NCBI GenBank assembly: GCA_029213045.1
Contig: JARGPN010000001.1
Span: 62,001-126,000 of the forward strand
Reading direction: 5' to 3'
DNA from: Alcanivoracaceae bacterium
GTDB lineage: Bacteria; Pseudomonadota; Gammaproteobacteria; Pseudomonadales; Alcanivoracaceae
DNA length: 64,000 nucleotides
The translations under genes were made by a program, and so were the position numbers. The first letter of the stretch is position 1; each line of letters opens with the position of its first letter. Below are positions 1-64,000 of the stretch, piece after piece. The notes beneath the pieces were generated by a model. It did not search any database and had not been told where the DNA came from. It was given only the letters and a program-made list of their open reading frames with translations.

Positions 1-54
1 GGCGACGATGACACAACTCCGACTGATATGGCGAAAAGTGTTTTGCTAATGAGC

Positions 55-1125
55 TTATTGCAGTTGCGATAATAGCTTCTTAACGGGCGCCGCGAGGCCG
101 AGGCGTCCGGGGCTGTGGGCGAGTATCCAGCGTTGATGCGGCGCATCAGCGACAGATCTCTCGTTGGGTCGGACACGAATACGTATCGGTGTGATGTCTA
201 AGTGGAAATGGCTAAAGGTGTGGCGAAACGGCGTCAGCGTGACGATGTTATCGCCGCTAAGGTTGAGCGATTTAAGCGTTTGCGCAATGTCGTCGTGACT
301 GTCCGTTTGCGGCGGGCACCAGAGCCCGCCCCAAAGTCCCGATGGCGGTCTTTGTTCGAGCAAGATGGCGCCGTCGGCGTTTTCGAGTAGCAACATCACC
401 GTGGATTTAACGGGGATCGTTTTTTTCGGTTTGCGTCCAGGGTATTCGTGTTGTGTGCTGTTGCGATGCGCGATGCATTGTTTTTGGAGCGGGCATTCGC
501 TGCAGCGTGGTTTGCTGCGGGTGCACAGGGTTGCGCCAAGATCCATCATCACTTGCGTGTAATCGCGCAGGCGATCTTCGGGTGTGAGCTCCTCTGCGAC
601 GCGCCAAAGCTGTTGCTCAACGGCGCGTTCGCCTGGCCAGCCGGCAATGGCATAGAAGCGGCTGAGCACTCTTTTTACATTGCCGTCTAAAATGGGCGCG
701 CGCAGCTGCATGCTGATGCTGGCGATGGCGCCCGCGGTGGAGCGGCCGATGCCGGGCAGTGATATTAGCGATTCAATGTCTTTCGGAAATTTTCCAGCAA
801 ACTCGTTAACGATTTGCTTTGACGCTTTATGTAGATTGCGTGCGCGCGCGTAGTAGCCTAGTCCCGTCCAGTGATGCAGGACTTCATCGGAGGGTGCGGC
901 GGCCAGCGTAGCGACATCAGGAAAGCGTTGCATAAAACGTTCGAAGTACGGAATCACCGTGCTCACTTGCGTTTGTTGCAACATGATTTCCGAAATCCAA
1001 ACGCGATACGGAGTGATTTTTTTTTGCCACGGCAGATCCTTGCGGCCGTGCTCGTCATACCAAGCAAGCACGGCTCGTTGAAATTGTCGTGGCGTCAGCG
1101 TTGTGGCGGCAGAGCTCTCGGTCAC
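55..1125 (-). CDS. mutY: A/G-specific adenine DNA glycosylase MutY
   Basis: Base-excision repair enzyme that removes adenine mispaired with 8-oxoguanine or guanine. The 356-residue protein has the usual MutY layout. The catalytic Glu46 lies in [10 protein letters not shown], the helix-hairpin-helix is [12 protein letters not shown] (123-134), and the catalytic Asp147 is in ILDGNVKRV. The 4Fe-4S ligands are Cys201, Cys208, Cys211 and Cys217 (C-X6-C-X2-C-X5-C). A C-terminal NUDIX-like domain that reads the oxidised base begins near residue 240. The start is GTG and overlaps the stop of the upstream asmA gene as GTGA, which implies coupling. The mutY-asmA pair is conserved in Pseudomonas-like genomes. 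All key residues are present. Confidence 0.97.
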
Positions 1126-3323
1126 TTGAAAAGCTTATTTAGTTTGTCGTTGAGCTGCTTTTTCACTTCTTCGTTGGCTTTTTGCTTGGCCGCATCTTTA
1201 ATAACTTCTTCTGCCGTGCCGCCATCGCTTTCAATGCCATATTTTTCTTTCAGTTTTTCAGCGGCAGCCTTGGCGGCAAGGTCCTTGCCGATTTTCTTAA
1301 ATCCATCTTTGTCTGGACGACACCAATCTGCGGCACTGCCTTCCAAGTTGCCTTTGCAGTGCAGAGGCCAGACTTGGTCTTTCAGATATTTACTTTCGCT
1401 AATATCTGGCGATTGCATGGACAGCTGAAAATCAAATTCTTCGCTGCGCAGATTTAAATGCCCAGCCCCATTCACTGCGCCGCGATTTAGCTTGGCGTCC
1501 AACTTGTCGATATAGGCGATTTCTTTTTCAAGATGTGCGGCGCCAGTCAGATCAATAATTTTCGTATCCTCTGACAACTCTAAAGGCAGTTTTCCAGATT
1601 CTTGTCCTGGAATAAATGCTGCGAGCTGTTTGTACGCGCCGAGCATGTCGTTAATGCCGCCGACCAACGTATTGTGCAGGTTGGCGCCGCGCACGGTGCC
1701 ATCGACTAGTTTAAACGTCGTGGTGCCTTTGGCATTTTCGACAAGCGCTTTTTCACTATTTCCTTTGCTAGAGAAGTCCAGTGCCATATCTAAAATGCCA
1801 GTGAAAAGATCATCCTCTAACGCCATGGTGGCTACGGGTTGAACTTGTACATGCGTAACTTTCTTGGAGAGTGTCATTACCGGAACATCGGTGCGCGCGT
1901 CGAGCGATGCGGTGGCGGAGAAGGTGCCGCCTAGTGCTTTGCCCTGTGCTTGAGTGAGTTGCATCAACCCTTGGTTTGCTTTGACAACGAAATCCATCTC
2001 GCTGGCATGAATGTCCATCAACGAAACGCTGCCTATATGTAGCTTTCCATCAACGATCAGGGCGCGTAAATCTTCCAGTGGCAGTAGCGCTTCGTCTGAT
2101 AAAGGCGGAAGAATTCCGGTGGTAGCGTTGCTGGCAACAGCGCTTTCTTCTGCAACCTCAACATCCGGCGGCATATAACCGTCGGCCACAAGTTTATCCA
2201 ACGATAAATTGAACACAATTTTTCCGCTGTCGATATCTGCTAGGCCAGCAGAGCCTTGAATGGTGCTGCTGTCTAATTTTATGGTTAGCGGGTTCAGCAT
2301 AATGCTGTTTTCTGGGCCGGAAAGTTTGGCTTCGAAACTCACGCTCTTTAATGCGCTGGGGTCGCTTGTTTCAATGGGCGCTTCACCGATGGCTTTTAAT
2401 GCGGCGTTGGCATCAAAGGGCGCGGTCTTTAGTTCGCCAGCGAAAATCATTTTTCCGGAAAGCTGGTTGATGTCGACGCCACCGGTGGTGCGTGTGCCGG
2501 CTGCCTCTAATAATAATTCGCGCACGCTAACGCGGTCTTCGTCCAGCGCCGCCTCAACGTTCATTTTTGTGTGCACGGATAACGGTGTGACGGTTACACC
2601 GCCAATGTCTGCATCAACGGTGAGTGGCGACAGTTTGAAAATGTTCTTATCGAGATTCATAGCAAGCACTGTGTCGATGCTTGTATCAATGCGAATATCG
2701 CTTTGGTCTTGGTAGCGCAGCGATGCCTGTACGGGGAATGGCTGGTCTAGCGAAACGTTTTGCGCAGATATATTGGCGTGCTCGATCACAATGTCGGTGC
2801 CATCAGCTAGCACGCGGTAGCGTACGTTAGCGTCGCTAACGACAATTGAGGGAATGGAGAGAGGGATATCAATACTACTGCTTTCTGCCTCAGTGGCCGC
2901 ATCCGGCGTTGCCTCTGCAGGCGTGTCTGACGCAGCGATGCGTTCCCAGTTCGGTCCGTTCGGCCCTTCGATCAAATTGAGTGTGAGTGCGTGGATGCGA
3001 ATTTCATCCATTTCAACTTTGCCGCTTAAAAGAGGCCATAGCGCCACACCCAAATGAGCGCTATCGATGCCCGCAAATAATTCTTCGTCGTCCACTATGC
3101 GCGCTTCAGTGTGCCCGATTTGTACGCCCAGTGACGGCCAGAAGGTCCACGCGAGGTCGCCGTTGATGGTGAGGTCTAGATTGGCGTTATCGCGCGCCGC
3201 GGCGGAAATTTCGGGTTTGAAGTCATTCGGATCTATCAGGCGTGTAATCACGAACACGGCGATGGCCAGTACCAGTATCAGGCCGAAAATGATGGCCATT
3301 AGTATTTTCACCGTTTTCGCCAT
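1122..3323 (-). CDS. asmA: AsmA family protein
   Basis: Large envelope protein of the AsmA/YhdP-like family, whose members are linked to outer-membrane assembly and phospholipid traffic. I chose the ATG at 3323 because AAGGAG lies 6 bases upstream. That gives 733 residues beginning [14 protein letters not shown]. An in-frame start at 3362 lacks a comparable ribosome site. A single N-terminal membrane anchor (about residues 5-27) precedes a long periplasmic beta-rich region. The C-terminal part around residues 500-660 resembles the conserved AsmA C-terminal domain (motifs [14 protein letters not shown] and [15 protein letters not shown]). A charged, lysine-rich helical tail ends the protein. 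It is followed directly by mutY. The exact role in this organism is inferred from the family. Confidence 0.92.
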
Positions 3324-3534
3324 TGCTCTCTCCTTGCGTGCTAGCCGCGTGCGGCTGATCATAGGGGTGTTGCCCGAGGAAAATCATTCCTCAGGCGCAG
3401 AGCATAGCAAGGCTGCTATCACTCTGCAGTGCGCATCAGTATCGTGTACCGTTTTCCGTCTAGGCGCCACAATGCCTGAACGTTCTGCTTGGATACATAT
3501 CGTCAGCAAAAGGGTTGCTGGTTAGGGGGTTTGG

Positions 3535-5463
3535 GTGAATCAAAAGTTCCATGTTTGGGCGCTGATATTATTGTGCTTGCCCTGTCTGGCGTTTGCCGAC
3601 ACCGTTCGACCTTCTCCTACTGACCTGGAAATTAACCTCGGGCAGAATGTGGAAGTGCTGGAGGATACAGAGGGTCAGCTCACCATTGAGCAAGTATCGA
3701 CCAGCTTTAGTAGCCGCTTCGCGCCAAGCAAAACCGCAAACCCGAGCTTCGGCTTTTCAAGCTCTGTGTATTGGCTGCGGTTCACGGTGGATGCTTCGTC
3801 CATCGCCAGTCAGCGTTGGTACATCGTCCAGCGCCATCCGATTGTTGATCATTTGACCCTGTACACCCCTGTGACTGACGAACTTTACGTGCCTACCGAA
3901 ATGGGCGATGCGCTGCCGTTCTCTCAGCGCATTTTGGAGCATCGTGAGTTTATCTTTCCTCTGAATACAAAGCGGTCAGGGGAGCAAACATACTATTTAA
4001 AGGTATCTGGCAAGGGTGCATTAACGCTGGAATTAAAGCTGTCCTCGGCCGAGGGGCTTATCGAACGTACCTATCAAGAGCAGCTGATCTTTGGGCTTTT
4101 TTACGGCGCCCTTTTAGTAATGCTGATCTATAACTTTCTGCTGTATTTCTCGGTCAGAGACGTCGCCTACCTTTGGTACATCATGTTTCTTGCGGCATTT
4201 ATTTTGTGCTTCGTGAATATTAACGGCCTAGGGCTGCAGTACTTCTGGAGGGATAGCCCTCGTTTAAACGAGGGCTATCCTATTTTTGCCATCTTCGGCA
4301 TGATCGCGCTGGTGCAGTACTCTCGAGCGTTTTTGAGTTTGCGTGAAAAATTTTATCGCTATGAAAAATATTTGCGCAGAGTGCTTTACGGGTTTCTTGC
4401 GTGCTTCGTTGCGGTGTGGATCCTTCCGGCGCCTTGGTCATACCACCTTGGTTCGTTAGTGGTGTTGATTACAGCCTGCTCGCTAACGTGGATTGGCTTC
4501 GGCACGTGGTTGCGTGGCTACCGTGCCGCTCGATTTTATGTGGCTGCATGGTCGTTGTTTCTGGCCGGATGTTTTTTCTTTTTCCTCGACAATACCGGCG
4601 TATTGCCGCACACCAATTGGGGTAATTATTCGCCGCATATTGGCAGTGGCTGGGCAGCGGTTTTCCTTTCCTTGGCTTTGGGCGAGCGCATTAAATTGCT
4701 GGAAGCCGAGCGAGATGAATTAGAGCAGAAAAATCATGAAACCTTGCAGCGACATTTTGATGACGTGCAGCGCTTGGATAAAGATAAATTAGTGTTCTTG
4801 GATTACCTAAGCCATGAATTGAACACGCCGTTAAATTGGCTAGCCAGTGCGCAGATGCTGGAGGCCGGGAAATTGCCGCCTGAGCTGGAAGAGGCGGTCT
4901 CAATGGTGCACAAGGGGCAAGATCGCCTGCAACGTTTGGTGTCTGTGTCGTTGCGCTATTTTGACCTTGCTAGCCGCAAAGAAAAACCCGAGTTAGTGCA
5001 GAGCGCACCGATGTGGAAATTGGATCGCATCATGCGTGCTCCTGAGCGCGAGGAGCAAATGGCGGCGCGCAATATTCGGTTGGTGAACTCGATCCCCGCG
5101 GATCTTTGTGTGCAGGCAAATGATGGCGAATTAACCGAGGTGATGTCGCTGGTGCTGGACAATGCGATTCAGTTTTCCGGCGAAGATTCTGACATTGTTG
5201 CCAGTGTTCAGTATGAAGAAGACGGTACCAAGGCGGTGGTGCGTATTACGGATTCTGGTCGAGGTATAGCGCAAGAGAACCTGGCTGCCATATTCGAGCC
5301 GTTCTTTATGGTGGGCTCGCATCATCAAGTCGAAGGCTTTGGATTGTCGTTGCCGATGGCGAAAGTGATGATGGAGCAGGCGGGGGCGGAAATTTGGGCA
5401 GAGAGCGAGGGTCGCGGGAAAGGTGCGACCCTGTGTCTGCGAATGAACGTGCTTAAGGCTTAA
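3535..5463 (+). CDS. 7TMR-DISM sensor histidine kinase
   Basis: Membrane histidine kinase of 642 residues starting at GTG, with a G-rich ribosome site (TTAGGGGG) upstream. A signal peptide ends near residue 21 (CLAFA). A periplasmic 7TMR-DISM extracellular type 2 domain spans about 30-180. Seven transmembrane helices follow (about 185-390), then a coiled coil. The H-box is FLDYLSHELNTPLN, the N-box is VLDNAIQFS, and the ATP lid motifs are DSGRGIA and GFGLSLPMAK. No receiver domain is fused and no response regulator lies beside it, so it is an orphan kinase. Family members bind carbohydrates or other small ligands; the signal here is unknown. Its 3' end overlaps the convergent acetyltransferase gene by 11 bases. 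Confidence 0.9.
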   Translation: MNQKFHVWALILLCLPCLAFADTVRPSPTDLEINLGQNVEVLEDTEGQLTIEQVSTSFSSRFAPSKTANPSFGFSSSVYWLRFTVDASSIASQRWYIVQRHPIVDHLTLYTPVTDELYVPTEMGDALPFSQRILEHREFIFPLNTKRSGEQTYYLKVSGKGALTLELKLSSAEGLIERTYQEQLIFGLFYGALLVMLIYNFLLYFSVRDVAYLWYIMFLAAFILCFVNINGLGLQYFWRDSPRLNEGYPIFAIFGMIALVQYSRAFLSLREKFYRYEKYLRRVLYGFLACFVAVWILPAPWSYHLGSLVVLITACSLTWIGFGTWLRGYRAARFYVAAWSLFLAGCFFFFLDNTGVLPHTNWGNYSPHIGSGWAAVFLSLALGERIKLLEAERDELEQKNHETLQRHFDDVQRLDKDKLVFLDYLSHELNTPLNWLASAQMLEAGKLPPELEEAVSMVHKGQDRLQRLVSVSLRYFDLASRKEKPELVQSAPMWKLDRIMRAPEREEQMAARNIRLVNSIPADLCVQANDGELTEVMSLVLDNAIQFSGEDSDIVASVQYEEDGTKAVVRITDSGRGIAQENLAAIFEPFFMVGSHHQVEGFGLSLPMAKVMMEQAGAEIWAESEGRGKGATLCLRMNVLKA

Positions 5464-5809
5464 GGCTTGTTAGGCCTGAAAGGCCGGCACGTTCTGCTAG
5501 CGTATTTAACGCGTCCGGCCAGCTAAATGACTGATGCTTGGCGGCGAGCCGTAACGTTTCAGCTGCCACGCCGCGCCCTCGGGTGGCAGGGTGAACGACC
5601 AGTTGCGTTACCCTCCAGTCCGATCCTTGTCGCTGCAGTAACGCCACGCTTACCGGCCGAGCGTTGAATATTCCCACCCAAAGCTGCGTTTCTTCAGCGA
5701 TTAGAGGTCCCTCTAGGGTGGTCTGAACGTCGGAATCTTGCTTTAAAACGGCCCCTAGTTGATCTAAATCGGGCTTATCGAGCGAAAACTGTCGAATTTC
5801 GAGCGGCAT
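5453..5809 (-). CDS. PanM/PanZ-like GNAT acetyl-CoA-binding protein
   Basis: Small 118-residue protein of the GNAT superfamily. It has an acetyl-CoA-binding signature at about residues 70-90 (VTQLVVHPATRGRGVAAETL) preceded by short beta strands. Its size and the incomplete GNAT fold resemble PanZ/PanM, which helps PanD (aspartate 1-decarboxylase) mature and senses CoA. No panD gene is adjacent, so that role is an inference from similarity. A strong AGGAGG precedes the ATG. It is transcribed away from hisB and runs convergently into the histidine kinase gene, with an 11-base overlap at the 3' ends. Confidence 0.7.
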   Translation of the reverse strand: MPLEIRQFSLDKPDLDQLGAVLKQDSDVQTTLEGPLIAEETQLWVGIFNARPVSVALLQRQGSDWRVTQLVVHPATRGRGVAAETLRLAAKHQSFSWPDALNTLAERAGLSGLTSLKP

Positions 5810-5823
5810 GCGGCCTCCTGCGG

Positions 5824-5853
5824 TTGGTTCGCGACGCGGGCGGCCCGTATAAT
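5824..5853 (+). promoter_or_regulatory. Sigma-70 promoter of the hisBHAF operon
   Basis: The -35 is TTGGTT (5824-5829) and the -10 is a consensus TATAAT (5848-5853), with an 18-base spacer. It lies about 70 bases upstream of hisB in the divergent gap with the PanM-like gene. Found by eye; the -10 match is strong and the -35 moderate. Confidence 0.65.
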
Positions 5854-5921
5854 AGCCGCCCTGTCGTCGGCCTGCAGGAAAATCCTTTCGGTCGATGCCA
5901 ATTTCTCAGTGGAGGTTATGA

Positions 5922-6524
5922 ATGAGCCAACGCAGCGCCAGCGTGAAACGCGATACGCTGGAGACGCAAATTAGCGTCAGCGTCAATCTTGATGGCACCG
6001 GCCAGTGCAAACTGGATACCGGCTTACCATTCCTTGAGCACATGATCGACCAAGTGGCGCGTCATGGCTTGATTGATATCGACATTCACGCCAATGGCGA
6101 CCTCCACATTGATGCCCACCACACGGTGGAAGACATCGGCATTACCTTGGGGCAAGCACTTGCCAAGGCGTGGGGCGACAAAAAAGGCGTTCGTCGTTAC
6201 GGCAACTCTTATGTGCCGCTCGACGAAGCGTTATCGCGCGTGGTGATCGATCTTTCTGGCCGCCCAGGCTTGGAAATGTTTGTGAATTTCACCCGAGATC
6301 GCATTGGCGATTTTGACGTCGATTTATTTTATGAATTTTTCCAAGGTTTGGTGAATCACGCCAAAGTGACTGTGCACATCGACAACTTGCGCGGTAAAAA
6401 TGCGCACCACCAAGCGGAAACAGTGTTTAAAGCATTTGGCCGCGCGTTGCGCATGGCAGTGGAGATGGATCCACGCATGGGCGATATCACACCGTCTACT
6501 AAAGGCACCCTTACCGAAAAGTAA
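5922..6524 (+). CDS. hisB: Imidazoleglycerol-phosphate dehydratase HisB
   Basis: Sixth step of histidine synthesis: dehydrates imidazole glycerol phosphate to imidazole acetol phosphate. The 200-residue, single-domain form lacks the histidinol phosphatase domain found in enteric HisB. The metal-binding duplicated histidine motifs are [10 protein letters not shown] (about 65-74) and [12 protein letters not shown] (about 164-175). [13 protein letters not shown] is also typical. GGAGG sits just upstream of the ATG at 5922; an overlapping ATG four bases earlier is out of frame. It is the first gene of a hisB-hisH-hisA-hisF run. Confidence 0.97.
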
Positions 6525-6549
6525 GGCGCACCAGTAAGAGAGGTTTTTT

Positions 6550-7188
6550 GTGAGTGAAACCGTTGCCGTACTCGATTACGGCATGGGCAATTTGCACTCC
6601 GCCGCGAAAGCTTTGGAAAAAGTGGCGGATGGGCAGCGCATTGTTGTTACCTCCGATCCCAAAGAGGCGATTGCTGCCGACCGAGTGGTGTTTCCGGGTG
6701 TTGGCGCTATTCGTGATTGCATGCATGAGCTGCGTCAGCGTGGTCTTGATCAGGCGATTTTCGAAGTGGCGGCCAGCGGTAAGCCCTTGCTCGGCATTTG
6801 TGTGGGCATGCAGGCGCTAATGGAATCCAGTGAAGAAAATGACGGCGTGCAATGTTTGGGGCTTTTCCCCGGCAAGGTGCAGCACTTCGGTGAGCGTTAT
6901 GGCGAACTTGGCGAGCGATTAAAGGTTCCGCACATGGGGTGGAACCAAGTGCAACAAGAGTCGCACCCAATGTGGGAAGGCATTGATGATTTTAGTCGTT
7001 TCTACTTTGTACATAGCTATTGCGTAACCGGCTTGCCTGAAAATCAGGTTGCAGGGCGTTGCGATTATGGTTTGCGTTTTGCCGCTGCCGCCACCCGCTC
7101 GAATATTTTTGCGGTGCAATTCCATCCGGAAAAAAGTGCACCACACGGTTTGACTCTGCTCGGTAATTTTTTGCGCTGGCAGCCCTGA
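6550..7188 (+). CDS. hisH: Imidazole glycerol phosphate synthase glutaminase subunit HisH
   Basis: Class I glutamine amidotransferase that supplies ammonia to HisF. The protein has 212 residues and a GTG start with an AGAGAGG site upstream. The catalytic nucleophile is Cys84 in GICVGMQAL, and the catalytic His and Glu are in [12 protein letters not shown] near residue 195. The N-terminal DYGMGNLHS and [10 protein letters not shown] motifs are typical. It forms a heterodimer with HisF, encoded two genes downstream. Confidence 0.97.
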
Positions 7189-7207
7189 TAGTTTGAGGTT
7201 TTATTCA

Positions 7208-7957
7208 ATGTTGTTGATTCCCGCGATTGATTTAAAAGACGGCAAATGCGTACGCCTGCGACAAGGTCGCATGGAAGACGATACGGTGTTTTCGGAAGAC
7301 CCTGTTGCCGTTGCTGCGCACTGGGTGGAGCAGGGCGCGCGTCGTTTGCATTTGGTCGATCTCAATGGCGCGTTTGCGGGCGAGCCGGTGAATGGCGACG
7401 TAGTAAAGGAAATCGCGAAAAAGTTTCCGACCTTGCCGATTCAAATTGGCGGCGGTATTCGAACCCCAGAAATTATCGAGGCCTATTTGTCCGCCGGCGT
7501 ACAGTGGCTGATTATCGGAACAAAGGCGGTAAAAGAACCTGAGTTTGTGCGTGATATGTGCAAACAGTTTGCGGGTCACATTATTGTCGGTCTCGATGCA
7601 AAAGACGGTTGGGTGGCAACGGATGGCTGGGCAAACGTCACGGATGTTAACGTCATTGATTTAGCGCGCCAGTTTGAGGGCGATGGTGTGAGCGCCATTG
7701 TTTATACGGATATTAGCCGCGATGGCATGTTGCAGGGCGTGAACGTAGAGGCAACGGTGCGTCTGGCAGAGGCAATTTCAATTCCAGTCATCGCATCTGG
7801 CGGCATTACGGATCTGAATGATGTGCGAGCACTGTGCGCTGTATCCAAAAGTGGCATTGAAGGCGCCATTACAGGCCGAGCAATTTACGAAAATACTTTG
7901 AATTTTGCCGAAGGCCAGACGCTATCGGATCAATTGGTGCAAAGCACCGGAGTCTGA
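7208..7957 (+). CDS. hisA: ProFAR isomerase HisA
   Basis: Isomerises ProFAR to PRFAR in histidine synthesis. This (beta/alpha)8 barrel has 249 residues when started at the ATG at 7208, which has a TTTGAGG ribosome site 9 bases upstream. An in-frame TTG at 7193 would add five unlikely residues. Catalytic aspartates are Asp8 in [11 protein letters not shown] and the Asp in YTDISRDGM (about 130). Phosphate-binding loops are IGGGIRTPE and [10 protein letters not shown]. It sits between hisH and hisF with very short gaps, so one transcript is likely. Confidence 0.97.
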
Positions 7958-7959
7958 TT

Positions 7960-8733
7960 ATGGGATTGGCAAAACGTATTATTCCATGTCTCGATGTCGA
8001 TCAAGGGCGTGTTGTGAAAGGCGTCAAGTTCGAAAATATTCGCGACGCGGGTGACCCGGTGGAAGTGGCGAAGCGCTATAACGAAGCCGGTGCGGATGAA
8101 ATTACGTTTTTAGATATTACCGCGAGCCATGAAGGACGTGACACCACGCTGCATACCGTTGAACGGATGGCGTCGGAGGTTTTTATTCCGCTCACAGTCG
8201 GTGGCGGCGTACGTACTTTGCAAGATATCCGTAACTTGCTGAATGCGGGTGCGGACAAAGTCAGCATTAACTCCGCCGCGGTGCATAATCCGGAGTTTGT
8301 TCGCGAAGCTGCCGATCGCTTCGGGTCTCAGTGCATTGTTATTGCCATTGATGCAAAAAAAGTAAGCGCAGAAAGCGAGCCGAACCGTTGGGAGATATTC
8401 ACTCACGGTGGCCGCAAGCCAACCGGGATCGATGCAATTGAATGGGCTGAGCGCATGACACAATTCGGTGCCGGTGAAGTGTTGTTAACGAGTATGGATC
8501 GTGACGGCACCAAGAATGGTTTTGATATCGCGCTTACTCGGGCAATTTCCGATGCGGTAGCGGTGCCAGTCATTGCGTCCGGCGGTGTTGGAGCCTTAAA
8601 TCATTTAGTCGATGGCGTTTTGCTGGGTGGAGCGGATGCTGTGCTGGCGGCGTCAATTTTCCACTTTGCTGAATACTCGGTGCAAGAAGCCAAGGAGTAT
8701 ATGCAGGCCGCTGGCATCGAAATGCGTATGTGA
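7960..8733 (+). CDS. hisF: Imidazole glycerol phosphate synthase cyclase subunit HisF
   Basis: Cyclase half of IGP synthase, using ammonia from HisH to turn PRFAR into IGP and AICAR. The 257-residue barrel has catalytic Asp12 in [15 protein letters not shown] and the second Asp in [13 protein letters not shown] (about 132). Phosphate-binding segments are VGGGVRT and ASGGVGA. Its start lies two bases after hisA, with CCGGAG as ribosome site. It is the last gene of the operon; histidine genes hisG, hisD, hisC and hisI are elsewhere, while hisE lies at about 40 kb. Confidence 0.97.
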
Positions 8734-8810
8734 GCAGCGTGCTCTGAGACGCTGGTCACAGGTTTTCTCAGCCTTCGCGTAACAGTATGTATGCGCGGAG
8801 GTTTAGGTGA

Positions 8811-8838
8811 TTGCCGCTCCGTGTTCCCTTGTTATACT
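8811..8838 (+). promoter_or_regulatory. Sigma-70 promoter of the START-domain gene
   Basis: The -35 is TTGCCG (8811-8816) and the -10 is TATACT (8833-8838), with a 16-base spacer, about 57 bases upstream of the ATG at 8896. Both hexamers match four or five of six consensus positions. Confidence 0.6.
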
Positions 8839-8895
8839 GCAGTGACTCATGAATAAATGAATTAAAAAAACGAGTATTAAAACACGGAGAGAAGC

Positions 8896-9714
8896 ATGGC
8901 ATTAGGGCCTAAGGGGCTCCCGCAAACGAGCGCACTGTTTGCACTTTTCTTCATCCTTCTTTTTCCCTCCGCGGTATTTTCCGCAGGCACTCCACTGGAT
9001 ACTGGACTCGATCCCGACTGGAAGCTGATCAGTGATCGCAACGATATTCAGGTCTATATGCGTCACAGGGAAAACTCGCGGTTAAAAACTTTTCGCGGCG
9101 TTACGCAAATTGAGCTGGCTGATGAGTACGCGCTTTCGGGCTTGCTGAACGATTATGAAAATATGCCTAAGTGGCTTCATTTCGTGGACAGTGCAGTGGA
9201 GTTCGATCGTGACGGCCCATTGTTGCGCTATATGCGCTTCGGCACACATCTTCCTTGGCCGCTGGCCGATCGAGAAGCGGTATTGCAGGTGGATGTTCAG
9301 CAGAAGCTGACGCCAGAGGAAGAGGCGGTCACGATGAAGCTGACCAATCGCCCTGAGTTATTGCCAGATGATCCCGCCTACGTTCGTTTTCCTGAAATGA
9401 TTGGTGTTTTCAAGCTGCGCAGGCTTGGCGATAACCTTGTTGAGATCACCTATGAATTAGTGCTCGATCCTGGGGGCTACATTCCAACGTGGTTGGCCAA
9501 TCTGTTGTTGCGGGATGCGCCGTACTTCACGTTGGAGCGCTTGCGCAGAATAATAAAAAGCCCTGAATACCAAAACCTCTATGATGATTACATAGAGTTG
9601 CGTGGCCCCGGACGTCCAACGGAATTACCACCAGCGCGTAGTTATATTTATGGGCATCCGCCAGTGCACCCCATCAATATTCTGACGTTGGAAGAAGCAA
9701 ACCCTAAACAGTAA
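8896..9714 (+). CDS. Secreted START-domain (SRPBCC) protein
   Basis: 272-residue exported protein. Residues 1-30 form a signal peptide ending near VFSAG. The rest is a START-type lipid-binding domain of the SRPBCC fold. Typical motifs are DWKLISDRNDIQVYMRH near the start, LPWPLADREAVL in the middle and a C-terminal amphipathic helix (ANLLLRDAPYFTLERLRRI). Proteins of this kind are widespread in Pseudomonas-like bacteria but their ligand is unknown. GGAGAG precedes the ATG. A bile-acid/sodium-symporter-type transporter follows 22 bases later, so the two are probably co-transcribed. A periplasmic lipid or steroid-like ligand is possible but not shown. Confidence 0.85.
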   Translation: MALGPKGLPQTSALFALFFILLFPSAVFSAGTPLDTGLDPDWKLISDRNDIQVYMRHRENSRLKTFRGVTQIELADEYALSGLLNDYENMPKWLHFVDSAVEFDRDGPLLRYMRFGTHLPWPLADREAVLQVDVQQKLTPEEEAVTMKLTNRPELLPDDPAYVRFPEMIGVFKLRRLGDNLVEITYELVLDPGGYIPTWLANLLLRDAPYFTLERLRRIIKSPEYQNLYDDYIELRGPGRPTELPPARSYIYGHPPVHPINILTLEEANPKQ

Positions 9715-9736
9715 AGCAGGCTAGTAGGAGTCCTAA

Positions 9737-10618
9737 ATGGAACAGGGTCCGCTCATAGAAATTGGCCTGCCTGCGGCGCTTTTTCTCATCATGATTGGTA
9801 TGGGCATGACGCTCACACCAAAAGACTTTCGGGAAGTGTTGGTGGCCCCGCGCGCCACTCTATTTGGTTTGCTTGCCCAAGTTATTCTTATGCCGTTATT
9901 GGCATTTGTTCTGATTCATTTCTTATCCTTGTCTCCGGCATTGGCGGTAGGCCTCGTTGTTATTGCAGCGTGCCCTGGGGGCACGACCTCAAATCTCTTT
10001 GCGTATCTAGGCGGCGGTGATGTAGCGCTGTCGATTATTCTTACCGTGCTTGCCAGTTTAATTGCGATTGTAACGTTGCCGTTATTTGTGTCGGTAGCGC
10101 TTGAGCAATATCACGGTATGTCGGCGGTGGTAGAGCTGCCGGTATTGAAAACAGTGTTAGCGTTAGTGGTGATTATTTTAGTGCCGGTATCGTTAGGCAT
10201 GCTGATAAAACGCTACGCCAATGCCTTTTCTGAGCGCATGGAAAAAGTCGTTAGTGTGTTTGGCTTGGTTGTGCTCCTTGCTGTCATCGTTGCGATTGTT
10301 TCGCAGTTAGGTGACCGCATGTTCGAGCTGATTCGCCAGGGTGGTGTGGCTGCAATTTTTCTGAACATTGTTGGATTGGGCGTCGGCATGATTGGCGGAC
10401 GTTTGGTGGGCTTGTCTCGTCAGCGAGCCTTTACTGTCGCCATTGAGATAGGCATTAAGAATGGCACCTTAGGTTTGCTTGTCACGCTCACGCTTTTAAA
10501 ATCTAGTGAGATGTCAGTGCCGGCGGCAGTCTATGGTGTGTTGATGTTCGCATTCGGTTTTTTGATGATCGGTTATGCCAAATTAACGGGCATAGCCGGC
10601 GGCGAAAAGGCGAGTTAA
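9737..10618 (+). CDS. Bile acid:sodium symporter (BASS) family transporter
   Basis: Integral membrane protein of 293 residues with about nine or ten hydrophobic helices and no signal peptide. The family signature ACPGGTTSNLFAYLGGGDVALS lies at about residues 75-96, and EIGIKNGTLGLLVTLT at about 233-248. Such transporters move organic anions with sodium; in bacteria substrates include pantoate, pyruvate and taurocholate analogues. AGGAG sits upstream of the ATG. It lies 22 bases after the START-domain gene. Its last four bases overlap the 3' end of the convergent yibQ gene. The substrate cannot be read from sequence. Confidence 0.88.
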   Translation: MEQGPLIEIGLPAALFLIMIGMGMTLTPKDFREVLVAPRATLFGLLAQVILMPLLAFVLIHFLSLSPALAVGLVVIAACPGGTTSNLFAYLGGGDVALSIILTVLASLIAIVTLPLFVSVALEQYHGMSAVVELPVLKTVLALVVIILVPVSLGMLIKRYANAFSERMEKVVSVFGLVVLLAVIVAIVSQLGDRMFELIRQGGVAAIFLNIVGLGVGMIGGRLVGLSRQRAFTVAIEIGIKNGTLGLLVTLTLLKSSEMSVPAAVYGVLMFAFGFLMIGYAKLTGIAGGEKAS

Positions 10619-11394
10619 TTTACCGGTTGTGAGTTAGGTGTGCGAGCCTTCGATGTGTCGTCTTGCGCTGTCATTACGGGTGGCGCGCTCAATAATGAAG
10701 ACGCGGGAACGAGTTCGACGCCAAGCTGATCTAGCAAAGGCAGCACACCCTGCAAATACTGAATCGTTTCGGGGTACGGATGGCCAATCGCAATGGCGTG
10801 TCCGCGCCGCTTGGCAATGCGAATCAGCTTATTAAATTGTTCATTAATTTTTCCCAGCGTGCGTACGTTATCGAGAAAAATATCCCGCCCGCCCGTGCGT
10901 AAACCGTATTCGCGCGCGGTAGACTCAGCGACCGTATCCGGTGTGGTACGGCTATCAATAAAGAAATAATGGTTTAACGCTAACTCTTCCATTAACCAGC
11001 TCATGGGTTCTTGCTCTGCAGTTAAAATGCTGCCCATGTGGTTGTTGAGCCCCTGTGCTTGCGGGATGCGCAAGAAGGCTTGCCGCACAGTGGTAACCAG
11101 CTTTGTGTGGCTCATTTCGTCTTTGATGCCGCCTTTGTCTAATGGTCTGGTGCTGGCGGTTTCCATCGGCAGGTGAATCATCACTTCTTTTCCCGCGAGC
11201 ACCGCGCGTTCTGCTAAGCGCGGCCCATACGGCGTCTCGGGAATAATTGCACAGGTAACTTGTGCGGGCAGATCAACGACGGCTTCACCGCGTAAACGGT
11301 GATAGCCGATATCATCAATAATGATCGCAATGCGAGGTGATGCTGTGGCACAAAACGGCCAGCACAGTAGCAGTGCCAGCAGTACGCGCTTCAT
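10615..11394 (-). CDS. yibQ: Divergent polysaccharide deacetylase (YibQ/DUF610)
   Basis: 259-residue exported protein of the divergent polysaccharide deacetylase family. A signal peptide occupies residues 1-18 (LLCWPFCATA). Motifs of the barrel are RIAIIIDDIGYH, HLPMETAS, GLNNHMGSILTA, FIDSRTT and AIGHPYPETI. The natural substrate is not established; genetic context in gammaproteobacteria links it to EnvC and CtpA at the septum. Its start overlaps the ctpA stop by four bases (ATGA), so translation is coupled. It closes the envC-ctpA-yibQ cluster. Confidence 0.88.
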   Translation of the reverse strand: MKRVLLALLLCWPFCATASPRIAIIIDDIGYHRLRGEAVVDLPAQVTCAIIPETPYGPRLAERAVLAGKEVMIHLPMETASTRPLDKGGIKDEMSHTKLVTTVRQAFLRIPQAQGLNNHMGSILTAEQEPMSWLMEELALNHYFFIDSRTTPDTVAESTAREYGLRTGGRDIFLDNVRTLGKINEQFNKLIRIAKRRGHAIAIGHPYPETIQYLQGVLPLLDQLGVELVPASSLLSAPPVMTAQDDTSKARTPNSQPVN

Positions 11395-12743
11395 TGCTTA
11401 TCCTTTTTTATCGGCGCGCTGGCATCGTTTTTTTGTGCTGCAGTATGAGCGGCCGCAGTGATTTTTCGGTTCGCTAAATGCACGCCTTTTAATATTGACA
11501 ACGCTTCGTACAATGCGTAGTCACGCACTGCCAGTGGCGCTTCTTTTACGGCCGCTTCTTTATCCGCATTTTGAGTATTTTCCAAATGTCCGCGCAGGTT
11601 GGCTTCGCGGATATAGGCTTCATCCGTGGCCAACTCGACCTTGGCAACTTCCGTCAGAATATCCGGAATAATACCTTCCGCCTGAATGGTGCGGCCGTTC
11701 GGAGTGTAGTACCGCGCGGTGGTGAGTTTTAATGCGCGATTATCATGAAGCGGCAGAATGGTTTGTACTGAGCCTTTGCCGAAAGTGCGTTGGCCAACAA
11801 TGATGGCGCGCTCTTGGTCCTGCAACGCGCCCGCCACGATTTCCGATGCGGAGGCGGAACCAGCATTTACCAATACCACGATAGGCAAGCCGTTGAGTAA
11901 GTCACCTTGCGTGGCGGCATAGTTCGTACGGCTATCTTCGTCACGACCTTGTGTGTAAACAATGAGTCCGTCATTTAAAAATAAATCAGAAATTTGTACG
12001 GCGGCAGACAGTACGCCACCGGGATTGTTGCGCAAATCAAGAACCAAGCCGTGTAAGTCGCCATTGGCTAGCAGAGCTTTAAGCGCTTTTTCTGTGTCGC
12101 GGCCGCTTTGACTTTGGAACTGGGTAACGCGCAAATATCCGTAGCCCGGTTCGAGTACTTCGTGGCGCACGCTGCGGATAAGAATGCGGTCACGTTTAAG
12201 TATCACGTTGCGGGGCTTTTGATCTCCGGCAGCCAGAATAGATAACTCAACTTCTGAGCCGATTTTGCCACGCAATAATTCTATTGCTTCGTTGAGACTT
12301 AAACCTTTTACGAACGTCTGGTTGATTTTGAGAATTAAGTCGCCGGCATTAATGCCAGCCTTGCTGGCGGGCGTGTCGTCAATGGGTGAAACTACTTTAA
12401 CAAACCCATTCTCTAACGTGACTTCGATGCCGAGCCCGCCGAACTCGCCGGAGGTGGTGACCTGTAAATCATCAAACTCATCAGGCGTTAAATAATTGGA
12501 ATGTGGATCTAGCTCGTACAGCATGCCGCGAATAGCCGATTCCAATAATTGTTTATCGTCCACGTCGTCAATGTAGGTGGCGCGAATGCGTTCCATCACT
12601 TCGGCAAATACCCGTAGCTCAGTAACCGGCACACCTTGCACTTCCGCTTGCGTATCGAGAGCGGGGTCGGCGGCGAAGGTAAGAGAGGTGGCGCTAAGAC
12701 ATAGGCCGACAGAAATAGACAGCAAGGATTGACGAATTCGCAT
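11391..12743 (-). CDS. ctpA: Carboxy-terminal processing serine protease CtpA (S41)
   Basis: Periplasmic S41 protease that in related bacteria degrades peptidoglycan hydrolases and other envelope proteins. The 450-residue protein has a signal peptide (about 1-25) and a PDZ domain (about 90-175, with FGGLGIEVTLENGFVKVVSP). In the protease domain the catalytic Ser is in GSASASEIV (about 305) and the Lys in TFGKGSVQT (about 330). The C-terminus is Lys- and Ala-rich. I use the ATG at 12743; a GTG directly before it at 12746 is equally readable. No strong ribosome site is visible. Upstream on the same strand is envC, 258 bases away. Confidence 0.94.
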   Translation of the reverse strand: MRIRQSLLSISVGLCLSATSLTFAADPALDTQAEVQGVPVTELRVFAEVMERIRATYIDDVDDKQLLESAIRGMLYELDPHSNYLTPDEFDDLQVTTSGEFGGLGIEVTLENGFVKVVSPIDDTPASKAGINAGDLILKINQTFVKGLSLNEAIELLRGKIGSEVELSILAAGDQKPRNVILKRDRILIRSVRHEVLEPGYGYLRVTQFQSQSGRDTEKALKALLANGDLHGLVLDLRNNPGGVLSAAVQISDLFLNDGLIVYTQGRDEDSRTNYAATQGDLLNGLPIVVLVNAGSASASEIVAGALQDQERAIIVGQRTFGKGSVQTILPLHDNRALKLTTARYYTPNGRTIQAEGIIPDILTEVAKVELATDEAYIREANLRGHLENTQNADKEAAVKEAPLAVRDYALYEALSILKGVHLANRKITAAAHTAAQKNDASAPIKKDKQ

Positions 12744-12837
12744 CACTAATTTTGTTTCCCTGTTGGTGCGCGTCGCGCGGTGATAGGTGTTTGATCAGCC
12801 GGCGGCGTGCATAAAATTATGCTGGTGTGTTTAGCGC

Positions 12838-12954
12838 TTAACCCTGTGCACGCACGTGTTTGCCACGTTTATGACAGGCGCGACACGCGTGTTGTTGCAT
12901 GCCGGTGAGCGAAAACAATTTTGTTTTTTGTAAGCGCGGAGTCTGAGCACACAT
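12838..12954 (-). CDS. Candidate 38-residue protein with a CxxCH motif
   Basis: A short open frame in the envC-ctpA gap encodes 38 residues with the motif ACRACHKRGKH. The Cys-X2-Cys-His pattern could bind zinc or haem. There is no signal peptide and I see no ribosome site before the ATG at 12954. The frame stays open upstream to just after the envC stop. I do not recognise the family. It may be a small metal-binding protein, a remnant of a lost gene, or chance. Confidence 0.22.
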   Translation of the reverse strand: MCAQTPRLQKTKLFSLTGMQQHACRACHKRGKHVRAQG

Positions 12955-13004
12955 CTGAGCAAACACGCTGAAAGGAACGTCACCTCGACGCCGCCAGTTT
13001 GGCT

Positions 13005-14156
13005 CTATTTAAGCGCAATTGGAGGCAGAGTAACACGGCTATTGCACCAGCGGTCGGGATTCACCGGTGAGCCGTTGCGGCGAATTTCAAAATATAACCC
13101 GGCGCGATCACGTCCGCCTGAATCTCCTGCCAGTGCAATAACATCACCGGTCGAAACCCACTCACCCACTTCGCGCATTAGGCTTTGGTTGTAGCCATAC
13201 AGCGTTAAATAGCCGTTACCGTGATCAATGATAGTGAGCAAGCCATAACCGCGAAGCCAGTCAGCATAGACCACACGGCCGCTGTGGATAACACGTACTG
13301 GCGCGCCAGCCTGCGCGTTCAGCAATACGCCATTCCAGCGCACGGGTCCTTCTCGTGTAGCACCGAATCGTGCCAAAAGGTCCCTTTTAACTGGCCAGGG
13401 CAACTTATTTGCGAGTTTGCCGAACGGGGCGCCGCTAGGATTGGCGGGGATATCTTTCAAGGATTGCGTCATGTCGCGCAGTAACGATGACAGGCGCTTT
13501 TCGTCGCCGCGCAGGCCGTCTAGACGGTTCTGATTACTGCTTAGCTGGCGATTCAAGCTTGCTAGTGTATTGGCGCGGTCTGTGCGAGCGCTGTCGAGTT
13601 TGCTGCGCTGTGCCTTCACGGCTTGTTGTCGGTCTTGCAGGTCTGAGCGCGCCTGCTCGACACGTTCGGCCATGGCAAGCAGTGATTGAAGTTCTTTATT
13701 GAGGCCGGTCACACGCTCCGCGCGGGCACTTTGAAAGTAGTCTTGGTAGCGCAGCAGTCGCGCAATGCGGTCGGGTTGTTCTTGATTGAGGAGCAATTTC
13801 AGCGTTTCTTGGCGGCCACTCATATAGCTTGCCCGCGCTGTGCGAGATAGCCAGCTGATTTGTTTGACGCGCTCCTGCGCCATTTTCGCTTGTTGGTCGC
13901 GTAAGCTAGCCAGTCGCGCGGCGGCCTCTGCTTGTTTGCGTTCGAGGACGCGGGCCTCTTTCGCAAGCTCCCCGATCTCGCGTTCAACCTTCCGTAATGC
14001 CACCTGCTCGCTGTCACGCTGGCCCAGATCAGCGCTGATGCGCTTCTCGAGCTGCTGAATATTGCCGCGCAGAGCGTCAAGCTGGGCACGGGAGGCCGTT
14101 TCAGCGAGCGCGGGCACACTGAGGCAGAAAAGGCAGGTGTAAAAAAACAGTCTCAT
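13005..14156 (-). CDS. envC: Murein hydrolase activator EnvC
   Basis: 383-residue periplasmic divisome factor that activates amidases AmiA/AmiB at the septum. A signal peptide covers residues 1-18. A long coiled coil (about 20-245) is rich in Gln, Arg, Ala and Leu. A C-terminal LytM/M23-like domain follows (about 265-383, KRDLLARFGATREGPVRWNG onward). Zinc ligands of active M23 enzymes are not conserved: the expected H-x-H near the end reads YFEIR. It is therefore the catalytically dead, activating type, as in E. coli EnvC. gpmI, usually directly upstream, is absent; a divergent rhodanese gene takes its place. Confidence 0.93.
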   Translation of the reverse strand: MRLFFYTCLFCLSVPALAETASRAQLDALRGNIQQLEKRISADLGQRDSEQVALRKVEREIGELAKEARVLERKQAEAAARLASLRDQQAKMAQERVKQISWLSRTARASYMSGRQETLKLLLNQEQPDRIARLLRYQDYFQSARAERVTGLNKELQSLLAMAERVEQARSDLQDRQQAVKAQRSKLDSARTDRANTLASLNRQLSSNQNRLDGLRGDEKRLSSLLRDMTQSLKDIPANPSGAPFGKLANKLPWPVKRDLLARFGATREGPVRWNGVLLNAQAGAPVRVIHSGRVVYADWLRGYGLLTIIDHGNGYLTLYGYNQSLMREVGEWVSTGDVIALAGDSGGRDRAGLYFEIRRNGSPVNPDRWCNSRVTLPPIALK

Positions 14157-14224
14157 GGCGGGCGTTTTACCTGATACCGACGCGCGGGGGAAGAGTAGGC
14201 GTTCTTCAAGTGCGGTCAGGCTGC

Positions 14225-14230
14225 TATACT
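14225..14230 (+). promoter_or_regulatory. Extended -10 promoter of the rhodanese-grxC-secB operon
   Basis: TGCTATACT (TG at 14222-14223, hexamer 14225-14230) is an extended -10 element about 35 bases before the ATG at 14266. No convincing -35 is visible, which suits an extended -10 promoter. Confidence 0.5.
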
Positions 14231-14265
14231 TGCCGCCTTTTTGAGATGCCCCTAAGGTTTACCTG

Positions 14266-14682
14266 ATGGATAAGATTATAGAATTTGCGAGCGCCCATTA
14301 CCTGCTCGTGTCTGCATTTTCCCTGCTGCTCGCCTATTTCTTTGCTCTAGAGTCGCGCCGCGCGGGCACGCCGGTGTCGCCGCAACAGGCCACCAACCTA
14401 GTAAATCGGGAAGAAGGTGTGATTCTTGATGTGCGTGATACGGATGAGTTCCGTCAGGGCCATATCGCGGGCAGCATCAATATTCCGTCCTCGCAGCTTG
14501 TCGAACGCTTGGCTGAGCTAGATAAATATAAAGACAAGCCGTTGATCATTACGTGTAAAGGCGGGCCGTCAGCGTCTGCGGCGGGAAAAATCTTAAAACC
14601 AAAAGGCTTTACGCGGTTGATGCGCTTGCAAGGCGGCGTACAAGCATGGCGTGATGAAAAACTGCCAGTGGTTAAAGCCTAA
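14266..14682 (+). CDS. Membrane-anchored rhodanese-domain protein
   Basis: 138-residue protein with an N-terminal membrane helix (about 8-28) and one rhodanese domain. The domain shows VILDVRDTDEFRQGHIAGSI (about 52-71) and the active loop ITCKGGPSASAAG with catalytic Cys97. It resembles the YibN family, found next to grxC and secB in many gammaproteobacteria. The natural sulfur acceptor is unknown. TAAGG lies upstream of the ATG. The last base of its stop codon is the first base of the grxC start, so translation is coupled. Confidence 0.92.
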   Translation: MDKIIEFASAHYLLVSAFSLLLAYFFALESRRAGTPVSPQQATNLVNREEGVILDVRDTDEFRQGHIAGSINIPSSQLVERLAELDKYKDKPLIITCKGGPSASAAGKILKPKGFTRLMRLQGGVQAWRDEKLPVVKA

Positions 14683-14951
14683 TGGCGGATGTCGTTATGT
14701 ACAGCACACCTTGGTGTGGCTTTTGTGTGCGAGCGAAAAAATTATTGCAGGCGAAAGGCGTTAGCTTTACCGACATAGATGTGTCGGCGGATCCAACGAA
14801 AAAAGCCGAAATGATGCAAAAAAGCGGACAGCGTACGGTGCCGCAAATTTGGATTAACGACGAACATATTGGCGGTTGTGACGAACTTTACGCCCTGGAA
14901 CGTGGCGGCCGTCTTGATGAAAAATTGCAGGGTGGGAGCCAACATGACTGA
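14682..14951 (+). CDS. grxC: Glutaredoxin 3 GrxC
   Basis: 89-residue glutathione-dependent dithiol oxidoreductase. The active site is CGFC in STPWCGFCVRAKKLL (about 11-14), in place of the enteric CPYC. The glutathione-binding segment RTVPQIWINDEHIGGCDE follows (about 49-66). It overlaps the rhodanese gene by one base and secB by eight bases. The rhodanese-grxC-secB order is conserved across gammaproteobacteria. Confidence 0.95.
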   Translation: MADVVMYSTPWCGFCVRAKKLLQAKGVSFTDIDVSADPTKKAEMMQKSGQRTVPQIWINDEHIGGCDELYALERGGRLDEKLQGGSQHD

Positions 14952-15408
14952 AGAACAAAAACGCGTATTTCAAGTGCAGCGTATCTATGTAAAAGATATT
15001 TCCTTTGAAGTGCCTGGCGCGCCAGAAGTGTTTCTGGAGCAGGGGCAACCCAAAGTGAACGTACAGTTGGCGAACCAAGCGCGTCGGGTTGGCGAAGGCG
15101 ACGAGTACGAAGTGGAAGTGACGGTAACTGTGACGTCGGAAGTGAACGAAAAGTCTGTATATATTGCTGAGGTAAAGCAGGCCGGCATGTTCACTATTTC
15201 TGGCGCGAGTGATCAGGAAAAAGAGCAGTTACTTGGTGCGTACTGCCCCAATTTATTATTTCCGTACATTCGCGAAGCCATCGCCTCATTGGTGGGTAAG
15301 GGTTCATTTACGCCGTTCCATTTGCAGCCGATTAACTTCGATGCGTTGTTCCAACAGGCGCAAGCTAAGCGTGCAGAAGAGCAGGCGAAAGAACAAACCG
15401 CGCACTAA
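14944..15408 (+). CDS. secB: Protein-export chaperone SecB
   Basis: 154-residue export chaperone that forms tetramers, keeps precursors unfolded and hands them to SecA. Characteristic segments are RIYVKDISFEVPGAPEVF near the N-terminus, the LGAYCPNLLFPYIREAIA helix (about 95-112) and FTPFHLQPINFDALF near the C-terminus. The start is the ATG at 14944, with GGTGGGAG just upstream; the open frame extends further 5' but only inside grxC. A bidirectional terminator follows. Confidence 0.97.
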   Translation: MTEEQKRVFQVQRIYVKDISFEVPGAPEVFLEQGQPKVNVQLANQARRVGEGDEYEVEVTVTVTSEVNEKSVYIAEVKQAGMFTISGASDQEKEQLLGAYCPNLLFPYIREAIASLVGKGSFTPFHLQPINFDALFQQAQAKRAEEQAKEQTAH

Positions 15409-15429
15409 AAATGGTATTGAGTATCAAAT

Positions 15430-15459
15430 AAAAACGGGCCTAATTTAGGCCCGTTTTTA
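15430..15459. terminator. Bidirectional terminator between secB and trmL
   Basis: Inverted repeat built on GGGCCTA/TAGGCCC flanked by A5 and T5, so it can end transcription in both directions. It separates the convergent secB and trmL genes. Confidence 0.9.
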
Positions 15460-15481
15460 TGTGTGCGCTTTTAAGGAAAAG

Positions 15482-15946
15482 TCAGCCCATATTCGGAAAG
15501 CCTAGCTGGCGCAGTCCTTCATAAAGCACAACTGCTGCGGTGTTGCTGAGGTTTAAGCTGCGGCTATTTGCTAGCATCGGCACGCGTAACCATTGTTGGT
15601 CGCTAAAACTGCTTAAAACTTCCTCCGGTAGGCCTCGGGTTTCCGGACCGAATAACAGCACATCGTCGGTGCGAAATTCGACATCCGTAAAACCCTTGTT
15701 GCCCTTTGTGGTAATCGCAAAAATACGTCGCTCGCCCATCGCCGCGAAAAACTGTGCGTAGTCGGCGTACGTTGAAACGTCGGCAAAATCCCGATAATCC
15801 AATCCGGCGCGACGTAGCTGCTTTTCTTCTAAGGTAAATCCCAACGGTTCGATCAAATGCAATTGCGCACCAGTGTTGGCACACAGCCGCATGATGTTGC
15901 CGGTGTTCGGTGGAATTTCGGGTTCGTATAAGGCGATATGTAGCAT
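15482..15946 (-). CDS. trmL: tRNA (cytidine/uridine-2'-O-)-methyltransferase TrmL
   Basis: 154-residue SPOUT-fold enzyme that 2'-O-methylates the wobble base (position 34) of leucine tRNAs. Motifs: [19 protein letters not shown] (about 8-26), [14 protein letters not shown] (about 97-110) and the knot segment [16 protein letters not shown] (about 129-144). The open frame extends 276 bases further upstream, but family members begin MLHIALYEP, so I start at 15946. No Shine-Dalgarno sequence precedes this ATG. A TATACT hexamer ends only seven bases before it, which suggests leaderless or nearly leaderless translation. Confidence 0.94.
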
Positions 15947-15953
15947 GGGCGGC

Positions 15954-15959
15954 AGTATA
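15954..15959 (-). promoter_or_regulatory. Possible -10 element just before trmL
   Basis: TATACT on the minus strand at 15959-15954, seven bases before the trmL ATG. A transcript from it would start at or next to the start codon. No good -35 is visible. Confidence 0.35.
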
Positions 15960-16224
15960 CCTGTGATCGTAAAAATAGGGAGACTGTGTAGTGCGTTGTG
16001 CCTGTAAAAGAGCAGAGCGCGGCAGCAAGGTTGTTGGCGCGACAAGTCAAAAAAGGCCAGCATTGCCGTTGGGCGAAACCAGAAAATAGTCTGATGGGCA
16101 GCCGGGATAATGCCACCTAGTCTGGCGTTTGCGCTTTTTATCGCGGCATTTTGCGCGAACAGCTTGGCCCGCTTGCCTCCGCAGGGCATCATGTTCGGCC
16201 GAATAAACGCTGTAGAGAGCAACT

Positions 16225-16674
16225 ATGCCAGTCTGGGTTGATGCGGATGCCTGCCCGAAAGTGGTCCGCGATATTCTTGTAAAAGCCGCGCAGCGGACTG
16301 CCGTGGTCACGACATTTGTAGCCAATCAGCGGGTGCCATTGCCTCCTGGGCCGTATTTGAAAAGCATCCAGGTCAGTAGTGGCTTTGACGTGGCCGACGA
16401 TGAAATCGTATTGCGTGTTGTTAGCGGCGATTTAGTGGTGACGCAAGATATTCCGTTGGCCGCAGAAGTGATCGAAAAAGGCGCTGTGGTGGTAACGCCG
16501 CGGGGTGAACTACTGGATAGAAGTAATGTTCGTGGGCGCCTTAATATTCGTGACTTTATGGATACGATGCGCGCCAGCGGAGTGCAAACCGGTGGGCCAC
16601 CGCCTTTATCGCAAACCGATCGACAAGCGTTCGCGAATATTTTGGATCGTTATTTGGCAGGTTCGTTGAAATAA
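16225..16674 (+). CDS. YaiI/YqxD family protein (DUF188, UPF0178)
   Basis: 149-residue cytoplasmic protein of the UPF0178 family with a PIN-like nuclease fold. N-terminal [17 protein letters not shown] and the later [23 protein letters not shown] and [16 protein letters not shown] segments are diagnostic. Its function is not established; conserved acidic residues suggest metal-dependent RNA or DNA cleavage. AGAGAG lies upstream of the ATG. It stands alone between trmL (divergent) and the haemoglobin gene. Confidence 0.9.
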
Positions 16675-16723
16675 CGTTGTGGTAAGCCGCGAAAGTTGCG
16701 CTTAGCTAACGAGGGGAGGGGGA

Positions 16724-17161
16724 ATGACTGACATTACAGAGTTAGATCATAAGGCTGCTTACGGAACACTTGATGCGTCGTTCTTGGCTGCTGGCGGTAT
16801 AGAGGGCATCGAGAAGTTAGTGAAGGATTTTTATGATCAGATGGAAATACTTCCCGAAGCGAAAAAAATTCGCGATATGCATGCCGCTGATTTAACGGAA
16901 TCCCGTGACAAATTAGCGCGATTTCTATGCGCTTGGATGGGTGGGCCTCGCCGCTATTCTGAGAAATACGGGTCGATCAATATTCCCGGCGCGCATCGTC
17001 ATTTAAACATTGGTGATGCGGAGCGTGATGCTTGGCTGCAGTGCATGAGCAACGCCATTGCCATGCAACAATACCAAGATGACTTTGCGGTGTATTTGCT
17101 TAAGCAGCTGCGTATTCCCGCTGAACGCATTCGTCATGTTTGTCAGATGCCGAAAGCGTAA
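16724..17161 (+). CDS. Group II truncated haemoglobin
   Basis: 145-residue globin of the truncated class, group II (GlbO/YjbI-like). The proximal haem ligand is probably His91 in HRHLNIGDAERDAWLQCM, and the group-defining G8 tryptophan is Trp104. The helix-E region FLCAWMGGPRRYSEKYG is typical. Roles proposed for the group are oxygen sensing or storage and nitric oxide or peroxide detoxification. A very strong GGGGAGGGGG ribosome site precedes the ATG. It is convergent with the methyltransferase gene, whose end lies seven bases away, with no clear terminator between. Confidence 0.93.
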   Translation: MTDITELDHKAAYGTLDASFLAAGGIEGIEKLVKDFYDQMEILPEAKKIRDMHAADLTESRDKLARFLCAWMGGPRRYSEKYGSINIPGAHRHLNIGDAERDAWLQCMSNAIAMQQYQDDFAVYLLKQLRIPAERIRHVCQMPKA

Positions 17162-17168
17162 CTTCAAT

Positions 17169-18125
17169 CTAATTCAGTACTTTTCTCTTCTGCGCCTGCA
17201 GCAGAACGCCCGCACAAGTGACGTCCTCATCGGACAGCGACTGCCATTCTGGCGCGAGCCGTTCGCGCGGCAAGCCGTCATCACGGTTGTTGCGAATGGC
17301 GCAACGAATTTCAAAATCCGCCGCTTCTATAAAGTGTAAATGCCGTGAGCATGGCTGGCGGTTGAGAAAATAGGGGCGTTTGCCAATGGTCAGCTTCCAT
17401 AGTGCATTTGAGTACGCCCATGTGCCGTTCCACTCACTAGTAATATCGTGTGAAGTGAAATCAATCTGGTGTGACATCCAGCCACCCGGCTTTAGCCACT
17501 TTGAGCAGGTCTGGTAGATGCCGGAGAGATCAGGGACATACTCCAGCACTGTATGCGAAATAATCACATCGATGGAGCCGTCGGGAATAATATTGGTGTC
17601 GTTCCATGGCGCGACATATTGAACGGAGAGGTGTGTTTGATCTGCACTGCGTTTCATTAATGCCGCACGAATTAATGCGATGCGTTCTGGTGCGAGTGAT
17701 TGTTGTAGTCGTTCTTCTGTGAGGATATGACTGGGAAAACGATTTTCATCTAGGTATTGATCGAAGCTGGGTATGTGTTGTCGGGTCAGCCCTGTGCGTT
17801 TATGGAACATGGCAACCATTGCGTCGAGCATCGACAGCGTTTTATCCGGCGATTCAAATAGCACCACATCGAGCGCGTAATAATGGGCAACCCCTGAAAG
17901 TAGTGCGGCGATGCCTAAGCCAAGAGATTGCCCCGGCCCAAATTCCGCAAGCGTTTTCGGCATGGTTCGCATGCCGCTCTCCCAAAGGAGCGTTAGGTGT
18001 TTAAGCCAGAGGTCGTAATAATATTCTGCGCCGCCGGCGCGAACCGGCTTGCGACGATTAATAACGCCGTAAAGGCCCGGAATAAATGTTGCCATGCCTT
18101 TGAATACAGGTGCCCACTGCGCCAC
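17169..18125 (-). CDS. Class I SAM-dependent methyltransferase, unassigned
   Basis: Methyltransferase with a Rossmann fold. Motif I is LAEFGPGQSLGLG, followed by a post-I acidic strand (YALDVVLFE), and PDGSIDVIISHTVLEYVPD and LKPGGWMSHQIDF are later motifs. I prefer the GTG at 18125 because AAGGAG lies six bases upstream; this gives 318 residues. An in-frame ATG at 18182 adds 19 residues but has no ribosome site. The middle insertion and C-terminal region match no family I can name. The substrate is unknown; sugar or lipid methylation is a guess only. It stands alone between the globin and pap2 genes. Confidence 0.75.
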   Translation of the reverse strand: MAQWAPVFKGMATFIPGLYGVINRRKPVRAGGAEYYYDLWLKHLTLLWESGMRTMPKTLAEFGPGQSLGLGIAALLSGVAHYYALDVVLFESPDKTLSMLDAMVAMFHKRTGLTRQHIPSFDQYLDENRFPSHILTEERLQQSLAPERIALIRAALMKRSADQTHLSVQYVAPWNDTNIIPDGSIDVIISHTVLEYVPDLSGIYQTCSKWLKPGGWMSHQIDFTSHDITSEWNGTWAYSNALWKLTIGKRPYFLNRQPCSRHLHFIEAADFEIRCAIRNNRDDGLPRERLAPEWQSLSDEDVTCAGVLLQAQKRKVLN

Positions 18126-18196
18126 GTTGCGCTCCTTGGCTAGGGTGTTCCGAGTGATGCCTTTGAAGCCCTTAGGTGGCATCTTAAGGGTGTTAT

Positions 18197-18224
18197 AAGA
18201 CTGCTATGCCCTTTGTCCGAGCCC
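18197..18224 (-). promoter_or_regulatory. Candidate promoter of the methyltransferase gene
   Basis: On the minus strand a CGGACA -35-like hexamer and TATAAC -10 are separated by 16 bases, ending about 70 bases before the preferred GTG. Moderate match only. Confidence 0.4.
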
Positions 18225-18449
18225 CTATTCTAGCGGTTAATTTTTAAAAAGGTATCTGCCGTTACGGTGAAAAATCGATTTTTCTAATAAAAACGCTGGC
18301 GGTGCCCAAAAGTATCATTCGCCGCTGAAATTTTATGGCGTGACTAATAGTTTATTCTTGATGGCTTAATGGGCGGAAATTATGAACACGTAAGGATGGC
18401 TATGATTTACCGAGGTGATAACGATTCGATAAAAGAGAAGGAGGTCGTT

Positions 18450-19163
18450 TTACGACGCCGAGTTGAAGCGGCTGAGTTGAGGATCAGTCTTCGACCGGTT
18501 CGTTATGCACGCCAACACGCTGACAACCAGCCAGCCGATATTCATGCTGATAAACGTGTGACTGAAGAAGTGATCGCCAATCGCCATTTTGTAGAGTCCC
18601 ATTGCCCAGCCCAAGGTAATCACGCCGGTGGCGGCGACAATTTTTTTCGAACGCGTGCGTGCTAGCAATACAATGCCGAGCAATCCAAAGCCGCCGCTGG
18701 CATGGCCCGCAGGAAAGCATCGTTGCAATGCTTTGGGTTTCTCTTCTTTGGGCCAGCCCTCGGTGGCTTTGACATAGGGAAGTGTGCCGCCGAATGCTTG
18801 CAGTGACCCTGGGCATGCGACGTTGGTGTGGGCTTTTAATGTGCCTACGATAGAGGGGGTGATAGCCATGGTAAGAAATGCGATGAGTAGTGCGCGTCGA
18901 TAGGGTTGCAGTTTTTCGTAACGTTTGGCGTAAATCAGCGTAATCAATAATCCGAGCGCAAAAATGCCCAGCGCTATTTTAATGCCGTCATACAAAATGA
19001 ACCGACTGATCGGTTCTTGCCGATCCCAAATCCATTGTTGGGCGCTACTATTGTAAAGCCAATGCTGAACGGTCATGTCGATATCAGTCAATTCGAAAGC
19101 GAGCATTGAAAAAAACAGAACAATAACGCTAAGCAGCAAATGAACACGTGAGTTATTCAGCAT
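18450..19163 (-). CDS. PAP2-family membrane phosphatase
   Basis: 237-residue membrane phosphatase of the PAP2 superfamily with about six hydrophobic helices. The three catalytic motifs are recognisable: KAHTNVACP (variant of KxxxxxxRP), PAGHASGGF (PSGH type) and MGLYKMAIGDHFFSHT (the SRxxxxxHxxxD region, degenerate at the first part). Related enzymes act on lipid A or undecaprenyl or phosphatidylglycerol phosphates. It overlaps the end of eptA by 11 bases, so the two are translationally coupled. Context suggests it either dephosphorylates lipid A or recycles diacylglycerol made by EptA. I cannot tell which. Confidence 0.85.
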   Translation of the reverse strand: MLNNSRVHLLLSVIVLFFSMLAFELTDIDMTVQHWLYNSSAQQWIWDRQEPISRFILYDGIKIALGIFALGLLITLIYAKRYEKLQPYRRALLIAFLTMAITPSIVGTLKAHTNVACPGSLQAFGGTLPYVKATEGWPKEEKPKALQRCFPAGHASGGFGLLGIVLLARTRSKKIVAATGVITLGWAMGLYKMAIGDHFFSHTFISMNIGWLVVSVLACITNRSKTDPQLSRFNSAS

Positions 19164-20742
19164 TATCGAGCCTAAACAGTTCTAGGTCTGACTCAATGTC
19201 AGTAGTGTTTACCTCGAAAAAGGTCAGCACACTGGAATAAATCGCATCGTGACTGGTGCCTTTTAGTTCTAGTTCGGCGAGGCTTTCTTCATCAATGTCA
19301 TTTTCTTCGCCTTCCCAAATAATCAACGGCACGTTGGTTTGTGCGGAAGGCGCAAAGGCATAGGGTGCGCCATGCAGATACATGCCGTACTCGCCCAATG
19401 ATTCACCGTGGTCGCTAACGTAGAGCATCATGCTTTCGTAACCGTCCTGGTTTTTTTTCAGGAAGTCGATGACCTGCCCAAGAAACCAATCGGTATAGCG
19501 AATGGCATTGTCGTACGCGTTGATGATTTCATCGTTGCTGCACTCAGAGAGTTTGTTGCTTTGGCACGCTGGCGTGAAGTGTTCGAACTCCGGCGGATAG
19601 CGTTTGTAATAGGCAGGGCCGTGGTTGCCCATCTGGTGCAAGACGATTAGCACGTCGCCTGACTGCGCATCGATATATTCCTGTAGGCCGTCGAGCATGC
19701 CGACATCACGGCACTCGTCGTCACACACCGGGTTGCGTTCAGGTGTTTTGAAGTCCTGGTAATCGACTCGCAAGGCAACGCCTTTGGAATCCGAATTATT
19801 GTCGCGCCATAGCACGGACACGCCAACGCGCTTTAATACATCAAGTAGGTTCTCAGACGCGCCGGCTTCACCGACATTAAAGTCAGCGCGATTGATGTCA
19901 CTGAAAATGCATGGGACTGAGACAGCGGTAGAAGTTCCGCAGGCAGAGACATTCTGATAGGTATAGATCTCGTCCATCTTTGATAGCACTGGGTTGGTAT
20001 CGCGCGGGTACCCGTACAAGGAAAGATGATCCGCACGGGCCGTTTCGCCGATCACTAAAATCATCAGCTCGCGGTGCGTATCACCCTCTGCGAGCGTGGC
20101 GTCTTCGGCGATTTCTGTGATCGGACCAGATGTTAAAACATTCGGTCCGCCGCCGATAAATTTCGCTAGCGAATAAATGGGATAGGTCGGCGTAGCGTAA
20201 TAGCGCACCGGTTTGAACTCGCGAAAAAAACTGGCGTAGGAAGATCCAAATAATAAAATTAGGGAAACAATGGTGATGATGACGCCGCCCGCCAACGCCA
20301 TTCGCATACGCGTTTCTGAGCGCCAGCTATTGCGACGAATGCGCACCCGCCAAAGCAGCAGAATCGGAAGTACGCCAAGGAGCAGCAGACGCGCTATTAA
20401 TTCCAGCGTAACCAAATCGAGGGTTTCACGAATATCGGTCTGTGCCATATTGAGAATCATGGTGTCGTCTATGACAGAGCCGAAGTGGTCCGAAAAATAG
20501 GCCGCTGATGCAGCGACCATTAGCAAAACGGTGAGGACGGGTTTAAACGTATAGCGACTACTTGCTGCGAGAAGTAATAGTGCCAAAACACAGGCGTGTA
20601 CTACTGCCAGCGAGCAAAGAAAAAGTACGTTGCCTTCTGACGGCGGGAAGGCATTGGCGGCGGTGGAGAAAAATTGCCAATTCGCGCTTAATGAGAGAAA
20701 AGCTGCTGAGAGAATGATCAGGCGAGAAGTTGAAACAGTCAT
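19153..20742 (-). CDS. eptA: Lipid A phosphoethanolamine transferase EptA
   Basis: 529-residue inner-membrane enzyme of the alkaline phosphatase superfamily. It moves phosphoethanolamine from phosphatidylethanolamine to lipid A and so lowers polymyxin binding. Five N-terminal helices (to about residue 175) precede the periplasmic catalytic domain. The zinc ligand Glu233 is in VIGETARAD and the nucleophile Thr272 in SACGTSTAVSVPC, with the disulfide pair Cys268/Cys278. Further metal residues are in MGNHGPAYY and VSDHGESLGEYG, and LHGAPYAFAP. The ATG at 20742 has GAGG seven bases upstream; a TTG at 20754 is less likely. A PmrA-like box lies upstream and pap2 downstream. Confidence 0.93.
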   Translation of the reverse strand: MTVSTSRLIILSAAFLSLSANWQFFSTAANAFPPSEGNVLFLCSLAVVHACVLALLLLAASSRYTFKPVLTVLLMVAASAAYFSDHFGSVIDDTMILNMAQTDIRETLDLVTLELIARLLLLGVLPILLLWRVRIRRNSWRSETRMRMALAGGVIITIVSLILLFGSSYASFFREFKPVRYYATPTYPIYSLAKFIGGGPNVLTSGPITEIAEDATLAEGDTHRELMILVIGETARADHLSLYGYPRDTNPVLSKMDEIYTYQNVSACGTSTAVSVPCIFSDINRADFNVGEAGASENLLDVLKRVGVSVLWRDNNSDSKGVALRVDYQDFKTPERNPVCDDECRDVGMLDGLQEYIDAQSGDVLIVLHQMGNHGPAYYKRYPPEFEHFTPACQSNKLSECSNDEIINAYDNAIRYTDWFLGQVIDFLKKNQDGYESMMLYVSDHGESLGEYGMYLHGAPYAFAPSAQTNVPLIIWEGEENDIDEESLAELELKGTSHDAIYSSVLTFFEVNTTDIESDLELFRLDNAE

Positions 20743-20888
20743 CGAGTTCCTCAAGCGATAGCCCTAATGCCCAGCCGCGTTTTCCCTCACGCTCGGGCGT
20801 CGTCGAATGCCAATCAATACAATACTCGCGTGCATAGAGTCGGACACTGGCCGCACTGATGTGTTCTTTGGAATCCGCGAGGAGTACG

Positions 20889-20937
20889 AGTATGACAAGT
20901 ATTAAGGATTGCTCGGTAGCCTTAAGCAAGCCTTAAC
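20889..20937 (-). promoter_or_regulatory. PmrA-like box and promoter upstream of eptA
   Basis: CTTAAG (20921-20926), five bases, then CTTAAC (20932-20937) forms a direct-repeat PmrA-type box. On the eptA strand a CATACT -10 (20889-20894) follows 26 bases later with a poor -35, as expected for an activator-dependent promoter. The half-site spacing matches the PmrA consensus; one base deviates. Confidence 0.5.
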
Positions 20938-20972
20938 GGCACCAGCTTTTGTTAGTAGAGCGGCATTCAGGC

Positions 20973-21006
20973 AATAAAAAGCCCGGCATTAGCCGGGCTT
21001 TTTATT
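20973..21006 (-). terminator. Terminator of typA
   Basis: Stem AGCCCGGC/GCCGGGCT with a three-base loop, flanked by A and T tracts on both sides. It lies about 20 bases after the typA stop and could also block readthrough on the other strand. Confidence 0.92.
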
Positions 21007-21024
21007 GTTCAACGTCCGTCGTGC

Positions 21025-22836
21025 TTAAGAGCGGCTTGCGCGCTTACGCTCAGACTCGGTGAGTAGCTTTTTACGCAGGCGAATGCTTGAAGGTGTTACC
21101 TCAACCAGTTCGTCATCTTCGATAAAGTCGAGCGCTTGCTCCAAGGACATACGAATCGGCGGCGTCAGAACGATGTTTTCGTCTGTGCCAGCGGCGCGAA
21201 TGTTGGTCAGCTGCTTGGCTTTCGTCGGGTTAACAACCAGGTCGTTGTCGCGTGAGTGAATGCCGATCAGCTGGCCTTCGTACACTTCAACGTTTGGATC
21301 GATAAACAGACGTCCACGCTCCTGAATGGTAAACAGCGCATAGGCCAGCACTTTACCGGCGACGTTAGAAATCAGTACGCCGTTATTGCGTTCTGCCACT
21401 TTGCCGTCACGCATTTTATCGTAGTGAGCAAAGGTGCTGTTAAGAATGCCGCTGCCCGATGTCAGGGTCATAAATAACGAGCGGAAACCGATCATGCCGC
21501 GTGAAGGTGCCAAGTACTCAAGACGCAGGCGGCCTTTGCCATCGGGCTCCATATTGGACATGACGCCACGACGTATGCCGAGCTGCTCCATGATGGGGCC
21601 TTGGTGCTGCTCTTCAATGTCGATCAATAAGTTTTCGTACGGCTCGTGTTTCACGCCGTCGATTTCTTTAATGATCACTTCAGGGCGGCCAACGGCTAGC
21701 TCGAAATTTTCACGCCGCATTGTTTCGATCAATACGGACAAATGCAGTTCGCCACGACCAGAAACACGCAGTCGATCTGGGCTTTCAGTATCTTCAACGC
21801 GCAGTGCAACGTTGTGTTTCAGCTCTTCGTACAAGCGGTCACGGATGTTGCGGCTGGTGACGTATTTGCCTTCTTTACCCGCAAACGGTGACGTGTTTAC
21901 TTGGAACGTCATGCTTACGGTTGGCTCGTCGACGGTCAGTGGTGTCAGCGCTTCAACATTGTTCGGATCACAAATGGTGTCGGAAATGTCGAGCGGATCT
22001 AGGCCGGTGATACAAACGATATCGCCAGCAGAGGCTTCAGGCACTTCAACACGGTCAAGACCGCTGTGGCCCATGATAGTGAGCAGTCGACCGGAGCGTA
22101 CTTTGCCATCGCGGCTGATCACTTTAACTTGTGCATTCGACTTGATTTTACCGCGCTTGATGCGGCCAATGCCGATCATGCCAAGGTAAGAGTTGTAGTC
22201 GAGCGAAGACACCTGCATTTGGAAAGGGCCGTCCATATCGACGTCAGGCGCTTTCACTTTATCGACGATGGCTTGGAACAATGGCGTCATATCGTCAGCC
22301 ATGTCTTCTGGGCTCATGCCCGCGATGCCATTCAATGCAGAGGTGTAGACAATAGGGAAGTCGAGCTGCTCGTCGGTCGCGCCAAGGCGGTCGAACAGAT
22401 CAAACACTTGATCCATAACCCAGTCAGGACGGGCGCCAGGGCGGTCGATCTTGTTGATCACGACAATCGGGTTGAGGCCTTGCTCAAACGCCTTTTGCGT
22501 TACGAAGCGGGTTTGTGGCATTGGGCCATCTACCGCATCGACCAATAAGAGTACGCAGTCAACCATCGACAGAACACGCTCAACCTCACCACCGAAATCG
22601 GCGTGACCAGGGGTATCGACGATGTTGATGCTGTAGTCATTCCATTTCAGGGCGGTGTTTTTCGCCAGAATGGTAATGCCGCGTTCTTTTTCCTGGTCGT
22701 TGGAATCCATCACCCGTTCGACGTTACCAGCGCGGTCGCCAAGGGTGCCGGACTGCTGCAGGAGCTTGTCCACAAGTGTGGTTTTACCATGGTCGACGTG
22801 GGCGATGATGGCGATGTTGCGCAGACGTTCAATCAC
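21025..22836 (-). CDS. typA: GTPase TypA/BipA
   Basis: Ribosome-binding translational GTPase of 603 residues that aids 50S assembly and stress or cold adaptation. G motifs are all present: [11 protein letters not shown] (G1, about 13-23), RGITI (G2), [10 protein letters not shown] (G3) and NKIDRPGA (G4). EF-G-like domains III and V and the BipA-specific C-terminal domain follow ([22 protein letters not shown]). Length matches the family. It is monocistronic, with an extended -10 promoter upstream and a terminator downstream. Confidence 0.97.
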
Positions 22837-22868
22837 AAAAAGTACCGGGTGTTGGGCAAAGGGCGCGC

Positions 22869-22874
22869 ATTATA
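22869..22874 (-). promoter_or_regulatory. Extended -10 promoter of typA
   Basis: On the minus strand TGCTATAAT gives a consensus extended -10 element (hexamer at 22874-22869), about 33 bases before the typA start. The -35 region is poor. Confidence 0.6.
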
Positions 22875-22938
22875 GCAGGTTGGCAGCTAAGTGCAGCTGG
22901 CGTTCGATAATTGGTCAAATTAAATTCAAAAGGCGAAG

Positions 22939-22987
22939 AAAACCCCCTCAATTATCGCCAATGCATTGGTTTTGTGGGGTTTTTTTG
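22939..22987 (+). terminator. Orphan terminator-like hairpin
   Basis: AAACCCC is paired with GGGGTTT across a loop that contains the palindrome CCAATGCATTGG, followed by a run of seven T on the + strand. No + strand gene lies upstream, so it may end a small RNA or an antisense transcript of typA. Confidence 0.45.
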
Positions 22988-23094
22988 TGATTTCTAATGT
23001 TGGGACAGGTGTGCTGGTAATCAAACTGCAATAAACTGACGCGGCAGTAGGGCTACTTTTGTGCAAGTTAGGTCTTTGTTGCCGATTATCTTGT

Positions 23095-23127
23095 CTATAT
23101 ATGCATCATATGCATCCTATATATAGG
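23095..23127. repeat. Tandem ATATGCATC repeat beside a 12-base palindrome
   Basis: ATATGCATC occurs twice back to back (23099-23107 and 23108-23116) and runs into CCTATATATAGG (23116-23127), a perfect palindrome. It lies about 145 bases upstream of the retropepsin-like gene. It may be an operator or an AT-rich promoter element; no known regulator is evident. Confidence 0.5.
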
Positions 23128-23271
23128 TATTGAGCTCAGGTGTGAGAATCGTAGTGTCATTCTGCCCTAGGGCGTCTTTACGATGAGCGTTCATAAAGGC
23201 GTTTTTCGTGGGAAACCCTTTGTAGGGATGCTTGTCCAATCCGCCCCGAATTACTGATAGGTTGTAGATGC

Positions 23272-23919
23272 ATGATGAATGTTGGTCTTATCCGCTCTGC
23301 ATTGACGTGTTTTTCGATGATGATGCTCTTGCCCGCCGTCGCGCTGGCGGGGCCAAAGGAATCTTCGAGCGAGCAGTCCTCCAACAGTGATACAGTGCGC
23401 AGCCGGCACATTTACGGTGTGGTCGAAGAGGTCTATGTCGAGGAGCTGGGCATCCGCTTGTCGACGAAAGTGGATACTGGTGCGGAGAGCGCGTCGTTAA
23501 GTGCGACGGAAATCGAGCGCTTTAAGCGCGACGACGAAAAGTGGGTGCGCTTCAATCTTGCCGTCAAAGGCTTTGAAACCAAGCAAATAGAATTACCGTT
23601 ATCTCACAATGTTCGCATTCTTCGTCGGGCTTCAGATTATGAGAGAGGCGCAGACAAAGATTACGCACGTCGTCCAGTTGTTGAATTGACGTTATGTGTG
23701 GGAAATCGGAAGGCCAAATTCAATGTGAATTTGGCGGACCGTCGTCGATTTAGCCAGCCAATGCTAATAGGCCGTGATGCATTAGTGGGGTTGGGCGCGT
23801 TGGTTGACGTAAGCGCTGAGAACGCTATGGGGGCTCCGACGTGTGATGGCGCTGATCGTGCCACGCAAGCGGACCCTGAATTAATTAAAAACAATAAGTC
23901 TAGGCAAGAGGATTCCTAA
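23272..23919 (+). CDS. Retropepsin-like aspartic peptidase (putative ATP-dependent zinc protease family)
   Basis: 215-residue exported protein. The signal peptide ends near residue 26 (PAVALAG). The mature domain (about 48-185) has the aspartic-protease signature KVDTGAESASLSA with Asp68-Thr-Gly, a substrate-strand region and LIGRDALVGLGALVDVS, which is typical of PF05618. That family is named zinc protease but has a retropepsin fold. It is the first of three closely spaced genes: the next starts three bases after its stop. Families of this trio co-occur widely in gammaproteobacteria. The predicted role is proteolysis of a periplasmic peptide or protein linked to the amidoligase downstream, inferred from context. 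Confidence 0.85.
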   Translation: MMNVGLIRSALTCFSMMMLLPAVALAGPKESSSEQSSNSDTVRSRHIYGVVEEVYVEELGIRLSTKVDTGAESASLSATEIERFKRDDEKWVRFNLAVKGFETKQIELPLSHNVRILRRASDYERGADKDYARRPVVELTLCVGNRKAKFNVNLADRRRFSQPMLIGRDALVGLGALVDVSAENAMGAPTCDGADRATQADPELIKNNKSRQEDS

Positions 23920-23922
23920 TTA

Positions 23923-25461
23923 ATGCGTTCAGTGCGTTTGCACGCCACTTTGTTGGCGCTGGTGTTGCTTGCCTTGGGTTTGACCAGCGTGTTCTGGCAA
24001 GTATTTGTGCGCGACATTCCATTGCTGGAATCGGAAACAGATCCTGTTTGGATTATTGATACGCGATTAGAGTTTGATTCGAAAAAAAATAATCCAGTAA
24101 AAGTGCAAATGTTTGTTCCGCCAAATGGCGATTTCGTTACGCTGAACGAAAGTTTTGTATCGAATAACTATGGTGTGAATGTGCATAAGTCTGGCGAAAA
24201 CCGCCAGGTTACTTGGTCTACGCGACGCGCTGATGGTCATCAAGTTTTATATTATCGTCTCGTGCTCACGAGGCGTTTTTCAATCGCAGATCAAGCAGCA
24301 CCGCCAGGGCCCCAGTTCAGACAGTCAGCACCGTTACTCGGTGCAGAAGGATTAGCCGCCGAAGCATTGTTGGCGCCGATTCGCGATCAATCCGCAGACA
24401 TTGAAACTTTTATTAGTGAAACAATTCGTCGCGTCAACGACATAAAAGACGACAACGTCCGTGTGTTGTTGCGCGGCGATTATTCTGTTGCCAGTCGCGC
24501 AGGCGTTGTCGATTTGTTGTTGGCTGCTGCGCATATTCCCGCAGAGCAGGTGCATACCGTGCGTCTTGGGTTGCAGCAATCGCAAGAGCCAGAATTATGG
24601 TTGCGTAGTTATAATGGTAAAAATTGGCTGTACTTTAATCCGGCGGATGGCGTGCAAGGCTTGCCGGAGGATCGCTTGGTATGGTGGTCTGGCGATAAGC
24701 CATTAGTGAAAATTGACGGCGGTCGTCACTTACAAGTTGGCTTTAGTGTTAGTAAGAACGAGATGAGTGCGATTCAATTAGCGCAGTCGGTGCAGCCCCT
24801 GCAAGATCGATCGTTCTGGACTCTTTCGCTGTACGACTTGCCGCTCGAAGCACAACACACATTCCGCATTATCGTAATGATCCCGCTTGGTGTCTTGCTT
24901 ATTTTGTTGCTGCGAAATTTGATCGGGCTCGAAACCCTTGGCACGTTTACGCCTGTGTTAGTGGCGTTAGCATTCCGCGAAACAGATTTAATCTGGGGCA
25001 TCATTCTGTTCACGGTGATTACCGCCCTGGGCTTGTCGTTGCGTTCTTATTTAGAACAATTACGTTTGCAAATGCTGCCGCGTTTGTCGGTGGTGCTCAC
25101 GTTTGTGGTCATTTTAATTACGGTGATCAGTGTGCTAACCCATAAGTTAGGGTTAGAGCGCGGCGTGTCAGTGGCGTTGTTCCCGATGGTGATTTTAACC
25201 ATGGTCATTGAACGGCTTTCAATTGTTTGGGAGGAGCGCGGCGGCGGTCACTCAATGAAGGTCGCGTTCGGCACATTAGTCGCGGCGACGCTGGCGCATT
25301 TAATTATGTCGCCGTCAGAACTGATTTATATTTTCTTCACGTTCCCTGGCATCTTGTTAGTGCTGGTAAGTATTATGTTGTTGATGGGCCATTATCGCGG
25401 ATACCGATTAATGGAACTGATTCGCTTTAAAGCGATGACCAAAGAAACACCGGAAAAGTGA
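23923..25461 (+). CDS. Inactive transglutaminase fused to a C-terminal membrane domain
   Basis: 512-residue inner-membrane protein. An N-terminal helix (about 7-27) leads to a periplasmic transglutaminase-like domain (about 40-270). The expected Cys-His-Asp triad is absent: the Cys region reads GDYSVASRAGVVDLLL and the later region PELWLRSYNGKNWLYFNPADG. This matches the inactive transglutaminase-with-7TM family. C-terminal hydrophobic segments (about 310-495) form the membrane domain. It probably scaffolds or presents peptides between the upstream protease and the downstream cytoplasmic ligase. The next gene starts seven bases after its stop. Confidence 0.88.
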   Translation: MRSVRLHATLLALVLLALGLTSVFWQVFVRDIPLLESETDPVWIIDTRLEFDSKKNNPVKVQMFVPPNGDFVTLNESFVSNNYGVNVHKSGENRQVTWSTRRADGHQVLYYRLVLTRRFSIADQAAPPGPQFRQSAPLLGAEGLAAEALLAPIRDQSADIETFISETIRRVNDIKDDNVRVLLRGDYSVASRAGVVDLLLAAAHIPAEQVHTVRLGLQQSQEPELWLRSYNGKNWLYFNPADGVQGLPEDRLVWWSGDKPLVKIDGGRHLQVGFSVSKNEMSAIQLAQSVQPLQDRSFWTLSLYDLPLEAQHTFRIIVMIPLGVLLILLLRNLIGLETLGTFTPVLVALAFRETDLIWGIILFTVITALGLSLRSYLEQLRLQMLPRLSVVLTFVVILITVISVLTHKLGLERGVSVALFPMVILTMVIERLSIVWEERGGGHSMKVAFGTLVAATLAHLIMSPSELIYIFFTFPGILLVLVSIMLLMGHYRGYRLMELIRFKAMTKETPEK

Positions 25462-25468
25462 GGCGCCC

Positions 25469-26437
25469 ATGTTCGGAATAAGCACATGGCGAGCATTGCG
25501 TAACCGGGGTGTGTTGGGCATCAATCAGCGCAATTGCGATTTGGTGTTGAAGTATAACGATCGGCATCTTTATCCGTTGGTGGACGATAAGTTACTCACC
25601 AAGGAGCGCGCCATGGCATCTGGCATTCGCGTGCCAGAGTTGTACGGTGTGGTCTCCACCGAGCAAGGTATTTCGGAGCTGGGACAATTGCTCAGCGCGC
25701 ATTCCGATTTCGTCATTAAGCCTGCGCAAGGTGCGGGTGGCGATGGGGTGTTGGTGGTGAACGATCGCTTCGAAGGTATGTATCGCGCCAGTGGCGGAAA
25801 ATTATTATCTCTAGAAGATCTAGAGTTCCATATTTCAAGTATGTTGTCCGGCGTATATTCATTAGGCGGCCATCGTGATCGCGCGTTAATTGAATATCGT
25901 GTGAAGCCTGATCCGGTTTTTTCTGCCATAAGCTTTGAGGGCGTGCCCGATATTCGCGTTATCGTTTTGCGTGGCTATCCGGTGTTGGCGATGTTGCGCT
26001 TACCAACGCGACAAAGTAATGGAAAAGCAAATTTGCACCAGGGAGCGATTGGCGTGGGCGTGGATATCGCGACCGGCCAAACCCTAGGTGGCACTTGGCA
26101 CAACATGAAAATTCAGCGCCACCCTGACACCGCGAATCCAGTATCCGGCGTGCAGCTGCCAAACTGGAACGAATTTCTGCAGCTCTCTAGTGTGTGTTAT
26201 GAACTCACGGGGCTTGGCTATCTGGGCGTGGATTTAGTCCTAGATGAAACGCTAGGGCCGATGATTCTTGAGCTGAATGCGCGTCCGGGCCTCAATATTC
26301 AGATTGCCAATGATGTCGGCCTAATGAGCAGGGTGAAGCAAGTCGAGCATCACTTGGCGTCGACTCGATTACCTTACGGCGGTGAAACGCCGATGCAGCG
26401 TGTCCGTTGGAGCCAGGCCGCCTTCTTTAAAGAGTAG
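25469..26437 (+). CDS. Alpha-L-glutamate ligase-like ATP-grasp protein
   Basis: 322-residue cytoplasmic ATP-grasp ligase of the sugar-transfer-associated or RimK-like type. ATP-binding features are FVIKPAQGAGGDGVLVV (about 87-103), the LIEYRVKPD region and the metal-binding ILELNARPGLNIQIAN near residue 262-277. Such enzymes join an amino acid or peptide to a carboxylate through an acyl phosphate. The acceptor here is unknown. It is the third gene of the protease/inactive transglutaminase/ligase trio. Weak upstream site; ATG at 25469 follows GAGGCGCCC. It ends in a perfect nine-base inverted repeat. Confidence 0.87.
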   Translation: MFGISTWRALRNRGVLGINQRNCDLVLKYNDRHLYPLVDDKLLTKERAMASGIRVPELYGVVSTEQGISELGQLLSAHSDFVIKPAQGAGGDGVLVVNDRFEGMYRASGGKLLSLEDLEFHISSMLSGVYSLGGHRDRALIEYRVKPDPVFSAISFEGVPDIRVIVLRGYPVLAMLRLPTRQSNGKANLHQGAIGVGVDIATGQTLGGTWHNMKIQRHPDTANPVSGVQLPNWNEFLQLSSVCYELTGLGYLGVDLVLDETLGPMILELNARPGLNIQIANDVGLMSRVKQVEHHLASTRLPYGGETPMQRVRWSQAAFFKE

Positions 26438-26471
26438 CGCGGCAACCGGCGAATTCTGCGATTTGCCGCGC
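26437..26471 (+). repeat. Nine-base perfect inverted repeat after the ATP-grasp gene
   Basis: GCGCGGCAA (26437-26445) pairs with TTGCCGCGC (26463-26471) across a 17-base loop. There is no T tract, so it is a weak terminator at best; it may stabilise the 3' end of the operon mRNA. Confidence 0.4.
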
Positions 26472-26474
26472 GGC

Positions 26475-26504
26475 TGGAGACCGACCGCGCGTCCTTGGTA
26501 TACT
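26475..26504 (+). promoter_or_regulatory. Candidate promoter of the PP-loop/TusA-like operon
   Basis: TATACT (26499-26504) is a good -10 with TGGAGA (26475-26480) as a weak -35 at 18 bases. It lies about 50 bases before the PP-loop gene. Confidence 0.4.
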
Positions 26505-26553
26505 CCGCCCCCTATTTCATAACAGCGATCCTAGTCGCCGGAAGTTTTTGCCT

Positions 26554-27642
26554 GTGTCCGTTTCTGAAGTTGTTCCTCGTCGTGCTATTGCGCTTGTCTC
26601 AGGTGGTCTCGATTCCATGCTTGCTGTGAAGGTAATGCAGGATCAGGGCATCGAAGTAGAAGGCGTGAATTTTTATACTGGGTTTTGTGTAGAGGGGCAT
26701 ACACACGCCATTCGCGAAAAAGATAAAGGCAAAGACAAGCGTAATAATGCGCTTTGGGTTGCCGAGATGCTGGGCATTAAGCTGCACATCATTGATATCT
26801 CTGAAGAATATAAAGATGTGGTGCTGAACCCAAAGCATGGTTACGGCGCCCATATGAACCCGTGTCTAGACTGCAAAATCTTTATGGTTGGCAAGGCAAA
26901 CCTAATGCTCAACAAGGCGCGAGACTTGGCGGCAGACAAGGGCTTTGATTTTATTGTCACCGGCGAAGTGATTGGCCAACGGCCGAAATCCCAGCGTAAA
27001 CAAACCTTGCCAATGATCGCGCGCGAGTCTGGTGCGGAAGATCGTTTGCTCCGCCCGCTTTGCGCTAAAAATATGGAACCGACGTTGCCTGAGCGGGAAG
27101 GCTGGGTGGATCGCGACAAGCTACATGATTTCCATGGCCGTAATCGCAAGCCACAAATGGCTCTGGCGAAGCATTTTGGTTTGGATGACTACGCGCAGCC
27201 AGCGGGTGGGTGCTGCTTTTTAACCAATGAAACCTATTCGAAAAAGTTGGTGGATTTGTGGCAAGCCCGTGATAAGCGTGATTATGAACTCGACGACATT
27301 ATGTTGTTAAAAGTCGGCCGTCATATTCGTCCGCGTTCGCATTTTAAGCTGATCGTCAGCCGTGAGGCCGGCGAGAATGCCTTTCTAGATGGCTACCGTT
27401 ATTTGTTTACCAGCATGCACACGGTTAGCCACAAAGGACCGCTGGCATTAATCGATGGCAAGTTAGAAAGCGCGGATGAAGAGGCGCTGGCGGCCTCGAT
27501 TGTGGCCCGTTATTCCCAAGGACGCAGTGCCGAGGCGGTCACCGTAGAGATTCGCAGCCCGGATGGCGTGTGCAAGCAAGTGACCGTGCCGCCCATGCCG
27601 ATTGACGCGGTGTTGCCCGAGTGGCATGTGGGGGATGTATGA
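26554..27642 (+). CDS. PP-loop ATPase of the MnmA-like/thiolase-type tRNA sulfurtransferase group
   Basis: About 362-residue cytoplasmic protein. The PP-loop SGGLDS is at residues 16-21. Two cysteine motifs follow: NPCLDCKIF (about 106-114), which resembles the first catalytic Cys region of MnmA, and AGGCCFLT (about 224-231). The C-terminal segment LLKVGRHIRPRSHFKLIVSR resembles a DUF814/NFACT-R-like domain. This suggests ATP-dependent sulfur insertion, perhaps into tRNA. It is not MnmA itself. The GTG at 26554 is used; a TTG at 26548 is also possible, both behind GGAAG. Its stop overlaps the start of a TusA-like gene (ATGA). Confidence 0.75.
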   Translation: MSVSEVVPRRAIALVSGGLDSMLAVKVMQDQGIEVEGVNFYTGFCVEGHTHAIREKDKGKDKRNNALWVAEMLGIKLHIIDISEEYKDVVLNPKHGYGAHMNPCLDCKIFMVGKANLMLNKARDLAADKGFDFIVTGEVIGQRPKSQRKQTLPMIARESGAEDRLLRPLCAKNMEPTLPEREGWVDRDKLHDFHGRNRKPQMALAKHFGLDDYAQPAGGCCFLTNETYSKKLVDLWQARDKRDYELDDIMLLKVGRHIRPRSHFKLIVSREAGENAFLDGYRYLFTSMHTVSHKGPLALIDGKLESADEEALAASIVARYSQGRSAEAVTVEIRSPDGVCKQVTVPPMPIDAVLPEWHVGDV

Positions 27643-27872
27643 CCGAGCGTGCGCAGCTTGATGCAAGGCGGTTACTCTGTCCGATGCCGGTCATCAAGAC
27701 GCAGAACCGTGTTGCAGAGTTGGAAAATGGCGCTGAGCTGGAAGTGATTTGTACTGATCCAGGGGTGTTGCACGATATCCCCGCGTGGTGCCGTGTGAAC
27801 GGTCATGAAGTGCTGGAAACAGGGCGCCGCGAGAATGAGATTTTCGTCGTTTTGAGGGTGTCGCACAGTTAA
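27639..27872 (+). CDS. TusA-like sulfur carrier protein
   Basis: 77-residue protein of the TusA family. The motif LDARRLLCPMPVIKTQ (about 6-21) contains the persulfide-carrying Cys in the CPxP signature. Later CTDPGVLHDIPAWC RVNGHEV elements match the family fold. It overlaps the PP-loop gene by four bases (ATGA), so it is probably the sulfur donor for that enzyme. This pairing is known in other genomes, but the product of the pair is not settled. The ATG at 27639 is chosen for the overlap; longer frames begin inside the upstream gene. Confidence 0.88.
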   Translation: MTERAQLDARRLLCPMPVIKTQNRVAELENGAELEVICTDPGVLHDIPAWCRVNGHEVLETGRRENEIFVVLRVSHS

Positions 27873-28021
27873 TTGCTCCCATCCTTGTATACAACAGACG
27901 AAAAGGCCGTTTTTCTTTACCACAACCCATTGAATCCCAACTCAGACACGGGGATGATTAGCCCCCGTCGCCGCGTATAACAGCGATAGGCTCTAAACGG
28001 GGGCCATATCCGAATATGTTC

Positions 28022-28038
28022 TGCACCGACTTCGCGCA
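28022..28038 (+). promoter_or_regulatory. NtrC-binding site 1 upstream of glnA
   Basis: TGCACCGACTTCGCGCA matches the TGCACCA-N3-TGGTGCA consensus with a near-perfect left arm and a weaker right arm. Its centre is about 115 bases upstream of the predicted start of transcription. Confidence 0.5.
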
Positions 28039-28051
28039 AAAAGTGATTTTT

Positions 28052-28068
28052 TGCACAATATTGGTGCT
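28052..28068 (+). promoter_or_regulatory. NtrC-binding site 2 upstream of glnA
   Basis: TGCACAATATTGGTGCT matches the NtrC dyad (TGCACCA-N3-TGGTGCA) at most positions. Its centre lies about 30 bases (roughly three helical turns) from site 1, on the same face of DNA. Confidence 0.6.
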
Positions 28069-28118
28069 TTGCAGGATTCGGCTTCCGCGATTTCAAAGAA
28101 ATTCCTTGGTGTGGTGCA

Positions 28119-28134
28119 TGGCACGCAAATTGCT
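28119..28134 (+). promoter_or_regulatory. Sigma-54 promoter of glnA
   Basis: TGGCACGCAAATTGCT is a near-consensus -24/-12 element (TGGCACG-N4-TTGCW). Transcription should start near 28145, giving a leader of about 68 bases. Confidence 0.88.
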
Positions 28135-28212
28135 GCTTTGCTGGGCATCCACATCGGATTATGTACGCCGGTAAAAATTCAATTCACGCTGTTCCCGGGA
28201 GGACGCAACATA

Positions 28213-29619
28213 ATGTCTGGCAAGACTCTCAAGCTGATTAAAGACAACGACGCAAAATGGGTTGACCTGCGCTTCACCGATAGCCGCGGTAAAGAGCAAC
28301 ACGTCAGCATCCCTGCTACTGAAGTGAAGGATGATTTCTTCTCTGAAGGCAAGATGTTCGACGGTTCGTCAATTGCTGGCTGGAAGGGCATCAACGAGTC
28401 AGACATGATTCTTATGCCGGACGACAGCGCGTCAGTTATCGATCCATTCACCGACGTAACGACTGTAATTGTTCGTTGTAATATCGTTGAGCCTTCAACC
28501 ATGCAAGGCTACGAGCGTGACCCACGCTCTATCGCAATGCGTGCTGAGGAATATCTGAAATCTACAGGTATTGCTGATTCCGCACTGTTCGGACCAGAGC
28601 CAGAATTCTTCATCTTCGATTCTGTGAAGTGGAAGTCCGACATGCAGGGCGCGATGTATGAAATCTACTCTGAAGAAGCTGCTTGGGTATCCGGCGACGA
28701 CTTCGAGAAGAACAACATCGGTCACCGTCCTGGCGTTAAAGGTGGTTATTTCCCAGTTCCTCCAGTAGACAGCCTGCACGACCTTCGTGCTGCAATGTGT
28801 GCTGCGATGGAGCAAATGGGTCTGGAAATCGAAGTGCATCACCATGAAGTGGGCACAGCTGGTCAGTGTGAAATCGGCGTTGGCGCGAACACCTTGACCA
28901 AGAAAGCGGACGAAGTTCAGATTCTTAAATACTGCGTGTGGAACGTGGCTCACGCCTACGGCAAAACAGCCACCTTTATGCCGAAGCCTCTGATCGGTGA
29001 TAACGGTTCTGGTATGCACGTTCACCAGTCCTTGAGCAAAGATGGCAAAAACTTGTTTGCTGGCGATCAGTACGGTGGCCTGTCTGAAATGGCACTGTTC
29101 TACATCGGCGGTATCATCAAGCACGCTCGCGCGATCAACGCTCTGACTAACGCTTCTACTAACTCGTACAAGCGTTTGGTTCCAGGCTACGAAGCGCCTG
29201 TTATGTTGGCGTACTCTGCGCGTAACCGTTCTGCGTCGATTCGTATTCCTTGGGTTTCCAGCCCGAAAGCGCGTCGTATCGAAACTCGTTTCCCTGATCC
29301 ATCAGCGAACCCATATCTGTGTTTCGCTACCCTGTTGATGGCAGGCTTGGACGGCATCAAAAACAAGATTCATCCTGGCGAAGCTATGGATAAAGACTTG
29401 TATGAGTTGCCACCAGAAGAAGCGAAAGACATCCCAACCGTGGCTCATACTCTGACCATGGCGTTGGATTGCCTTGAAGCGGATCACGAGTTCTTGCTGC
29501 AAGGCGACGTGTTCACTAAGGACATGCTGGATGGCTACATCGGTCTGAAGCGCGCTGAAATTGAGCGTTTGAACATGACTCCGCACCCAGTTGAGTTCGA
29601 CATGTACTACTCGTGCTAA
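28213..29619 (+). CDS. glnA: Type I glutamine synthetase GlnA
   Basis: Makes glutamine from glutamate, ammonia and ATP; forms dodecamers. The 468-residue protein is the GSI-beta type. Signatures are FDGSSIAGW, the ATP/metal region [21 protein letters not shown] and the adenylylation site in DLYELPPEE. With the start at 28213, the modified tyrosine is exactly Tyr397, as in enteric GlnA. GGGAGG precedes this ATG; a longer frame from 28051 would read through the promoter and is not real. Regulation is by NtrC and sigma-54 in transcription and by adenylylation of the enzyme. A terminator follows. Confidence 0.98.
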
Positions 29620-29637
29620 TCTTCACAGCACAGTCCT

Positions 29638-29668
29638 AAAAAAGGCCGCGAAAGCGGCCTTTTTTTTG
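29638..29668 (+). terminator. Terminator of glnA
   Basis: Stem AAAGGCCGC/GCGGCCTTT with a GAAA tetraloop, followed by eight T, about 20 bases after the glnA stop. Confidence 0.95.
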
Positions 29669-29715
29669 CCTCGTGAAGAGGCCAGAATGGAGTGATGCCA
29701 GTGGAGATAAGCGAG

Positions 29716-30345
29716 ATGAAACGTTCTGCAGTACTAGCTCTTTTGTTGGCCGCGCTGATGTCGTCGGTGAGCATCGCTGAGGAAATCGAGGCGGATATTG
29801 ATCAAGGCTCGGGTGAAGGTCGTGACGAAGCGGCAGAAATGGCACCACAGCCGAAAACAATTTATAAGTCCTATGATGCGGACGGAAAGTTAATTTTTAC
29901 GGATGAGCGAGTTCCTGGTGCGGAGCCTGTGACAATTCGTCCGGCGAACACCATGCCGAAGCCGAAGGTGGTGCCGGTCACACCTGAACCCCCAAAGGCT
30001 GAAGCGCAGTACTCCGTAAGCATTACTTCTCCGGAAAATGAGCAAACCTTCCAAAATGTGAGCGCGCCAATTCCTATTCAGGTCAGTGTTATGCCGACCC
30101 TGCCGAAAGATTATCGACTGAAAGTAACCGACAACGATACCGAGATCGCCAAGAGTGGCGCCGGTTACCAACTCGATTACGTCGAGCGTGGGGAGCATCG
30201 CATCGAAGCAGTATTGCTCAATGAAAATGGCAAAATGGTGTCGGCGGCAAAGCCTGTGGTGATCTTCGTTCACCGCACCAGTGTTCTCCTTGGTCCCAAT
30301 GCGGATAAGCCAGACCCCAAGCCAAAACCTAAGCCTGCACGCTAG
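29716..30345 (+). CDS. DUF4124-domain exported protein
   Basis: 209-residue secreted protein when started at the ATG at 29716, which has GGAG nine bases upstream. In-frame GTG and ATG codons 21-24 bases earlier would place residues before the signal peptide. The signal peptide is MKRSAVLALLLAALMSSVSIA. A DUF4124 domain (about 48-75, YKSYDADGKLIFTDERVPGA) precedes a proline-rich linker and a beta-sandwich-like region (about 100-190). The tail is rich in Pro and Lys. A DUF4124 protein between glnA and ntrB also occurs in Pseudomonas. Its function is unknown. Confidence 0.85.
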   Translation: MKRSAVLALLLAALMSSVSIAEEIEADIDQGSGEGRDEAAEMAPQPKTIYKSYDADGKLIFTDERVPGAEPVTIRPANTMPKPKVVPVTPEPPKAEAQYSVSITSPENEQTFQNVSAPIPIQVSVMPTLPKDYRLKVTDNDTEIAKSGAGYQLDYVERGEHRIEAVLLNENGKMVSAAKPVVIFVHRTSVLLGPNADKPDPKPKPKPAR

Positions 30346-30350
30346 CGAAT

Positions 30351-30387
30351 CACCGCACATTGCCCCACAATGGTGCAATGTGCGGTG
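30351..30387. promoter_or_regulatory. Perfect 13-base inverted repeat with an embedded NtrC box
   Basis: CACCGCACATTGC (30351-30363) and GCAATGTGCGGTG (30375-30387) are exact inverted repeats with an 11-base loop. Inside, TGCCCCACAATGGTGCA (30361-30377) matches the NtrC consensus with one mismatch. A TATAGT -10 (30398-30403) lies 17 bases after the right arm start region, so bound NtrC would overlap the -35 of an ntrBC promoter. Confidence 0.55.
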
Positions 30388-30489
30388 CGCGACCCTTTAT
30401 AGTACCCCCGAGCCCACACTACTCCCTGCGACAGTGCCCAAATTCGAGGCTCGTTGTGGCCTGAAAATTGCTTTTCTGCGGATATGGGC

Positions 30490-31632
30490 ATGATTTCCGT
30501 TACAGACACTTCGCTACATAAGCGCTTACTCGATAATTTGCGGACTTCCGTCATGTTATTGGATGGCGATTTGGTGGTGCGCTACTTGAATCCCGCCGCT
30601 GAAATCTTGCTCTCTACCAGTGCAAGCCGAGCGTTAGGTTCGCCGTTACCAGACTTCTTTTTTGCCGACGAAGAAGTGCGTACAGCACTGGAACAGTGCA
30701 TCCAAAACGGCCATCCGTTTACCCGTCGCGAAGCGCATTTGCATGTGTCGCCCGGCGTCGAGGCTATTGTTGATTACAGCGTCAGCCACCTCAGTGAGCC
30801 TGGGGAGCCGCAGACGCTGCTGGTGGAGATTCAACCGCTGGATAGGCTGTTACGTATCACCCGTGAAGAAGCGCTGATACACGCTAACCAGGCAACCCGA
30901 GCATTAGTGCGCGGGGTGGCGCACGAGTTAAAAAATCCACTCGGTGGTATTCGCGGCGCGGCTCAGTTGTTGGAGCGAGCGCTGCCTGATCCCGAGCTTG
31001 GCGAATACACCAAAGTGATCATTCACGAAGTTGATCGGTTAAGAAATTTGGCAGATCGCATGCTGGGGCCGCGACGGTTACCGCAGATCGTTGATGTGAA
31101 TGTCCATGAAGGGCTGGAACATGTTCGCCAGCTAATGCTCGCCGAGCATCTTCATTCGGTCACCATTGATCGCGATTATGATCCGTCGCTACCTGAGTTG
31201 CCGGCCGACCGTGATCAGCTTGTTCAGGTGCTGCTGAATTTAATACGTAACGCCGTGCAGTCGCTGACTGAACATAAAGTTGAGGACGGTCTTATCATTT
31301 TGCGCACGCGCGCATTGCGACAATTTACCATCGGCATGCAGCGACATCGTTTGGTGGTACGTATCGATATTGAAGATAACGGACCAGGTATTCCGGAAGA
31401 TTTAAAAGAAACCTTGTTCTACCCCATGGTCAGCGGCAGAGCGAATGGCTCGGGGTTGGGTTTATCCATAGCCCAGTCAATCATGAATCAGCATCGTGGT
31501 TTGATTGAGTGTGAAAGTGTGCCGGGCAAAACGGTTTTTAGTTTGCTATTGCCGATGGAATCCGTGCCTGCTGACGGGGTCTCGTCTACCGACAGAGCCC
31601 CATATACCGACAGAGAGAGTCACATACTATGA
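30490..31632 (+). CDS. ntrB: Nitrogen regulation sensor histidine kinase NtrB (GlnL)
   Basis: Cytoplasmic kinase and phosphatase for NtrC that responds to PII. The 380-residue protein has an N-terminal PAS domain (about 10-110), the H-box VRGVAHELKNPLGGIRGAA (His about 153), the N-box VQVLLNLIRNAVQSL and ATP-lid motifs DNGPGIP and SGLGLSIAQSI. I start at the ATG at 30490; an ATG at 30484 and a TTG at 30454 are alternatives. Its stop overlaps the ntrC start (ATGA). An NtrC-like box lies upstream, which suggests autoregulation. The tail after the kinase domain (about 355-380) is short and Ser/Asp-rich. Confidence 0.95.
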   Translation: MISVTDTSLHKRLLDNLRTSVMLLDGDLVVRYLNPAAEILLSTSASRALGSPLPDFFFADEEVRTALEQCIQNGHPFTRREAHLHVSPGVEAIVDYSVSHLSEPGEPQTLLVEIQPLDRLLRITREEALIHANQATRALVRGVAHELKNPLGGIRGAAQLLERALPDPELGEYTKVIIHEVDRLRNLADRMLGPRRLPQIVDVNVHEGLEHVRQLMLAEHLHSVTIDRDYDPSLPELPADRDQLVQVLLNLIRNAVQSLTEHKVEDGLIILRTRALRQFTIGMQRHRLVVRIDIEDNGPGIPEDLKETLFYPMVSGRANGSGLGLSIAQSIMNQHRGLIECESVPGKTVFSLLLPMESVPADGVSSTDRAPYTDRESHIL

Positions 31633-33056
31633 GCGCCAATATTTGGGTTATCGACGATGACCGTTCAATACGGTGGGTGCTTGAGAAGGCGCTGGGACAA
31701 GAGAATTTCGACGTGCATAGCTATGAAGATGCCGACGAAGCTTTGAATGAATTAGAAGACGGCGGGTCCCAGCCGGACGTGCTGATCTCGGACGTGCGCA
31801 TGCCAGGCACCGATGGTTTGCGCATGCTGAAGATTTTACAGCGCAAGTATCCAGAGTTGCCGGTCATTATTATGACGGCGCATTCTGATTTGGATTCCGC
31901 TGTGGCGTCTTATCAGGGCGGTGCATTCGAATATTTGCCGAAGCCCTTTGATGTAGACGAAGCTGTTGCGCTGGTAAAGCGTGCGCTACGTCATCGCGCC
32001 GAACAGGAAGGCGGCCCGATTGAGCAACCCGTGGATCTACCGACAGAAATTATCGGTGAAGCGCCTGCCATGCAGGAAGTATTTCGTGCCATCGGGCGTT
32101 TGTCGCACTCTAACGTTACCGTATTAATTAACGGTCAATCCGGTACGGGTAAAGAATTGGTTGCGCGCGCGTTGCATCGTCATTCCGTGCGAAAAGAAAA
32201 AGCTTTTGTTGCGTTGAATATGGCGGCGATTCCTAAAGACTTAATTGAATCGGAATTGTTCGGTCACGAAAAAGGCAGTTTCACCGGCGCCAACGCGCAG
32301 CGTATTGGTCGCTTTGAACAATCCAATGGCGGGACCTTATTTCTAGATGAAATTGGCGACATGCCGTTAGAAGCACAAACGAGATTGTTGCGTGTGTTGC
32401 AAGAAGGGGAGTTCTACCGGGTAGGCGGCACTACGCCAATTAAAGTGGATGTGCGTATTATCGCTGCCACACATCAAAATTTAGAAAAGTTAGTGAAAGA
32501 CGGTGATTTTCGTGAGGATTTATTCCACCGCGTAAACGTTATTCGTATTCACATTCCACGCTTGTCGGAACGCCGTGAGGATATTGCTCGGTTAGCGCGA
32601 CATTTCTTGCAGCGCGCCGCGAAAGAACTTGGCGTTGAAGCAAAAACATTACACAAAGACACGGAACGCTATGTGTCTTCTCTGGCGTGGCCCGGCAACG
32701 TGCGTCAGTTGGAAAACGCGTGTCGCTGGTTAACAGTAATGGCTTCTGGTCGTGAAGTGTTAGTAGATGACTTGCCGCCGGAGCTGAAACAACAAGAAGC
32801 CAAGCCAGAAACCGGCGGGGACTGGGAAAAAGGATTGCGCTTGTGGGCGGATCGCGCCTTGTCATCGGGCGGCCGCGGCATTCTTGATGAAGCGGTTCCC
32901 GCGTTTGAACGGGCCATGATTGAAGTGGCGTTAAAGCATACCGGCGGTCGCCGTCGCGATGCCGCCACGTTGCTGGGTTGGGGGCGTAATACATTGACGC
33001 GAAAAATTAAAGAACTGGGTATGGAAGATGAGCTTGCGCAGGACACAGACGAATAG
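31629..33056 (+). CDS. ntrC: Nitrogen regulation response regulator NtrC (GlnG)
   Basis: Sigma-54 activator of 475 residues. The receiver domain has the phosphorylated Asp55 in ISDVRMPGTDG. The AAA+ domain has Walker A GQSGTGKE (about 174), the sigma-54 contact loop and Walker B GGTLFLDEIGD. The usual GAFTGA loop reads GSFTGA here (in HEKGSFTGANAQ). A Fis-type helix-turn-helix ends the protein (AATLLGWGRNTLTRKIKELG). It is the expected activator of glnA upstream and overlaps ntrB by four bases. A strong terminator follows. Confidence 0.97.
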   Translation: MSANIWVIDDDRSIRWVLEKALGQENFDVHSYEDADEALNELEDGGSQPDVLISDVRMPGTDGLRMLKILQRKYPELPVIIMTAHSDLDSAVASYQGGAFEYLPKPFDVDEAVALVKRALRHRAEQEGGPIEQPVDLPTEIIGEAPAMQEVFRAIGRLSHSNVTVLINGQSGTGKELVARALHRHSVRKEKAFVALNMAAIPKDLIESELFGHEKGSFTGANAQRIGRFEQSNGGTLFLDEIGDMPLEAQTRLLRVLQEGEFYRVGGTTPIKVDVRIIAATHQNLEKLVKDGDFREDLFHRVNVIRIHIPRLSERREDIARLARHFLQRAAKELGVEAKTLHKDTERYVSSLAWPGNVRQLENACRWLTVMASGREVLVDDLPPELKQQEAKPETGGDWEKGLRLWADRALSSGGRGILDEAVPAFERAMIEVALKHTGGRRRDAATLLGWGRNTLTRKIKELGMEDELAQDTDE

Positions 33057-33089
33057 CGCAAAGCATTTATATTGTTAGGCCTTAGAAAA

Positions 33090-33127
33090 ATAAAAAAACC
33101 ACCGTCAGCATCACGGTGGTTTTTTTA
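33090..33127. terminator. Bidirectional terminator between ntrC and the NTF2-like lipoprotein gene
   Basis: Stem AACCACCGT/ACGGTGGTT flanked by A7 and T7, usable from both strands of the convergent gene pair. Confidence 0.93.
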
Positions 33128-33140
33128 TGGGTGAACAAGA

Positions 33141-33611
33141 TTACTGCTCTAGCGCGCGCTTGGCGCTCAGCGATTGCATCATCCAATCGCCATCAAACAC
33201 CCATTCTGATTCAACGCGGTAGAGCTGTGCAGTGTTGGGCAGCCAGCCGCCATCGCCGCCGGTGGTTAAGGCATTAAAGTAAGCCGTAGCGCGGCTCTTA
33301 TTCATGGCATCAGTTTCAACGCGAATATTCGTGAGCGTCACCGAAATATTCTGATGTCGATAAAATGCAGCCAGCAATAGTCGCTGAATATCTCGGCGAT
33401 TCATCGTGGAGCCTGAACCTTCACTATGAAAACTTTCGTGCAAACGACTCATCACAGGGCCGCTTTCCCGCTCTTGCAGCGCAACCGCCATTTCGTTTAG
33501 CGCGTCAGTAATCGCCTGCTCCGTCGGTGGTGAACTGCAGCCGGCAACGAGCAGTTGCGTCAGCACAACGCACAGGTAAAGTAAGTGTCGAATTCTTGTA
33601 GAGGTTTGCAT
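33141..33611 (-). CDS. NTF2-like lipoprotein
   Basis: 156-residue predicted lipoprotein. The signal peptide has the lipobox LVAGC, with the lipidated Cys about residue 25. The rest (about 30-150) looks like an NTF2/SnoaL-like alpha-beta domain with no catalytic motif I recognise. I start at the ATG at 33611; a longer frame to 33641 would put ten odd residues before the signal peptide. No clear ribosome site precedes either. The start codon lies only two bases from that of the divergent pip gene, so each leader lies inside the other gene. Confidence 0.72.
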   Translation of the reverse strand: MQTSTRIRHLLYLCVVLTQLLVAGCSSPPTEQAITDALNEMAVALQERESGPVMSRLHESFHSEGSGSTMNRRDIQRLLLAAFYRHQNISVTLTNIRVETDAMNKSRATAYFNALTTGGDGGWLPNTAQLYRVESEWVFDGDWMMQSLSAKRALEQ

Positions 33612-33613
33612 AG

Positions 33614-34564
33614 GTGTCACTGTATCCCGAGATAGAGCCATTCGACCAGTTCCAGCTGCAGGTTGATGAAATCCACAGCTTGTATGTCGAGCGCTGCGGA
33701 AATCCGAATGGTGAGCCGGTGCTGGTTTTACATGGCGGCCCCGGCGGCGGTTGCAGTCCGGCCTTGCGGCGTTTTTTTGATCCCGAAAAGTGGCACATTA
33801 TTTTATTCGATCAGCGTGGGGCGGGTCGTTCTCGTCCTTATGCTGGCCTACTCAATAATGCCCTGCTGCCGTTGCTCGATGACATCGAAAAAATCAGGCA
33901 GCGGTTGTCGCTGGAGCGTTGGTCACTGTTTGGCGGGTCATGGGGTTCTACCTTGGCGCTGCACTATGGGTTGGCACATCCGGAGAGGGTTGCGGCCATG
34001 GTGTTACGCGGGATATTTCTGGCACGCCCGCAAGATCTCGATTGGCTCTATCGCGCTGGTGGCGCCTCGGCGATGAAGCCGGATGCATGGGATGCGTTTT
34101 TGGCGCCGCTGTCCGAGGATCAACAGCATGACCCTCTGACGGCCTACTATCGCGTTCTTGCCGATGACGATCATGTTGACCTAACGCGTTACGCCCAAGC
34201 GTGGTCGGCGTGGGAGGCGACTTGTGCAACCCTGTTGCCGAATGATGCGGTGCGCGCTGGGTTTAGCCATGCCGCGTTAGCCATTGCCCGAATTGAAACG
34301 CACTTCTTCGCCGGTGCGGGCATGGCTGACGCTGCGCCAATACTCCCTCGCATGGCGAAACTTGCCGATACGCCGAGCTGGTTGATACATGGCCGGTACG
34401 ATCTGGTATGTATGCCGGAGCAGGCGATGGCGTTACATAAACAGTGGCCGAGCAGCACGTTGCGCTGGGTTGAGGCGGCGGGGCACTCCGCAATGGAGCC
34501 TGATATCTGTGCGGCGTTGGCCTCGGCTACGGAAGAGATGTACGTAAAAGTGAAAGAATTATGA
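33614..34564 (+). CDS. pip: Proline iminopeptidase
   Basis: Alpha/beta hydrolase that removes N-terminal proline from peptides. 316 residues with a GTG start; AGAGG eleven bases upstream lies inside the divergent lipoprotein gene. Family signatures are VLHGGPGGG (oxyanion, about 38-46), FDQRGAGRSRP, and the nucleophile elbow GGSWGSTLAL with Ser109. The catalytic Asp is in HGRYDLVC and the His in AAGHSAMEPD. The dtd gene starts inside its stop codon (ATGA), so the two are coupled. Confidence 0.95.
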   Translation: MSLYPEIEPFDQFQLQVDEIHSLYVERCGNPNGEPVLVLHGGPGGGCSPALRRFFDPEKWHIILFDQRGAGRSRPYAGLLNNALLPLLDDIEKIRQRLSLERWSLFGGSWGSTLALHYGLAHPERVAAMVLRGIFLARPQDLDWLYRAGGASAMKPDAWDAFLAPLSEDQQHDPLTAYYRVLADDDHVDLTRYAQAWSAWEATCATLLPNDAVRAGFSHAALAIARIETHFFAGAGMADAAPILPRMAKLADTPSWLIHGRYDLVCMPEQAMALHKQWPSSTLRWVEAAGHSAMEPDICAALASATEEMYVKVKEL

Positions 34565-35001
34565 GGGCGGTGGTACAGCGAGTCTTGTCCTGCGACGTCA
34601 CGATTGATGGCGAAGAGTGTTCAAAAATTGGGCGGGGGGCGTTGGTGTTGCTAGCCGTCGAACATGGCGATGATAACGCGGCTGCTGAAAAATTAGCCAA
34701 GAAGTTGTTGGCATTCCGAATGTTTGCGGACGATGCCGGAAAAATGAACTTGAATATTGCACAGGCAAATGGCGAATTAATGATCGTTTCGCAATTCACC
34801 TTGGCCGCCAATACGCAAAACGGAAACCGTCCGAGCTTTACGTCTGCCGCGCCACCCGCACTGGCACAGCAGCTTTATGAGTATTTCGTCACAGTATTGA
34901 AACGCGAAAATAGTGCGCCGGTGCAAACGGGTGTTTTCGCCGCCGACATGCAAGTCAGTCTCATTAACGACGGCCCTGTTACTTTTACTTTTCAGGTGTA
35001 A
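34561..35001 (+). CDS. dtd: D-aminoacyl-tRNA deacylase Dtd
   Basis: Removes D-amino acids (and glycine mischarged on tRNA-Ala) from tRNAs. The 146-residue protein has the family motifs MRAVVQRVLSCDVTIDG at the N-terminus, SQFTLAANTQNGNRPSF (about 78-94) and the cross-subunit NDGPVTFTFQV at the C-terminus. Overlap with pip is four bases. No terminator is obvious before the DUF3015 gene 108 bases on. Confidence 0.96.
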   Translation: MRAVVQRVLSCDVTIDGEECSKIGRGALVLLAVEHGDDNAAAEKLAKKLLAFRMFADDAGKMNLNIAQANGELMIVSQFTLAANTQNGNRPSFTSAAPPALAQQLYEYFVTVLKRENSAPVQTGVFAADMQVSLINDGPVTFTFQV

Positions 35002-35109
35002 CGAGGGTGTTGCAAACTTTTCAGGCTTAATGAATGATGGTTCGCAATGGTTGCGTCAGGAACGACGTGATCGAACCAGGAAGTTCATTACAAGTCGGAG
35101 ATCGATATC

Positions 35110-35589
35110 ATGAAGAAAGCCATTCTTGCTGCTGCTCTTTTAGGTTCCTCTTTCGCTGCACACGCCGAAGCACCAGGCGGTCCAGGTTGCGGTTGGGGCA
35201 ACATGTTGTTCGAAGGAAAGAGCGGCCTGCCATTCCACCTTTTGGCAACTATCGTTAACGGTACTACAGGTAACGCTACATTCGGTATGACAACTGGCAC
35301 CAACGGTTGTTCAACTAGCGGCTCCCTGACTTATAGCGGCCAAAGCCTTTTGGCTATGAATGGCGTGCTGGAAGAAGTTGCACAGGATATGGCGGTTGGT
35401 GAAGGTGAAGCCTTGACTGCATTGTCTATGTCTATGGGTGTTCCTGCTGCTGAGCGTTCACACTTCAACGCTGTAATGCATGAAAACTTTGCGACTATCT
35501 TCTCTGCTGAAGACGTCACTGCTGGCGAAGTTGCTGACAACATCGTTGCAGTAATGAAGCAAGACCAAAAGCTAGCGAAATTTATCTAA
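35110..35589 (+). CDS. DUF3015 exported protein
   Basis: 159-residue secreted protein. The signal peptide MKKAILAAALLGSSFAAHAE is cleaved near residue 19. The mature part is small, Gly-, Ala- and Ser-rich, with two cysteines (GPGCGWGNM and GTNGCSTSG) that could form a disulfide. The family is unannotated; it often neighbours DUF4105 and lipoprotein hydrolase genes, as here. Codon choice is notably biased toward optimal codons, which hints at high expression. CGGAG precedes the ATG. It has its own terminator. Confidence 0.85.
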   Translation: MKKAILAAALLGSSFAAHAEAPGGPGCGWGNMLFEGKSGLPFHLLATIVNGTTGNATFGMTTGTNGCSTSGSLTYSGQSLLAMNGVLEEVAQDMAVGEGEALTALSMSMGVPAAERSHFNAVMHENFATIFSAEDVTAGEVADNIVAVMKQDQKLAKFI

Positions 35590-35608
35590 TTTTTGCTTAG
35601 TGAAAAGA

Positions 35609-35641
35609 ATGCCCTGCTGTTTATGCAGCAGGGCATTTTTG
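35609..35641 (+). terminator. Terminator of the DUF3015 gene
   Basis: Stem AATGCCCTGCTG/CAGCAGGGCATT with a six-base loop and a T5 tract. It lies 23 bases before the next start codon, so it may act as an attenuator for the DUF4105 gene. Confidence 0.88.
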
Positions 35642-35663
35642 TTTCTGATCCGAAGACCTTTCC

Positions 35664-37502
35664 ATGCCTAAACTTTTTCTGCGCCGCATTACCTTTGCTG
35701 GGTTTTTCATTTTATGCGCGTCATCGGCGCTCGCCGTTGACACGAATCAATTGGCCGAAGATCCGGAATGGCTCGCGCTTTTGCACATCAATCGTGGTGC
35801 GACGATCCATAGTCGCAACGAAAGTTATGTCGACGACGAGAATTTTTTTATCGCGGAGGACGGTCAGTCTGATCGTGTTGCTGAACTCAACGCCAGCATT
35901 GCGGCCATGCAGCCAGCGCAATCAGAGGCGCGTTGCAAATTTCCTGCGCGGTATCGCTTTCTTGCTAGGACGTTGCAGTGGAGCGAGGCGCAACCACTGG
36001 CGCATTGCACTGAATATATAGAGTGGCGCGACCAGATTCCTTCTGGCCGGGCGGTGTTGGTCTTTCCTGCCTCCTATTTAAACAGCCCGTCGTCGATGTT
36101 TGGGCATACCCTGTTGCGATTAGATAGTAGCGCCGAGCCGGAAAGCGTTTGGAGTTCGTGGGCGGTTAATTTTGGCGCGGTGACCAGCGAAAAAGACAAT
36201 TCCTTGCTTTACGCTTACCGTGGTTTGGCTGGTGGTTATCCTGGGCGTTTCGTGATTGTGCCCTACGTCACCAAGGTCCAAGAATATTCGCATATGGAAA
36301 ATCGCGATATATGGGAATACAGCTTATCGTTAACCGACGCTGAATTGGCGCGGTTAATTGACCACCTGTGGGAGCTGCGAGAAATAAACTTCGACTATTA
36401 TTTTTTCGACGAGAATTGTTCATTCCGTTTGCTTGAGCTGCTGGATGTTGCGCGTCCCGGTGACAACATTATTCAAGGCTTCCGTTTCGCTGAAGCGCCA
36501 GTCAATTCAGTGCGTACTCTCTATCAGCAAGATCTCGTTTCCGATCGCGTCTATCGCCCGTCGAAAGCTGTTGAGCTACAGGCGGACTTGGATGCACTGA
36601 GCGGCAAAGAACTACGCCTGGCAAAGCGCTTATTTAAGAATCCCGCTATTGCGCAAGAAGAAGAGTTTCAGCGTTATGCGCCGTCACGCAGACATTTGAT
36701 GGCGCGCGTTGCGTTTCGCACCCTGCGTTTACAAGAGCGTAAGCACGCGCGCAGTGATGACGTTGCCGCACGAAGTTTTGCCCTGCTGCGGATTATTAGC
36801 GACAACCCATTTGATGAAGATATCGACATCGCTACGCCGGCGCCGCCGGAAGATGGCCATGGCACGCAGATGATTGGTCTAGGCGGTGGGCAAGTGGGTG
36901 CGCAAGATTTTGGTGAGCTATATTACCGTTTTACCTACCACGATCTGATTGATAACCATCGCGGTTTTTTACAGGGTGCACAAATAGAAGCGTTGGATTT
37001 CCGGCTGCGTTCTACTGAGTCGGACGAGTTAAAGCTGGAAAGTTTGGACATCGTGCATATTCGGTCGCTGGCGCCACGCAATCGATTTCTCAAACCAATT
37101 TCTTGGTATGTGCAAGGTGGCTTGGAACGGGCGCTAGCTGGCGGTGAAAAACGATTGGTACGGTTTGTTCAAGGTGGTGCGGGCGGTTCTTGGCGGTGGG
37201 GCCCTATGCAGCCCTACGCGCTCACGACCCTGCGGTTGGAAAATAACAGCGCGTACGATCCATTAATGGAGGGCGGTGCTGGTGCTAACCTTGGTGTGCT
37301 TTGGTATTTTCCACACCTTGAAATGAACGCCAGTGTTGAGAGCGTCTATTTTGGTAACGACGAATATCGAAATCGCTGGCAAGTGGATATGAATATTCCG
37401 TTGAGCCGCCAAAATGGGTTACGCCTTGAGTGGCAGCGCGATGTCTGGCGCGACGATGCAGAACAAGGGTTTAATATCGCATGGCGACATTATTTCGATT
37501 GA
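35664..37502 (+). CDS. DUF4105 (Lnb-like periplasmic domain) outer-membrane protein
   Basis: 612-residue exported protein. Signal peptide about residues 1-24 (SSALA). The Lnb N-terminal-type domain (about 120-300) carries the conserved segments NSPSSMFGHTLLRLD and FDENCSFRLLELLDVA, where His and Cys are papain-like catalytic candidates. The C-terminal third (about 400-612) is beta-rich and ends in HYFD with a near-terminal aromatic, consistent with an outer-membrane beta barrel. Function is unknown; lipid or peptide amide processing is possible. It overlaps the next gene by 22 bases. Terminator of the DUF3015 gene lies just upstream. Confidence 0.83.
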   Translation: MPKLFLRRITFAGFFILCASSALAVDTNQLAEDPEWLALLHINRGATIHSRNESYVDDENFFIAEDGQSDRVAELNASIAAMQPAQSEARCKFPARYRFLARTLQWSEAQPLAHCTEYIEWRDQIPSGRAVLVFPASYLNSPSSMFGHTLLRLDSSAEPESVWSSWAVNFGAVTSEKDNSLLYAYRGLAGGYPGRFVIVPYVTKVQEYSHMENRDIWEYSLSLTDAELARLIDHLWELREINFDYYFFDENCSFRLLELLDVARPGDNIIQGFRFAEAPVNSVRTLYQQDLVSDRVYRPSKAVELQADLDALSGKELRLAKRLFKNPAIAQEEEFQRYAPSRRHLMARVAFRTLRLQERKHARSDDVAARSFALLRIISDNPFDEDIDIATPAPPEDGHGTQMIGLGGGQVGAQDFGELYYRFTYHDLIDNHRGFLQGAQIEALDFRLRSTESDELKLESLDIVHIRSLAPRNRFLKPISWYVQGGLERALAGGEKRLVRFVQGGAGGSWRWGPMQPYALTTLRLENNSAYDPLMEGGAGANLGVLWYFPHLEMNASVESVYFGNDEYRNRWQVDMNIPLSRQNGLRLEWQRDVWRDDAEQGFNIAWRHYFD

Positions 37503-38428
37503 TTGGCGTGCTGGCGTTTTTCGCCGTCGCTGGTTGCAGCTCATTATTTTTCTATCCCGCTAAGCCGTGGGCGCAAAATCCGACGCGTATTGGTTTGGGC
37601 TATGAAGATGTCATTTTGATTCATCCGAAAGGCTTGCGAGTGCACGGATGGTGGTTGCCCGCTGTAGGCAAGCCGCGCGGCACCGTCTATTTTTTGCATG
37701 GCAATGCGCAAAACATCAGCACGCATATTATGAGCGTCAACTGGTTGCCGGACGCCGGCTTTAACGTGTTCCTGTTGGACTATCGCGGGTACGGCTTAAG
37801 CGAAGGCAAAGCAAAATTTCCGGAAGTGCTAGCGGACATTCAATTGGGGCTTGATTGGCTTGGGAAATCGTCGCGCCTAGATGGCAAGCCGCTGATTGTG
37901 TTTGGCCAAAGCTTGGGCGCAAGTATGAGCATCGAAGTGATGTCCGAGGAAAGCAACCAAGGTAAGGCGCAGTGTGCAGTGTTTGAGGCTGCATTTACCG
38001 GCTATCGAGACATTACTTCGGACATCATGAAGCGAAGCTGGTTGTTGTGGCCGATGCGTCCGCTAGTGGTGCCTTTTATGCCGCCGCGAAAATGGGATCC
38101 GATCGAAAATATCGGCGCGATTACCATGCCTAAACTGGTGATGCACAGTAAAGAAGATGATGTGATTCCTTATAAGCAGGGCGAAGCTTTGTATGACGCG
38201 GCGGCGGCGCCGAAAGAGTTTCAGGCGTTGCTCGGCCAACATATTGAAGCAATGCGCGATCCGAGCGTGCAAAAGCGCGCCGTCGATTTCTTCGAAAAGC
38301 GCTGCGATGTCGCACCGCGAGAAGTGATGTCGCCCGTTACGCCGTCCCGTGAACAAATTCCAGCGCCATCGTTGCCTGTGGCACCTCCTGTCTCTGACAG
38401 CACGGACAGCCGCACGTTAACATTCTAG
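37481..38428 (+). CDS. Alpha/beta hydrolase lipoprotein
   Basis: 315-residue predicted lipoprotein; the lipobox VAGC places the lipidated Cys at residue 19. Hydrolase motifs: FLHGNAQNIS (oxyanion, about 71-80), LDYRGYGLSEG, nucleophile elbow FGQSLGAS with Ser144, catalytic Asp in HSKEDDVIP and His in GQHIEAM. The C-terminal 40 residues are Pro-, Ser- and Arg-rich. Its start lies inside the DUF4105 gene (22-base overlap), which implies coupled expression. Substrate unknown; a lipid or ester in the periplasm or outer membrane is likely. Confidence 0.87.
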   Translation: MATLFRLIGVLAFFAVAGCSSLFFYPAKPWAQNPTRIGLGYEDVILIHPKGLRVHGWWLPAVGKPRGTVYFLHGNAQNISTHIMSVNWLPDAGFNVFLLDYRGYGLSEGKAKFPEVLADIQLGLDWLGKSSRLDGKPLIVFGQSLGASMSIEVMSEESNQGKAQCAVFEAAFTGYRDITSDIMKRSWLLWPMRPLVVPFMPPRKWDPIENIGAITMPKLVMHSKEDDVIPYKQGEALYDAAAAPKEFQALLGQHIEAMRDPSVQKRAVDFFEKRCDVAPREVMSPVTPSREQIPAPSLPVAPPVSDSTDSRTLTF

Positions 38429-38461
38429 TGCGCATTGTTTGATTATAAGTTTGGCGTAAAG

Positions 38462-38497
38462 AAAAAGGCGAACCTGGTGAGGGTTCGCCTTTTTTGT
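38462..38497. terminator. Bidirectional terminator between the hydrolase and tatC
   Basis: Stem AAAAGGCGAACC/GGTTCGCCTTTT with a short loop and T6 tract. It serves both convergent genes. Confidence 0.93.
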
Positions 38498-38525
38498 GCG
38501 TGCGGATTGTGATGCTTCGCGTCAG

Positions 38526-39287
38526 TTATTGTTCGTTAGTATCGTCTGGCCGTATTCTTTTGCCTGTGAACTTGGCAAAGATTAATCCGGTTTCAAACAA
38601 TAACCACATCGGTACTGCCAGCAGTGTTTGTGAGAAAACATCTGGAGGCGTTAAAAACATGCCTAACACAAAGCATCCAACCACGACGTAGGGTCGCGAT
38701 TTTTGCAGTGTTTCAACCGTGGTAAGGCCGGACCACACTAATAATAAAATGGCGATGGGCAGCTCGAAGGAAAGGCCAAAGGCGATAAACAACGTGCTAA
38801 TAAAATCTAAGTAACGGCCAATATCCGTCATCACCGCTACGCCTTCCGGCGCAATGGAGGTGAAGAAAGCAAACAGCAGTGGAAATACCACAAAGTAGGC
38901 GAATGCGACGCCGCCATAGAACAGCAGCACGCTGCTGGCTAATAAGGGAATGGCAAAGCGCTTTTCATTTCGATATAGCCCTGGAGAAATAAATGCCCAG
39001 GCTTGATGCAAAATAAAGGGCATGGAAAGCATTAGTGCGGCGTAAAAGGATAATTTAAAGGGCACTAAAAATGGCGAGGTAACGTCGGTAGCAATCATCG
39101 ACGTGCCGGCGGGCATTACGTCCATTAATGGCTTGGCGACCAGTGCGTATAACTCTTTGGAAAAATAAAACAGCACAAGAAAGATAATCACAACCGCGAC
39201 GGTGGCGCGCAGTAAGCGATCGCGCAATTCGAGCATGTGCGTGATCAGCGGTTGGTTTTTCTCGTCGATAGGAAGCGGCTCAGTCAT
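38526..39287 (-). CDS. tatC: Sec-independent protein translocase subunit TatC
   Basis: Core receptor of twin-arginine translocation; with TatB it binds RR signal peptides. The 253-residue protein has six transmembrane helices and the conserved N-terminal [12 protein letters not shown] segment, the FxxP loop with [12 protein letters not shown], and [15 protein letters not shown]. It overlaps tatB by eight bases. It is the last gene of the minus-strand ubi-hisE-tat run. Confidence 0.97.
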
Positions 39288-39669
39288 GTCGTTTGGCTGG
39301 CTCTACATCTGAAGAATTATCGGAAGATGGTTTATCGGGCGGAGCAATGGAGTTCTCATCTGCAGCATTGTCCGTCTCGGTTTGGTTAATGATTGTGTGT
39401 TCTGATTCTTTTGCAGAAGCGCTTTGCGTGCCGCCACTTAGCGTTTTTTCGTCGAGGCCAAGTTCCGCGATTTGCTTGCGGAATTTTTCCTGCATTTCTT
39501 GGTTGTGCGCTTCGCGCTCTAGCTCGTAACGAAGGTTGTTAAAAGTAGAGCGTGCACGGCCAGTCCAATAGCCGACTTGGCGCACGACCTTGGGCAGGCG
39601 CTCGGGGCCGAGCACCAGCAGCGCGATCACAAAGACCACAAGTAATTCGAAAAAACCCATATCGAACAT
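39280..39669 (-). CDS. tatB: Sec-independent protein translocase subunit TatB
   Basis: 129-residue Tat subunit that forms the receptor with TatC. It has one N-terminal helix ([27 protein letters not shown]; Glu at about position 8 is typical), an amphipathic helix, then a polar, disordered tail rich in Ser, Asp and Glu. It is 27 bases after tatA and overlaps tatC by eight bases. Confidence 0.96.
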
Positions 39670-39696
39670 TGGCGGAACTCTTCGATCGATTCGAGT

Positions 39697-39924
39697 TTAG
39701 ACGTTGTTCTTGTCTTTCTCGGTGCTGTTATTGCTGGACGATGTTTCTTCGTCAGCAATGCGTTTTTGTTCCTGATCTTTCTCGCCTTCTTTGACGGAAT
39801 CTTTAAATCCCTTCACGGCGCCACCGAGATCGCTGCCAATATTGCGCAGTTTCTTGGTGCCAAAGATCAGCATAATGATGACAAGAACGATCAACAGCTG
39901 CCAAATACTGATACCGGATAGCAT
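39697..39924 (-). CDS. tatA: Sec-independent protein translocase subunit TatA
   Basis: 75-residue pore-forming Tat subunit. The helix [29 protein letters not shown] leads into an amphipathic helix with the FGxxKLRxxGxDLG signature, then an acidic and Lys-rich tail. It begins two bases after the hisE stop, as in Pseudomonas. Confidence 0.96.
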
Positions 39925-39926
39925 AG

Positions 39927-40262
39927 TTATTCTCCGCGTGTGCGTGATTGTTTTTCTTCAATGCCTGATAAACCAAAACGACGTTCTAGTTCATCCAATA
40001 CTTGCTGCGAGCTAATGCCTAACTTCGTCAGCATGACTAAGGTGTGAAACCATAGGTCAGCGGTTTCACTGATTAGCTTTTCTGGGTCGCCGCTGACTTC
40101 GGTGTCGCGCGCAGCAAGAATCGTTTCCACCGCTTCTTCGCCAACTTTCTCGAGAATTTTATTCAGGCCTTTGTGATAAAGGCTGGCGACGTATGAGCTG
40201 CCAGGATCCGCCTGACGGCGCTCCTCCAGTACAGATTGTATTTGATTCAATATATCAGTCAT
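39927..40262 (-). CDS. hisE: Phosphoribosyl-ATP pyrophosphatase HisE
   Basis: Second step of histidine synthesis: hydrolyses PR-ATP to PR-AMP. 111 residues; the MazG-like fold carries [13 protein letters not shown] (about 38-50) and [15 protein letters not shown] (about 64-78) as metal-binding helices. In Pseudomonas hisI sits just upstream; here the 77 bases between ubiB and hisE hold no hisI, so the cyclohydrolase is encoded elsewhere. Spacing to tatA is two bases. Confidence 0.95.
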
Positions 40263-40339
40263 TTAAGTCTCCAGACTGCTAAACAGTGTAGCAGAAGCAG
40301 GGGTATGTCGCTGTGCTCAATCCGCCTTGGCCGCGTTCA

Positions 40340-41944
40340 CTATCGACGTAGCGCCCAGCCAAGCAGCAGTAATCCAGCGCCGATACAGCCGTATGCCACA
40401 GGGATGGCGACAAACGCGCTCGCACCCAATAACGCGCTGCCGCCGATGCCGGCGAACAATTTGCGACGATGGTGCAGCAGTTGTGTGGCGATTCGCAATT
40501 CTTGGTCGCGCTGTTGCTGCGGCAGGCCGCGTAAATTCTCCAGTGCGTCGCGCAGCATGTCCGGCATGTCTGGGAGTTGCGCGAGCCACTCAGGCGCTCG
40601 TTGCTGAAGCTTTTTCAGTGTCGGTAATGGGCCGAATTCTTCCAGTGCCCAGCGCTCTAGCAAAGGACGGCCTAACGTCCAGATGTCCAGCTGCGGGTAG
40701 ATGCTGCGGCCTAGGCCTTCCACATGCACCAATGTTTTGAGCAGCAGGATGTATTGCACAGGGGCTTCAATATGGAACTGCCGGGCGGCATCAAATAACT
40801 TCAGCACCAATGGTGCGAACTCAAGTTGATCGAGTGGTTGCGACAGCATCGGGCCGACAATTTCTTCCACGGTACGTTGGAAGCGTGAGCGGTCGATGGG
40901 CACGGTTGCCCAGCCCGCACGTACCACTAAATCGACCATGGCAGAAAAGTCTTGCCGCATGACCATTAGCGCGAGGCGACCCAGTAGGTGTAAATCTTCG
41001 CGCGAAAGGCGACCAACAATGGCGCAATCCACCGACATATATTGCGGCGCTTCGGGGTTGTTCGGTGACACAAAAATATTGCCGGGATGCATGTCTGCAT
41101 GGAAAAAATTAAAACTGAATACTTGCGTGAAAAAGATTTCTACGCCGCGCTCAGCCAATGTGCGTGGGTCTATGCCTGCCGCTTTGATGCGTTCAATTTC
41201 ATTGACGGGGATGCCGTATATGCGTTCCGCCACCATAATGCGCTTCGTGCTAAATTCGCGATGCACTTCAGGCACGAAAAGCAGCGGGCTAAATAAAAAC
41301 TGGCGGCGCATGGTCTCAGTGTTCAGCGCTTCAGACTGAAGGTTTAACTCGCCACGAATAATGTCGGCGTAATCACTGACCACACGTGATGGACGAAAAT
41401 AGCGGGCGTCGCGCCACAGCCTTTCTAGCCATCTTGCCGCTGAGTACATGACCCGTAGATCGCGATCGACAATTTTTTCAATGCCAGGGCGAATCACTTT
41501 TACTACGACTTCGCGGCCATCTTTGAGGGTGGCGGGATGCACCTGTGCGACGGATGCTGAGGCAAGCGGCACAACGTCGAAACTGCCGAACAAGGTTTCA
41601 ACGCTTGCGCCAAGTTCCTTTTCAATAATGTTTTGCGCAACGTCGCCGTCGAAAGGGGCAACTTGGTCTTGCAGCTTCGCCAGCGCATCGGTCCATTCGG
41701 GCGGTAATAAATCGCGGCGCGTAGCGAGCAGCTGTCCGAACTTAATAAAAATTGGGCCGAGCTCCTGCAGGGCTAAACGCAAGCGTTCACCTTCGGTTAG
41801 GTTTCGCGGTCCGAACCAAGCAGCGGGGTGAAGATATTCTAAGATGGTGAGCGGAATTAACGCAGGATGTCGCGGCAGCAGAGAGACCAAGCGATAACGA
41901 CATACAACATGGAATACGGTGAAAATTCGCAACAACGCTGACAT
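40340..41944 (-). CDS. ubiB: Ubiquinone biosynthesis protein UbiB
   Basis: Atypical protein-kinase-like ATPase needed for coenzyme Q synthesis. 534 residues with the UbiB/ADCK KxGQ motif (FIKFGQLLATRRD, about 64-76), an alanine-rich nucleotide loop (VPLASASVAQVHPA), HADMHPGNI (catalytic loop) and two C-terminal membrane helices (about 490-533, GSALLGASAFVAIPVAYG). It overlaps ubiJ by one base. In complexes it works with UbiJ and UbiE, both encoded upstream. Confidence 0.97.
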   Translation of the reverse strand: MSALLRIFTVFHVVCRYRLVSLLPRHPALIPLTILEYLHPAAWFGPRNLTEGERLRLALQELGPIFIKFGQLLATRRDLLPPEWTDALAKLQDQVAPFDGDVAQNIIEKELGASVETLFGSFDVVPLASASVAQVHPATLKDGREVVVKVIRPGIEKIVDRDLRVMYSAARWLERLWRDARYFRPSRVVSDYADIIRGELNLQSEALNTETMRRQFLFSPLLFVPEVHREFSTKRIMVAERIYGIPVNEIERIKAAGIDPRTLAERGVEIFFTQVFSFNFFHADMHPGNIFVSPNNPEAPQYMSVDCAIVGRLSREDLHLLGRLALMVMRQDFSAMVDLVVRAGWATVPIDRSRFQRTVEEIVGPMLSQPLDQLEFAPLVLKLFDAARQFHIEAPVQYILLLKTLVHVEGLGRSIYPQLDIWTLGRPLLERWALEEFGPLPTLKKLQQRAPEWLAQLPDMPDMLRDALENLRGLPQQQRDQELRIATQLLHHRRKLFAGIGGSALLGASAFVAIPVAYGCIGAGLLLLGWALRR

Positions 41945-42594
41945 CAGGAGAGGTTTCCTGCTTTTTGTTTTAGGCGGTCAATGCGCGCGGCTAACCGATC
42001 GGTGTCCGACCGTAGCTCGTCCACATCTTCGTAGAATTCATGCACATCGCGCCGCAACGCAAGCAAGGTGGATTCTTCTTTTAAAAATTCGCTAAGCTGC
42101 CCACCCAGACGAGTGGCTGCGTTGCGCGCCCAATCGAATAATCGGCGCGCACCTAAATCAATTTGCTGGGCGATTTCGCTACCAATGACGGGTTCCATCA
42201 TGGCGCCCCAATCAATGTCTAACCGTTTTGCTAAGGCAATCAGCGCCTGCAAGAGTTCGCGATCGCCTTGAATGCTGACAGGGCCGCCAATCACAGACGG
42301 CGCGCCGCGCCATTCGAACAGTTGCGCTAGCAAATCGACAACACTGCCTTGCAGGGCAACATCCGGTTGTGCGTCACTGCCGTGATAAAGTTCTACGCCG
42401 TCTTCTACGATCAGAATAAAAATACGCATCGGCGGCATGGTGAAATGCAGTGATACAAGGCGACCGCTATGTTCCGCGAGATCACGCGCGGTGGCCGGGT
42501 CGCTTCGCAATGCGGTGTTCACGCCGCGCTCAAGTGTGGCGAGTGCCGCGGCCTCAAAAAAAGAAGGCGGTCGCGCGTCGTCGCGCAAGCTCAT
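41944..42594 (-). CDS. ubiJ: Ubiquinone biosynthesis accessory factor UbiJ
   Basis: 216-residue protein with an SCP2-type lipid-binding domain (about 15-120; [20 protein letters not shown]) and a C-terminal coiled coil (about 165-215, [20 protein letters not shown]). It scaffolds the coenzyme Q complex and binds UbiK. It overlaps ubiB by one base and ubiE by four bases, so the three are translationally coupled. Confidence 0.95.
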
Positions 42595-43340
42595 GATTTA
42601 AACCCGCGATGTAGCGCGACAACACCGCCGATCATGTTGAAGTATTCGCTGCGAATAAAACCTGCGTCGGTGACCATTTGTTTTAACGTTTCTTGGTCAG
42701 GGTGCATGCGAATTGATTCGGCGAGGTACTTATATGATTCAGAGTCGTTGACGATGGCTTTTCCCAAGCGCGGCCATACGGCGAAAGAATAGGCATCGTA
42801 CATTTTGCCAACGGTATCGCTGGTGGGTTTGGAAAATTCCAACACCAACAAACGGCCGCCGGGTTTAAGCACGCGTAGCATGGAGCGAAGTGCCGCATCT
42901 TTGTCGGTAATGTTGCGCAGGCCGAAGGCGATGGTGACGCAGTTAAAGGTATTGTCGGCAAAGGGTAAGCATTCGCCGTTCACTTGCACGACTTGTGAGT
43001 TATGCGCGCAGCCTGCATCAAACAAACGGTCACGGCCAACGCCAAGCATTGCATCGTTAATGTCGGCGAGAACAACCAATCCCTTGTCGCCAGTAAGGCG
43101 CGAAAATTTAATCGCCAAATCGCCGGTGCCGCCAGCGAGATCAAGGACGGTATGTCCGGGGCGAATACCCGCCATTTCAATGGTGAAGCGTTTTAAAATG
43201 CGATGGGAGCCGAATGAAATTAGGTCGTTCATCATGTCGTAGCGACGTGCCACTGAACGAAAAACGCCGGCCACTTTTTTTTGCTTTTCTTCCCACGCTA
43301 CCTGCTGATAGCCGAAGTGCGTTGTTTTCTGTTCACTCAT
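42591..43340 (-). CDS. ubiE: Ubiquinone/menaquinone C-methyltransferase UbiE
   Basis: 249-residue SAM-dependent C-methyltransferase of quinone synthesis. Motif I is [15 protein letters not shown] (about 67-81). The UbiE signatures [18 protein letters not shown] (about 35-52) and [17 protein letters not shown] (about 150-166) are present, as is [20 protein letters not shown] at the end. The ATG at 43340 is supported by length and by AGGA upstream. Four bases overlap with ubiJ. Confidence 0.97.
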
Positions 43341-43366
43341 GATGGGAGCGTCCTAGGTCAACGACA

Positions 43367-44059
43367 TTAGTCAAAAGGCAGCGGGTGTTGGTCTAGCACC
43401 CGTTGCATGATTTTTTGTTCGGTCTGGGCAACATCACGCAGTAGCACTGCGCAGCTGGGAATGCCCTTCATAACGCCGAAACCGAGATCGAGGAAATCAT
43501 ACAGGTTGCCGAAGCCCGCCGCATGGGCTGGACGGCGAACAAGGCGAAAAGTGGCCTGAATCATCCGGCTGCGCACGTAGCGATCCACGTGAGGGCCAAT
43601 TTCTTCGATCAGAGACAGCTGTAACGCGCGCAAATCCTCTCGCCCTAACGCGCGATAGGCCGAGCACCAGAGGTCATCACGCAGTGGCTGATCAAGGTGG
43701 TCACCGAGCACTTCGGTCATGGCCTCATCCAGTTCTTGGGTGAGGATGGCGGCTTCCAATACGGTGGCGGAGGTGTTCATGACTTTCTGTGGCAGCAGGC
43801 TCATGGCCTTGGCGAGCGCGCGGCGAATATCAATGGCCACCGGCTTTAGGTCGCGACCACCGTAGACATCGTCGATAAGAAACTGCGCTGCAGGTGCGGT
43901 GGCAGGTGACTCCAAAAGGTGCTGGTGGGTGTCGAGCAGACGATCGCGCTGAAAGCCCTGCAGCATCGTTAGCCGCAGATTAAATTGCACGTCCTCGCCA
44001 TGTTGGCGCAGCGCAAAAAAACGCTCCAATCCGTGTTGTAGGCGCTCGCCAGCGTCCAT
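43367..44059 (-). CDS. FFLEELY-motif family protein, function unknown
   Basis: 230 residues when started at the ATG at 44059, which has GGGGAGA six bases upstream; a longer frame to 44116 runs through a terminator. The segment AAQFLIDDVYGGRDL (about 79-93 of this form) is a variant of the FFLEELY signature that names the family. The rest is all-helical and charged. No catalytic motif is recognisable. It sits between hslU and ubiE and may share a transcript with ubiEJB. An extended -10 element lies within the hslU terminator loop just upstream. Confidence 0.75.
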   Translation of the reverse strand: MDAGERLQHGLERFFALRQHGEDVQFNLRLTMLQGFQRDRLLDTHQHLLESPATAPAAQFLIDDVYGGRDLKPVAIDIRRALAKAMSLLPQKVMNTSATVLEAAILTQELDEAMTEVLGDHLDQPLRDDLWCSAYRALGREDLRALQLSLIEEIGPHVDRYVRSRMIQATFRLVRRPAHAAGFGNLYDFLDLGFGVMKGIPSCAVLLRDVAQTEQKIMQRVLDQHPLPFD

Positions 44060-44070
44060 GGTGTCTCCCC

Positions 44071-44112
44071 AAAGAAAAAGCCCGCCGGATTGTAGCAACA
44101 AGCCGGCGGGCT
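44071..44112 (-). terminator. Terminator of hslVU
   Basis: On the minus strand GCCCGCCGG/CCGGCGGGC forms a nine-base GC stem followed by a T-rich tract (44079-44071). It ends hslVU 52 bases after the hslU stop. The loop contains TGCTACAAT, a possible extended -10. Confidence 0.88.
44089..44097 (-). promoter_or_regulatory. Possible extended -10 inside the hslU terminator loop
   Basis: TGCTACAAT on the minus strand lies in the terminator loop. Transcription from it would begin about 24 bases before the FFLEELY gene, just ahead of its ribosome site. Confidence 0.35.
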
Positions 44113-44163
44113 CCATAGGTTTCGCTGCAATGAGCTAGCGTTTTATCGGTCAATGAGTGCGTA

Positions 44164-45489
44164 CTAGAGAATATAGCGACTCAAATCCTCGTCACCGGCG
44201 AGCTCCCCAAGGTAGCGATCGACCGCTTCGGCATCTAGCACCAACGCTTTTTCGTGATATTGGGTGGCGAGATCGTCGGCGTCATAGCTGATTTCCTCGA
44301 GAAGTTTCTCCAGCACCGTGTGTAAGCGCCGCGCGCCGATGTTTTCGGTGCGCTCATTCACTTGCCAAGCGACTTCCGCCAAGCGACGGATGCAGCTATC
44401 AGTGAATTCAATTTTGAGCCCCTCGGTGGCTAACAGCGCGCGGTACTGTTCCGTTAGCGATGCGTTGGGTTCAACCAATATGCGTTCGAAGTCTTCCGGC
44501 GATAATGCGGTGAGTTCGACCCGTATCGGCAGACGCCCTTGTAGTTCAGGGATTAAGTCTGAAGGCTTGGAAAGGTGAAACGCACCGGAGGCGATAAACA
44601 GGATGTGGTCTGTTTTGACCATGCCATATTTTGTGCTGACGGTGCAGCCTTCAATCAACGGTAATAAATCCCGTTGCACGCCTTCGCGACTAACGTCCGT
44701 GCCGCTGGTTTCGCCACGTTTGGCCACCTTGTCAATTTCATCAATAAAGACAATGCCGTTTTGCTCAACCATTTCTACGGCACGCGCTTTGACTTCATCT
44801 TCGTTGACGTGCCGCTCAGCTTCTTCGTCGCGCAGCATGCGCAGCGCATCTTTGACTTTAAGCTTGCGGTTTTTGCGCTTGTTGTTGCCCATGCGCGAAA
44901 ACATGCTTTGCAGCTGGTTGGTCATTTCTTCCATGCCAGGAGGCGCCATGATTTCGACGCCCATTTTTGATTCCGCCACGTCGATATCGATTTCTTTGTC
45001 ATCGAGATCCCCTTCGCGCAATTTTTTTCTAAACAGTTGGCGGGTAGTGCTGTCGGCCGGCTCATCGTCGCGAGCGGGGCGCAGCAAGGCGTCCAGAATG
45101 CGTTCTTCGGCGGCTTCATCTGCTTCGCCGCTGTGTTGCGCGATGGCTTGTTGGCGCAGCATTTTAATGGCCATTTCCATCAGGTCGCGGATGATCGATT
45201 CAACGTCACGGCCGACGTAGCCGACTTCGGTGAATTTGGTCGCTTCGATTTTAATAAAGGGCGCATTGGCAAGGCGCGCTAAGCGCCGAGCGATTTCGGT
45301 TTTGCCAACACCCGTGGGGCCGATCATTAAAATATTCTTCGGCATCACTTCATTGCGCAGCTCTAGAGGCAACTGCATGCGCCGCCAGCGATTACGTAAC
45401 GCCAGCGCCACCGCTTTTTTCGCGGGCAGTTGGCCAACAATATGCTTGTTAAGTTCTTGAACAATTTCCCGTGGGGTTAAATCTGCCAT
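44164..45489 (-). CDS. hslU: ATP-dependent protease ATPase subunit HslU
   Basis: AAA+ unfoldase that feeds substrates to HslV. 441 residues from the ATG at 45489, close to the 443 of E. coli. Walker A is [15 protein letters not shown] (about 54-68), the pore loop GYVGRDVES (about 91-99), Walker [12 protein letters not shown] (about 248-258), and the C-terminus ends DLSRYIL, which docks in HslV. A longer frame to 45543 starts inside hslV and is not used. The gap to hslV is five bases. Confidence 0.97.
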
Positions 45490-45494
45490 ATCAA

Positions 45495-46019
45495 TTACCA
45501 GGTCAACTCTTCGATGGTTTGCTGTTGATTGGTGAACACACAAATATCACCTGCAATGGTCAGGCTTTTTTCGACGATATCGCGTGCAGAGAGTTCGGTG
45601 TTTTTTAATAGCGCCGTGGCGGCGGATTGTGCGTAAGGCCCGCCTGAGCCGATGGCGATCAAATTATCTTCCGGTTCGATCACATCGCCGTTGCCGGTAA
45701 TGATCAGCGATGCTTCTTCGTTGGCGACCGCGAGCAAGGCTTCGAGACGCCGCAGTGCCCGATCCGTGCGCCAGTCTTTGGCGAGTTCCACGGCGGCGCG
45801 CACGAGCTGGCCTTGGTGTTTTTCGAGTTGCGCTTCGAATCGTTCAAACAAGGTAAAGGCATCGGCGGTGCCACCGGCAAAGCCAGCAATGACTTTGTTG
45901 TGGAACAGGCGGCGCACTTTGCGCGCGTTACCCTTCATGATGGTGTTGCCAAGGGACACTTGGCCGTCGCCGCCAATCACAACACTGTTGCCTCGGCGTA
46001 CGGATACGATAGTGGTCAC
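45495..46019 (-). CDS. hslV: ATP-dependent protease catalytic subunit HslV
   Basis: Proteasome-like threonine protease of 174 residues, working with HslU. The mature N-terminal Thr follows the start residue (M-TTIVSVRR). Gly-rich [17 protein letters not shown] and [15 protein letters not shown] are typical. The start is GTG with GGAG seven bases upstream. A sigma-32-like promoter lies 30 bases upstream, so heat induction is expected. Confidence 0.97.
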
Positions 46020-46049
46020 TGGGAGCTCCTTTGTTAGCGATGGGCTTAT

Positions 46050-46078
46050 TAGTGGGGGTGTGCGCCCGTCAATTCAAG
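46050..46078 (-). promoter_or_regulatory. Sigma-32 heat-shock promoter of hslVU
   Basis: On the minus strand CTTGAAT (46078-46072), a 14-base spacer, then CCCCACTA (46057-46050). This matches the sigma-32 pattern CTTGAAA-N13-15-CCCCATNT with two mismatches. Transcription would start about 25 bases before hslV. Confidence 0.75.
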
Positions 46079-46143
46079 GGTGTGTTTGGGGCACGGCCTC
46101 AGGCAATGACTCATGTTCGCCGCGCTGACGTGAGCGCAAGATG

Positions 46144-46181
46144 AAAAAAAGCCGCCAGATCAAAGGATTTGGCGGCTTTTA
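46144..46181 (-). terminator. Terminator of the argS-SPOR gene pair
   Basis: On the minus strand AGCCGCCA/TGGCGGCT stem with an 11-base loop and a T7 tract, about 30 bases after the SPOR gene stop. Confidence 0.9.
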
Positions 46182-46210
46182 ATGGTGTTCTTTGCTGGGT
46201 GTGACGCTAA

Positions 46211-46798
46211 TTAGCCGCCTTTCTTCACCTTAATGGGCAGCGTTTCAACGCCGACGGAGGCCATTTTGTCCTGCGCTTTGTGCAATGCATTGATGTTGTC
46301 AAAGGGGCCGATCATCACGCGATGCCATGTATCACCAGACTCTAACTCCACCGGCTGCACTTTCACGCTGTAGCCCTGCAGAATCAATTCGGCGCGACGA
46401 CGATCCGCGTCGCCTGAATTTCTGAAGCTGCCAGCTTGCAGTAAAAATTTTTCATCTGGGTTGTGGTTTTGATTGGCGGGCTGTTTGGTGCCAGATGAAG
46501 TGTTGCGTGTCGGTTCATCTTCCCCTTTAGGGACAATGACTTCCATTTTTGGCAGTACGGCATAGAAATCAAAGCGCGGCGCTTTTTCTGTCGGCTCGGG
46601 TTTTGCTGCGGGCGTTGTTTTTTCCGTTTTCGCAGCCATCGGGCGATCTGGGTTAAAGCGCAATTCCGCTAGGTGGTACAAAAAGGCAATAAACAAGCCG
46701 CCGACTACGCCGGTAAAAAGCCAAACCCAACCGGGGACTTGGCGTTGTTGATGAGAGGCTTTGCTAGCGCCGCGTGTTGAAGGCTTCCGTGTGGCCAT
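46211..46798 (-). CDS. FtsN-like SPOR-domain protein
   Basis: 195-residue bitopic membrane protein. A basic N-terminal tail is followed by a helix (about 24-42, VWLFTGVVGGLFIAFLYHL), a Pro/Lys linker and a C-terminal SPOR domain (about 115-192, LLQAGSFRNSGDADRRRAEL, then VMIGPFDNINALHKAQDKMA). SPOR domains bind denuded septal peptidoglycan, so a late divisome role like FtsN is likely; it is shorter than enteric FtsN. It begins directly after the argS stop with no gap. Positions next to argS and hslVU match Pseudomonas. Confidence 0.88.
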   Translation of the reverse strand: MATRKPSTRGASKASHQQRQVPGWVWLFTGVVGGLFIAFLYHLAELRFNPDRPMAAKTEKTTPAAKPEPTEKAPRFDFYAVLPKMEVIVPKGEDEPTRNTSSGTKQPANQNHNPDEKFLLQAGSFRNSGDADRRRAELILQGYSVKVQPVELESGDTWHRVMIGPFDNINALHKAQDKMASVGVETLPIKVKKGG

Positions 46799-48541
46799 TT
46801 ACATACGCTCCAAGGTGTTAATGCCGAGCAATGACAAACCCGTTTGCAGGGTGCGCGCGGTGAGCCAGGATAATTGTAATCGGCTGGCGCGTTGCGCTTC
46901 ATTTTCTGCGGTGAGAACGGGGCAGTGTTCGTAGAAGCTGGAGAATATACCCGCCAGCTCGTAGAGATAATTACACAACAAATTCGGCAAGCCTTTTTCG
47001 CCCACACTGTTGAGCACTTCGCCAAACTGAAGCAGCTTGTTGCCCAGCTCCTGTTCTTGTTCTGCATCCAAGATGATGTCGCCGGTCAATGTGGCGGGAT
47101 CAATCTCGGCTTTGCGGAAAATACTGGCAACGCGCGTATAGGCATACAGTAAATACGGTGCGGTATTTCCTTCAAAGCTCAGCATTAAATCGAAATTAAA
47201 AATATAGTCACTGCTGCGGTTTTTCGACAGGTCAGCGTATTTGACCGAGGCGATGCCGACGGTTTTTGCAATGTTATGCAGCGTCTCGTCGTCCAGCTCT
47301 GGGTTCTTACTCTTGACCAGTGTCAGCGCGCGTTGTTCCGCTTCATCGAGTAAATCGACAAGTTTTACCGTACCACCATCACGTGTTTTAAACGGACGGC
47401 CGTCTGCGCCGTTCATGGTGCCGAAGCCCATGTGCGCGAGCTGCGTGTCGACATTGACGAAACCGGCGAGCTTAGAGACGGTGAATACTTGGTTAAAATG
47501 CAGCGCTTGCCGTTGGTCAACAAAGTACAGCATGCGGTTGGCATGCAGTGTGTGTTGGCGATAACGCAATGCGGCTAAATCGCTGGTTGCGTAAAGATAG
47601 CCACCGTCGGCCTTCTGCACGATAACCGGCAAAGGCTCGCCTTCTTTGTTTTTAAACTCATCGAGGAAAACACACTGAGCACCGTTGTCTTCTTTGAGTA
47701 ACTTTGCCTCTTCTAATGCGCTGATGACTTTGCTGAGGTCATCGTTGTAGGCGCTTTCACCGCGAACGTTGTCAGCGGTCAGGCTCACGTCTAGGCGTTT
47801 GTATACTTCTAGGCAGTGGCTGAGCGAGATGCGATTAAATTCGCTCCATTTTTCTAGGCAGGCAGCGTCGCCGCTTTGTAAGGCAACTACGAGTTTGCGC
47901 GCGCGGTCTGCAAATTCGGTGGATTCGTCAAAGCGCATTTTTGCGGCGCGATAAAATCCTTCGAGGTCTGCCAGCGCTGTTTCGTTATCGCCGGATGGCT
48001 GCTCTTCTAAATAGGCGATCAGCATACCGAATTGCGTGCCCCAATCGCCCACGTGGTTTTGGCGAATAAGGGTGTGTCCAAGAAATTCCAGTGTGCGGAC
48101 TACCGCGTCGCCAATGATGGTGGACCGCAAATGGCCGACGTGCATTTCTTTGGCGAGATTAGGGCCTGAATAATCAACCACGATAGTTTGCGGTTTGCGC
48201 GCGCGGGGGACACACAGGTGGCTATCAGCGAGCGCTGCTTTGAGCTGCTTGCCGAGAAAATCTTCTGTAATAAAGAAATTAATAAAACCGGGGCCGGCGA
48301 TAACAGTGCTCGCTATTGCATCGTCTGCGGGCAGTGCGCCGATAAGTAGCTCGGCAAGATCGCGTGGTTTTTTGCCGGCGGGTTTCGCCAGCATCATGGC
48401 GACGTTACTGGCGAAATCGCCATGGGTTTTGTCGCGGGTACGCTCCACTTGAATTGAGGGCGCGGTATCAGCAGGCACTACACCTTGCTGTCGCAGGGCG
48501 TCGATGGCGGTATTCAGTAGGGCGGCAATACGTTCTTTCAT
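46799..48541 (-). CDS. argS: Arginyl-tRNA synthetase ArgS
   Basis: Class I aminoacyl-tRNA synthetase of 580 residues. The HIGH motif is HVGHLRST (about 131-138), preceded by [12 protein letters not shown]. The KMSKS motif is replaced by FKTRDGG (about 382-388), as is usual in ArgS. The N-terminal Add-1 domain (about 1-110) and the C-terminal DALR anticodon domain (about 450-580) are present. The last codon abuts the start of the SPOR gene. It lies 89 bases after priA. Confidence 0.97.
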
Positions 48542-48630
48542 GGCGTCTTTAAGTGGTATGCGTAGGTGGCAAACTAGGCCGGCGATTGTACGGGAATTTC
48601 AGTCTGATTGCGCAGGATGTTGGCGCAGGC

Positions 48631-50814
48631 TTACAACATATCAAGCGGGTCCACATCTAAATTCCAGCGGCAGCGTCGCGCTAAGGGATGTTGCTCAAGC
48701 ACCGTCAGGACTTGTTCAATGGCGCCGTGCAAAGGAGCGCGATGATCTGCGCGCATCAGTAGTTGAAAGCGATAGCGGCCTTGGCGGCGTTCGAGCGGCG
48801 CAGGTATCGGGCCAAGCATTTGTACTCTTGGGTCGACTTCGATGCTGGCAAGGTCGCTGAGTAATTCAAAACTTTCTGCCGCTTTCAGGGATTCGCTGCG
48901 CAGCATGGCCAGGTGGCCACATGGAGGCAGTCCTGTCATTTGCCGATCTTGCAGCAACGTGCGGGCAATGGTTGCGTAGTTACCGCTGAGGAGTGTGTGC
49001 AGCAGCGGGTGCTCTGGATGACGGCTTTGGATGATGACCGTTCCAGCATGTTGCGCACGGCCCGTTCGTCCCGCGACTTGCAAAATAAGTTGCGAGGAAT
49101 GCTCCGGGCCACGGAAATCGGCACTGAGAAAACCGCCGTCAGCGTCCAGCACGATGGCCAAGGCAAGGTTGGCAAAGTGGTGGCCTTTGGCGAGCATTTG
49201 CGTACCGACCAACACTGATGCTCCGCCGGCGTGGGCTTTACTAAGAGCTTCGTCCAACGCGCCTTTGCGTCGAGTGGTGTCGCGATCGATACGCAGCACG
49301 GGAAATTTCGGCAATGCTTTTTGCAGCTGTTCGGCAATTTTTTCGGTGCCGCTGCCGGCATCGGTTAACGCGCTGGAGCCGCAGCTAGGGCAGTGCGCGG
49401 GCACGCGCCGTTCGTGTTCGCAGTGGTGACACACCAACTTGCCGAAGCTTTTATGCCACGTCAGAAAGGTATCGCAGCGTGGGCACTCGGCTTGCCAGCC
49501 GCAATCATTGCACTGAATCACGGGGGCGTAGCCGCGACGGTTAATAAACACTAAGACTTGCTGGCCTGCATTCAGTGTGGCGCGGATGGCTTCTAGACTG
49601 CGTGGACTGATGGGCGTGTTGCCGGGTAATTGGCGGCAATCTTCCAGTTTGAGGGTTGGCGGATTGGCGTCGCCGGCGCGTTCGCGCAAATGGAGGTGAC
49701 GGTACCGTCCTTGCTCGGCCAGATAGAGTGTTTCCAGCGCAGGCGTGGCGCTACCGAGCACCACCGGGATATCCAGCATGCGCGCGCGCCATACCGCAAG
49801 ATCGCGTGCGTTGTAGCGTAACCCTTCCTGTTGCTTAAACGAGCCGTCATGGGCTTCGTCGACAATAATCATTCCTGGGTTTTGCAGCGGCGTAAAAATG
49901 GCGGAGCGGGTGCCTAGAATAATTTTCGCGTCGCCCTGACGGCTGCGCACCCAGCCATGTAGGCGCTCGCGATCGGTCATGCCGGAGTGCAGTGATTCAA
50001 CCGGCACATTAAATCTCTTTTCGAAACGTCGCACCGTTTGTGGCGTGAGGCCGATCTCTGGGACCAATACGAGGATTTGCTTTCCCGCGGCTAATAGCGG
50101 CGTCATCGCCTGCAAATACACTTCTGTTTTCCCGCTGCCGGTAATGCCGTCGAGCAGGAATGGTGCGAAGCCTTTGGCTTCTTGCAGCGCGCTAATGGCG
50201 GCTTGCTGTTCAACGCTGGCGCTGAGAGGCACTTCTGAGAGTAATGTTTCCGAGGTTAGGTGCTCGGGGATCATTTCTCGCAGTTCGGCCCAGCCTTTCT
50301 TTTCTAGTGCTTGGAGCGCGGAGCGCGGAATGTCCAGCGCGGTGAGCATGGGCATGGCGACACCCAGCCGGTGCTGCTTGAGTAGCTCCAAGGCTTGTTG
50401 TTGGCGCGGCGCGCGGGCCAAAGCGCTGACGTCGGCGTAGTGGCCGCGTTCGGTCAGGCACCAAAACAGCTCGCCGCTAACGCGTGCGTCTTGACCTTGG
50501 CGAATCAGACTCGGCAGTGCGGTGGCGATGACGTCGCCTATTGGATGATGGTAATAGTCGGCAATGCGCTGACACAGCACGAGCAGATCTGGGTCGATAA
50601 CGGGCGTGTCATCGAGCACCTTCTTAATTGACTTAAGCTTCTGATTGGGCTGCTCGGGCTCGCCAATGGCGCAGACCACACCAATAAGCGTCCGTCTGCC
50701 AAACTCAACTTCGACGCGACATCCGGGCGCGGGCAGGTCGCCCGAGCGAGCCGGTAAATAATCGAACAGCCGTCGCAGTGGAGCGGGTACGGCAATCTTG
50801 AGGACAGCAGGCAT
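48631..50814 (-). CDS. priA: Primosomal replication restart helicase PriA
   Basis: Superfamily 2 helicase that restarts stalled forks; 727 residues. The N-terminal 3'-DNA-binding domain (about 1-100) precedes Walker A DGITGSGKTEVYLQ (about 222-235), the DEAH box IIVDEAHDGSF (about 317-327) and zinc-binding cysteines in CNDCGWQAECPRCDTFLTWH (about 435-454) and CHHCEHERRVPAHCPSCGS. Helicase motifs IV-VI end with LQVAGRTGRAQH. It is divergent from rpmE, 153 bases away. Confidence 0.96.
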   Translation of the reverse strand: MPAVLKIAVPAPLRRLFDYLPARSGDLPAPGCRVEVEFGRRTLIGVVCAIGEPEQPNQKLKSIKKVLDDTPVIDPDLLVLCQRIADYYHHPIGDVIATALPSLIRQGQDARVSGELFWCLTERGHYADVSALARAPRQQQALELLKQHRLGVAMPMLTALDIPRSALQALEKKGWAELREMIPEHLTSETLLSEVPLSASVEQQAAISALQEAKGFAPFLLDGITGSGKTEVYLQAMTPLLAAGKQILVLVPEIGLTPQTVRRFEKRFNVPVESLHSGMTDRERLHGWVRSRQGDAKIILGTRSAIFTPLQNPGMIIVDEAHDGSFKQQEGLRYNARDLAVWRARMLDIPVVLGSATPALETLYLAEQGRYRHLHLRERAGDANPPTLKLEDCRQLPGNTPISPRSLEAIRATLNAGQQVLVFINRRGYAPVIQCNDCGWQAECPRCDTFLTWHKSFGKLVCHHCEHERRVPAHCPSCGSSALTDAGSGTEKIAEQLQKALPKFPVLRIDRDTTRRKGALDEALSKAHAGGASVLVGTQMLAKGHHFANLALAIVLDADGGFLSADFRGPEHSSQLILQVAGRTGRAQHAGTVIIQSRHPEHPLLHTLLSGNYATIARTLLQDRQMTGLPPCGHLAMLRSESLKAAESFELLSDLASIEVDPRVQMLGPIPAPLERRQGRYRFQLLMRADHRAPLHGAIEQVLTVLEQHPLARRCRWNLDVDPLDML

Positions 50815-50858
50815 CGTCGTATTTAACAGAGGTTGTTATGGATTCGTTGGAATTCGGC

Positions 50859-50886
50859 TTGCCAAGTCAAAACAAGCTGGTATGAT
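50859..50886 (+). promoter_or_regulatory. Sigma-70 promoter of rpmE
   Basis: TTGCCA (50859-50864) and TATGAT (50881-50886) at 16 bases, about 80 bases before rpmE. Both hexamers match well. Confidence 0.65.
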
Positions 50887-50967
50887 TCGCGTTCCTTTTT
50901 GCCCGGCGCAAGCCATTAGTGTGGTGCTCGATGTGGAATCGAGTAGCGACACCCAAGGAGTCGAGCC

Positions 50968-51189
50968 ATGAAACCAGAGATTCATCCAGAATACAAAGCC
51001 GTCGCATTCAAATGTTCATGCGGCAACGTAATCCAGACCCGCTCTACCCGCGGCGACGATATGCTGATCGACGTATGTTCAGCATGCCATCCGTTTTATA
51101 CCGGCACCCAGAAGGTGATGGATAGCGGTGGTCAGATTGATAAGTTCAAGCAGCGTTTTGGTGTGGTGAGCTCTAAAAAGAAGAGCTGA
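50968..51189 (+). CDS. rpmE: 50S ribosomal protein L31 (zinc form)
   Basis: 73-residue ribosomal protein L31 of the C+ type. The cysteine set CSCGN (Cys16, Cys18) and [10 protein letters not shown] (Cys37, Cys40) binds zinc. Zinc-form L31 can act as a zinc reserve, with a C- paralogue used in zinc starvation, but none is visible here. AAGGAG precedes the ATG. A terminator follows. Confidence 0.97.
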
Positions 51190-51223
51190 TCCGAACCACT
51201 GTTTGACAGTTGCAGCTCTCGCC

Positions 51224-51251
51224 AAAAAGCACCCGTTTCGGGTGCTTTTTG
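51224..51251 (+). terminator. Terminator of rpmE
   Basis: Stem AAAAAGCACCCG/CGGGTGCTTTTT with a TTT loop, 35 bases after the rpmE stop. Confidence 0.93.
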
Positions 51252-51369
51252 CGTTTGGGAGCAAGTGAATCAGTAATAACTGAAACAAAGGCAACTGATG
51301 CAAGATGTAGATACACTGTCATTCATTGATGCGAAAAAACGTGTCTGAAATTATAAGAGAGTGAGAGAA

Positions 51370-52650
51370 ATGTCCGAGGATTTAAAGAAGGCGGCCCTTG
51401 AATACCATGCCAAGCCACGCCCGGGCAAAATCAGCGTCACGGTAACCAAACCAGCGGAAACCAGTCGCGACTTGTCCTTGGCTTACAGTCCTGGTGTGGC
51501 AGAACCGGTACGTGAAATTGCGCGTGAACCGGAACTGGCCTATCGCTATACCACTAAAGGAAATTTGGTCGCTGTGATCAGTGACGGCACTGCTATTTTG
51601 GGACTGGGCAATTTGGGTGCGCTGGCATCTAAACCAGTTATGGAAGGCAAAGGCATTTTATTTAAGCTGTATGCCGGCATTGATGTGTTTGATATCGAAG
51701 TCGAGTCGGAATCTACGCAAGACTTTATCGATACGGTAGTGCGCATCCATAAAACCTTTGGTGGTATTAATCTCGAAGATATTAAGGCGCCAGAATGTTT
51801 TGAAATTGAGCGCGTCTTAAAAGAGATTTGCGATATCCCTGTCTTCCACGATGATCAGCATGGCACCGCGATAGTCGTGGCGGCGGGATTAATCAATGCC
51901 CTAGAAATTCAGAAAAAGAAAATCGATGAGATTAAAGTTGTTTGCGTTGGCGCAGGTGCGGCAGGCGTGGCATCAATTCGATTGCTGATAGAAATGGGTG
52001 CAAAGAAAGAAAATATTTTGACGCTTGATCGTAAAGGTGTGATCCATTCGCGCCGCGATGATCTAACGCAATTTAAAGCGGCGCTGGCGGTGGATACTCC
52101 TAAGCGTACGCTGAACGATGCGATTGATGGCGCAGACGTATTTATCGGTGTATCTGGCGCGGATATGTTGACTCAGGAAATGGTGAAATGCATGGCCGAC
52201 AAGCCAATCATTTTTGCCTTGGCAAATCCTGATCCAGAAATTCGTCCGGAGCTTGCACGCGAAGCACGTCCTGATGCGATCATTGCTACGGGACGATCTG
52301 ATTATCCAAATCAGGTAAATAATGTGTTGGGCTTCCCGTACATTTTCCGCGGTGCGTTGGATGTGCGTTCCACCTCGATTAACGAAGAAATGAAAATTGC
52401 TGCCGTAAAGGCAATTGCGTCACTCGTTCATCAGCCCGTACCTGAAGAGGTAATTAAGGCGTACGGTGGCGACGCGATTTCGTTTGGTCCGGAATACATT
52501 ATTCCGAAGCCGAACGATCCGCGTTTGTTGGGCGCAGTGTCTACGGCGGTAGCGAAAGCAGCTGTAGCAACGGGCGTGGCAAGAAAAGGCTACCCCGCGC
52601 ATTATCCCCTGAAAACTGTGGACGATATTTTTCCTCCTTATACGGCATAA
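51370..52650 (+). CDS. maeB: Malic enzyme, short form (MaeB-like without Pta domain)
   Basis: Oxidatively decarboxylates malate to pyruvate, probably with NADP. 426 residues, the short form without the C-terminal phosphotransacetylase domain of E. coli MaeB, as in Pseudomonas. Signatures: LAYSPGVAEPVREI (about 40-53), the substrate-binding FHDDQHGTAIVVAAGL (about 158-173) and the Rossmann VCVGAGAAGVAS (about 192-203). The ATG at 51370 has GAGAG upstream; a GTG nine bases earlier is in frame but less likely. It is convergent with ponA, with a shared terminator. Confidence 0.94.
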   Translation: MSEDLKKAALEYHAKPRPGKISVTVTKPAETSRDLSLAYSPGVAEPVREIAREPELAYRYTTKGNLVAVISDGTAILGLGNLGALASKPVMEGKGILFKLYAGIDVFDIEVESESTQDFIDTVVRIHKTFGGINLEDIKAPECFEIERVLKEICDIPVFHDDQHGTAIVVAAGLINALEIQKKKIDEIKVVCVGAGAAGVASIRLLIEMGAKKENILTLDRKGVIHSRRDDLTQFKAALAVDTPKRTLNDAIDGADVFIGVSGADMLTQEMVKCMADKPIIFALANPDPEIRPELAREARPDAIIATGRSDYPNQVNNVLGFPYIFRGALDVRSTSINEEMKIAAVKAIASLVHQPVPEEVIKAYGGDAISFGPEYIIPKPNDPRLLGAVSTAVAKAAVATGVARKGYPAHYPLKTVDDIFPPYTA

Positions 52651-52690
52651 TTTCGCATTGCGTGAATGAACCTTAGGAAGAAATAAAAGA

Positions 52691-52728
52691 AAAAAATAAA
52701 GCCGGCTAAGCCGGCTTTATTTTTTTCT
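52691..52728. terminator. Bidirectional terminator between malic enzyme and ponA
   Basis: Stem AATAAAGCCGGC/GCCGGCTTTATT with a three-base loop, flanked by A6 and T7 tracts. Confidence 0.95.
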
Positions 52729-52743
52729 GCTGTATGAGCAATG

Positions 52744-55266
52744 CTAGAACAATTGCTCAGGCGCAGTATCTGACGTGCTATTGGTGAGCGGACCGGTGTC
52801 TGCTTCGGGTAGGTTTTCTTCACGGAAGTATTCAAAAACGGCGTCGGCATCACCTGGGCGAGCCAGCTTTCCTGTTTCAGAATTAATCCGAACGGTGACA
52901 ATGCCTGGGGGTTGAGGCGCGAATTCTTCTGGCACACCTTTCAGCGCGACGCCCATATATTGCATCCAAATCGGCAGTGCTGCGCGCCCGCCATATTCGC
53001 CACGGCCAAGCGTAGACGGATTGTCAAAGCCCACCCAAACGGTGGACACGAGGGCGGGCGAGTAGCCTGAGAACCACGCATCAACTTGATCGTTAGTGGT
53101 GCCGGTTTTGCCCGCTAAGTCGCGGCGGCCTAATTCCGATGCGCGATACGCGGTGCCACGACGGACGACGTCTTTCATCATTGAATCCATTAGCCAGATA
53201 GTGCGCGCGTCCACGGCACGCTTGCGCGTAACAGTTTCGCGAATGGGCTCGCTGATGGTTTCGTTTTCTTCTTCCGTAGCAAGACTTGGACATTCTTCGT
53301 CACACAGCTGAACTACTGGCGCTTGCCAAAGTGTTTCGCCATTTCGGTCTTCAATGCGTTCCATAAACCAAGGCTCTACGCGATATCCGCCGTTCGCAAA
53401 AATACAGTATGCGGTGGCCAGCTCCATGGGGGTCATCGCGGCACTGCCGAGTGCCAATGAAAGATCACGCGGAAAGCGATTGGTGGGCAGGCCGAACTGT
53501 TTCAGCGTTTTTATTGCTTCCGGAATGGTGACCTGTTGCAGCATCCGAATGGAAACAAGATTAAGCGAGCGATAGAGGGCTTCGCGCATGCGAGTGGGCC
53601 CATAGAATTTGCTGCTTGCACCGGTGGGGCGCCATGCGGTTTCCAGTTCAGAGTCTTGGAACACAATGGGCGCATCGTTGATCAGGCTGGCAGGAGTGAG
53701 TCCGCTCAATAACCCTGAGCTATAAATGAAAGGTTTAAACGCCGAGCCAGCTTGGCGTTGCCCTTGCGTGGCGCGATTAAAATGCGACTGCGCGAAGCTA
53801 TATCCGCCGACCAGCGAGCGAATGGCGCCCGTCTTCGGGTCGAGTGACACCAATGCGCTTTCGACTTGTGGAACTTGCGCTAATCGCCAGTGCTCTTCAT
53901 TTTCTATGATGACAGGACGCAGGCGAATGACATCGCCGGGCGCAAAAATATCAGCTGCTTTTTCGGGATCGTTGCCGACGTATTCGACATCTTTGTAGGG
54001 TTTTGCCCAGCTCATTTGATCCCATAGCAATTCCACTACGCTTCCGTCAGCCAGCATCAGAGTTGCGCTGGTATCTTGAATGTCGGTGACTAATGCCGGT
54101 ACCAGTTTGCCCACTTCGCCCTTCGACTTAATCTGTACTTTGATCGCCAGCCAAGGGTCGATCAGTTCTTCTGTTTCAGTATCCAGTTGCTCGGGCTCAT
54201 CGGCGAGGTCTTTCGGCGCGACCTCATTCTCGGAGATGGCGTCATCTACGGCAGGCAATTCTTTCGGTAGCTCAATGCGCGCGATCGGGCCGCGCCAGCC
54301 GTGACGCTCGTCGTATTCGTGCAGGCCGTTGCGCAGCGCTTCGACTCCGGCTCGCTGTAATACACTGCTCAGCGTGACGTAAACCCGTAATCCGCTGGTA
54401 TAAATTTGCTCTTCGTCATACCGAGTGAGCAGTTCCTGGCGAACCATTTCGGCGAGATAAGCCGCTTCAACATCTGGGGCAGGCCCGTGATAGCTGGCGG
54501 TAACGGGCTGCGCCTTGGCGTGTTCATATTGCTCGGTCGTGATTGCGCCGAGGGACGCCATGCGTCGTAAAATCCAATTGCGTCGTTGCACGGCGCGCTG
54601 AGGGTTGGTGATCGGGTTGTAGGCGGACGGCGCTTTTGGGAGGCCAGCGATCATTGCCAACTGTTCCACTTCTAGCTCGCTCAGTGACTTGCCGTAGTAC
54701 ACCTGAGCGGCGGCTTCCGCGCCGTACGAGCGATGACCGAGATAGATCTTATTGAGATACAGCTCAAGAATTTCTTCTTTGGTTAAAATATTCTCGATTT
54801 CAATTGCGAGCACTATCTCATTGAATTTACGGATAAATTTCTGTTCTCTGTCGAGAAAAAAGTTGCGGGCGACCTGCATGGTAATGGTCGAGCCGCCGGA
54901 GCGAATGTCCTGATACCAGAGTAATTCAAAGGCCGCGCGACCAAGCCCTTTCAGGTCGACGCCGCCGTGACGGAAGAAGCGTTCGTCTTCCGCCGCGAGC
55001 ACAGCGCTCACAAAAGCTGGAGGAAACTGATCGAATTTCAGCGGCGTCCGACGCTTCTCGCCGAACTCGCCGATCAGCAAATTATCGCTGGAATAAATGC
55101 GCAGCGGAATTTGGTAGTCGACACTGCGAAGCTGTTCAGCGCGCGGTAATAGGGGGGCGAGGTATAAATAGGTCGCCATCAGCATCATGATGAAGACCGA
55201 GGCGGCGGCAAGGGTGAGTAATCCGAGGCGGCGCCACCAGGGGCTATGTAACTTAATGATTTTCAA
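52744..55266 (-). CDS. mrcA: Bifunctional penicillin-binding protein 1A
   Basis: Class A PBP of 840 residues that polymerises and cross-links peptidoglycan. One N-terminal helix (about 12-34) precedes the glycosyltransferase domain, with catalytic Glu in AAEDERFFRHGGVDLKG (about 91-107) and GGSTITMQVARNFFL. An OB-like insert (about 320-450) follows. The transpeptidase domain has SxxK in GSAFKPF (Ser about 507), SLN, and KTGTTNDQVDAWFSGY. The tail is acidic. It is also called ponA and lies divergent from pilM, 193 bases away, as in Pseudomonas. Confidence 0.96.
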   Translation of the reverse strand: MKIIKLHSPWWRRLGLLTLAAASVFIMMLMATYLYLAPLLPRAEQLRSVDYQIPLRIYSSDNLLIGEFGEKRRTPLKFDQFPPAFVSAVLAAEDERFFRHGGVDLKGLGRAAFELLWYQDIRSGGSTITMQVARNFFLDREQKFIRKFNEIVLAIEIENILTKEEILELYLNKIYLGHRSYGAEAAAQVYYGKSLSELEVEQLAMIAGLPKAPSAYNPITNPQRAVQRRNWILRRMASLGAITTEQYEHAKAQPVTASYHGPAPDVEAAYLAEMVRQELLTRYDEEQIYTSGLRVYVTLSSVLQRAGVEALRNGLHEYDERHGWRGPIARIELPKELPAVDDAISENEVAPKDLADEPEQLDTETEELIDPWLAIKVQIKSKGEVGKLVPALVTDIQDTSATLMLADGSVVELLWDQMSWAKPYKDVEYVGNDPEKAADIFAPGDVIRLRPVIIENEEHWRLAQVPQVESALVSLDPKTGAIRSLVGGYSFAQSHFNRATQGQRQAGSAFKPFIYSSGLLSGLTPASLINDAPIVFQDSELETAWRPTGASSKFYGPTRMREALYRSLNLVSIRMLQQVTIPEAIKTLKQFGLPTNRFPRDLSLALGSAAMTPMELATAYCIFANGGYRVEPWFMERIEDRNGETLWQAPVVQLCDEECPSLATEEENETISEPIRETVTRKRAVDARTIWLMDSMMKDVVRRGTAYRASELGRRDLAGKTGTTNDQVDAWFSGYSPALVSTVWVGFDNPSTLGRGEYGGRAALPIWMQYMGVALKGVPEEFAPQPPGIVTVRINSETGKLARPGDADAVFEYFREENLPEADTGPLTNSTSDTAPEQLF

Positions 55267-55384
55267 GGACTGATTTCCTTTGCTCAGGCAAATTGCTCAC
55301 TGAGAGCAGTGAAGCGCGTCATTATATGGTGGAAAGTGAGTTGTGATCTAACAACCTTTCTGTTATTAGTTACACCTAAAGTGA

Positions 55385-55414
55385 TTAGACATGAATATAC
55401 GCTAAGTGTATATT
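55385..55414 (+). promoter_or_regulatory. Candidate promoter of pilMNOPQ with an AT-rich inverted repeat
   Basis: TTAGAC (55385-55390) and TATATT (55409-55414) form a -35/-10 pair at 18 bases. The imperfect inverted repeat ATATAC/GTATAT (55395-55400 and 55408-55413) overlaps it and could be an operator. Found by eye only. Confidence 0.4.
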
Positions 55415-55438
55415 TCTTCGAAAAAAAAGGTCCGATAA

Positions 55439-57125
<1,687 letters not shown>

Positions 57126-57129
<4 letters not shown>

Positions 57130-57797
57130 GTAGCTCTGATAAGAAAAAGCTCGATTTGCAGGAGCTAATGGAGGCGTTACAAAACCTCGACATGGAAAAT
57201 GTCGGTGGTTGGCCAGCGCCGATTAAGTTGGCTGCGGCGGTATTGGTGTTCGTGGCTGTAGTATTTATGGGTTATATGTTCTCGATTTCCGACGGCTATG
57301 CACAGGTTGATACCTTGCAGCGCACTGAAGCGGACTTAATGCAGAAGTATGAAGCGAAAGCCTTTAAGGCGCAGAACTTGGATCAGTATCGTAAGCAGCT
57401 CGACGATATGAAGGAAATGTTTGGGTCGTTACTCAGTCAGCTTCCAAAAGAAACTGAAGTGCCTGGCTTGTTAGAAGACATTACTCACACTGGTTTAGGC
57501 AGCGGGCTTGAGTTTAAGAAAATCGAACTTGGCCAAGAAGCGCAGAAAGAGTTTTACGCCGAGCTTCCTATTACGATTGATGCGGCGGGTGATTTTCACG
57601 GATTCGGCTCATTCGTGAGTGGTGTTGCTGCGTTGCCGCGAATCGTGACGATGGGTGACTTCGTCATTAAGCCGGCAAAGGGTGATTTTGGTCGCCAGTT
57701 AGATATTGTGATAACGGCTAAAACATATCGTTACTCTTCCACAGGTGCTGCAGGGTCTAAGCCAGGTAGCGCAACCCCTAAAGGAGGCAAAAAATGA
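57126..57797 (+). CDS. pilO: Type IV pilus assembly protein PilO
   Basis: 223-residue bitopic protein that heterodimerises with PilN. Helix about 33-54 (IKLAAAVLVFVAVVFMGYMF), coiled coil about 60-100, then a ferredoxin-like core domain. The C-terminus is Gly-, Lys- and Ser-rich. Overlaps of four bases with pilN and with pilP couple the operon. Confidence 0.96.
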
Positions 57798-58339
57798 GCT
57801 CCTTTTCAAAGCGTAAAATAGCTAAGGGTTTTGTGGTTGCGTTGGTGATTCCTTTCGCCATGAGCGGCTGTTCAAGTAATGGCGATTTTGCTGATCTTCA
57901 GGCGAAGATGGCGGAAATTAAAGCGCGCCCTCGTGGCCGAATTGAACCGCCACCAGAATTTAATCCGATTGCATCTGTATCATATGCGGCGCATCAAATG
58001 CGTAGCCCGTTTTCTCCTCCGGTGGATGTTCAGGATGTAGATATTCCCTCTGGCCGTCAGGTGGAGCCGGACTTTACTCGGCCGAAGGAATATTTGGAGA
58101 GGTTTACATTGGACTCTCTGAAAATGAAAGGGTCGATTGCTAAAGAAAAGGGTCCTTTGTTCGCATTAGTGCAGGATCCAGCGGGTGCAACAAATCGTGT
58201 CAAAACGGGCGATTACATGGGGAAAAATTTCGGCCGTGTTATCGATGTAAATGAATCTGCTGTAACCGTTATGGAAATCGTACCTGATGGCCAAGACGGT
58301 TGGGTTGAGCGTCCGCGCACAATTAGGCTGACTGAGTAA
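57794..58339 (+). CDS. pilP: Type IV pilus biogenesis lipoprotein PilP
   Basis: 181-residue lipoprotein; lipobox AMSGC places the lipidated Cys near residue 26. It links PilN/PilO to the secretin. The PilP HR domain (about 85-175) includes FTLDSLKMKGSIAKEKGPLFALVQDP and the C-terminal VTVMEIVPDGQDGWVERPRTI. Four-base overlap with pilO; pilQ begins 20 bases after its stop. Confidence 0.95.
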   Translation: MSSFSKRKIAKGFVVALVIPFAMSGCSSNGDFADLQAKMAEIKARPRGRIEPPPEFNPIASVSYAAHQMRSPFSPPVDVQDVDIPSGRQVEPDFTRPKEYLERFTLDSLKMKGSIAKEKGPLFALVQDPAGATNRVKTGDYMGKNFGRVIDVNESAVTVMEIVPDGQDGWVERPRTIRLTE

Positions 58340-58359
58340 TTTGGCTGGAGATGGCTGCC

Positions 58360-60459
58360 ATGAATATTAAATCAATGAAAAAAAGAATAGTTTCTCCGGC
58401 AATGCTGTTGTTGTCCGTGCTGGGGCTTCTGGGGTTATCAGTAACGGCAAATGCTGCGTCATTGCAAAATATGACGTACGCGTCGTTGCCTGGTAATAAA
58501 TTGGAAGTGCGCCTGACATTTGACTCGGCTCCCCCTGAGGTAAAGGGGTATAGCATTGAGAAGCCAGCGCGTATCGCACTCGATTTGATGGGCGTGAAAA
58601 GCGATCTGTCCAATAAGTATCATAATCTTGGTACGGGCAACGCTAAAAATATCACCGTCGTCGAGGCCAAGGATCGTACTCGCTTAATCGTGAATTTGAT
58701 TCAGTTACAGAGCTACGAGACGCGCACTGAAGGCAATGATTTGGTGGTCGTGCTTGGTGCGGACCCAGTCCAGAATCAGGCGGCGACTTCGTCTAGCGAC
58801 GGTGTTGTGACTGCTGAAAAAGAAGCGCTAAGGAAGGTCGATTTTCATCGTGGCCCTCAGGGCGAAGGCCAAGTAACAATCCGTCTTTCCAAACCGTCTA
58901 TTCCTGTAGATGTGCGCGAAGAAGGCGGTAAAATCATTGCTAAATTTGTCGGCGCTGTGCTGCCACAGGAGTTGCACCGTCGTTTGGATGTCACCGATTT
59001 TTCTACGCCAGTTCGTTTTATTGACTCGAAGTTTGACGGCAAGAACTCGATTGTAACCATCGAGCCAACCGGTAGTTGGGAATACTTGGCGTATCAGGCG
59101 GATAACCAATTCACGATTAACGTGAAGTTGGTTTCTGAAGCCGAAGCCGCGAAGCGTAAGAAAGATTCTTTCCAGTACACAGGCGAAAAGCTTTCTTTAA
59201 GCTTCCAAGACATCGAAGTACGCTCAGTGTTGCAGCTTGTTGCGGACTTCACCGGTTTAAACTTGGTTGCTTCAGACACCGTCGAGGGTCGTATTACTCT
59301 GCGTTTGCAGAATGTACCTTGGGATCAGGCTCTTGATCTGATTTTGAAAACAAAAGGGCTAGATAAGCGGCAAATCGGCAACGTTTTGCTGGTGGCTCCT
59401 GCTGATGAAATTGCGGCGCGCGAGCAACTTGAGCTGGAAAGCCAGAAGAAAATTGAAGCGTTGGCACCTTTGCGTACTGAATTTATTCGGGTGAATTATG
59501 CAAAAGCGGCGGATCTCTTAAAGTTGATTAAGGAAGAGGGTTCACTGCTGAGCTCGCGTGGTTCGATTACCACCGATGAGCGCACCAACACGATGATTTT
59601 GCAGGATACGCAGAGCAAACTGGACGAAATTAAAGATATTGTATCGCTGCTCGACGTCCAAGTTCAGCAGGTTCTGATTGAGGCTCGCGTGGTTATTGCT
59701 ACTACTGATACGTCGAAGCAGTTGGGTGTTCGGTGGGGCGCTACGGCGTACAGCGACGATGGCAAGGTTGGCAACGGTTTTATCTACTCAGGCCGTCGTC
59801 GTACCGTGATTGACGCACCGGGTGCTCAGCTTGCTACTGGGTTTGATCCCGATGATGCAACAGTTGATGACAGTCTGTTGCTGGACATGGGTGTCAATGA
59901 CGCTGCTGCATCTAGATTCTCTATCGGTTTTGTTGATCTCGATTCTGGTTTGATTGACTTGGAATTGTCAGCACTGGATTCTGAAGGCTATGGCGAATTA
60001 GTTGCCACGCCTAAAGTTTTGACTGCAGATCAGCAGCCAGCAGTGATTGCGTCGGGTACTCAGATTGGGTATGAGAAATCAACGTCTAGTGGTGCAACGT
60101 CGGTAGAATTTATCGAGGCGGAATTACGTTTAGAGGTAACGCCACACATTACGCCGGAAGGCAAAGTTATTCTCGACATTAAAGTGAATAACGATTCTCT
60201 AGGTGAGATTGTTGCGGGTATCCCTTCTATCGACACCAACCGCGTCGAAACGTCGGTGCTTGTGTCCGATGGTGAAACCGTAGTGCTCGGTGGTATTTTC
60301 CAAGAGTCTACGACTAAGCTAACAATCAAAACGCCGTTCCTTGGCGACTTGCCTTGGATTGGTAATTTGTTCCGTAAAAAGATTGACGACAAATCCAAGC
60401 AAGAGTTGCTGATCTTTATGACCCCGCGTTTGGTGAAAGACACCGTCGCTGGCAATTAA
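58360..60459 (+). CDS. pilQ: Type IV pilus secretin PilQ
   Basis: Outer-membrane secretin through which the pilus passes. 699 residues from the ATG at 58360 (GGAG nine bases upstream; the ATG at 58351 lies too close to it). Signal peptide to about residue 33 (TANAAS). Two AMIN domains (about 35-245) bind peptidoglycan. A secretin N0/STN-like domain (YTGEKLSLSFQDIEVRSVLQ, about 268-287) and N1 domain follow. The secretin core (about 440-695) ends TPFLGDLPWIGNLFRKK and LLIFMTPRLVKD. A shikimate kinase gene follows 11 bases later. Confidence 0.97.
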   Translation: MNIKSMKKRIVSPAMLLLSVLGLLGLSVTANAASLQNMTYASLPGNKLEVRLTFDSAPPEVKGYSIEKPARIALDLMGVKSDLSNKYHNLGTGNAKNITVVEAKDRTRLIVNLIQLQSYETRTEGNDLVVVLGADPVQNQAATSSSDGVVTAEKEALRKVDFHRGPQGEGQVTIRLSKPSIPVDVREEGGKIIAKFVGAVLPQELHRRLDVTDFSTPVRFIDSKFDGKNSIVTIEPTGSWEYLAYQADNQFTINVKLVSEAEAAKRKKDSFQYTGEKLSLSFQDIEVRSVLQLVADFTGLNLVASDTVEGRITLRLQNVPWDQALDLILKTKGLDKRQIGNVLLVAPADEIAAREQLELESQKKIEALAPLRTEFIRVNYAKAADLLKLIKEEGSLLSSRGSITTDERTNTMILQDTQSKLDEIKDIVSLLDVQVQQVLIEARVVIATTDTSKQLGVRWGATAYSDDGKVGNGFIYSGRRRTVIDAPGAQLATGFDPDDATVDDSLLLDMGVNDAAASRFSIGFVDLDSGLIDLELSALDSEGYGELVATPKVLTADQQPAVIASGTQIGYEKSTSSGATSVEFIEAELRLEVTPHITPEGKVILDIKVNNDSLGEIVAGIPSIDTNRVETSVLVSDGETVVLGGIFQESTTKLTIKTPFLGDLPWIGNLFRKKIDDKSKQELLIFMTPRLVKDTVAGN

Positions 60460-60470
60460 TTCGGGAAGCC

Positions 60471-61001
60471 ATGTCGACTGACATTCCCGGGGTATTCTTG
60501 ATCGGGCCCATGGGTGCAGGTAAAAGCACCCTTGGGCGCCACCTCTCTCATATCCTCAAACGCCCTTTCTACGATTCCGACAAAGTCATTGAAGACCGCA
60601 CCGGTGCGGATATTCCGTGGATTTTTGATATGGAAGGTGAGGAGGGGTTTCGGCGCCGCGAAGAGGAAGTGATTGACGAACTGACAAACTTGCCCAGCAT
60701 TGTCATGGCCACTGGCGGAGGTGTGGTGATCCGCGAATCGAATCGTCAATGCTTGCGCGATCGCGGCACCGTGATTTATTTGTGGACGCCGGTTGAAGTG
60801 CAGCTCTCTCGTACACGTCACGATAAAGGCCGTCCATTGCTGCAGCAGCCAAACCCTGAAGCGGTGCTTCGCAAGTTGTTTGCCGAGCGTGATCCGTTGT
60901 ATCGCGAAACAGCACACCACATTATTTCCACTGCGTCGGGCAGCCTGCGCAAAGTTACCGACGACGTGTTGGCTTGTCTGGGTCTAGAAGGCGCTGGATA
61001 A
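60471..61001 (+). CDS. aroK: Shikimate kinase AroK
   Basis: Fifth step of chorismate synthesis. 176 residues; P-loop GPMGAGKST (12-20), shikimate-binding FYDSDKVIEDRTG and EGFRRREEEV, and the Walker B-like ATGGGVVIRESNR. The lid segment RPLLQQPNPEAVLRKLFAERDPLYRE is conserved. The pilQ-aroK-aroB order is conserved in gammaproteobacteria. AGG-poor ribosome site (TTCGGGAAGCC); the short gap suggests readthrough from pilQ. Confidence 0.96.
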   Translation: MSTDIPGVFLIGPMGAGKSTLGRHLSHILKRPFYDSDKVIEDRTGADIPWIFDMEGEEGFRRREEEVIDELTNLPSIVMATGGGVVIRESNRQCLRDRGTVIYLWTPVEVQLSRTRHDKGRPLLQQPNPEAVLRKLFAERDPLYRETAHHIISTASGSLRKVTDDVLACLGLEGAG

Positions 61002-61022
61002 TGCCTCGCTCAGGAGGCAAGT

Positions 61023-62108
61023 ATGCAAACCCTCAACGTTTCTCTCGCTGATCGCTCATACCCGATATACATCGGGGAAGATTTGTTGTCGTCAGATTAT
61101 GTGCGTCGGCACGTCCGCGCACGCCAAGTGATGATCGTGACCAACGAAATGATCGCGCCCTTGTATCTAGAAAAAGTTCTTGCCGGTCTATCTGGTCTTC
61201 AGGTCGACACTGTGGTGTTGCCCGATGGAGAACGCTTCAAAACGCTCTCGACTCTCGAAACGATTTTTGATGCCTTATTGGAAAAACGCCACGCTCGCAC
61301 GACGACACTGGTGGCGTTGGGCGGCGGTGTGGTGGGCGATATGACCGGCTTCGCGGCGGCGTGTTATCAGCGTGGCGTGGATTTCATTCAGATTCCGACC
61401 ACTTTGCTCGCTCAGGTCGATTCGTCCGTGGGCGGCAAAACCGCGGTGAACCATCCTCGCGGCAAAAATATGATTGGCGCCTTTTATCAGCCTAAGGCTG
61501 TCATTATTGATACGTCTGTATTGGCCACCTTGCCAGAGCGTGAACTGGGTGCTGGCATTGCTGAAGTGATTAAGTATGGTTTGATTCGAGACGCGGAATT
61601 TTTCGACTGGCTTGAAGTCAACATGCAGGCGTTGCGTGAGCGCAATGCAGAGGCATTGGTATATGCCATCGAGCGCAGTTGCCGCAACAAGGCGGAAGTC
61701 GTTGCCGATGATGAAACCGAACAGGGTGTGCGCGCGACGTTGAACCTCGGCCATACCTTTGGTCATGCTATCGAAACGGCGACGGGTTACAGTGAGTGGC
61801 TACACGGTGAGGCGGTTGGTGCGGGTATGCTTATGGCCGCCGCGTTTTCCGCGGATCTACAATGGCTGCCAGAAGAGCAAGTAACCCGCATCGAGGCATT
61901 GCTGAAGCTGGCGCATTTGCCAACAGCGCCGCCGCCATCAATGAAGGCAGGTCAGTTCCGAGAATTAATGGCGCTGGATAAAAAAGTGCACGACGGACAA
62001 TTACGTTTGGTGTTGCTGAAAGGGGTTGGTCACTCAGTGGTCACCGCCGATTACGACGACAATAAATTGGATGAACTATTGCATCGCGTTTGCGAAGCAG
62101 AGGGTTAA
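61023..62108 (+). CDS. aroB: 3-dehydroquinate synthase AroB
   Basis: NAD-dependent cyclase making 3-dehydroquinate from DAHP; 361 residues. Motifs: [14 protein letters not shown] (about 65-78), the NAD-binding [15 protein letters not shown] (about 99-113), the catalytic [17 protein letters not shown] and the zinc ligands in [16 protein letters not shown] and [17 protein letters not shown] precedes the ATG. A SPOR gene starts at TTG one base after its stop. Confidence 0.97.
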
Positions 62109-62109
62109 C

Positions 62110-63405
62110 TTGAACGCCGAGTCGAACGCATTAAGCCAAGAAGAAATCGTCGAAAACGTCAGCCGTATCGTGCAAAGCGGTCGACTGGCATTGCTGACGA
62201 GTGAAGAGCCTGGCTTGTTGTCGTCAACACTGGGCGACATCGCTGTTTCAATGATGGACTTCGGCGCCGATGTGATTCGCATGGACGCGCTGGACGCCAA
62301 CACCCCAGCGGACATCATTAGTACGCTGTGCAGCTACCTTGGTGTCAGCGGGCAAGACTTGATGTCTGGTCTGCGCATTCGTGGCGAAACAGGTAACCCT
62401 GTGTGCATGGTCGTCGATAACAGTGAATGCCTAGAAGGTAAGTCACTCGACGTCTTGCGCAAATTGGTCGAGGGCACGTCATGTGGCATTGGCGTCTTGC
62501 TTGGCGGTGAGCCCGATCTCAATTTATATGTCTGCGACGCCGGCATCCCCGCGTCACTTTCTTTGGATCTCGACGAGCAAGGGTTGTTGACCCCTGCTGA
62601 TCATGATGACGATGCGCCCAGTGTTGTGAGTCAGCTGCCTTGGCGTCATTTGGCTGCCGCAGCAGGGTTAGGTTTGCTGATCTGGCTTTTCTGGCCATCA
62701 GAGAAAAGCGATCAGAGTGGCGACATCAGACAATTAGAGCTGCCTGTTTCTGTCTCTGAAGATGCAAACGCAGATAAGCCAGCCAATGACCAATCGGCGC
62801 TTGATTACCCCAGTGATTCTGAAGCGGTTGTCGCCGAAGGCAGCAAAGTCTTTAACTCAAAGGGTGAGCTGACAACACGCGCCAATGTTAACGAAGAACC
62901 TATTCAGGCGCCCAAGCAGGTAAAGTCCGAGCTTGGTTCGTCAGCGCAACAGGCGACTGTTGCTGTCGAGCCTAAGCCAGCGCCCGTAAAGGCGCCTGAG
63001 CCCGCCCCCGCGCCTAAGCCGGTGGTTAAGGCGCCAACGCCAAAGCCGACACCAAAGCCAGCACCGGCGAAGCCGCCGGAGCTCACGGGACTGTCTGCAG
63101 AGCTTGGCTATCATCAGGAAGAGTGGATATTAACCCGTGCAGGCAGCGAATGGCTGATGCAGGTGGCGCTCGCCACCAATGAAGACGGTGCGCGCCAGTT
63201 GCTCGATCAGATTGGCCGCAGCAAAAGCGTTTACTATCGCGCGGACCGAAACGGCCGCTCTGTGTATATCGTGTTGGCCGGGCCATGGGCCAGTCGAGAT
63301 GCAGCCGTCGCCGGAAAAATGACGCTCCCAGCGAGTTTGCGCGCGCTCGGCCCGTTCCCCAGACAGGTCTCTGGAATCCAAAAAGAAATCACTGCAAACC
63401 GCTGA
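62110..63405 (+). CDS. DamX-like SPOR-domain membrane protein
   Basis: 431 residues from the TTG at 62110, one base after the aroB stop, with AGAGGG upstream; longer frames lie inside aroB. Residues 1-165 resemble an ATPase (ExeA/DamX-like) but lack a Walker A motif: LALLTSEEPGLLSSTLGD replaces it. A helix (about 177-195, LAAAAGLGLLIWLFW) is followed by a Pro/Ala/Lys linker (about 290-325, PKP and PAP repeats). A SPOR domain (about 345-425, WLMQVALATNEDGARQLLDQ) probably binds septal peptidoglycan. Same position as DamX-type genes after aroB in other gammaproteobacteria. Confidence 0.88.
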   Translation: MNAESNALSQEEIVENVSRIVQSGRLALLTSEEPGLLSSTLGDIAVSMMDFGADVIRMDALDANTPADIISTLCSYLGVSGQDLMSGLRIRGETGNPVCMVVDNSECLEGKSLDVLRKLVEGTSCGIGVLLGGEPDLNLYVCDAGIPASLSLDLDEQGLLTPADHDDDAPSVVSQLPWRHLAAAAGLGLLIWLFWPSEKSDQSGDIRQLELPVSVSEDANADKPANDQSALDYPSDSEAVVAEGSKVFNSKGELTTRANVNEEPIQAPKQVKSELGSSAQQATVAVEPKPAPVKAPEPAPAPKPVVKAPTPKPTPKPAPAKPPELTGLSAELGYHQEEWILTRAGSEWLMQVALATNEDGARQLLDQIGRSKSVYYRADRNGRSVYIVLAGPWASRDAAVAGKMTLPASLRALGPFPRQVSGIQKEITANR

Positions 63406-63418
63406 ATGCACGGGCTAT

Positions 63419-63447
63419 TTGTCCGCCAGCAGTCCAATGTGTAGAAT
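63419..63447 (+). promoter_or_regulatory. Sigma-70 promoter of gltB
   Basis: TTGTCC (63419-63424) and TAGAAT (63442-63447) at the optimal 17 bases, 82 bases before gltB. Confidence 0.6.
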
Positions 63448-63529
63448 GTCCCTCCCTTTTCGCCGTCTCCGTTACCTTGACGCGCATTGCCTTCGGTAAG
63501 TCTCTGATTTTCAAAGAGGAATGATTTTG

Positions 63530-64000
63530 ATGCAGCAGAATAAGACGCTGGTGCGCGGGCTCCATGAGCCCGAAGAATTCCGCGATAACTGCGGTTTTGG
63601 TCTAATTGCCCAGATGGAGGGCAAGCCAAGCCACGAGTTGGTGCAAACAGCTATTGAAGCGCTCACGTGTATGACGCATCGAGGCGGCATTAACGCGGAC
63701 GGTAAAACCGGGGACGGCTGTGGCTTATTGCTGCAAAAGCCTGATTCGTTTTTCCGTAAAGTCGCGAAAGAACTTAATGTCGCTTTGCCGGACGCATATG
63801 GCGTGGGAATGATTTTCCTGAGTCCAGACGCGACCGAAGCGGATGCGCAGAAAGCAATTATCGCTGAAGAAATTGAGCGCCAAGATTTAACCGTGTTGGC
63901 ATGGCGAGATGTGCCAGTTAACGCGGAGTGCCTTGGCCCTATTGCGCTGAAGTCGTTACCAGCGTTTGCGCAGATATTAGTCGGCGGTGAGGGTCTTTCT
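63530..64000 (+). CDS. gltB: Glutamate synthase large subunit GltB (5' part)
   Basis: N-terminal 157 residues of the NADPH-dependent glutamate synthase large subunit; the frame is open to the window edge. After a short propeptide, Cys21 in [13 protein letters not shown] becomes the N-terminal nucleophile of the glutaminase domain. [20 protein letters not shown] (about 49-68) is also diagnostic. The ATG at 63530 has GAGG at a 9-10 base spacing; an in-frame ATG at 63521 touches it. Together with glnA it assimilates ammonia (GS-GOGAT). Confidence 0.96.

Follow-up and report, generated by a model that had tools for sequence, protein, structure and literature searches.

The best described relative of the locus analyzed here is the rlo system of Pseudomonas aeruginosa. 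Its protease RloA, which carries a signal peptide, has been reported to cleave runs of eight or ten glutamates in vitro but not runs of six, and to cut poly-Glu placed either inside proteins or at their C-terminus (PMC12239564). Residues D48, R114 and R137 of this enzyme are required in vivo, three RloA proteases are redundantly required for salt-free growth, and the low-salt growth of the triple protease mutant is fully rescued by deleting rloB, rloC or both; the same study links rlo to low-salt survival, cell shape, biofilm and ampicillin sensitivity (PMC12239564). The poly-Glu cleavage, the hypoosmotic phenotype and the rloB/rloC rescue are known from P. aeruginosa only. In a P. aeruginosa flagellar mutant whose exopolysaccharide is raised, transposon insertions in each of the three rlo genes suppress the mutant phenotype (PMC7314104), and disruption of the RloB gene in Shewanella vesiculosa increases vesicle output and alters the uniformity of vesicle size (PMC12096838). 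Polyglutamate made in vivo by an rlo system has not been reported. The other relevant precedent is RimK, which in the presence of RimB yields poly-alpha-L-glutamate chains reaching 28 residues (PMC11957791).

The operon of the window and its three proteins

The window, a 64,000-nt stretch of an Alcanivoracaceae genome, contains three forward-strand genes in the order rloA (23272-23919), rloB (23923-25461) and rloC (25469-26437), separated by gaps of 3 and 7 bp, as the earlier note on this DNA had read them. Its placement of the products in the PF05618, PF14400/PF14402 and ATP-grasp families agrees with our Pfam and NCBIfam profile searches. The region 23272-26437 is almost certainly the rloABC operon already named in P. 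aeruginosa in 2025 (PMC12239564). The description of the locus as an under-described system is thus out of date, since the operon has been named and partly characterized (PMC12239564) and dedicated NCBIfam models exist. A promoter scan of the locus returned matches only at chance level. Downstream of rloC (26548-27872) we noticed a gene for a ThiI/MnmA-like sulfur-transfer protein overlapping one for a TusA-like protein, followed by glnA; these were named by eye and appear to form a tRNA or cofactor thiolation pair.

RloA (215 aa) is a retropepsin-like aspartic peptidase, assigned by PF05618 (5.8e-30) and by the nearest NCBIfam model RloA1 (1.6e-47, a score that, like that of RloB against its own model, falls under the strict cut-off of the model); the related solved structures are the P. 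aeruginosa retropepsin-like proteins (9g58_A, E 8.8e-36). Its N-terminus MMNVGLIRSALTCFSMMMLLPAVALA (23272-23349), with one hydrophobic segment at residues 9-27, is signal-peptide-like as judged by eye and by hydropathy, and the DTG signature lies at residues 68-70, with D68 as the catalytic aspartate. In the alignment, D68 and the poly-Glu-binding residues K66, R134 and R157 correspond to D48, K46, R114 and R137 of the P. aeruginosa enzyme, R134 and R157 thereby being equivalent to the poly-Glu residues that are essential in vivo. Among 46 aligned sequences D68 is invariant, R134 and R157 are each conserved in 45, and position 66 is Lys or Arg in 45.

RloB (512 aa) comprises an N-terminal transmembrane helix, a periplasmic beta-sandwich with an inactive transglutaminase module (residues 39-282; 24037-24768), and a C-terminal 7TM domain (residues 291-512; 24793-25458). 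It matches PF14400 (2.4e-41) and PF14402 (1.3e-95), as well as the NCBIfam RloB model NF052267 over residues 1-508 of 508 (1.4e-241, 802.6 bits). The protein contains no cysteine at all, and the columns of the catalytic triad, as set by the active relatives, are occupied by V189, E224 and N239. An AF2 model of the whole protein, calculated from an alignment of close relatives only (62-84% identity), gives pLDDT values mostly of 73-85 for the periplasmic module, with dips at residues 120-140, and a poor membrane domain; modeling of the 7TM domain alone (pLDDT 53) brought no improvement, and hydropathy resolves only five clear helices in this part. In structure the periplasmic module best matches 3isr_A, a putative cysteine protease of the transglutaminase-like kind (Z 14.7, 217 residues aligned, rmsd 3.7), followed by the periplasmic domain of P. 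aeruginosa TgpA (Z 6.4).

RloC (322 aa) is an alpha-L-glutamate-ligase-like protein of the ATP-grasp superfamily; ligases of this kind ligate glutamate. It retains the ATP-grasp residues, with K84, the segment SNGKANLHQGA (183-193), D255, E268 and N270 conserved. Its match to PF14397 (1.6e-91) stands against a mere 8e-7 for RimK PF08443, and it exceeds the cut-off of TIGR02291 (488.5 bits, 7e-147, versus 314.2) while remaining far below those of the NCBIfam RimK models TIGR00768 (43.1 versus 143.4) and PRK10446 (14.8 versus 331). Thus, the protein earlier called a RimK-like ATP-grasp ligase is indeed an ATP-grasp enzyme, albeit one nearest to PF14397/TIGR02291 and not RimK proper. Because the likeness to RimK is so distant, its substrate and product are given here as inferences. 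The other two proteins bear out the earlier reading, namely an exported protease with a DTG signature and a transglutaminase-like domain devoid of its triad and fused to a membrane domain, and the compartments proposed there for the trio hold as well.

Co-conservation, sister operons and evolutionary history

Analysis of 321 gammaproteobacterial genomes reveals a tight association of RloB and RloC: PF14400 is present in 60 genomes, TIGR02291 (E<1e-25) in 60, and both in 59. The two exceptions are G181, which encodes an RloB-RloC fusion missed by PF14400, and G174, where RloB is a fragment with a stop. Locus-by-locus reading separated two kinds of loci, 52 with an inactive RloB and 13 with an intact triad. 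RloA lies directly upstream of the inactive RloB in 49 of the 52, so that the co-conservation of the trio, asserted earlier, held up when co-occurrence was counted. In one genome (G275, locus L072) an inactive-type RloB and RloC occur with no PF05618 gene genome-wide, an exception to the RloA pairing. Among 82 further loci near relatives of the window, RloC is adjacent in all and RloA was detected in 81. Within GTDB, a gammaproteobacterial MAG is the closest relative (84% identity in RloB), followed by Pseudomonas and Alcanivorax (62-65%). The typA gene adjoins the rlo genes also in this MAG and in two Alcanivorax, and the A-B-C order is found beside typA in L104 and L160; the MAG and one Alcanivorax carry, farther downstream of rlo, a relative of the window gene at 26548-27642. 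No RloB was found in viral collections.

The 13 loci of the second kind (L085-L091, L252-L256 and L264) encode RloB proteins that keep the Cys-His-Asp triad, in the motifs GEASCNGK, HQW and FDTIND (RQASCNGKS, HQW and FDPTND in the fusion). A neighboring retropepsin is absent from all of them, and three of the genomes (G071, G304 and G197) lack any PF05618 gene. In all 13 a TPR protein with an N-terminal anchor in the inner membrane is encoded 3' of RloC (about 640 aa, 809 aa in the fusion operon), and in 11 there is additionally an exported protein of about 395 aa (one contig ends before it). This protein looks like an outer-membrane barrel, to judge from an N-terminus typical of export, the aromatic residue with which several members end, and matches, all of them weak, to OMP_b-brl, BBP2_2 and EpsL. 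The fusion in G181 is a single 838-aa ORF (L264, 5476-7989) that joins an active-triad RloB to RloC and is followed by the TPR protein. In two alphaproteobacterial-looking genomes we also found a membrane-only RloB (a 373-aa frame in one of them) beside RloC and a barrel-like exported protein. What stays invariant throughout is thus the membrane domain of RloB together with RloC. One genome (G033, C40 and C115) holds both forms, namely an active-triad RloB that lacks a retropepsin and an inactive-type RloB that is paired with one and whose own frame has a stop. In the papers searched, preprints not among them, we found no description of the active-transglutaminase sister operon, of the RloB-RloC fusion or of a single-switch history.

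In the RimK-rooted RloC tree all 49 inactive-type sequences fall into one clade (support 100/98). Active-type sequences branch off to either side of the base, and the fusion takes the outermost position; the support of the deep branches is moderate (92/78 and 86/55). The counts of neighboring genes share this phylogeny and are therefore not phylogenetically independent. Because the inactive loci form a single clade and the active forms straddle the base, the active form, with its export-like genes, probably came first, and the rlo form of the window was probably derived from it by one swap, in which the triad and the exporter were lost and the retropepsin was gained. The ancestor of the window operon was thus probably a larger operon resembling a polymer exporter.

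A proposed pathway and its rivals

The earlier note proposed that an adduct is made inside the cell, presented at the membrane and trimmed by the periplasmic protease. This scheme fits the P. aeruginosa genetics and biochemistry (PMC12239564) as well as our comparative data, although the product is most likely polyglutamate and not a generic amino-acid or peptide adduct. We propose that cytosolic RloC polymerizes alpha-L-glutamate, as RimK does, that the RloB membrane domain accepts the resulting polymer from RloC and hands it on into the periplasm, where it may be bound or guided by the inactive transglutaminase domain, and that periplasmic RloA trims it to length. The anionic oligomer could contribute fixed charge, act osmotically or modulate the wall, and the untrimmed chain would be toxic in low salt. 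The division of labor in which RloC makes poly-alpha-L-glutamate, RloB moves it to the periplasm and RloA trims it seems to us somewhat likelier to be right than wrong. The RloB-RloC fusion requires that the C-terminus of RloB be on the cytosolic (ATP) side, and this fits a periplasmic position of the transglutaminase domain between the N-terminal helix and the 7TM domain. In the probable ancestor, the RloB-RloC core may have fed an outer-membrane export line in which the polymer was processed or attached by the active transglutaminase. A wider claim, to which we give rather less than an even chance, is that RloB-RloC constitutes a novel polymer synthase-exporter, in which a 7TM translocator is coupled to an ATP-grasp ligase and the pair delivers non-ribosomal poly-alpha-L-glutamate into the Gram-negative periplasm, with an active transglutaminase and outer-membrane export in the older lineage and a retropepsin that trims the retained polymer in the rlo lineage.

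The ability of RloA to cleave poly-Glu within proteins or at their C-terminus is also what would be expected if RloC, together with RloB, tagged a membrane or exported acceptor with glutamate tails that RloA removes. Such polyglutamylation of envelope proteins has a precedent in the action of RimK/RimB on ribosomal protein S6, and it was left open by the authors of the P. aeruginosa study (PMC12239564); yet the operon has no conserved acceptor gene, and a modification system would not need the export-like TPR and barrel genes of the sister operons. It is because of these genes that we favor a polymer over protein tagging, which we consider unlikely, if a serious contender. A route through the cell wall, in which RloC attaches glutamate or a peptide to a precursor, either lipid-linked or of peptidoglycan, RloB flips it and RloA trims it, would account for the wall-related phenotypes of the mutants (hypoosmotic death, shape defects and ampicillin sensitivity; PMC12239564) and would suit the Pfam name of PF14397, "sugar-transfer associated". 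Nevertheless, no Mur, lipid-carrier or glycosyltransferase genes were seen in the neighborhoods we read, and RloA requires a run of eight alpha-linked glutamates, which no standard stem peptide has, so that this route appears improbable. Inactive enzyme domains often act as sensors, and the phenotypes are pleiotropic, including the altered vesicle number and size uniformity in S. vesiculosa (PMC12096838); RloB could accordingly sense, from the membrane, a wall or polymer ligand bound by its dead transglutaminase domain, with RloC as the output enzyme and RloA modulating the signal. The retention of the active triad in sister RloB proteins beside export-like genes, and the existence of the RloB-RloC core as one protein, argue against a signaling module, in our view the least probable of the explanations.

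The polyglutamate pathway is made testable by the comparative result: its core is RloB-RloC, the sister operons resemble polymer export lines, and the protease half can be exchanged for an active transglutaminase.

Comparison with known systems

The operon of the window shares with P. aeruginosa rloABC the identical three families and gene order; its RloA keeps the catalytic and the key substrate residues, and its RloB matches NF052267 from end to end. It differs in that the RloA and RloB scores lie below the NCBIfam "exception" cut-offs, which derive from close relatives, in that H112 and L117 take the place of R92 and K97 in P. aeruginosa RloA, and in that P. aeruginosa has three rloA genes whereas this genome has one rloA and a RimB-like gene. 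With the sister operon of active-triad RloB, RloC, TPR and barrel-like proteins it has the RloB-RloC core in common; there the triad is intact, the retropepsin is absent, and genes for the periplasmic TPR protein and the outer-membrane-barrel-like protein are added.

The RimB-RimK pair, a cytosolic version of which is encoded elsewhere in the genome of the window (C10, L095), likewise combines a retropepsin with an ATP-grasp glutamate ligase. However, RimB is cytosolic (a 151-aa frame without a signal peptide), the pair has no membrane partner, and on the tree long branches (7.1 and 2.9) separate RloC from RimK. In one genome (G114) RimK-like and RimB-like genes on the reverse strand stand head to head with rloA-rloB on the forward strand within 2 kb (L063, 417-2418), an arrangement which suggests that rim and rlo were once at one locus.

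We also considered the RloB 7TM domain as a homolog of PgsC/CapC, with which it can be aligned by eye almost without gaps (GVLL...G.....P...L.F), but the hhalign probability is only 0.2-4% and no homology is claimed. PF14102 had no match at E<=10 in 28 RloB proteins, and the score of PgsC (a B. subtilis sequence, matching PF14102 at 3e-38) against the RloB HMM was equaled by 128 of 200 hydropathy-keeping shuffles. Scored with a CapC HMM, the RloB 7TM domains share their median with unrelated membrane proteins, and their upper tail is heavier. In a test with 1000 shuffles, two of six proteobacterial CapC repeats scored above every shuffle and the remaining four did not; no relative of proteobacterial CapC was found in viral collections or, by tblastn, in plasmids. 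Proteins of about 1,080 aa, each with two CapC-like domains, are encoded in L267 (13688-16936) and L268 (8486-11722), their neighbors being a large CHASE2/histidine-kinase-like protein and a protein of 818-824 aa that has no Pfam match (tested in L268). They represent an undescribed CapC-type operon in family f195, other genomes of which carry the active-RloB operon.

The likeness to the gamma-polyglutamate synthase PgsBCA/CapBCA is one of functional analogy, as both comprise a cytosolic ligase, a small membrane subunit and a hydrolase outside, whereas the ligase of the rlo system belongs to another family and would form alpha links. Polyglutamate, should it be found, would represent an envelope polymer not recognized before, widespread in Gammaproteobacteria and made by a ligase and membrane protein of a design distinct from PgsBCA.
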